DNA from: Thermogladius sp.
Lineage (GTDB): Archaea; Thermoproteota; Thermoprotei_A; Sulfolobales; Desulfurococcaceae
Reading direction: 5' to 3'
Assembly: GCA_009904025.1 (NCBI GenBank)
Contig: WYEE01000109.1
Location: forward strand, 1 to 32,091
Length of the DNA: 32,091 nt
Position 1 is the stretch's first letter. Every line of letters starts with the position of its first letter. This document shows positions 1 to 32,091 of the stretch, piece after piece. The position numbers and the translations under genes were made by a program. The notes beneath the pieces were generated by a model. The model was given only the letters and a program-made list of their open reading frames with translations, was not told where the DNA came from and did not search any database.

Positions 1-525
1 GTACCCCACGTAGCGATAGCCGGCTATACTTGCGCGGGGAAGACAACGTTGTTTAATGCCCTCACGGGTAAAAACATGCCTGTTGGACCCGAGCCTTTTA
101 CCACCCTAAGCCCAAAGACCGCCAAGATGAATATAAACGGTGTTCACATAGTTGTGACAGACACCGTAGGTTTTATAAGAGATCTCCCGCCGGAGATAAC
201 AGAGGCCTTCTACGCTACTCTCGAGGAGATAACAGCGTCTGATCTAATAGTCCTGGTAGTAGACTCGTCTAAGCCTAAGTTCAGGGTTGTAAATGAAATA
301 GAATCTTCTATGAGGGTTTTCAATGAGATAGGCGTTCACGGGAAGCCCTTGTTAATTGCCTTAAACAAGATAGATCTAGTGGACAGAGGCGTAGTAGATG
401 AGTTGATGGATGATATAGCGATGCTCATAGGTGATTCCAGTAAAATAATACCTATCTCCGCCGAGAAGAGAATAAACCTGGACAAGCTTAAAAACGAGGT
501 TTTAAGAACCATCAAAGGCTTGTGA
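1..525 (+). CDS. hflX: GTPase HflX, C-terminal part (5' truncated by window start)
   Basis: Frame open from nt 1: VPHVAIAGYTCAGKTTLFNAL (G1), DTVGFIRDLP (G3), NKIDL (G4); HflX-type GTPase motifs. Confidence 0.9.
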   Translation, partial: VPHVAIAGYTCAGKTTLFNALTGKNMPVGPEPFTTLSPKTAKMNINGVHIVVTDTVGFIRDLPPEITEAFYATLEEITASDLIVLVVDSSKPKFRVVNEIESSMRVFNEIGVHGKPLLIALNKIDLVDRGVVDELMDDIAMLIGDSSKIIPISAEKRINLDKLKNEVLRTIKGL

Positions 526-528
526 GGA

Positions 529-1140
529 ATGGTTGAAATCTACGTTTTGAGAATAGGACATAGGCCTGGTAGAGATAAGAGGGTTACAACGCATGTTGGT
601 TTAGTTGCAAGGGCTTTCGGTGCCAATGGATTAATTCTAGGAGACATCGTAGACGAGAGTGTTGCAAGGTCTCTTAGAAAAATCTCCCAGCTATGGGGAG
701 GGCTTTTTGACGTGGTTATGGGAGTGAACTCTGTGGAGTACGCTAAAAAGTGGAAGCATAGGGGACTGGTAGTCCACTTAACAATGTACGGCCTACACGT
801 GGATGACGTCATAGATGAGATACGGGATAGCGGCAAGGACCTGCTTATTGTGGTTGGAGCCGAGAAAGTCCCGAGAATCTTCTACGAGCTCGCGGATTAT
901 AATGTGGCTGTAGGTCACCAGCCGCACTCAGAGGTGGCTGCGCTAGCCGTTTTCCTAGATAGGTATTATAAGGGTGTAGAGCTACATAGAGAATTTAGTG
1001 GCGCGAAGTTAACAGTGATTCCCACACCTAGAGGTAAAAAGGTGTTGAGAATTGACAACAGAAAAAACAGTGACCGGCACGCTAAAAACGGGAAAGCTTG
1101 TCGAGATAACAACGATTATTGTAGAGAAAATGATGGGTGA
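529..1140 (+). CDS. trm56: tRNA ribose 2'-O-methyltransferase aTrm56
   Basis: [27 protein letters not shown]...[18 protein letters not shown] matches the archaeal Trm56 (SPOUT) family. Confidence 0.88.
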
Positions 1141-1606
1141 GGAAGGTAGGAAGATCCTTGAATTCATGCTTTCAAACAACGATTTAATTATAGAGGAGAC
1201 TGCCGGCAAGGATCTAAATATAAAGTCGAATACTGTTAGGAAGATACTTCAAAAGCTCTCAGATGAGGCTGTCGTAATACCTGTTAAAGTAAAGGATAAA
1301 GACAAGGTCCTACACGGCTGGATCCTTAATAGGGATGCCTTAGCCAACTTCATCATCACAAGGCTAAGGAAATCCAGGGATAAATTGTCAGCGAGAATAA
1401 GAGAGCTCGAAGAGAACACTTTCTTCACGTGCCCTACATGTCATAGGAGGTTTAGGTACGAAGAAGCCCTAGCAAACGATTTCCACTGCCCCAACGACAA
1501 CACGTTGCTTATTGAAGTGAATAGGGATTACGAGTTAAATTTCCTTAGGGAGAAACTGAAATCCCTCGACAGGCTTCTCGAGTATATTTACAGTGATGGA
1601 TTTTGA
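1052..1606 (+). CDS. tfe: Transcription initiation factor E alpha subunit (TFE)
   Basis: N-terminal winged helix plus zinc ribbon CPTCHRRF...HCPNDN; exact start uncertain, overlaps trm56. Confidence 0.88.
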
Positions 1607-2571
1607 AGTCTAAAATAGAGTTCGCCGACCTTTTCTCGGGTGCAGGAGGCTTCTCTATCGGTTTCGTTGAGACAGGGCTCTACAAACCTGTTTTAGCAAT
1701 AGATAATTTTAAACCAGCTGCTCTAACCTATAAAGCTAACATACCGGAGCCGGTAGTGCTAGTCGAGGACATTAAGGACGTCACCTATTCTACATTGAAG
1801 AATTTGCTGGGGAGCTTAGACATACCGGTGGTTATAGGTAGCCCTCCTTGCGAGCCTTTCACAGGCGCTAACCCGAGAAGGAAGGAGAGACCTCTAGACA
1901 GGTTGTACGTTGACCCTCAGGGACAGTTAACTCTACACTTCATTAGAATAGTAGGCTTGTTGAGGCCGCAGATCTTTGTGATGGAGAATGTGCCCGCTAT
2001 AATGGAAGGAGATCTAAAAGAGGCTTTGATAAGGGAGTTTAAGCGGGTTGGCTACGAGAGAGTGTACTTCAATGTTTTGAACGCCGAGGACTACTCGAGT
2101 CCTAGTAGGAGGAAGAGGGTTTTCATATCTAACATCGAGATTAAACCGAAGAGGTCGGAGAATAAGGTTAAGGTAGCCGACGTATTAAACGACCTTCCCC
2201 CGCCTGGGAGCAAGTTGCCGAATCACGACCCCCCACCGGGTTTAAGCTGGAGGAAGCTTAAGAGGGTGGCTAGGCTAGGGCATGGGAAAGCTATGATATA
2301 TTTCCAGGGCGCTACAGGGGAGATACCAAACTTCATTAGACTAGACCCCAACGATACAGCCCCAACAGTCCTCGGCTCCTCCCGTTTCATACACCCCTTC
2401 GAGAACAGGTTTTTAACAGTTAGAGAGCAGGCTAGGCTTATGGGTTTCCCAGACTACTTCGTCTTCTACGGTGGGAGAGATGAGCAGTACAATATGATCG
2501 GGGAGGCGGTACCCGTACCCCTCTCGAAAGCGATAGCTCAATCCATCTACGACTCGTTGCGCGAATTATAG
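1603..2571 (+). CDS. C5-cytosine methyltransferase (Dcm/DNMT-like)
   Basis: Motifs ADLFSGAGGFSIGF (I), GSPPCEPFTGAN (IV), VMENVPA (VI), SRRKRVF (VIII); TTG start overlaps tfe stop. Confidence 0.88.
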   Translation: MKSKIEFADLFSGAGGFSIGFVETGLYKPVLAIDNFKPAALTYKANIPEPVVLVEDIKDVTYSTLKNLLGSLDIPVVIGSPPCEPFTGANPRRKERPLDRLYVDPQGQLTLHFIRIVGLLRPQIFVMENVPAIMEGDLKEALIREFKRVGYERVYFNVLNAEDYSSPSRRKRVFISNIEIKPKRSENKVKVADVLNDLPPPGSKLPNHDPPPGLSWRKLKRVARLGHGKAMIYFQGATGEIPNFIRLDPNDTAPTVLGSSRFIHPFENRFLTVREQARLMGFPDYFVFYGGRDEQYNMIGEAVPVPLSKAIAQSIYDSLREL

Positions 2572-2633
2572 AGGCCGCCTGAATTAAAAAATCCCGTAAT
2601 TCTAATATTTGGAACAAGTCTTCGATTACCCAA

Positions 2634-3101
2634 GTGAAAAAGAGGTGTGCGATGATGGTTATCTACGCTGGAATCTACAGTCCCACGAGCGTTCAAAGAG
2701 TCGTCGACTTCGTTAGAATAGTGTACGCTTTCCCTTCTCTCACACCCGTCGTTATAAAGCCTGTTGGCGCTGCTGCTCAAATAGGAGTCCCCGAAGCATT
2801 TAAGATCTCCATTAAACTCAACAAGCCATTAATAGTAATCCCCGAGCTGAATGATGCTATGGAATTGTTAAAGCTGGCTGGGGCCTACTATTACAGTGAT
2901 GAAGGGGAAGAACTGGAGTTATCCCACGTATTGAAGACTCCTGGGAATCTCCTGCTAGTGCTCCCCTCGGGGGAGAGCGAGCCCAGTAAAAAAGAGTTGG
3001 CTGGGGTAAGGTTGTTTAAGTTGAAAGACATCCCGCCCCAATTGCCGCCTCTAGCGATTTTATCAATATTAATGTACAGGTTGTTCTACCAGGTGACATA
3101 G
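2634..3101 (+). CDS. Conserved archaeal protein, COG4080-like (SPOUT-like / annotated RecB-family nuclease)
   Basis: SVQRVVDFVRIVYAF...GAAAQIGVPEAFKISIKLNKPLIVIPELNDAMELL resembles COG4080 from memory. Confidence 0.6.
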   Translation: MKKRCAMMVIYAGIYSPTSVQRVVDFVRIVYAFPSLTPVVIKPVGAAAQIGVPEAFKISIKLNKPLIVIPELNDAMELLKLAGAYYYSDEGEELELSHVLKTPGNLLLVLPSGESEPSKKELAGVRLFKLKDIPPQLPPLAILSILMYRLFYQVT

Positions 3102-4036
3102 GTTATCTTGATACTTCTACTCAACTCGTCTATAGCCCTCCAGTCCTCGTAACTGAGCCTCCAGCCTACAGCCCCAGCATTCTCGCTAACCTGCTCGGGC
3201 GTCTTAGCGCCTGGGATAGGGATTATAACCGGGCTGTAGTTGACCAGCCAGTTCAGGGCTACTTGCGAGGGGGTTTTACCATACTTCCCCGCTATCTCGA
3301 CAAGCCGGTTTACGAGTGGCATGACTTTACTGAAATTCTCCTCGTTGAAGACGGGATCGTTCAACCTAAGGTCCTTGAACTCCTTTATATTCTCCAAGTT
3401 GTATTTACCTGAGAGAGCACCTTTGGCTAAGGGGCTCCAGGGTATGAAGGCTAGATCATTCGCCTCAGCGTAGGGTATTAACTCCTCCTCCGACCACCTC
3501 TCAACCAGGTTAAACCTGTACTGCATGCTCACTATGTCGGTTACCGACAGGTTTGCCCTCAAGTCCTCGACCAACGCCACCGGGTAGTTGCTTACACCCA
3601 GGTACCTGACGACTCCCTGGACTACAAGCCTCTCCAACGCCTTAGCATATCTCTGGGTCGGTATATTATGGTGTGTTGGAGGGTGGTGTATCTGGAGTAA
3701 GTCTATGTATGAGACTCCAAGCCTTTTAAGAGACCTGTCCACAGCCTTGAAGACGTCATCTGGTTGAAGGAACTCGCCCGGTATCTTCGTCGCTATCACA
3801 ACTTCTTCTCTTTTAACACCCAGCTCTTTAAGGGCCTTCCCCAGAAACGTCTCGCTCATACCTCTGCCGTAAACCATAGCGGTGTCGAAGAAGTTTATAC
3901 CTACTTCAACAGCCTTAGCGACAACAGCCTTAGCCTTCTCGTAGTCTGTTAGACCCCATGTCTCGCTGAACTGCCATGTACCCAACCCTATTCTAGAGAC
4001 CTTGAGATCGCTCCAACCAAGCTCCACGTACTCCAC
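3086..4036 (-). CDS. Aldo/keto reductase
   Basis: MEYVELGWSDLKVSRIGLGTW...FFDTAMVYGRGMSETFLGKAL; IDLLQIHHP; typical AKR motifs. Confidence 0.93.
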   Translation of the reverse strand: MEYVELGWSDLKVSRIGLGTWQFSETWGLTDYEKAKAVVAKAVEVGINFFDTAMVYGRGMSETFLGKALKELGVKREEVVIATKIPGEFLQPDDVFKAVDRSLKRLGVSYIDLLQIHHPPTHHNIPTQRYAKALERLVVQGVVRYLGVSNYPVALVEDLRANLSVTDIVSMQYRFNLVERWSEEELIPYAEANDLAFIPWSPLAKGALSGKYNLENIKEFKDLRLNDPVFNEENFSKVMPLVNRLVEIAGKYGKTPSQVALNWLVNYSPVIIPIPGAKTPEQVSENAGAVGWRLSYEDWRAIDELSRSIKITYVTW

Positions 4037-4114
4037 GAGCCCACCACCTATGCTAGATAGAGGTGAATCAAACTTTAAACAGCTTTTCCCGGATACAGTG
4101 AAATAGGTCTTCGG

Positions 4115-5107
4115 GTGATTACGATGGGGTTCAAACTGAAAGCCGCACCTATGCAGGTAACCGGTAAGGAGGAAGTCTACGATGTGATCGTAGTGGGTGG
4201 GGGGCCAGCTGGTTTGACAGCAGCACTATATAGTGCTAGGTACGAGTTGAGGCCTATTATAATAGCGAAGCTTGTAGGGGGTTATATGACTGAAGCACCT
4301 GTGGTAGACGACTACCCTGGCCTACCGGATATCCCGGGTGAAGAGCTTGTAAACAAGTTTGTGAGCCATGTGAGGAAGTACAACGTGCCTATCATCCAAG
4401 ACGAGGTCGTCAACGTCTACAGGAAGAACGGGTTGTGGTGTGCTGAGACGGCTTCGGAGAAGACTATTTGCGGGTACGCTGTGATACTGGCCGTGGGCAG
4501 CGAGAAGAGGAAGCTAGATGTGAAAGGTGAGGATGAGTTCGCCGGGAGAGGCGTTTCGTATTGCGCTACATGCGACGGCCCATTATTTAAAGACAAGGTA
4601 GTGGCCGTTGTGGGGGGAGGCAATTCCGCTTTAACCTCAGCACTCTACCTGGCATCACTGGCCTCAAAAGTGTATTTAATTCACAGAAGGGATACGTTCA
4701 AGGCGTTTAAAGTATATGTTGAAAAGGCGGCGAGCAACCCGAAAATAGAGATATTGAAGAACACTATCGTTAAAGAAATAGTAGGGGATACACGTGTACG
4801 GGGGATAAAAGTGTATGACAGGAATAGAGGAGAGGAGAAGACTCTTATAGTAGACGGAGTGTTCGTTGAAATAGGCTTGAAACCACCTAGAGAGTTCTTT
4901 GAGAAAATAGGGTTGGAGGTCGACGAGTCGGGGCATGTAGTGGTTAAAGTGGATAGGTCTACAAACCTCGAGGGTGTTTTCGTGGCGGGCGACGCGGCAG
5001 GAGGCCCCTACAAGTACAGGTTTGAGCAAATTATAACGGCTGCGGCTGATGGAGCCATAGCGGCGGACGCAGCGTTCAAATACATTTTATCTACCAAGAA
5101 GACTTGA
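4115..5107 (+). CDS. trxB: Thioredoxin reductase (FAD-dependent pyridine nucleotide-disulfide oxidoreductase)
   Basis: VVGGGPAGLTAALYSARY, redox CATCDG, VAVVGGGNSALTSALYL, GVFVAGDAAGG. Confidence 0.93.
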   Translation: MITMGFKLKAAPMQVTGKEEVYDVIVVGGGPAGLTAALYSARYELRPIIIAKLVGGYMTEAPVVDDYPGLPDIPGEELVNKFVSHVRKYNVPIIQDEVVNVYRKNGLWCAETASEKTICGYAVILAVGSEKRKLDVKGEDEFAGRGVSYCATCDGPLFKDKVVAVVGGGNSALTSALYLASLASKVYLIHRRDTFKAFKVYVEKAASNPKIEILKNTIVKEIVGDTRVRGIKVYDRNRGEEKTLIVDGVFVEIGLKPPREFFEKIGLEVDESGHVVVKVDRSTNLEGVFVAGDAAGGPYKYRFEQIITAAADGAIAADAAFKYILSTKKT

Positions 5108-5161
5108 GCTCTGAGCAGGTTTAAAGCTATTAAACCCCTGGAATAAATTAACTGGGATCAA

Positions 5162-5235
5162 GGGCCCGTAGCTCAGCCCGGTAGAGCGCCCGGCTCATAA
5201 CCGGGTGGACGGGGGTTCGAATCCCCCCGGGCCCA
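5162..5235 (+). tRNA. tRNA with CAT anticodon (elongator Met, or Ile2 with modified CAU)
   Basis: GGGCCCG/CGGGCCC acceptor; anticodon stem CCCGG/CCGGG with loop CTCATAA; T-arm GGGGG-TTCGAAT-CCCCC; no encoded CCA; lacks initiator GGG/CCC anticodon-stem pairs. Confidence 0.93.
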
Positions 5236-5254
5236 TACATCGGGTAGAAAACTT

Positions 5255-6523
5255 TTATGTCCCGTAAGACCAGGATTTCAAATACTCTGCTTGCTCAGGC
5301 GTAAGCTCGTCTATCCTCACGCCCATTGTATCTAATTTGAGCCTGGCAACCATTTCATCGAGCTCTCTAGGAGGGTTGTATACTCTCCTATCAAGCCTAC
5401 CTTTATTCTCCAGAAGGTATCTTACAGCGAGATACTGGTTTGCGAAGCTCATATCCATCACCTCGCTTGGATGACCCTCAGCCGCTACAAGGTTAACCAG
5501 CCTGCCCTCAGCCAGCAGGTAGAGTCTACGTCCGTCTTTCAGAGTGTACTCGGTTACATTCTCCCTGATGAACCTTTTCCCAATAGAAATACCCTCTAAA
5601 TCAGGTATCCAAACCTCCACGTTGAAATGCCCGGCGTTGGCTAGTATAGCCCCGTCCTTCATCTTCTCGAAATGCTCTCTCCTCAAAACAGCCTTGTTGC
5701 CTGTTGCCGTGATGAATATGTCGCCTATGCTTGCTGCCTCGCTCATAGGCATCACCTCGAAGCCGTCGAAAACTGCTTCCAGAGCTCTAATCGGGTCTAC
5801 CTCCGCAACTATAACCCTTCTCGCCCCTAGGCCTCTGGCCCTCAACGCAATGCCCTTGCCAACCCACCCGTAGCCCGCTACAACAACGTTTTTACCCGCA
5901 ACCAGTATGTTCGTCGCCCTCATAATGCCGTCGAAAGTACTCTGCCCGGTGCCAAACCTGTTGTCAAACAAGAACTTGGTGTAAGCGTTGTTCACTGCGA
6001 TGACAGGGTATTGTAGGAGGCCCTCTCTCTCAAGTGCTCTCAAGCGGATGACACCAGTTGTAGTCTCCTCGGTGCCTCCCACAATTTTCTCCGCGATATT
6101 CTTGAAACCGCTGTGGAGCGTCGCGTGGAGATCCCCGCCGTCATCTAAGACTACGTCTGGTCCGCTTTCGACTACTTGTCTAATACACCAGTAGTAGTCC
6201 TCGCTCGTCTGACCCCTCCACGCGTAGACTCTAATGCCATACTCGACTAGGGCTGCCGCTACATCGTCCTGTGTGGATAGAGGGTTGCTGGCCGCTAAAA
6301 CCACCTCCTCGGCGCCGGAGTCCTTTAAAGCTATCATTAAAACACCTGTCTCCTTGGTCACGTGTAGCACAGCACCCACTCTAACACCGGCGAGCGGTTT
6401 TCTCCTACTCCCCTCCTCCCTAAGCTTCATTAGGACAGGCATGTGTTTCATAGCCCAGTCTAATTTCAATCTTCCGGGTTCAGCTAGGTTGATATCTCTC
6501 ACTTTACTACTCAAACAAGCCAC
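5255..6523 (-). CDS. ahcY: S-adenosylhomocysteine hydrolase
   Basis: [62 protein letters not shown]. Confidence 0.96.
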
Positions 6524-6662
6524 CTTCCTAAACTAATAATCTCGAGAATATTAAGTAGTAGCTTAAGCTTGCAGCTATAAGTTTAAAGCAGGTGGCTTTT
6601 ACTCAATTTAAATTTTAAAACACCCTATCGTATACCCATGTTAGGAGGATTATCTAATAGAG

Positions 6663-6899
6663 GTGCTGGAAGTGGGCAAGGTTAGGATAAGGCTGGTGAA
6701 AAGGGTTGCAAGGCAGCTACTCGACTCAAACCCCCAGCTGTTCACGAGGGACTTCGAAGCTAACAAGCGGGTGGTCTCTAAGCTTGTTTCCACGAGGTCT
6801 AAGAAGCTTAGGAACCAGATAGCAGGGTACATAACACATTTGGTTGCCGTTAGATCCAGGGAGAGGAAAGTTGAAACCGTTGAAGAAGCATCTTCTTAA
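6663..6899 (+). CDS. rps17e: 30S ribosomal protein S17e
   Basis: GKVRIRLVKRVARQLLDSNPQLFTRDFEANKRVVSKLVSTRSKKLRNQIAGYITHL. Confidence 0.9.
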   Translation: MLEVGKVRIRLVKRVARQLLDSNPQLFTRDFEANKRVVSKLVSTRSKKLRNQIAGYITHLVAVRSRERKVETVEEASS

Positions 6900-6938
6900 G
6901 CCTAATTAGGGGGAACCTCATCCTCAAGGCTTCAATAA

Positions 6939-7045
6939 CTACAGCTCTTCACCTCTCACAGGAACAGCATTGAAGCGGCGGTAACGCCAAACCTTATAAA
7001 CCTCTATGAAACTTGAAACAGTTGCGGCAGGCAATTTGCATGGGC
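6939..7045 (+). repeat. Copy A of a promoter/leader repeat shared with ~28389-28494
   Basis: CTACA-GCTCTTCACCTCTCACAGG-AACAGCATT...TAACGCCAAACCTTATAAACCTCTATGAAACTTGAAAC, nearly identical to copy B. Confidence 0.8.
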
Positions 7046-7519
7046 TTGAAGATCTACTCGCTAACCCGCGGGTCTCTGGTGGTTGAATACCTGGGTAGGG
7101 TGTTTAATGCGAGGTTCTTCCTATGCTCTAAGACAAGCCGTGACCTCGACAGCGAGTTGCAAGCACTAGGGTTGACGCCTGAGCTTCCAGTGGCGTTGAT
7201 CCCTGTTAAGCTCATCGAGAACAATCTACAGCTTATTCAAGGAGTAGTCCACTACTTTGTTAACAAAGAATTGCTAACCCGTATAAGACATGAAGGGCTA
7301 CTCCTAGCTATGTTGATCACGGGTTTCAAGCAACTAAAAGACCTGTTAAACTCCCTTAGAGAGGCATACAATGAGACAGACAAATACCTACTAGTATCGG
7401 CCACAGAAGTCTATAATAAACCGGTTAATTGCATTGACTATCCACTAGGTGATACAGACTTCTCGAGGAGTATTACAGGCAATGTAAAAAACGTCGCTGT
7501 TATACTAGACCTCCTATAG
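7040..7519 (+). CDS. Hypothetical protein, possibly KEOPS Cgi121-like
   Basis: In-frame ATG at 7040, ~45 nt after TATA-like CTTATAAACC; HEGLLLAMLITGFKQLKDLL loosely resembles the Cgi121 core. Confidence 0.4.
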   Translation: MGLKIYSLTRGSLVVEYLGRVFNARFFLCSKTSRDLDSELQALGLTPELPVALIPVKLIENNLQLIQGVVHYFVNKELLTRIRHEGLLLAMLITGFKQLKDLLNSLREAYNETDKYLLVSATEVYNKPVNCIDYPLGDTDFSRSITGNVKNVAVILDLL

Positions 7520-7522
7520 CTT

Positions 7523-7615
7523 CTACCACTCCTCCTCCCACTCCTCCTCTTCCCACTCTTCCTCCGGCTCTTCCTCCTCCCACTCTTCCTCCCATTCCTC
7601 TTCTAGCCACAACAT
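7523..7615 (-). CDS. Putative 30-aa Trp/Glu periodic microprotein MLWLEEEWEEEWEEEEPEEEWEEEEWEEEW
   Basis: Reverse complement of the CTCCTCCCACTC tract; SD-like AAGGTGG 5 nt upstream of ATG; TATA-like GCTTTACTTAAATATTC around 7655-7670. Confidence 0.6.
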   Translation of the reverse strand: MLWLEEEWEEEWEEEEPEEEWEEEEWEEEW

Positions 7616-7763
7616 GTCTTCCACCTTTCGTCTTAGAAGTATTTGGCAATCAAGAATATTTAAGTAAAGCGGTCAGATGTTATTATGTTTCACGAGACAT
7701 TCATCCGGTCTATGCATTTAATAAGGTTAGTTGTGTAAAGTATTGAGCCGTAGGGTGTGACGT

Positions 7764-8069
7764 TTGGTTAAGTTCTGCCCAAGATGCGGGGCTGCGATGT
7801 TTCCCTTGAAGAAGAAGGAGGGCGGAGAAGAGTACTATGTTTTAAAATGCCCTAGATGCGGTTACGAGGAGAAGGCTTCCAAGAAGGATTTAGAGGCATA
7901 CGGGTTGAAGTATGTAGTTGACTCTAGTAAGAGGACTATAACAGCTAAGGCGACAGAGGCCAGGGAGTCATCTCTCTCCCCAGACGAGAGGGAGATGCTC
8001 CAGGAGTACTACGAGGTTTTATTGGAGAGCATGAAAGAGGAGGAAAGCGAGGAGGAAGAATCAGACTAA
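7764..8069 (+). CDS. TFS/RpoM-like single N-terminal zinc-ribbon protein with acidic C-terminal tail
   Basis: KFCPRCGAAMFPLKKKEGGEEYYVLKCPRCGYEE; no C-terminal TFIIS ribbon; ends EEESEEEESD. Confidence 0.7.
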   Translation: MVKFCPRCGAAMFPLKKKEGGEEYYVLKCPRCGYEEKASKKDLEAYGLKYVVDSSKRTITAKATEARESSLSPDEREMLQEYYEVLLESMKEEESEEEESD

Positions 8070-8110
8070 ACTTCTTCTTCACCGCTCCGAGCCGTCACCA
8101 TTCATCATAT
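8061..8110 (-). ncRNA. Candidate box C/D sRNA, partly antisense to the 3' end of the upstream CDS
   Basis: Minus strand: C ATGATGA (8108-8102), 12-nt guide ATGGTGACGGCT, D' CGGA, 3-nt spacer, C' GTGAAGA, 11-nt guide AGAAGTTTAGT, D CTGA (8064-8061). Confidence 0.5.
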
Positions 8111-8181
8111 TAAACCTGTTGATGTATAACTAAGTTGACCTATGGTAAACAACGGTTATAAAACAGTATCGGTGAGGGTCG

Positions 8182-9990
8182 TTGACTAGAGTAGCTGTGG
8201 TTGATAGGGCTTTCTGTAAACCAGACAAATGTTCACTAGAGTGTATAAGGTTCTGCCCTGTCAACAGGGGTAGGAAGGTTAAGGCTATTGAGCTAAGCGG
8301 GGACGGAAAACACGCTGTCATAAACGAGAACACGTGTATCGGCTGCGGTATATGCGTCAGGAAATGCCCGTTTAACGCGATCTCAATAGTCAACCTGCCT
8401 GACGAGCTGGAGAAATTCACTATCCACCGCTACGGCGAGAACATGTTTAAACTCTACGGCCTCCCACCGCTCACACTTGGAGGAATCCTGGGTGTTGTAG
8501 GTAGGAATGGGAGCGGTAAGACAACTACCGTTAAGATTCTCTCGGGGCAACTCAAGCCTAATCTGGGAAACTACGCGAACCCGCCGGACTGGGATAGAAT
8601 ACTTAGGGCGTTTAGGGGTACAGAGGTGAACGCCTACCTCCAGAAACTCGCTAACGGGAGCTTGAAGGCCGCTGTTAAACCACAATACATCGAGGCTGCG
8701 CGGAGGGTTTTAAAAGGGGGTGTCAGGGAGCTACTCGAGAAGGCTGATGAGAGAGGTTTGTTTAGGGAGGTTGCGGACAAGATTGGTATAACTGGCCTTA
8801 TGGGCAGAGAGGTTAAGGAGCTGAGCGGTGGGGAGTTGCAGAAACTGCTTGTCTCAGCTGTATTAATGAAAAACGCTGACGCGTATTTCTTCGACGAGCC
8901 CTTCTCATATCTTGATGTGAGGGAGAGAGTTAGAGTGGCATCAGCTATGAGAGAGTTCTTGAACCCCTCTAAAGTCTACGTTATGATAGTTGAACACGAC
9001 CTCATGATACTGGACTACGTGAGCGACTACATAGCCGTGTTATACGGTGAGCCAGGGGTTTACGGCATTGCAAGCAAGCCGTATGGTGTTAGGAGCGGTG
9101 TGAACTTCTACCTGGAGGGCTACCTGCCAGCGGAGAACATTAGGATCCGTAAAGAGCCTATTAAATTCAGGATTAGTGTAGCCGACAAGAGTAGACACCC
9201 TGAGGAATACCCTATTCTCAAGTGGGGTAGCCTATGGAAGACTTACCCAAGCAGCGGCTTTAAGCTCGCCGTCGAAGAAGGAGAGGTGCATCCCGGCGAG
9301 GTGCTCGGTATTCTAGGGCCGAACGGAATAGGGAAGTCAACATTCATAAGCATGCTCGCAAACGTGGTTAAACCAGATAAAGGGGAAGTGCTTGTGGGCA
9401 CAGATAAAATCAGCTATAAACCACAGGAGGTCTCGCCTTCGATTTTCGGGTCCGAGACTGTTAAAGATAATTTAGCAAGTGCTTCCAAAGATGCTGTCGA
9501 CCCTACTACCTGGCTCTACGATGAGTTAACTAGGAAACTAGGCTTGAACAAGCTACTTGATAGAAGCGTGAGAGAGCTTAGCGGCGGCGAGCTACAGAAG
9601 CTTGCGGTCGCAGTCACGTTGGCTAGAGACGCAGACGTGTACCTCTTAGATGAGCCTTCAGCGTACCTGGATGTCGAGGAGAGGATCAGCGTCGCGAGGC
9701 TGATAAGGAGGATAGTAGAGGAGAAGAGGAAAGCCGCTATCGTTGTCGAGCACGACCTTCTACTACAGAACTATGTTAGCGATAAAATAATGGTTTTCAC
9801 AGGCAGGCCTGGAGTAGAGGGTGTCGCTTTAAAGCCTACGGATATTCGAACAGGCTTCAACAATTTGCTAAAACAACTTGACATAACTGTTAGAAGAGAC
9901 CACGAATCGGGTAGGCCGAGGATAAATAAGCCGGGCTCATACCTTGACAGGGAGCAAAAGAGCAGGGGGGAATACTACCTCCCGGATTAA
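8182..9990 (+). CDS. abcE1: Ribosome recycling ATPase ABCE1 (Rli1)
   Basis: FeS domain CKPDKCSLECIRFCPVN...CIGCGICVRKCPFNAI plus two ABC cassettes (GRNGSGKTT, LSGGELQKL; GPNGIGKST, LSGGELQKL); TTG start just after TATA-like GGTTATAAAAC. Confidence 0.96.
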   Translation: MTRVAVVDRAFCKPDKCSLECIRFCPVNRGRKVKAIELSGDGKHAVINENTCIGCGICVRKCPFNAISIVNLPDELEKFTIHRYGENMFKLYGLPPLTLGGILGVVGRNGSGKTTTVKILSGQLKPNLGNYANPPDWDRILRAFRGTEVNAYLQKLANGSLKAAVKPQYIEAARRVLKGGVRELLEKADERGLFREVADKIGITGLMGREVKELSGGELQKLLVSAVLMKNADAYFFDEPFSYLDVRERVRVASAMREFLNPSKVYVMIVEHDLMILDYVSDYIAVLYGEPGVYGIASKPYGVRSGVNFYLEGYLPAENIRIRKEPIKFRISVADKSRHPEEYPILKWGSLWKTYPSSGFKLAVEEGEVHPGEVLGILGPNGIGKSTFISMLANVVKPDKGEVLVGTDKISYKPQEVSPSIFGSETVKDNLASASKDAVDPTTWLYDELTRKLGLNKLLDRSVRELSGGELQKLAVAVTLARDADVYLLDEPSAYLDVEERISVARLIRRIVEEKRKAAIVVEHDLLLQNYVSDKIMVFTGRPGVEGVALKPTDIRTGFNNLLKQLDITVRRDHESGRPRINKPGSYLDREQKSRGEYYLPD

Positions 9991-10070
9991 TTTAAATATC
10001 TGTTTAAATTGTCTTATTGATGGGTTTTAAGATAGTTTTATTAACTCTCTGACACACCTAATTAAATAAG

Positions 10071-11234
10071 GTGGATCTCATGGCTGAGAAAATAACGTTG
10101 TCTATTATCAAAGCAGATGTTGGAAGCATATCAGGACACTACATGCCTCACCCAGACCAGCTGGCAGCTGCTACTAAAGTCCTGTCGGAGGCTAAGCAGA
10201 AGGGTTTGATCATAGACTTCTACGTCACACATGTCGGAGACGATATCCAGCTGATAATGACACACACCAAAGGAGTCGACCACCCGGATATACACGGGTT
10301 GGCCTGGGATGCCTTCCAGGCCGCTACTAAAGTAGCCAAAGAGCTCAAGCTATATGCTGCCGGGCAAGACTTGTTGAGCGATGCCTTCAGCGGTAATGTA
10401 AGGGGGCTGGGCCCCGGGGTGGCCGAGCTCGAGATGGAGGAGAGAAAAGCTGAGCCTGTGATAACCTTCCACGCCGATAAAACCGAGCCAGGAGCCTTCA
10501 ACCTCCCCATGTACAAGATCTTCGCAGACCCCTTTAACACAGCCGGGTTGGTCATAGACCCCAGGATGCACGCAGGCTTCGTGTTCGAAGTATTCGATGT
10601 ATTCGAGGGTAAGAGCGTGTTGCTTAAGACCCCTGAAGAATCCTACGACCTCCTAGCGTTAATTGGAACACCGGGCAGATACATTGTTAGAAGAGTCTAC
10701 AGGAAGGAAGACAACCTGCTCGCGGCTGTCGTAAGCGTTGAGAGATTAAACCTTGTAGCAGGCCAGTACGTTGGCAAAGACGACCCAGTCGCCATTGTAA
10801 GAGCTCAATCAGGGTTGCCAGCTGTAGGTGAGATACTTGAAGCCTTCTCCTTCCCACATCTAGTCGCCGGCTGGATGAGGGGGAGCCACCATGGACCTCT
10901 AATACCTGTCCCAATGAGGTACGCTAAGGTGACTAGGTTCGACGGCCCGCCTAGGCTGATAGCCTTGGGTTGGAATATCAGCAAGGGCAGGCTCATAGGG
11001 CCAGCCGACTTATTCGACGATGTAGCATATGATGAGACGAGGAGGCTTGCGTTGCAGATAGCGGAGTACATGAGGAGGCATGGGCCCTTCATGCCTCACA
11101 GGCTAGGCCCCGAGGAGATGGAGTACACCACGCTACCTGAGGTTCTCGAGAAGCTTAAGGACAGGTTTGTTAAGACCGAGGAAGTGAAAGTTGTTAAAAG
11201 GCATAGTGAGATGCTGAGTGGAGGACACGACTAA
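10071..11234 (+). CDS. fbp: Fructose-1,6-bisphosphate aldolase/phosphatase (archaeal type V)
   Basis: ITLSIIKADVGSISGHYMPHP...HVGDDIQLIMTHTKG...HGLAWDAF; family hallmarks. Confidence 0.95.
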   Translation: MDLMAEKITLSIIKADVGSISGHYMPHPDQLAAATKVLSEAKQKGLIIDFYVTHVGDDIQLIMTHTKGVDHPDIHGLAWDAFQAATKVAKELKLYAAGQDLLSDAFSGNVRGLGPGVAELEMEERKAEPVITFHADKTEPGAFNLPMYKIFADPFNTAGLVIDPRMHAGFVFEVFDVFEGKSVLLKTPEESYDLLALIGTPGRYIVRRVYRKEDNLLAAVVSVERLNLVAGQYVGKDDPVAIVRAQSGLPAVGEILEAFSFPHLVAGWMRGSHHGPLIPVPMRYAKVTRFDGPPRLIALGWNISKGRLIGPADLFDDVAYDETRRLALQIAEYMRRHGPFMPHRLGPEEMEYTTLPEVLEKLKDRFVKTEEVKVVKRHSEMLSGGHD

Positions 11235-11267
11235 TTTTTTACATAACCCCAGCTCAAAACCCTATAG

Positions 11268-11981
11268 GTGAGTGGTTTGAAGCCTGTTATCGTAGTCAAT
11301 TATAAGGCATACTACCCGCAGAGCTTCGGCGAGAACGCTGTCAGAATAGCCAGGGATGCTACAAGGGTTTACAGCGAGCTGAAGGGGGAGGTCGAGCTAG
11401 TTCTAGCACCCCCATACACTGAGATAAGGAGGATTGTGGAAGAAGTCAGGGGGACCGGGGTCAAGGTGTTCGCCCAGCATGCCGACCCAGTGGAGCCTGG
11501 GGCTGTAACAGGTTTTACACCCCTCGAAGGCCTCGTAGACGCTGGTGTCAAAGGGGTTATCCTAAACCACAGCGAGCACAGGTTGAAGCTAGCCGACTTA
11601 AACATGTTGATAAAGAAGGCTGATAAACTAGGCTTGGAGACCCTTGTGTGCGCTGACGAACCCGAGACAGGTGTCTCAGCGGCTGTTCTCAAGCCAACAT
11701 ACGTGGCGGTTGAGCCGCCGGAGCTGATAGGGACTGGTATAAGCGTCAGCAAAGCTAAACCGGAGGTTATAGTGAGGAGCGTTGAGTTGATTCGTAGGGT
11801 CAACGACAAGGTGGTCATTTTAACGGGGGCTGGTATAACAGATGGGCTCGACGTGTACGCTGCTATCAAATATGGGACAAGTGGTGTCCTCGTAGCCTCA
11901 GCTATTGTTAAGGCGAGGGACCCCTACTCTGTTATAAAGGATATGGCTGTGAACGCGTTGAAGGCTGCTACCGGGCAGTGA
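11268..11981 (+). CDS. tpiA: Triosephosphate isomerase
   Basis: VVNYKAY...VFAQHADPVEPGAVTGF...GVILNHSEHR...YVAVEPPELIGTG. Confidence 0.95.
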   Translation: MSGLKPVIVVNYKAYYPQSFGENAVRIARDATRVYSELKGEVELVLAPPYTEIRRIVEEVRGTGVKVFAQHADPVEPGAVTGFTPLEGLVDAGVKGVILNHSEHRLKLADLNMLIKKADKLGLETLVCADEPETGVSAAVLKPTYVAVEPPELIGTGISVSKAKPEVIVRSVELIRRVNDKVVILTGAGITDGLDVYAAIKYGTSGVLVASAIVKARDPYSVIKDMAVNALKAATGQ

Positions 11982-12025
11982 TGTTAAACCTATAAAATCC
12001 ATATATTTTTATTATTCCATTGGAG

Positions 12026-12127
12026 GCCGCCGTAGCTCAGCCGGGTGGAGCGCCGGCCTCGTATGGCTGTTTTAAAAGCCGAGGTCGAGAAAGCCGGTGG
12101 ACGCGGGTTCAAATCCCGCCGGCGGCT
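12026..12127 (+). tRNA. tRNA-Thr(CGT) with 28-nt intron at 37/38 (12064-12091)
   Basis: Acceptor GCCGCCG/CGGCGGC; anticodon stem CCGGC/GCCGG; loop CTCGTA|A; T-arm GCGGG-TTCAAAT-CCCGC; central helix CTCG/CGAG with TA^T and AA^A bulges (BHB-like). Confidence 0.92.
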
Positions 12128-13539
12128 TAAGCCAGTGTCCTCTTAATAATTATCTCATGCATTTCGACCGAGGGTTTGGCAAAAGATTCCACAACGATAT
12201 CACCTATCGCCAGCTCGTTTTTCTCACGCGCTAGCTTTTCAAGCTCTACTATCCCCTGGTCGTAGCTAACGTCGCCTTGAACTCTCTTACTCATATCGTA
12301 GACTCTGAGGCCGTAGTATAAGACAAGCTTCTCAGCGAGCTCCCTGCTAGGGGTCCCGATAACCACATCTACCCTGGGCCTGAGTCTGGCTATTAGAGGT
12401 GGCACTGAGCCTGTCTTAGAGAAGACTATAATCTTACCCTCCACGCTCTCGGCAAGCGAGAGGAGGCCGTACACGTATTTGTCCTTCAGGGAGTTCCCCT
12501 CCAGTGACCCCCTAACCACCTTCGTATGCTCTGGTTTGATGTCGGCCTCGGCGGACTCGATTATTCTCTTAAGCCATCTAACCGCCTCGAGAGGGTACTT
12601 GCCAACCGCTGTTTCATCCGCTAACATTATGGCGTCAACCATGTCGTGGACAGCGTTGTAGACGTCGACTACCTCACTCCTATTCGGCCTGGGTTGATTA
12701 ACCATCGACTCCAACAGTTGTGTCGCCACTATAACTGGTTTCCCATACGAGATGGAGGTTATAGTAATATCCTTCTGTATACGTGGGAGCTTGTCTAGGT
12801 CGAAGTGCAGGCCTAAATCACCCCTCGCCGTGAGAATCATGTCGCTCGCTTTAACTATCTCCTTTAAATTCCTGTAGGCTGTAGGCGTCTCGATCTTAGC
12901 TATCACTCCAGTAGACCCTTTCACCTCGCTTATCAGGTTCCTGACAATGCTTATATCCCGCCCCGACCTCACGTAGCTTACGCCTATAAACGTGAATCCC
13001 CTGGCTACAGCGTATTCTATAGATGAGACGTCCTCGTTATCCAGGAGAGGTATATTCGGCTCCTTACCCTTCACAACAATTTTTTTATTAGACCTGACAA
13101 CACCGTCGTAAAGAGCCCTAGCCAGAAAGTAGTCTTCCCCGGTTTCAACGACTCGTAGAACGCACTCGCCGTCGCCAACTAGAATTATATCCCCTGCCTC
13201 AACCACCTCGAAGACCCCCCTTGTTTTCACGGGTATCTCGCCTCCATCCGATTTTTCCCCTAATACAAATCTTAATACCTTGTCTTGCTCAATTTTAACC
13301 GGTTCTTCGCTGAGAAGGCCTATTCTTATTTGCGGCCCCTTTAAATCGCCTATGAGTGCAACTGGCTGCTCCAGCTCGCTTGAAGTCTCTTTGACAAGCT
13401 TAACAAACTCATCCCATTCAGCTTTGTCCCCGTGACTGAAGTTTATTCTGAAACCTGAAACCCCTTCTCTAATAAGCTTCTTGATCAAGTCTACTGATCT
13501 CAGCGAAGGCCCTAGGGTAGCTATAATCTTCGTTTTCAA
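12127..13539 (-). CDS. pyk: Pyruvate kinase
   Basis: TKIIATLGPSLRS, GFRINFSHG, DLKGPQIRIG, TARGDLGLHF, ADETAVGKYP. Confidence 0.96.
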   Translation of the reverse strand: MKTKIIATLGPSLRSVDLIKKLIREGVSGFRINFSHGDKAEWDEFVKLVKETSSELEQPVALIGDLKGPQIRIGLLSEEPVKIEQDKVLRFVLGEKSDGGEIPVKTRGVFEVVEAGDIILVGDGECVLRVVETGEDYFLARALYDGVVRSNKKIVVKGKEPNIPLLDNEDVSSIEYAVARGFTFIGVSYVRSGRDISIVRNLISEVKGSTGVIAKIETPTAYRNLKEIVKASDMILTARGDLGLHFDLDKLPRIQKDITITSISYGKPVIVATQLLESMVNQPRPNRSEVVDVYNAVHDMVDAIMLADETAVGKYPLEAVRWLKRIIESAEADIKPEHTKVVRGSLEGNSLKDKYVYGLLSLAESVEGKIIVFSKTGSVPPLIARLRPRVDVVIGTPSRELAEKLVLYYGLRVYDMSKRVQGDVSYDQGIVELEKLAREKNELAIGDIVVESFAKPSVEMHEIIIKRTLA

Positions 13540-13623
13540 TACCTCCCCCTCGGAAACGTTAATTAGATTATAGCGTCTAATGTATTATTAATGCTATGGA
13601 TCGTGATTTGCAAACGTGGTAAT

Positions 13624-14907
13624 ATGAGGTCGACCCTAGGAATTGCCATGCTTATGGTGGTGCTCCTGGCCCTTGATTTCAGCCCGATACCTGAATCCCA
13701 GGAAGTTTGTTTCGAAGGAATATACATGACCACGAGTAGTATGATCGGTTATTTCAACTACACGGATCTCTACTTGTGGAGCCCCTACGTGTCTATTGAA
13801 GGAGTTCTACTCAATTACAATAGTTTCGGCGGGGTTTTAAATATCTCTCTCGTATACAACAACATTGTGGTAGCCCAAGATCAAAAAGTCGTTATGCCGA
13901 ACAGTTCTACACCATTCTACCTCTCCGCGAACCTATCTAATTTCGGAGTATACTCGGCGAGCACGTATTCTATAATCGTCTCTCTGAGGGGGTTGGGCGA
14001 TAACAGGCTTCTATACGCGTGCACTCTAGTTAAGGGGGCTGTCTACGTGAGCGGTTACAACTGGCCTGTCAGCGTGTGGAGCAATAGCACTACTCAAGGC
14101 GTTACTGTTTCAGTCATGCCGAGTATAATAACCAATAACATAGCGTCGCCGCCCCAGATCTACGTCTACGCTACCGGGCTGGCTCCACTTAAGATATATG
14201 AGATAGAAGCCGTTTACCCGAATATCCCTAACAACCCAATCCACCTCAGCACAATAGGCTCGGGGGCCTACGGCGACCTTTACACGACGATAACCCTACC
14301 CGTTGTCACAAATACCTCGAGTATCTCTATCATAGTATACGACCCCGCGACTAATACCAGTTACAGCAGCACTATATGGCAGCTGACGCTCCCCAGCCCA
14401 CCGAGAACATGCATCCAAGGCATTGATATAGGTTTGCCCTCGGGGACACTTATAACACCTGTTAAACCGACGACCACGACCGCTACGAATACCACGACGG
14501 CCACCACTATTACAAAAACGGTTACCTCGACTACAACTCTAACCTCCACATGGACTACAACCCAGACCCTCTACATTAACAGCACTACCACGAACACTGT
14601 CACAGTAACCACTACTGTAATCCAAAACAGTACCATGACGCAAACGTTAATCGTGGGACATAATTCAACCCAGACTACAACCCAGACAATAGTCTCCACG
14701 AGCACTGTTGAAAACCCTATCCTATCACAGGCGAGTAGGGCGGCTTCAATGCTCGTGAGCACGGGCTATGTGGTCGTTATAGGCTTCCTAGCGTTGACCA
14801 CCGCTGTAGCAGCCTCAATCAGTATTCTAGCCCATAGACCTTTATTCAAGACTATTAAGCGTGTTGAAGAAGAGGTTGGTAGGAGAATCCCGAGGAAACG
14901 TAAGTGA
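13624..14907 (+). CDS. Exported/surface protein with Thr-rich stalk and C-terminal transmembrane anchor
   Basis: ATG AGG TCG ACC start followed by hydrophobic segment LGIAMLMVVLLALDF; long TTTTATNTTTATT... stalk; TM SMLVSTGYVVVIGFLALTTAVAASISIL; basic tail. Confidence 0.75.
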   Translation: MRSTLGIAMLMVVLLALDFSPIPESQEVCFEGIYMTTSSMIGYFNYTDLYLWSPYVSIEGVLLNYNSFGGVLNISLVYNNIVVAQDQKVVMPNSSTPFYLSANLSNFGVYSASTYSIIVSLRGLGDNRLLYACTLVKGAVYVSGYNWPVSVWSNSTTQGVTVSVMPSIITNNIASPPQIYVYATGLAPLKIYEIEAVYPNIPNNPIHLSTIGSGAYGDLYTTITLPVVTNTSSISIIVYDPATNTSYSSTIWQLTLPSPPRTCIQGIDIGLPSGTLITPVKPTTTTATNTTTATTITKTVTSTTTLTSTWTTTQTLYINSTTTNTVTVTTTVIQNSTMTQTLIVGHNSTQTTTQTIVSTSTVENPILSQASRAASMLVSTGYVVVIGFLALTTAVAASISILAHRPLFKTIKRVEEEVGRRIPRKRK

Positions 14908-14910
14908 AGC

Positions 14911-15037
14911 GGCCCGACCCCAGCTCAAGGCGGCTGCGAGGCCTCTCGGACCTCACCGCCACCTTGACGCGGTTGGCTTAACTTCCGGGTTCGATATGAG
15001 ACCGGGTGTTGCCCAACCGCTATGGCCGGGTCGGGCC
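14911..15037 (-). rRNA. rrf: 5S ribosomal RNA
   Basis: Minus strand GGCCCGACCCGGCCATAGCGGTTGGGCAACACCCGGTCTCATATCGAACCCGGAAGTTAAGCC...GGGTCGGGCC; closing stem and conserved 5S core. Confidence 0.93.
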
Positions 15038-15053
15038 GAATATTCCTGATAGG

Positions 15054-15332
15054 TTAGCTGGCTTTTAAAATCTTACTCTTATCAACCGAGTATATTCCTT
15101 TGATCTTCAGGTCTCCACCGCACCTAGGGCACTTCCCTTTGACAAGGCCGATGAAGTCGCCTGGCTCGTGGTCTCTCTCCACCTGGAAGCCGCATGATGA
15201 GCAGACCAATAGTTCGCGGGTTGCATACTCTATTCTAGCCGGCTTCCTCTTGGTCTCCATATACATGTATACTATTAGGATTATCACCAAGATGATCGTA
15301 AACACAGTGTAAGGGTCGAGGTAGCTCATCAC
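15054..15332 (-). CDS. Small membrane protein with zinc ribbon
   Basis: N-terminal TM YTVFTIILVIILIVYMYM then CSSCGF...CPRCG. Confidence 0.65.
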   Translation of the reverse strand: MMSYLDPYTVFTIILVIILIVYMYMETKRKPARIEYATRELLVCSSCGFQVERDHEPGDFIGLVKGKCPRCGGDLKIKGIYSVDKSKILKAS

Positions 15333-16423
15333 AACGGCACCCCAACAGTGTTGCCGATACCGGCTACTATGACTGTGGAGTTTGGTTTTGTCTCCTCCCT
15401 TATAAGCCTTAGGACATGCTCCATAGCTTTAAGGGATGATTCAAATATCTCCTTCCTCATAACTGTGAGAGCCTCCCTGTAATCCATTTTCACGACTATC
15501 GCTCTCAGAGGGATGTTGTACTTTGACGCAGCCCTCTCAATAGCTATCTTCTCGGGGCCGGGGTCGCCTATAGCGGCGCCTACACCCTCTGCTATTGAGC
15601 CAGTGTCCTCGCCCTCCAGCTTCAAAGCCGCATCCACAGTTATAACCAGGTCTACGCTACCCTTCAACTCCTCGACAAGGCTGTTTATCACAGCCCCAGG
15701 ATGACCCACGTTGCTACCGGGCCCCTCAGCCTTGACAAATAGAACCCTCCTGTCCTCAAGCCAGGCTTCAACTATGCTTGTATCATCGACAACCCTCTTC
15801 GATAAGACCTTGGACTTCTCAACCAGGTTGTAAACGACGAGGGGGCCTAGAGAATCCCCGACAGGCTTACCTGTCGTAAAGGGGTCTAGTGCCATATGGT
15901 ATGTTTCAACGTATTTCATAATAGTCGGCATCACAAGCTCGAGTTGCATTAGTAGAACCCAATTGTTCTCCCTCTCACCTGTAAGAAGGTAGTGTCTGAT
16001 AACCTTGTATATCAGGTTCAAACCAGAGAGGATCTCTATACTGGTTTCAACCAGGCTTCTCTCGAATTTACCTACGTTCGGAAGAGAGTTTTCGACGAAT
16101 CTCCTCAAGGTTCCCTCGCTCGTCCTAAGCATGTGGTCCAGTCTTTTGATGATGTCGGTGGGCTCAATGCCAACCGGCTCAATGGTGAAGAAGTCTAGAA
16201 CCCTGTCGACTAGGACAGCTGGTGTCTGGTAGCCCAAGTTCGATATTATCTTCTCAACCCTCATTCTGTCCTCATCGATTATCCTTTTAATAATGTTCAG
16301 CTTATTCCTGATGTCCATAGCCCATATTCTCATCTGGATCTTCTGGTTTAACCCTGTGATCAATAGTATGAATATTGCCAGCCAGATGATCTGCGTAATA
16401 AGGGATATTGTATCACTGTTCAT
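15329..16423 (-). CDS. DUF1512-family protein
   Basis: N-terminal TM; ...VEAWLEDRRVLFVKAEGPGSNVGHPG...VVAGIGNTVGVPL, resembling archaeal DUF1512; overlaps the downstream zinc-ribbon gene. Confidence 0.75.
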   Translation of the reverse strand: MNSDTISLITQIIWLAIFILLITGLNQKIQMRIWAMDIRNKLNIIKRIIDEDRMRVEKIISNLGYQTPAVLVDRVLDFFTIEPVGIEPTDIIKRLDHMLRTSEGTLRRFVENSLPNVGKFERSLVETSIEILSGLNLIYKVIRHYLLTGERENNWVLLMQLELVMPTIMKYVETYHMALDPFTTGKPVGDSLGPLVVYNLVEKSKVLSKRVVDDTSIVEAWLEDRRVLFVKAEGPGSNVGHPGAVINSLVEELKGSVDLVITVDAALKLEGEDTGSIAEGVGAAIGDPGPEKIAIERAASKYNIPLRAIVVKMDYREALTVMRKEIFESSLKAMEHVLRLIREETKPNSTVIVAGIGNTVGVPL

Positions 16424-16510
16424 CCTACACCAACTAACTTAAAGCACTATTCGTTAAATAATTTTTAAAGTAAAATAAACCTGGCTACACCGAGATTACG
16501 ACTCGAAAGC

Positions 16511-16532
16511 CCCGCCCCTTAAGGGGCGGGGA
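16511..16532. terminator. Perfect 22-nt GC palindrome CCCCGCCCCTTAAGGGGCGGGG just after map stop
   Basis: Self-complementary sequence ~6 nt past the map stop codon; also resembles IS200/IS605-type end hairpins. Confidence 0.5.
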
Positions 16533-16537
16533 GGAGG

Positions 16538-17428
16538 TTAGATTGTTGTTACAACTACCTCTCTGTCCAATACTAGGAATGTGTGCTCGAATTGCGCTAC
16601 AGGCCTACCACTCCTCTCGATTAGAACAGGGTATTTGACTAGTACCCCTCTTCTACCCAGGTCGTCTAATACTGACGTGACATCGCCTCGCACACCCTGG
16701 TACCATCTAAGCGCGAAGGGGAGCGTCCTCCTCTCAGAGTAGACGAGGTTGTAGAATTCTTCTTCAACACTAGATAACTTGGCCCTGCCTAAGGGTCTGA
16801 GAGCGTATATTGTAACATGGTCACCCTCCCTGACGAGGCCGGTTCCGTCTGTGGCAAACGGCTCCACAGCGTATACTCCCTGTTTAATCCTCCAGATAGC
16901 GGTTATATCATCGTAATTGGGGATACTCCTCCCACTATGAATCATAAACCTGTCTATACTGTGCCCACTCAGGTTGGTGATGGGTTTAAAGCCCGATGAC
17001 TTGATGACCCTCTCGACCACTCTACCTATCTCCCTCGCCCTGATACCAGGTTTGAATACCTCAACGACTTCTTCGAGGGCTCTACGGGCAGCCTCCACCA
17101 ACCCTTCTAGGGCAGGGTTCAAGCTGATGGTTGTGGCTGTATCAGCTATGTAACCGTCGACGTGGACGCCGAGATCCACCTTGACTACAGAACCCTCAGG
17201 GATGACGCTAGGGTCGCCTGGTGTAGGCGTGTAATGGGCTGCCACCTCGTTCACACCGATGTTCACCGGGAATGCTGGTTGAGCCCCCTGCTCGAGGATC
17301 TCCTTCTCCAGCTCACTGGCTATATCCAGTAGCCTAACACCGGGTTTCACTATTTTCTCAGCCTTATCCCTAACCCTCTTGGCGATCTCCCCGGCTTTAA
17401 TATATTTCCTAACCTCTTCCTCCTCCAA
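16538..17428 (-). CDS. map: Methionine aminopeptidase (type II)
   Basis: PAFPVNIGVNEVAAHYTP, VVKVDLGVHVDGYIADTATT, NLSGHSIDRFMIHSGRSIPN, YAVEPFAT; start set to TTG at 17428 (LEEEEVRKYIKAG). Confidence 0.93.
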   Translation of the reverse strand: MEEEEVRKYIKAGEIAKRVRDKAEKIVKPGVRLLDIASELEKEILEQGAQPAFPVNIGVNEVAAHYTPTPGDPSVIPEGSVVKVDLGVHVDGYIADTATTISLNPALEGLVEAARRALEEVVEVFKPGIRAREIGRVVERVIKSSGFKPITNLSGHSIDRFMIHSGRSIPNYDDITAIWRIKQGVYAVEPFATDGTGLVREGDHVTIYALRPLGRAKLSSVEEEFYNLVYSERRTLPFALRWYQGVRGDVTSVLDDLGRRGVLVKYPVLIERSGRPVAQFEHTFLVLDREVVVTTI

Positions 17429-17489
17429 GATAAAAACACCTTTAAGGTTTATGCTTTGCACGTAGATATTAAATCTTAGAGGTGTTTCT

Positions 17490-18176
17490 GTGGCCCGGGT
17501 TAAATACCTCGGACACAGCGCGTTCGAGATAACCCTTAGAGGCTTCGACGGGAGAGATAAAACAATTCTAGTAGACCCGTGGATCGACAACCCGCTCAGC
17601 CCGGTTAAACTAAGCTACTTCCAGGGGAGGAGAGTAGACTACATCCTCGTTACACACGACCACGCCGACCATCTAGGCAACGCTTTTGACATAGCTAAGC
17701 TGACGAACGCCACTATAATAGGCGTGTTTGAGCTGGCTGAGGAGGCTGGTAGGATGGGTTTGAAGTCGATAGGAGGCAATATCGGCGGGGGTCTCAATGT
17801 AGGAGACCTAGAGATTGTCATGACGCCAGCTACACACAGCTCATTTAAGGGTGCACCCCTCGGATTCGTTGTAAGGGGCTTAGATGCCTCGTTCTACCAC
17901 GCGGGCGACACCGGTTTATTCAGTGAGATGAGTCTTATCGGAGAGCTATACAGTCCTGAGATAGCTATGCTACCGATAGGAGGGCATTTCACGATGGGCG
18001 TCAAAGAGGCTGTCAAAGCCGTCGAGCTGATCAGGCCCAGGGTTGTTATACCAATGCATTACAACACGTTCCCGCAGATTAAAGCCGACCCACTAAAGTT
18101 CAAGGAGCTAGTGGAGTCTCTGACCTCAAGCAGGGTAGTAGTATTGAAACCAGGCGAGGATCTCCAATACCCTTAA
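17490..18176 (+). CDS. Metal-dependent hydrolase, metallo-beta-lactamase fold (UPF0173-like)
   Basis: VKYLGHSAFEI, ILVTHDHADHLGN, ATHSSFKGAPLGFVV, YHAGDTGLF, PIGGHFTMGVKEA. Confidence 0.92.
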   Translation: MARVKYLGHSAFEITLRGFDGRDKTILVDPWIDNPLSPVKLSYFQGRRVDYILVTHDHADHLGNAFDIAKLTNATIIGVFELAEEAGRMGLKSIGGNIGGGLNVGDLEIVMTPATHSSFKGAPLGFVVRGLDASFYHAGDTGLFSEMSLIGELYSPEIAMLPIGGHFTMGVKEAVKAVELIRPRVVIPMHYNTFPQIKADPLKFKELVESLTSSRVVVLKPGEDLQYP

Positions 18177-18364
18177 CCAGGCCATAGCCTAACCGTGTTT
18201 ACGCTAGCCCGCAACCCTCTTTTACTCCAATCCCAGTAGCAGAAGACGAAATGCTCTATACTCGGGAGACGTCACTATGTTGAATGCCTCTCTGCGGAGG
18301 TTAGCACTGGGCCCTAACCCCAGTCTATACATGGATAAAAGGGAGTTCGATTAATATCAATAAT

Positions 18365-18476
18365 GGCCCCGCCATAAGAGCCCGTGTAACGGTAAACCCG
18401 TAGAGGTCGCGTGAACACGGGTGTCAGGGGCGGGGTACAACCCTCCCGCAGGGTTGTGGGAGTGTTTTGCGGGATT
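18365..18476 (+). ncRNA. Structured ncRNA candidate, H/ACA-like hairpin followed by ACA and a second hairpin
   Basis: GCCCCGCC(18366-73)/GGCGGGGT(18429-36) and CCCGTGT(18381-87)/ACACGGG(18415-21) stems with 7/7 internal loop; ACA at 18437; second stem TCCCGCA/TGCGGGA then TTTT. Confidence 0.45.
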
Positions 18477-18610
18477 TTCCTCTTAGGTAGCCTTTTGACC
18501 AGGCCTACAATCTATCCGCTTGAACAGTGTTTCCTATTGCTAGCATGAGTTTAATCGTGTTTATTTAAATCGCAACACCATAGTGTGATTTAAATTAAGC
18601 TGTTGAGGGA

Positions 18611-19699
18611 GTGACGTGTTTGCCTGGGGGCAAGCTTGATCTAGCTTTGAGGAACACAGTTGAGGTTATCCTACCTGAGGAGCTGGAGGCTAGGCTCTCT
18701 AGTGGTGGAAGGGTTACAGGGTACCTCGGCTTCGAGCCGAGCGGACTAGTGCATATCGGCTGGCTTGTCTGGATGTTTAAAGTGAGAGATTTGACTAGTG
18801 TAGGAGTCGACTTCACGATACTCGAGGCGACATGGCATGCCTTCATAAACGACAAGCTTGGAGGAGACCTTGAGCTAATAAGGAAGGCTGCGAAGCTTGT
18901 TAGACATGTTTTAAGGGCTGTGGGTGTAGAGAGCAACATAAGGTTTGTGGATGCGGAGGAGCTTGTGTCGGATGAAAAGTACTGGAGTCTACTCCTGAAG
19001 TCGGCTAAGTCGACGAGCCTCGCGAGGGTTAAGAGGGCTTTAACGATAATGGGGAGGAGGGCTGAGGAGGCTGAGTTAGACACCTCTAAGCTTATATACC
19101 CTTTGATGCAGGTCACAGACATATTCTACCTAGGCGTCGACATAGCTCTAGGAGGCTTAGACCAGAGGAAAGCTCACATGCTGGCCAGGGATATAGCTGA
19201 GAGATTAGGGTTCAAGAAGCCGATAGCAATGCACACACCAATAATCACAGCACTCAGCGGGCCTGGTCGCGGTGTGGGAGGCGGTGAAGTGGATGAAGCA
19301 CTAGCCGAGTCTAAGATGAGTAAGAGTAAGCCTGAGACAGCTATATTCGTCCACGACACACCTGAGGAGGTGGAGGCCAAGATCATGAAAGCCTACTGCC
19401 CTCCAAGAGTCGTTGAGTTCAACCCGGTTATAGATATAAACAAATACCTGTTGTTCCAGCAAGAAGGCTTTACATTGGTCGTCGAGAGGCCTGAAAAGTA
19501 TGGTGGGACAGTTGTCTACGAGAACTATAAAGAACTGGAGAAGGCCTATGTTGAGGGTAGACTACACCCTCTAGACTTGAAGAAAGCGACAGCAGAGTCT
19601 TTGAATAAACTGCTAGATGACGTTAGGAGAAAACTGTTCAGTAGCGGGGAGGCTGTTAGAATAATCGAAGAGTTGAAGGAGGCAAGGATCACAAGGTGA
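18611..19699 (+). CDS. tyrS: Tyrosyl-tRNA synthetase
   Basis: GYLGFEPSGLVHIGWL, YPLMQVTDIFYLGVDIALGGLDQRKAHMLAR, KMSKSKPETAI. Confidence 0.93.
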   Translation: MTCLPGGKLDLALRNTVEVILPEELEARLSSGGRVTGYLGFEPSGLVHIGWLVWMFKVRDLTSVGVDFTILEATWHAFINDKLGGDLELIRKAAKLVRHVLRAVGVESNIRFVDAEELVSDEKYWSLLLKSAKSTSLARVKRALTIMGRRAEEAELDTSKLIYPLMQVTDIFYLGVDIALGGLDQRKAHMLARDIAERLGFKKPIAMHTPIITALSGPGRGVGGGEVDEALAESKMSKSKPETAIFVHDTPEEVEAKIMKAYCPPRVVEFNPVIDINKYLLFQQEGFTLVVERPEKYGGTVVYENYKELEKAYVEGRLHPLDLKKATAESLNKLLDDVRRKLFSSGEAVRIIEELKEARITR

Positions 19700-19737
19700 G
19701 ATTTAAAATCCACATAGAAATCGATTTTAATAATAGC

Positions 19738-19840
19738 GGGCCGGTAGCTCAGCCTGGAAGAGCGCCGCCCTTGCAAGGGCCCGGTTCAACCGAGGTCGCG
19801 GGAAAGGCGGAGGTCCCGGGTTCAAGTCCCGGCCGGTCCA
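19738..19840 (+). tRNA. tRNA-Ala(TGC) with 29-nt intron at 37/38 (19776-19804)
   Basis: Acceptor GGGCCGG/CCGGTCC; anticodon stem CCGCC/GGCGG; loop CTTGCA|A; T-arm CCGGG-TTCAAGT-CCCGG. Confidence 0.92.
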
Positions 19841-19954
19841 ATGCGCCCATCCTTTAGAACAGTCCTTAGGGTGACAGCAGGTTTGGGATCCTAGATGCGG
19901 GTTCTATTGATGCTAATTATGCTAGGGTAAAAACATGTGATGTGAAGAATCCAC

Positions 19955-20215
19955 CTAGCTACTCTTAGCCTTGATTCTCTCCTCTACGACAATCATAGTT
20001 ATCGTGGTTCTAATATCAGGGAGCTTCCTCACTTTGTTTGTGACTATCTCTCTAATCTTCTCCAGCGAGTCAGACTCTATTTTAACCACAACATCGTACG
20101 TACCGTAAACAATGTAGGCTTCGGAAATCTCTGGGATCTTATACAACTCCTCCAGTACACGCGACTCCGCTCCAATCTCGGTCTGGATTAATACTATGGC
20201 TGTGGCTTTCGGCAT
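19955..20215 (-). CDS. Lrp/AsnC-type ligand-binding (RAM) domain protein without HTH
   Basis: MPKATAIVLIQTEIGAESRVLEELYKIPEISEAYIVYGTYDVVVKIESDSLEKIREIV. Confidence 0.9.
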   Translation of the reverse strand: MPKATAIVLIQTEIGAESRVLEELYKIPEISEAYIVYGTYDVVVKIESDSLEKIREIVTNKVRKLPDIRTTITMIVVEERIKAKSS

Positions 20216-20273
20216 TTCACATCCCAATATTATAAAAGGCAGTGGATAAAATAAATATTTGACGCTGAAAACC

Positions 20274-20786
20274 TTGCCTAGGATACTGATCATCTATAAG
20301 AGAGAGGACGACCCGGGGAAGAACACGTCTCTCAAAATGGTTAGAATGGGGCTCGCCGAGATTGTGAAGCCCAGCCTAGTTAGAAGAGGCGTCGTGTTAA
20401 ACCCTTTCTCAAACGATTACCTGGGCCCCTGGCTTAGGGGTGAAGTCGTGTTAAACGGCATTGTTGTCGTTGACGCTAGTTGGAGAAGACTCCAACCAGG
20501 AGTCTTCCACGGTATTAGGGGTAGACACGTCAAACTACCGCCTCTCATAGCAGCGAACCCGGTGAATTACGGTAAGCCTTGTATTCTTTCGAGTATAGAG
20601 GCAGTGGCAGCATCCTTATTCATAACTGGTTTCAAAGACTACTATCAGAAACTACAGGGCTTGTTCAAGTGGATGAAGACGTTCAACGACCTTAACAACG
20701 ATTTGCTAGAAGAGTACTCTAAAGCGTCTACATTAGAAGAACTAGAGAACGCGATAAGAGAGTTCTGGGAGAACCCTCCATGCTAG
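20274..20786 (+). CDS. tsr3: rRNA aminocarboxypropyltransferase Tsr3 homolog (DUF367)
   Basis: PRILIIYKREDDPGKNTSLKMVRMGLAE...VVVDASWRRL...RGRHVKLPPLIAANPVNYGKPCILSSIEAVAASLFITGF; start uncertain. Confidence 0.88.
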   Translation: MPRILIIYKREDDPGKNTSLKMVRMGLAEIVKPSLVRRGVVLNPFSNDYLGPWLRGEVVLNGIVVVDASWRRLQPGVFHGIRGRHVKLPPLIAANPVNYGKPCILSSIEAVAASLFITGFKDYYQKLQGLFKWMKTFNDLNNDLLEEYSKASTLEELENAIREFWENPPC

Positions 20787-21105
20787 TGGGCCGGGGAATA
20801 ACCCGTCTTCTGTAACACGCCCGCATTTGACTAAGCGGCCTTAACCGGTCCGGCGACCAATCACCCCGGTGCCAGGCCTTACACCCCACGGGGCGGCCGT
20901 TTCAACGCATCCACCACCATTCTCGGTTGGTTACCAGGCCCTCGTCGCCGAGGGCCTCGCGCAACCTCATCGACATACAGTGGTGGCCGTGTCGTTTCTG
21001 TGCCGTTGCCACGGGGACTGCCCGTGCTCCTTGCGGAGCCGTGGGGTCGCCTGGTGGACGGTGTTTCCTCACCCCTGGACGGGGCGTAGCGGGCTCCCCG
21101 GCCCA
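20787..21105 (-). ncRNA. rnpB: RNase P RNA
   Basis: Minus strand: closing stem TGGGCCGGGGA/TCCCCGGCCCA, GGTGAGGAAAC (CR I-like), GGCAACGGCACAGAAACGA, 3' TTACAGAAGACGGGTTATTCCCCGGCC (CR V-like). Confidence 0.85.
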
Positions 21106-21144
21106 GGTGAAATATTTCGTTTTAAGTCCTCTTAAGCATGAGTA

Positions 21145-21417
21145 TTAGAATTTCTTCCTCAAGCTTATGGATATGTAAGAGAGGATCCTGCCTCTAACCC
21201 TTTCACTACCTATTTCAACTTTCACGAGCTCTAAGCCATCCCCCAGCCTCTGGGCCAGCTCGTTGTACACGTCTACAGCCCTAGATATGTAGGGTCCCCT
21301 ACCCTTAATCACTATGAGACCCGGCCGCTCCTGGAAGCCTACGATCGCTTCTACAACATAGTCGTCGAGACTGTTCCTTCTCACCTCAATCACTTTGTTC
21401 ACGATACTCTCGCCCAT
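21145..21417 (-). CDS. Alba-family DNA/RNA-binding protein (paralog 2)
   Basis: VVEAIVGFQERPGLIVIKGRGPYISRAVDVYNELAQRLGDGLELVKVEIGSERV. Confidence 0.85.
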   Translation of the reverse strand: MGESIVNKVIEVRRNSLDDYVVEAIVGFQERPGLIVIKGRGPYISRAVDVYNELAQRLGDGLELVKVEIGSERVRGRILSYISISLRKKF

Positions 21418-21845
21418 TCCAAACCTCCTCCGTTCAATGTTAGCTTAAGAAAGATAAGAATTAAACTTTTTATTTAGACGCCCGGTTAGGGAACCGATGG
21501 TTTTACAGGTTCGGTTCCAATACAGCCTCTGGACATAATAATAAGGTGAGCATCCGGAACCTAACGTTCCCTAGGGTTGGTTCAACTAGACACACCAGAA
21601 GTTCCCCCTACCCCTTTTCTTCCAATCCAACAATTAATCGTTATCCAACGTTTAATTAGAATAGTTTGTATAATGAGATCCTTCAAGATGATTAAGAAAC
21701 AAAGTTTCTTTTGAACAAATTTTCTTATAAAAAAGCGAGAACAGTATGGCCTGGTCTCAACATCTTTGGATGTTGATAGCAGAATATAGGGGGAAACCTT
21801 GGGTTCGTGCCCATTGCTTCAACTGGATTCCCTGGACACGCGGTG

Positions 21846-24800
21846 TCACAATGTGTTAGTAAGTGCGCTGCCTCTCGATGTTGAAGGTGTTGTTTGAATC
21901 AAGTTGAGTCTGCTAAGGCTGTCTACAAGCTTGGCTATTTCGACGGCGGAGCTCGCCCCTCCGTTTACTATTTCATCTATAGTCTCCTCCATCCTCCTCG
22001 TTGTTTCAACACTTATTAGGTCGGGGAATTCGGAGGCTAAATGTTTGTATACCTCGATACCCAGTTTAGTGGCTACTAGCCTCCTCCTCTTCGCGCTCTC
22101 GATAACATAGCCGTGCCGCTTAATGCTCTCAACTATCTTGGCGTAAGTGCTTGGTCTACCTATACCGGTCCTCTTCATTAAGAGGACTATATCGCCCTCG
22201 CTGTACAAGGCTGTACGGCTGCCTCTCACGCACTGCGCGGACAGGACGCCGACTCTAGCATTGTCTAACCCTATTTTAGCCAACTTGGGTGGTTGAATAA
22301 GGTTGAAACCGTTTTCGACAATATCCTCTATTAATCTTAGGCTGGAGATATGGATGTCATCAACGTACACATCGTATTCGGATACTGTAGCTTTAAACGG
22401 CTTCATCTGGCTTGCTATAAACCTCCTGAAGATCAGGTCGTATACCTTAAGGTGGAGCTTTGTTAAAGGCCTAGTCAACGCTAGTACACCCTCTGTTAAA
22501 GCCTTCTCGAGCATCTCAACGTCCAGCGGTCTTGTCGGCCTGATTGCCTCATGCGCCCCACTACCACCCCAGCTACTCGGGTTTGCGAGAGACATCAAGT
22601 TTTTCGACTCAAGGTATTTCAAAGCTACATTCACGCCTGTAGGCGAGACGTGCGTTGAATCAGTTCTATGGTATGTTATCAAACCCATTTCAAACAAGTC
22701 TTGAGCCAACCTCATGGCGAGGCCCGAGGACAAGCCTATCCTCGAGGAAGCGACAAGGTACTCGTCTGTGGTAAATGGTGGGGGCGGGCTAAACGTCTCG
22801 ACACTCGTGGACTTCTTTACCAGAATAATATTCTTGCTTGACACTATCTTATCAGCCGTGGACTTTTCTTCAACACAAACGTTCAATCGATCGACTGCCG
22901 GAAGGTCTAGTAGGATGCTCACCTTCCAGCACTTAGACTCATTATACTCCCTCATCCTTTCGACTATGAAGCCTAGTACGGGTGTTTGGACTCTCCCTGC
23001 CCCAAGGAACCTGGCGTTGTACTTGGACTGCAGGTAGGTGCTTAGGCTGAAGCCTACAAGCCTGTCGAGCACTCTCCTGTAGATCTCTGCTTCAACCATC
23101 CTCTTGTTAACCACTCTCTTATTCTCCAAGGCCTTGAAGAACTCCCTCAAAGTTATCTCATGCATTTCAACCCTGTATACTTGTTTACCGAGATACCTAA
23201 TCGATAAGAAGACGTCGTAGGCGATCTTCTCACCCTCCTCATCAGGGTCTGTAGCTATGTAGACCTCGTCAACCTCCCTCGCAACCTTCCTGAGAGCAGC
23301 CACCGTCTCGGCGGAGTCACTGTACAACCTACTCCCGCACCTAGGGCATGTGTCGCCGTGAGTGAATTGTGTACCGCACACTAGGCATTTCTTAATAGAC
23401 TCGTAGACTGGGGATATAGTACCGTCCTCGAATACTACACCATGTAAGCCCATGCCCGGTTTAGTTGTCAGGTCGTATAAGTGGCCCCGAGTAGCCATTA
23501 TACTTAAATGTATAACCTGGTTGTCACGTACAAAGGGGATCTCGTATACGGGTGTCCTACCAATAACCCTCTTCAACGGTTTACCGAAAAAACCCGCTAT
23601 CGTCCTGGCTTTAGTAGGGGATTCAACGATGACGAGGATGCTCTTGAAGCTGAATGCATCACCGGCACCGCGCCTCGACTCCTCTATTAAAGACGCCTCT
23701 TTGCCTAGGTCGACTCGGTCTAGCCTTGTTATAGTGAAAGAGTCGTTGGAAATATTCTTCAAACGAGTTTCAAGCCCTTTAACCACATTCTCTAGCAGAG
23801 CATGCTCGAAGACTATGGACAACCCGTGTGTCATACGACCCTTAAACATCCTGCTAGACCTACCTGTCGCCTGGACGTACGTCATCAAGTCGGGTACTAG
23901 AACCAGGACACCGCTCTCAGTATGGATTAATGTTAGTGAGCCTGCTTCGATAACCCTGCCCGCGGCTACTATGCCCTCTACCTTCTCCACGACCAGGCTT
24001 TTAATCTCCCTTAAACGGGCGACAATGTTTCTGAGGTAGCCGGTTAAAACCTCCTCGCTCATTTTACCTTTGAGAACCTGGGATACAAGCCTGAGTTCTC
24101 CAGGTGAGAGTTTCAGGGCGTAGTTTTTCAGTTCTTGCAACACACCCTCTAAACCAGCCACATTATTCTCCTTAACTAGGATAGCCAATCTTATCAAACC
24201 GCTCAGGTTTGAAGCGTAGTCCTCGAGCCTGATAGAGAAGAGGGGGGTGCCGAGGAAGACCACGACTCTTATAGCCTCGGGTGCGTCTATGCCTCTAACG
24301 CTTACACCGTAATAGTTCGCACTACCGTAGATGAAATCCGCCTCCCCACTCCTAAGCCTCTTTATAGACTCAGGGCTGGCCTCCTCGAATCTTAAACCAG
24401 CCTGCTCCAACTTGCTCTTTAATTCATCAAGGCATTTCTCAAAGAAACGTCTAAAGGGGTGTCTAGGGCTAACGTAGATTATCCCGCCTCTACCCAGTCT
24501 CTTGAAGTACTCGACTACAGTGTCACAGGATTCAACTGTTAGATAAGTGTCTGTCACGTCTCTGCCGTAGACCGTTACCCCCGAGATATCTATTTTCAAA
24601 AGCTCTCTGAGAACCCGAGAGTAGAGGCCCTTCATCCTCCCTGTCGCGGAGGAGAATATCACTTGCTTCACCCCTCTATTAGTGGACTCCCCTATCCTTC
24701 TATCTATCTCAAGTAGTTCCCCGATGAGCTTCCGGTACTCTTCGTCATCGCCGAGGGTTTTAGATACAAGTATTTTCCAATGGAGACCTAGTTTTGTTTT

Positions 24801-25469
24801 AACCAGGCCTATAACATCATCATTGAAACCCAGTATCTTCAACAGTCTCACAATGTTCTTCTGGCTTCTAAGCAGGCTATCCACGTCATCGACGATCACT
24901 ATGTCCACGCCTGAGGAAGATAGAGCGTGCTCGTACTTTGAGAAGAAGCTGTTTGTTGCAACCAGGACGTCGAAACCACCGTTCGCGATATCGCTTATAA
25001 GATTCTCCTTCGCCTTCTTAGAGAGTTTTGAGTCGTAGGCGTGCACCCTCAAGTTGAGCTTCATCTTCTCGACTATTTCACGCATCCTGCTGTGAACCTG
25101 GTTTACGAGAGCTCTTGTGGGGACCAGGAATAAGATTCTCTTCTTGTAGAATGCTGAGGAGTAGACGGCGTAGACTATGAGTAATGTCGTTTTCCCTAAC
25201 CCGGTCGGCGCTATAATGGCTGTGCTCTCCCCGCTTAGAAACCTCATAGCCCAGGCTCTCTGCCCACCCCACATTGAGGAGCCAATGGACTTCTCGAAGA
25301 AGATGGTGAAGTCTTCTAGCTCTTTATTTAGAAACTCCTCTAAGCTGGCCTCGGAGCTCTTCTTTCTTAGACAGTTATCGCAAACGCCATGAGACTCCAA
25401 TTCGAGAGCCGATACACCGCCGCCGCAGAGAGGACAAGACGATAGGTATAATGGGTTCAGCTTAAGCAT
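21846..25469 (-). CDS. rgy: Reverse gyrase
   Basis: N-terminal CPLCGGG...CDNC, helicase APTGLGKTT, DDVDSLL, topo IA VESPTKARTIAGFF, ATDPDEEGEKIAYD, GLITYHRTDSTHVS; 1207 aa. Confidence 0.97.
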   Translation of the reverse strand: MLKLNPLYLSSCPLCGGGVSALELESHGVCDNCLRKKSSEASLEEFLNKELEDFTIFFEKSIGSSMWGGQRAWAMRFLSGESTAIIAPTGLGKTTLLIVYAVYSSAFYKKRILFLVPTRALVNQVHSRMREIVEKMKLNLRVHAYDSKLSKKAKENLISDIANGGFDVLVATNSFFSKYEHALSSSGVDIVIVDDVDSLLRSQKNIVRLLKILGFNDDVIGLVKTKLGLHWKILVSKTLGDDEEYRKLIGELLEIDRRIGESTNRGVKQVIFSSATGRMKGLYSRVLRELLKIDISGVTVYGRDVTDTYLTVESCDTVVEYFKRLGRGGIIYVSPRHPFRRFFEKCLDELKSKLEQAGLRFEEASPESIKRLRSGEADFIYGSANYYGVSVRGIDAPEAIRVVVFLGTPLFSIRLEDYASNLSGLIRLAILVKENNVAGLEGVLQELKNYALKLSPGELRLVSQVLKGKMSEEVLTGYLRNIVARLREIKSLVVEKVEGIVAAGRVIEAGSLTLIHTESGVLVLVPDLMTYVQATGRSSRMFKGRMTHGLSIVFEHALLENVVKGLETRLKNISNDSFTITRLDRVDLGKEASLIEESRRGAGDAFSFKSILVIVESPTKARTIAGFFGKPLKRVIGRTPVYEIPFVRDNQVIHLSIMATRGHLYDLTTKPGMGLHGVVFEDGTISPVYESIKKCLVCGTQFTHGDTCPRCGSRLYSDSAETVAALRKVAREVDEVYIATDPDEEGEKIAYDVFLSIRYLGKQVYRVEMHEITLREFFKALENKRVVNKRMVEAEIYRRVLDRLVGFSLSTYLQSKYNARFLGAGRVQTPVLGFIVERMREYNESKCWKVSILLDLPAVDRLNVCVEEKSTADKIVSSKNIILVKKSTSVETFSPPPPFTTDEYLVASSRIGLSSGLAMRLAQDLFEMGLITYHRTDSTHVSPTGVNVALKYLESKNLMSLANPSSWGGSGAHEAIRPTRPLDVEMLEKALTEGVLALTRPLTKLHLKVYDLIFRRFIASQMKPFKATVSEYDVYVDDIHISSLRLIEDIVENGFNLIQPPKLAKIGLDNARVGVLSAQCVRGSRTALYSEGDIVLLMKRTGIGRPSTYAKIVESIKRHGYVIESAKRRRLVATKLGIEVYKHLASEFPDLISVETTRRMEETIDEIVNGGASSAVEIAKLVDSLSRLNLIQTTPSTSRGSALTNTL

Positions 25470-25629
25470 TTGCCTTAAAGCCCCTATGAGGTTATCCCGT
25501 TGAATTAAAGTGTTTAAAGAAGCGTGCTACAGTATTACCGGCTCTCAACCAGGGATAGTAAAGCTTTTATACGGTTTACCTAATGTTATAGATTTCAGCC
25601 ATACACCATGTTATAAGTGGGTGAAGGAA

Positions 25630-25923
25630 ATGGCAGTCCAACCGCAGAGTGCCAACACCGTATTAGTTGGTAAGAAGCCTGTAATGAACTACGTGATAGC
25701 TGTACTAACCCTAGTCCACCAGGGTATCAAAGAGATCTACATTAAGGCCCGTGGCAGGGCGATCAGCAAGGCCGTAGACACGGTCGAAATAGTTAGGAAC
25801 AGGTTCCTACCGGGCAAGGTCGATGTAGACGAGATCAAGATAGGCAGCCAAACCGTGACAAACCCCCAGGGCAAGGAGAGCAGGGTCAGCATCATCGAGA
25901 TCAAGATCAAGGTCAAGGAGTAA
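25630..25923 (+). CDS. albA: DNA/RNA-binding protein Alba
   Basis: [61 protein letters not shown] at 25630 inside the longer ORF. Confidence 0.95.
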
Positions 25924-25977
25924 AGAGGCCTAGAGGAAACGGAGAAGAGAGTAAACATTATTTTTAATAAAAACCCA

Positions 25978-26268
25978 TTAACAAACATCCTTTAGACGCC
26001 TCCTCCAAGCCGAGTACTCCTCGGCCAAACGCCTCAAGTATTCAACAGGGCTCACGCACTCGTACTCCATCTCGCCTGTTTTAACAAGGAGACTCAGCTT
26101 GATCAACCTCCTTACGATGTTCAAGGCGGTTTTATTAGAGTAGCAGAACTTCTCCCTTAAAACGTCGGCCGCCTCACCTAGATTAATAGGGGTTTGCCTC
26201 TCCAGGCACAACGCGACATACGATGCTAGCTCTCTTCTCCTAAGGGATTTACCCCCTGGGCCATCCAT
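25978..26268 (-). CDS. Small hypothetical protein, probable winged-helix fold
   Basis: Intact 96-aa ORF, INLGEAADVLREKFCYSNKTALNIVRRLIKLSLLVKTGEMEYECV. Confidence 0.5.
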   Translation of the reverse strand: MDGPGGKSLRRRELASYVALCLERQTPINLGEAADVLREKFCYSNKTALNIVRRLIKLSLLVKTGEMEYECVSPVEYLRRLAEEYSAWRRRLKDVC

Positions 26269-26324
26269 GGCTACACCTAGCTTGAAATAAGTGTGCCGGG
26301 AATAAAATTAAAAATGGTGGTGGC

Positions 26325-26972
26325 TTGCCTCGCGTGAAAGCAGGTAGTGTTGTCGTAGAGACCTGGAGGCTGGGCTTAGATGAATTAATATCCATACTAC
26401 GCGTTTTAGCAGGGGAGAGTAGAGTGGGATTGCTAACAAAACCATCTCTCATCCAGGTAAAGGTTGGCAATGGGGTCGTCTACGTAGCAGTCCCACAGTT
26501 CAGCTTAGTGGTGGTTGGTGATGAAGCTTCACCCCTATCTCAGAGTCTACTCGGTGACCGGAGAGCCTATATCCTGGAGGGGGATACCTGGCTGGACTTA
26601 AAATGGGTTGAAGCAGGATCTCTACTAGCACTGCTGGAAGGCCTGGTAGAATGCACGAGGGGTTCTAGGTGCGGGAGAGTGGGGCTAGATACTCGAGTTG
26701 ACGTGTACTTTGAGCTTACAAACGAGAAATGCGAGAGGGTTTTGACCACAGGATTCTACACAGCCCCATACCACTACATCGTAGAAGCCTCTCATGGAGA
26801 TTACGGGTTCGAGCCAGGTTTAACCTCATACCCCGGGGGCGGCAGGTTGATTGAACTCTTCTATGGTGGGAGGGTCTCGATAAGGCTTAAGATTCCACAT
26901 GGCTGCAGGAGGTTCGAGACAGCACTCTTCATAGGCTTATTAGATGCCCTCCTCTACGTGTTAGAGGGTTGA
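26325..26972 (+). CDS. Hypothetical protein
   Basis: Intact 215-aa ORF in an otherwise unoccupied interval; no family recognised. Confidence 0.65.
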   Translation: MPRVKAGSVVVETWRLGLDELISILRVLAGESRVGLLTKPSLIQVKVGNGVVYVAVPQFSLVVVGDEASPLSQSLLGDRRAYILEGDTWLDLKWVEAGSLLALLEGLVECTRGSRCGRVGLDTRVDVYFELTNEKCERVLTTGFYTAPYHYIVEASHGDYGFEPGLTSYPGGGRLIELFYGGRVSIRLKIPHGCRRFETALFIGLLDALLYVLEG

Positions 26973-27009
26973 TAGGAGTATTTATAGCCCTGGCCACCGG
27001 GTTTATTGA

Positions 27010-27072
27010 TTGGATGAAGACACTTGCCCCCATACGACGGCAGGATGACGATATTACCGCGATCTGACAGAT
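27010..27072 (+). ncRNA. Candidate box C/D sRNA, predicted 16S rRNA guide
   Basis: C ATGAAGA (27014-20), C' ATGACGA (27045-51), 12-nt guide TATTACCGCGAT, D CTGA (27064-67); TATA-like TATTTATAG ~25 nt upstream; guide complements CGCGGUAAUA of the 530 loop. Confidence 0.65.
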
Positions 27073-27076
27073 CCAC

Positions 27077-27331
27077 CTAAATACTCTTAGCCTTCTTCTT
27101 AGCCCTGGCTTCAAGGAGCTCAGCGTACTCTTCTACAAGTCTTTTAATGTAGGGCTGTAATATTCGGGGTTCGACTCTTTCAAGCAGACTCCTAAAGAAT
27201 TTGCTGGCACACCTACTACTATGGAACTCTAGTTCTAAATCACCGTATCGTATTACTATACCCTGACCCTCCGGGAAGGGCCTACCACACACTACGCACT
27301 TATGTCTTGCACTCGTTGAAGCCCACCTCAA
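27077..27331 (-). CDS. Small zinc-binding protein, TRASH/L24e-like
   Basis: CVVCGRPFPEGQGIVIRYGDLELEFHSSRCASKFFRSLL, CxxC...C spacing. Confidence 0.55.
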   Translation of the reverse strand: MRWASTSARHKCVVCGRPFPEGQGIVIRYGDLELEFHSSRCASKFFRSLLERVEPRILQPYIKRLVEEYAELLEARAKKKAKSI

Positions 27332-28028
27332 CCAGCTTCTCGTAGACTGTTGAGGGTTTTTCAGTGTAGAGTCTTATCCTCGAGCCACCGCTGGTCTTAT
27401 CCTGGATTTCAATAAACCTCCTCTGCTTGTTCACCGTGAAGCAGAGAGTTGAGCTGGCTTGTATGAAGTTCCTGTTGTTTATGACTACACCTTTCCTGTA
27501 GATGGCGAAATTCTGCGGTATAATCAGGTTAACGCTGCTTACTTTTTTTGTGACAGCCCACCTCACAGAGTATAGCACGATTATTATGAGAGTGTACATT
27601 GTCACATAGTTTATGAATCTGGATAGTAAAATATTGCCTGTCGCATTATTAAGATAAAATATAACGTACACGCCGGCGAGCCCGTTGTACAAAGGGTATA
27701 AGAAGACCGCTAGAAGTGATATAGCCAGCGTCACCATCAGGAACTTGAACTGGGAGCTTAGATCCTTGTTTAAACCAGGGTCGGCTGCGGCGATCTTCAC
27801 GCAATTAACCTCCTTATACAAGGGGGCCCCCAGCTCGCTTAAGGGAGGCATCTTACTTGTCCTCATCGTGATCCTGTACACTATGTAGAAGAACACCATG
27901 TAGAAGACGAGGAATAACAGGAAAGCGTAAGCGGGGGCTAGAGTAGACAGTAATGATATTACGAGCACGCTAACCGTGTTGATCAAAAAACTCACATGTC
28001 TCTTCGGCTGGTGCATCATCGTGGACAC
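27300..28028 (-). CDS. Hypothetical integral membrane protein
   Basis: Multiple hydrophobic segments (VLVISLLSTLAPAYAFLLFLVFYMVFFYIVY etc.) with C-terminal soluble domain. Confidence 0.65.
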   Translation of the reverse strand: MSTMMHQPKRHVSFLINTVSVLVISLLSTLAPAYAFLLFLVFYMVFFYIVYRITMRTSKMPPLSELGAPLYKEVNCVKIAAADPGLNKDLSSQFKFLMVTLAISLLAVFLYPLYNGLAGVYVIFYLNNATGNILLSRFINYVTMYTLIIIVLYSVRWAVTKKVSSVNLIIPQNFAIYRKGVVINNRNFIQASSTLCFTVNKQRRFIEIQDKTSGGSRIRLYTEKPSTVYEKLVEVGFNECKT

Positions 28029-28082
28029 GCGTTAAACACTATATACGAGGTAGATTAATAAATCTGGAGCAATATATTCAAG

Positions 28083-28139
28083 AAAGATGATGAGTCGCCA
28101 CTTATCGGACGCGTGAAGAAGGCTCGTGTTTCTGAACGA
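28083..28139 (+). ncRNA. Candidate box C/D sRNA
   Basis: C ATGATGA (28087-93), 12-nt guide GTCGCCACTTAT, D' CGGA, spacer CGC, C' GTGAAGA (28113-19), 12-nt guide AGGCTCGTGTTT, D CTGA (28132-35); TATA-like ATTAATAAAT ~26 nt upstream. Confidence 0.68.
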
Positions 28140-28176
28140 GGTAAAAGTTATTTTACCGGGGTCTAAGAGTACGGAG

Positions 28177-28231
28177 AGAGTGATGATAAGGGAGCTCCGA
28201 TAGGTGAGGATGTTATCCCTGTCTGACGGGG
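28177..28231 (+). ncRNA. Candidate box C/D sRNA, predicted 23S rRNA guide
   Basis: C GTGATGA (28180-86), 10-nt guide TAAGGGAGCT, D' CCGA, C' GTGAGGA (28204-10), 12-nt guide TGTTATCCCTGT, D CTGA (28223-26); guide complements CAGGGAUAACA near A2451. Confidence 0.72.
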
Positions 28232-28388
28232 GGTTCAGCTCTCATGCAAGTTTATGTGACTTGGTGTCATCGCCTCATCTCTATTCCCCAGCACCGCTCC
28301 TTGAGTCTGCATCCGCCTTGGAGGCGTTCAGGGCCACCCCAGAGACCCCACATCTCGAGTACCTACCACCCTCGGGGAGAGCCCCTAC

Positions 28389-28494
28389 AAGGGCTCTTCA
28401 CCCCTCACAGAGAACCACATTAAAACACGTGATAACGCCAAACCTTATAAACCTCTACGAAACTTGAAACCGCCGCGAGGGGCTTTGCTTGGCC
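28389..28494 (+). repeat. Copy B of the promoter/leader repeat (copy A at 6939-7045)
   Basis: CTACAAGGGCTCTTCACCCCTCACAGAGAACCACATT...TAACGCCAAACCTTATAAACCTCTACGAAACTTGAAAC. Confidence 0.8.
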
Positions 28495-28998
28495 GGGAGC
28501 CTTAGATTGACTCTTTACGTGGATGCTGTTAGCGAGCTACACTTACCCAAGCTAGCCAGGTTATTGGAGAGTAAGGGTTTTAGAGTGAAGACCCTGCCCC
28601 CGGTCTCACTACAGGCTTCTATAGTCATCGGACTAGGAGGAGCAGGGGAGGTTGTAAGCAGAATTAGGGAAATAGTTTCCTCGAACTATCTCCGGGGAGT
28701 GTGCTTCGAGCTCTCCGCGAAGGTCTCTAAATGCCCTTGCTCGAGAAACATTGTTAAAGTAAGGGGTTGGACGCTATGTTCCGACACTTACGACAACACG
28801 CAGTTCTACGTGAAATGCGGGGAGAGGGGCGGGCTGGTCATGGCGGTTTTAACCGGCTCGCTAAGGGATTTAACGAGCCCACCCCACTCTATTTTCACAG
28901 TATGCCGTAGTGCTGAGGAAGCCGGCGCCCTGGTTGAATTAGTGGAGAAAGCTTTGAACACTTTCACCTCCTATGTCAAGAGTTTTATAAACGAGTAA
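28489..28998 (+). CDS. Hypothetical protein
   Basis: Intact 169-aa ORF; TTG start ~45 nt after TATA-like CTTATAAACC; no family recognised. Confidence 0.6.
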   Translation: MAGSLRLTLYVDAVSELHLPKLARLLESKGFRVKTLPPVSLQASIVIGLGGAGEVVSRIREIVSSNYLRGVCFELSAKVSKCPCSRNIVKVRGWTLCSDTYDNTQFYVKCGERGGLVMAVLTGSLRDLTSPPHSIFTVCRSAEEAGALVELVEKALNTFTSYVKSFINE

Positions 28999-29032
28999 AC
29001 TCTATTAGGCTGGGTGCTCATCTCCGAAAACA

Positions 29033-29094
29033 AGTGATGAACGCCCTATCCATAGACTACCACGGGATGATGACTATCGAACCCTGTCTGAGAT
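29033..29094 (+). ncRNA. Weak candidate box C/D sRNA
   Basis: GTGATGA at 29034, ATGATGA at 29067, CTGA at 29088, but 14-nt C'-D spacing and no clear D'; flanking AAACAAG/CTTGTTT inverted repeat. Confidence 0.35.
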
Positions 29095-29172
29095 ATAAGC
29101 GCTTGTTTATCTCAACGCTTGGAATCCATGGGTTTCCAGTCGAATTTAAACCAGGTTTACCCGCATCGTTTT

Positions 29173-29925
29173 TCAACCAGCCTTGGATAGCTTGTTCTTA
29201 AACCTTAGAGCGTCATCAAACATGTATACGTTGTTGAATAACACGTAGACATCTCTACCCGCGGAGTATTGTGCGACGATACCCTCAAGCCTGGCTAGGT
29301 CCTCATCCTTGTACTTATACTTATAGTTCACTTCGCCTCCACCTATCCCGTGGAGCCTGAAGTACACTAGGTTAGCCCTACCTAGAATCGGCTGGCTTCT
29401 AAACGGGTCTACAACATGGGCAACGCCGTATTCCTCAACGATCTCACCGATCTCACGGGACTTACTCCAATCACCCCTTGGCTCCCAGGCCAGCGTGAAC
29501 CCCTGTGCTATCTCGCTCGCCTTGCTGAAGAACTCTCTAACCCATTTCACAGACTCCTCGTTGTAAGGTAGGCTAGGCGGTGTCTGAATAACTATGACAC
29601 GGGCTTTCAAAGCCTCAGCGACTCTAACGGTCTCTTCTAACGCGTTCAAGTTCTCCCTGGTCGGCTTTAGGAAACCGTAGTTGTCGAGCACTCCTCCAGG
29701 TTTTCTCCGCATTTTCCTCCATGTTGGTGAGGATGGGGGGTGTGTTATAACCTGCCATGCTTTGAGAGTGAACTCGAAGCCCTCGGGTGCCTCGCCCCTG
29801 AGTTTCTCAGCCCACTCCACTGTTGGAAGGTCGTAGAACGTGTTCTGGAGCTCGACTAGGTTGAAAGACTCGTAGTACTTCCTCCTAGCTTTAGGGAAAC
29901 CGCAACAACCTACTTTAACAACCAT
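29173..29925 (-). CDS. DUF72-family protein
   Basis: VKVGCCGFPKARRKYYESFNLVELQNTFYDLP...FTLKAWQVITHPPSSPTWRK...YVLFNNVYMFDDALRF. Confidence 0.9.
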   Translation of the reverse strand: MVVKVGCCGFPKARRKYYESFNLVELQNTFYDLPTVEWAEKLRGEAPEGFEFTLKAWQVITHPPSSPTWRKMRRKPGGVLDNYGFLKPTRENLNALEETVRVAEALKARVIVIQTPPSLPYNEESVKWVREFFSKASEIAQGFTLAWEPRGDWSKSREIGEIVEEYGVAHVVDPFRSQPILGRANLVYFRLHGIGGGEVNYKYKYKDEDLARLEGIVAQYSAGRDVYVLFNNVYMFDDALRFKNKLSKAG

Positions 29926-29930
29926 TACAG

Positions 29931-30344
29931 CTACCCTGTGAACCAGACAGCCTCAATATTCTTGACAGCCTCGAGCATCTTCAGCTTGTCTGCTATCAGG
30001 TTTGGCTGCCTAATATCTGTCTTAGAGACATCTATGATGATCTCGCATTCAGCTATCTCAGTCCTCTTTATCACAACACACTTCGTCATGACGATGTCGG
30101 CACCGTAGTCGGCTAGATATTTAGTTATCTCAGCTAGAACACCGGGCCTATCCTCGATCTTCATTAATAGTCTAACAAGCTTCGCTGAGACAGGTAGAGG
30201 CGTGATAACGATCTCCTTCCTATCTCTGTCTCCCACGACAACAACGAACATCCCCTCCCTGATGTCGAGGGCCTCCCTAATTGTTAGAGGAATGGTTATC
30301 CTGCCTTTCGAGTCCACACGAACAAGCTCCTCTATTTTAACCAT
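29931..30344 (-). CDS. AbrB/SpoVT-type DNA-binding domain fused to ACT domain
   Basis: RVDSKGRITIPLTIREALDIREGMFVVVV then LVRLLMKIEDRPGVLAEITKYLADYGADI. Confidence 0.85.
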   Translation of the reverse strand: MVKIEELVRVDSKGRITIPLTIREALDIREGMFVVVVGDRDRKEIVITPLPVSAKLVRLLMKIEDRPGVLAEITKYLADYGADIVMTKCVVIKRTEIAECEIIIDVSKTDIRQPNLIADKLKMLEAVKNIEAVWFTG

Positions 30345-30415
30345 GTTAACCCTCCCATGCTAGTTGATTAATTTGTAAACGCCTTTTTATAAACTATAGC
30401 AAACAACGGCGTTGT

Positions 30416-32091
30416 TCATCCAAGCAGGTTAGCCCTCTTGAACACTAACCACCCCATGGTAACAGGGACTATGATCCATGAGAGGGCGGATGCTACCACA
30501 AACCATATGTTGACTACACTAGCGGCTCCTTCCCCAATGATAGTGATGTTGTTGTAGGATAAGAAGTAGTATTGCGCGAAGGAGGTTGCCCCGAGAGGGG
30601 AGAAGTACTGGGCCATATAGGTGTTCCTGGCTAGTGCCTCGCCTAGTCCCGGCCCTATTCCCTGGCTTATTGTAACAAAATACATTATTAGAGGGTAGCC
30701 GATTGTGTAGAAGAGGTATATGAAGATAGATAACGCTAGGTATGAACCTCCTCTAGTGAAGGCCGCTATAGCGTAGCACACGCTGTAGAATGCTACTAGT
30801 GACGCGGTCACGCCAGCGAACAAGATTAAGTAGGAGTAGAAGTCCAGGGATATGCCTGTTAAAACGTAGAGTGTAAGAGACGTCGAGGCGAAGAATAACC
30901 CGGTTGAAGCCAGGGCCACCAGCACGCCAGATATGAATCTCGTGGTGTAGAGGTCGAGCCTTGTTAGAGGCCTGGCAAGCAGGAACTCGAGAGCGCCGGC
31001 ACTCCTAGGCTTAGCAATGTAAACGTAGGCTAAATACAGCATCAGGACTGGGTAGAACGTTGAGAACAAACCTAAGCCGCTTTGACCAGCTATAGCGTTA
31101 GCGACCAATTTCCTCGTAGCCGAGGTGTCTACCATCTGGGGAACCGCTATAGTAGCACCAACGATAAGGCCGTGCTGGCTCCTTGAAACAAGGATTGCAA
31201 CCGGTTCGGGGGGTAGTGATTGGTTGGTTGCCTCGCCACTTTGTTCAGCTAGGCCTGTTACAAGAGGCGTAAACTTAGGGAGGGTGAAACTGATGTTCTC
31301 GAGGCGCGTCTCTAGGAATGATAGCCCAGGCTTAACTTGACCAATATAGATGAAGGAGGAGTTTAATTGAGTGTAGTCGATGCTGGAGGGCACCTGTGTC
31401 GCGTTGAACGCGAAGTACAAGTCGTAGGTTAGATTATCCTCGTCGTGCAGGAATATTATTGAGGCAAACCTGTATGAACCCTGGCTTAAGTTGGCTAGGA
31501 GGAAGGATGCCAAATAGAATCTGTCTCCACAACTCTCAGGCTGGCCCGTAGGAATAATTGAAACCGCTTCTTTAACCGGGATAGTTGTCCCGTTAAAACA
31601 ATTGAAGAACCTCCCTGGCGCGGTTATATACTGAGACGAGTAAGTCATGTAGATGGTCTTGTTATTGTAATTGAAAGGCATGTAGTAATAGCCCGCTCTA
31701 TAGGAGCCTACTTTAGTCGTAGCCTCTAATTCAATGAATATTTGAGACGGTTGACTTGGAAGCTCGCTTAGGAACTTCGTTTCCGAAACCTTCCCTACCC
31801 CCTGGAGCGCTCCTGTAGTTAAAGCGATTCTACTCCCCCCGCTCGCGTAGTAGTATAGACTGTAGGATAAGGCTCCCTGCGTAAGCTCCAGCTCCGGGGT
31901 AATAAACAAGGCTTCAATAGAGAATAACTTGCTCTCCGGGTCGATGGAGGAGTAGACTATTGTGGAGCTCGATGGGGTTGTAGCTAATGTACCTGTTATT
32001 AAATAAGCGAATCCAACCCCTGCCAGCATGAAGATCACTAGAGCTATTAGAATCGAGGGCCTCAGTAAACCTCTCTTGAAATCATAGAAGA
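30416..32091 (-). CDS. ABC-2-type transporter permease-like membrane protein (5' end outside window)
   Basis: Frame stays open to window edge (FYDFKRGLLRPSILIALVIFMLAG...); multiple TM helices; KPRSAGALEFLLARPLTRLDLYTTRFISGVL typical of ABC-2 permeases. Confidence 0.8.
   Translation of the reverse strand, partial: FYDFKRGLLRPSILIALVIFMLAGVGFAYLITGTLATTPSSSTIVYSSIDPESKLFSIEALFITPELELTQGALSYSLYYYASGGSRIALTTGALQGVGKVSETKFLSELPSQPSQIFIELEATTKVGSYRAGYYYMPFNYNNKTIYMTYSSQYITAPGRFFNCFNGTTIPVKEAVSIIPTGQPESCGDRFYLASFLLANLSQGSYRFASIIFLHDEDNLTYDLYFAFNATQVPSSIDYTQLNSSFIYIGQVKPGLSFLETRLENISFTLPKFTPLVTGLAEQSGEATNQSLPPEPVAILVSRSQHGLIVGATIAVPQMVDTSATRKLVANAIAGQSGLGLFSTFYPVLMLYLAYVYIAKPRSAGALEFLLARPLTRLDLYTTRFISGVLVALASTGLFFASTSLTLYVLTGISLDFYSYLILFAGVTASLVAFYSVCYAIAAFTRGGSYLALSIFIYLFYTIGYPLIMYFVTISQGIGPGLGEALARNTYMAQYFSPLGATSFAQYYFLSYNNITIIGEGAASVVNIWFVVASALSWIIVPVTMGWLVFKRANLLG

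Follow-up and report, generated by a model that had tools for sequence, protein, structure and literature searches.

A tryptophan- and glutamate-rich microprotein gene that recurrently adjoins ABCE1 in archaea

ABCE1 (RLI), the ribosome recycling ATPase, is essential and conserved from archaea to humans, and we know of no eIF3j-like accessory factor in archaea. DSS1/Sem1 is a very small, acidic protein of the disordered type (about 70 residues, with a C-terminal helix) that carries Trp/Phe motifs and binds several large complexes; to our knowledge, it has no link to ABCE1. The larger eIF3j/Hcr1 (about 258 residues, with a folded C-terminal half) has an acidic N-terminal tail with repeated Trp residues set in Asp/Glu, and one Trp of this tail occupies a hydrophobic pocket of eIF3b, to which the neighbouring acids contribute contacts (PMC2824034). 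A functional link to ABCE1 has also been described: according to PMC7196836, which cites Young and Guydosh 2019, eIF3j helps ABCE1 in recycling. In yeast, the Yae1-Lto1 adaptor serves Fe-S cluster insertion into Rli1 (ABCE1); Lto1 is ABCE1-specific, has a deca-GX3 motif, and recruits Rli1 through a single, conserved C-terminal Trp (PMC4523923). In bacteria, acid-rich nascent peptides destabilise ribosomes and act as leader switches, and an ABC-F protein acts on such peptides (PMC11282234, PMC8092293). MgtL and MgtQ are bacterial, cis-acting examples, each a short acidic ORF upstream of the gene that it regulates.

The microprotein gene in the window

The window analysed here is a stretch of 32,091 nt from Thermogladius sp. 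Direct reading of its minus strand gives an ORF of 30 residues, MLWLEEEWEEEWEEEEPEEEWEEEEWEEEW, at positions 7523-7615, with the ATG start at 7615-7613 and the TAG stop at 7525-7523. The product has Trp at residues 3, 8, 12, 21, 26 and 30, Pro at residue 17 and a net charge of about -20, and the ORF is single-copy in its own genome. A Shine-Dalgarno (SD)-like AAGGTGG (7621-7627, minus strand) ends 5 nt 5' of the ATG and is conserved in 4/4 genus members. Further upstream, the TATA-like box TTAAATAT (7656-7663, minus strand), a putative archaeal promoter of the gene, is unchanged in the other genus members and near-identical in another genus of Desulfurococcaceae. The stop codon is separated by 3 nt from the end of a convergent plus-strand ORF (7013-7519), which encodes 168 residues assigned to no family, has no Pfam match, and keeps its position beside the microprotein in 21 loci of Desulfurococcaceae. 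A sequence-only reading of this stretch had described the ORF, its SD-like and TATA-like elements and the 3-nt gap to the neighbour, and in these respects it was accurate.

The annotation as a gene rests on this direct reading, on homologues that differ almost purely at synonymous sites and on archaeal-wide relatives. The nearest species (Thermogladius sp.) encodes an identical microprotein, with 3 synonymous and 0 nonsynonymous differences. A comparison of synonymous with nonsynonymous divergence, suggested as a check by the sequence-only reading, gave 370 synonymous vs 7 nonsynonymous pairwise codon differences for within-genus pairs from seven genera of Desulfurococcaceae; the pairs share ancestry, so the counts are not independent, but their direction is unambiguous. 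None of the 7 nonsynonymous differences hit a Trp codon. GAR codons mutating without selection are expected to undergo mostly nonsynonymous change. An SD-like 4-mer was found in 144 of 196 family members vs ~20% by chance at random positions, an enrichment that is somewhat inflated because the start codons were picked partly by SD. Since the coding DNA is an imperfect 27-nt tandem repeat, a low-complexity artefact needed to be excluded; that this is an untranslated ORF within a purine-rich tandem repeat, as the repeat itself and the restricted codon set might suggest, can practically be dismissed in view of the strong synonymous bias, the conserved SD and promoter elements, and a phylum-wide recurrence in which the reversed pattern has 0 matches. 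The Trp/Glu ORF is almost certainly a real gene, and its conservation at the same locus in relatives, together with the codon differences, bears out the earlier proposal of a real acidic microprotein.

Set against the refuting condition that the sequence-only reading had named, loss of frame or of Trp spacing in relatives, the outcome is mixed: relatives conserve the reading frame and the Trp-in-Glu character, not the exact placement of Trp. The strict 5/4 Trp periodicity, with Pro in one Trp slot, that had been described for the window is indeed present there, but two further species of the genus lack it (MLWLEEEWEEWEEEEEEWEEEEWEEEW, spacing 5,3,7,5,4), and it was ruled out as a functional feature on this ground. 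Among 196 distinct genes, the spacing is mostly 4 to 8 and WW pairs are frequent. The amphipathic geometry proposed by the same reading did not hold either: on an alpha-helix, the Trp residues give a mean resultant of 0.33, equal to random, and share no common face, which rules out alpha-helical amphipathicity. A shared face would require about 4.5 residues per turn, and with Trp spacing that differs between species such a geometry is no conserved design. AlphaFold2 returned a single helix with a pLDDT of 92; however, pLDDT varies from 61 to 92 over the five models, and structure prediction commonly renders Glu-rich chains as helices, so this result adds little and was not used as evidence. 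We read the microprotein as a multivalent set of Trp-in-acid linear motifs.

Distribution and the ABCE1 neighbourhood

Relatives were sought with a degenerate pattern of two Trp-acid blocks with a Trp-stop end, taking microproteins of 20-60 aa that end in [DE]EW-stop. The strict form matched 81/216 genomes of the window's order, and matches were found in 137/399 genomes of the phylum Thermoproteota, in 57/95 genomes of the Thermococcus phylum (Thermococci), and in 1/149 genomes of the Nanopusillus phylum, the last being the query's own genome. Read backwards, the pattern gave 0 matches in each search (order, phylum, Thermococcus phylum and Nanopusillus phylum). A scan of genomes from 85,462 species returned at least 119 matching stretches; among the matches listed, all were titled archaeal, and the groups represented were Desulfurococcales, Sulfolobales, Ignisphaera, Pyrodictium, Thermofilum, Bathyarchaeota, Methanomethylicota, Nezhaarchaeota, Geothermarchaeota, Thermococcus and Nanopusillus. 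Similar ORFs occur in Desulfurococcaceae relatives, other genera included, and most of them occupy the same locus (for example MIWFEEEWWEEEEEEEWEEEEEEWWEEEEEW and MVVYFEEEWWEEEEEEWEEEEEWWEEEEEW). The 196 distinct genes consist of 58% Glu, 15% Trp, 6% Asp and 1.1% Gly, and most members are 20-55 aa long; Thermococcus forms carry an extra basic start (MQPPKKKKKVEEF...). Genomes that we take to be S. acidocaldarius DSM 639, S. tokodaii and P. aerophilum were among those surveyed, and the family labels Sulfolobaceae, Thermoproteaceae and Acidilobaceae used here are likewise our presumed assignments.

A search of Pfam, NCBIfam and the PDB gave no microprotein match above the curated cut-off or with E < 0.001, composition-biased queries such as this one scoring poorly, and a profile built from a 28-member alignment returned nothing, an uninformative outcome since it missed known positives as well. 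We found no publication describing a Trp/Glu microprotein family in the limited literature searched. A gene so small and of such low complexity can persist across archaeal phyla and yet escape ORF cut-offs and profile searches. Acidilobaceae-like and Nitrosopumilaceae-like genomes yielded no microprotein and keep ABCE1; such absences are weak claims, as the pattern passes over diverged forms and the family profile does not recover even known positives.

Several atypical members were noted. In addition to an ordinary short copy, one genome encodes two longer proteins (125 and 117 codons, stop to stop) in which a Cys-containing region is joined to a microprotein-like Trp/Glu tail. The Nanopusillus copy, the sole DPANN copy found, lies in a gene row with an aIF1A-like protein (labelled by eye) immediately downstream, and may stem from a host. 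Bathyarchaeota also have a second type, which starts MSKRKTPPKEEEE...; none of its five loci is near ABCE1, and most adjoin a conserved gene whose product begins MVFYIAYKAS. The basic PPK start of this second type is reminiscent of the Thermococcus form. Some ABCE1-unlinked copies may represent a different Trp/Glu protein that is alike by composition.

In the window, ABCE1 (8182-9990, plus strand; Pfam ABC_tran x2, Fer4_RLI and Fer4) is divergent from the microprotein, with a zinc-ribbon gene between them. Protein clustering around 116 loci revealed a single dominant neighbour, ABCE1, at over 80 loci, and a direct search placed it in the same block in 81/116. Of these 81 loci, 67 have ABCE1 downstream of the microprotein and co-oriented with it, 11 show the arrangement of the window (divergent, the zinc-ribbon gene lying in between), and 3 have ABCE1 upstream in the same orientation. 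Among 30 further loci, 27 have ABCE1 downstream and co-oriented, at a distance of mostly 110-180 nt. Both genes were mapped in 38 genomes, and in 20 of these (10 families) they lie within 510 nt on one strand. In at least ten families whose neighbours otherwise differ, ABCE1 adjoins the microprotein, usually on the same strand at 40-500 nt downstream; the lineage-variable neighbours include S17e, thermosome, FBPase, asparaginase-like and THUMP-like genes (labels of unscanned proteins assigned by eye). A Trp ending is built into the pattern, and only a survey that started from ABCE1 rather than from the peptide, with no Trp ending required, is free of this bias. In 8 genomes it recovered diverged forms not matched by the pattern, at 41-454 nt upstream of ABCE1, including MFEEDWDEDWEEDEEWEEEDLEEEDLEDDWEEDEF and VLVFEEDWEEEFDEFEEEEDWEEEEFEEEEW in Sulfolobaceae. 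In the genome presumed to be S. acidocaldarius DSM 639, the ORF begins the stretch before ABCE1 at a distance of about 49 nt upstream. The microprotein lies away from ABCE1 in Thermococcus, Thermoproteaceae, Thermofilaceae-like and some Bathyarchaeota genomes; genomes with an unlinked copy or none all keep ABCE1, so that ABCE1 can work without the microprotein, which counts against a partnership of the two. What is new here is the identification of ABCE1 as the constant neighbour, one gene beyond the nearest gene that was first considered. Gene order argues strongly for a link between the two, and sequence comparison shows that the microprotein ORF codes for protein, is under strong purifying selection, occurs broadly in archaea and has a genetic linkage to ABCE1.

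Possible roles beside ABCE1

A functional tie of the microprotein to ABCE1 or to ribosome recycling is somewhat more likely than not, and the microprotein is probably an overlooked helper or regulator of recycling. We propose, with a probability of roughly 0.45, that it is a trans-acting, multivalent linear-motif partner of ABCE1, or of ABCE1 on the small subunit, that works in the manner of the eIF3j tail. A typical microprotein, a chain of Trp in Glu/Asp that normally ends -EEW, would insert Trp side chains into hydrophobic pockets, its Glu runs would pair with basic surfaces, and it would thereby tune the binding of ABCE1 to, or its release from, the small ribosomal subunit. This mode is modelled on the Trp-centred acidic N-terminal tail of eIF3j/Hcr1 with its eukaryotic partners, and we hold its structural details more loosely than the partnership itself. 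Trans action, ABCE1 as the direct partner and the binding mode are what we infer. Put more tentatively, the microprotein might be a dedicated ABCE1 cofactor common to Thermoproteota and Thermococci that acts in trans as a minimal counterpart of the eIF3j acidic tail and controls ribosome recycling. A conserved 20-50 aa peptide beside ABCE1 would offer a minimal handle on the coupling of recycling to re-initiation and would also bear on the origin of the eukaryotic acidic-tail logic.

The likeness to eIF3j is one of motif. Archaeal members share its Trp-in-acid motif; unlike eIF3j, the archaeal protein is the motif alone, the window's copy having only 30 aa, no counterpart of the C-terminal domain and no Pfam match. 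Alignments of four archaeal members to the tail of human eIF3j, whose sequence was confirmed against PDB chains, were near shuffle level (p = 0.035 to 0.79). Because the scores barely exceed those of shuffles, common descent with eIF3j or DSS1 is not demonstrated, and the microprotein does not qualify as a member of the eIF3j family, the similarity being limited to composition. The recently found Sulfolobales ribosomal proteins aS33 and aS34 were set aside as candidates, since models show the two as ordered proteins of the ribosome and zinc binding has been reported for aS34.

The microprotein could also be a general acidic chaperone, a nucleic-acid mimic or a DSS1/Sem1-like hub that shields basic ribosomal proteins or RNA-binding surfaces, in which case the ABCE1 linkage would reflect a mere neighbourhood of translation genes. 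Its charge of about -20 over 30 residues would suit such a role, DSS1 (sequence confirmed) has a similar Trp/acid composition, and some copies lie by other translation genes, as in Nanopusillus. However, the recurrent neighbour is ABCE1 rather than random translation genes, and the similarity to DSS1 is no better than that of shuffles; most archaeal members, at 20-55 aa, are also shorter than DSS1 with its C-terminal helix. We consider this explanation unlikely.

Gene placement bears on whether the microprotein acts in trans or in cis. In Desulfurococcaceae its gene is divergent from ABCE1 or several kb away, and in Thermoproteaceae and Thermococcus it is located elsewhere. In one Sulfolobaceae genus, 5/6 species hold a conserved copy at another conserved site, and the members checked have no copy upstream of ABCE1. 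As the microprotein is conserved where it has moved away from ABCE1, it probably acts in trans. A cis-acting leader peptide, in which translation of the Glu runs would destabilise or pause ribosomes and so control ABCE1 expression as a feedback sensor like MgtL/MgtQ, is attractive in that most lineages have the ORF just upstream of ABCE1 on the same strand and acid-rich nascent peptides have such effects in bacteria. It is nevertheless a doubtful general explanation. Divergent, distant or unlinked copies are conserved equally; in Bathyarchaeota the microprotein gene has a TATA element of its own with a strong GGAGGTGA, and between it and ABCE1 lie T-rich DNA and a further TATA-like element; and the Trp positions are conserved, for which a Glu-run effect has no need. 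The MgtL type lies in the 5' leader of its target gene, an arrangement compatible with many other lineages but not with the window's family and others, where the gene is divergent or unlinked. A leader role may nonetheless apply in some lineages.

Less probable still is an Fe-S maturation adaptor for ABCE1, which carries two Fe-S clusters; here the C-terminal Trp would dock on the machinery that delivers such clusters, as the Trp of Lto1 does for yeast Rli1. Nearly all members end in acids followed by Trp-COOH, and this includes most forms from the ABCE1-anchored survey; the pattern searches required the terminal Trp and are no evidence on this point. The conserved C-terminal Trp is common to Lto1 and the archaeal family, but two anchored forms end in F or E, and the eukaryotic C-terminal Trp signal is reported to be absent from archaeal client homologues (PMC10623007). 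Such an adaptor would also leave the Trp repeat along the chain unexplained, and, in contrast to Lto1, the archaeal peptide has several Trp residues and neither a deca-GX3 motif nor any Gly repeat.

The zinc-ribbon neighbour

The gene between the microprotein and ABCE1 in the window (7764-8069, plus strand), divergent from the former, encodes 101 residues consisting of an RPB9-type N-terminal zinc ribbon, the only domain found by Pfam (Zn_ribbon_RPB9, 25.2 bits, at the cut-off), and an acidic tail. Its position is kept in relatives, and it is probably co-transcribed with ABCE1. The sequence-only reading had looked to this adjacent protein, as a TFS-like factor, or to RNA polymerase for a partner of the microprotein. 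In favour of this, the window has the zinc-ribbon gene next to the peptide, and in 22/116 loci the gene lies near it, sometimes between peptide and ABCE1, but Sulfolobaceae, Ignisphaera-type and most Bathyarchaeota loci have the peptide abutting ABCE1 without it. A partnership with the zinc-ribbon protein or RNA polymerase is very improbable, and the TFS/RNA polymerase idea was given up because the gene is adjacent only sometimes: it is missing between peptide and ABCE1 in most lineages, whereas ABCE1 recurs. The placement of a zinc-ribbon gene between the two is seen in several lineages, and most relatives, the window's genome included, hold a second, more distant zinc-ribbon copy elsewhere.
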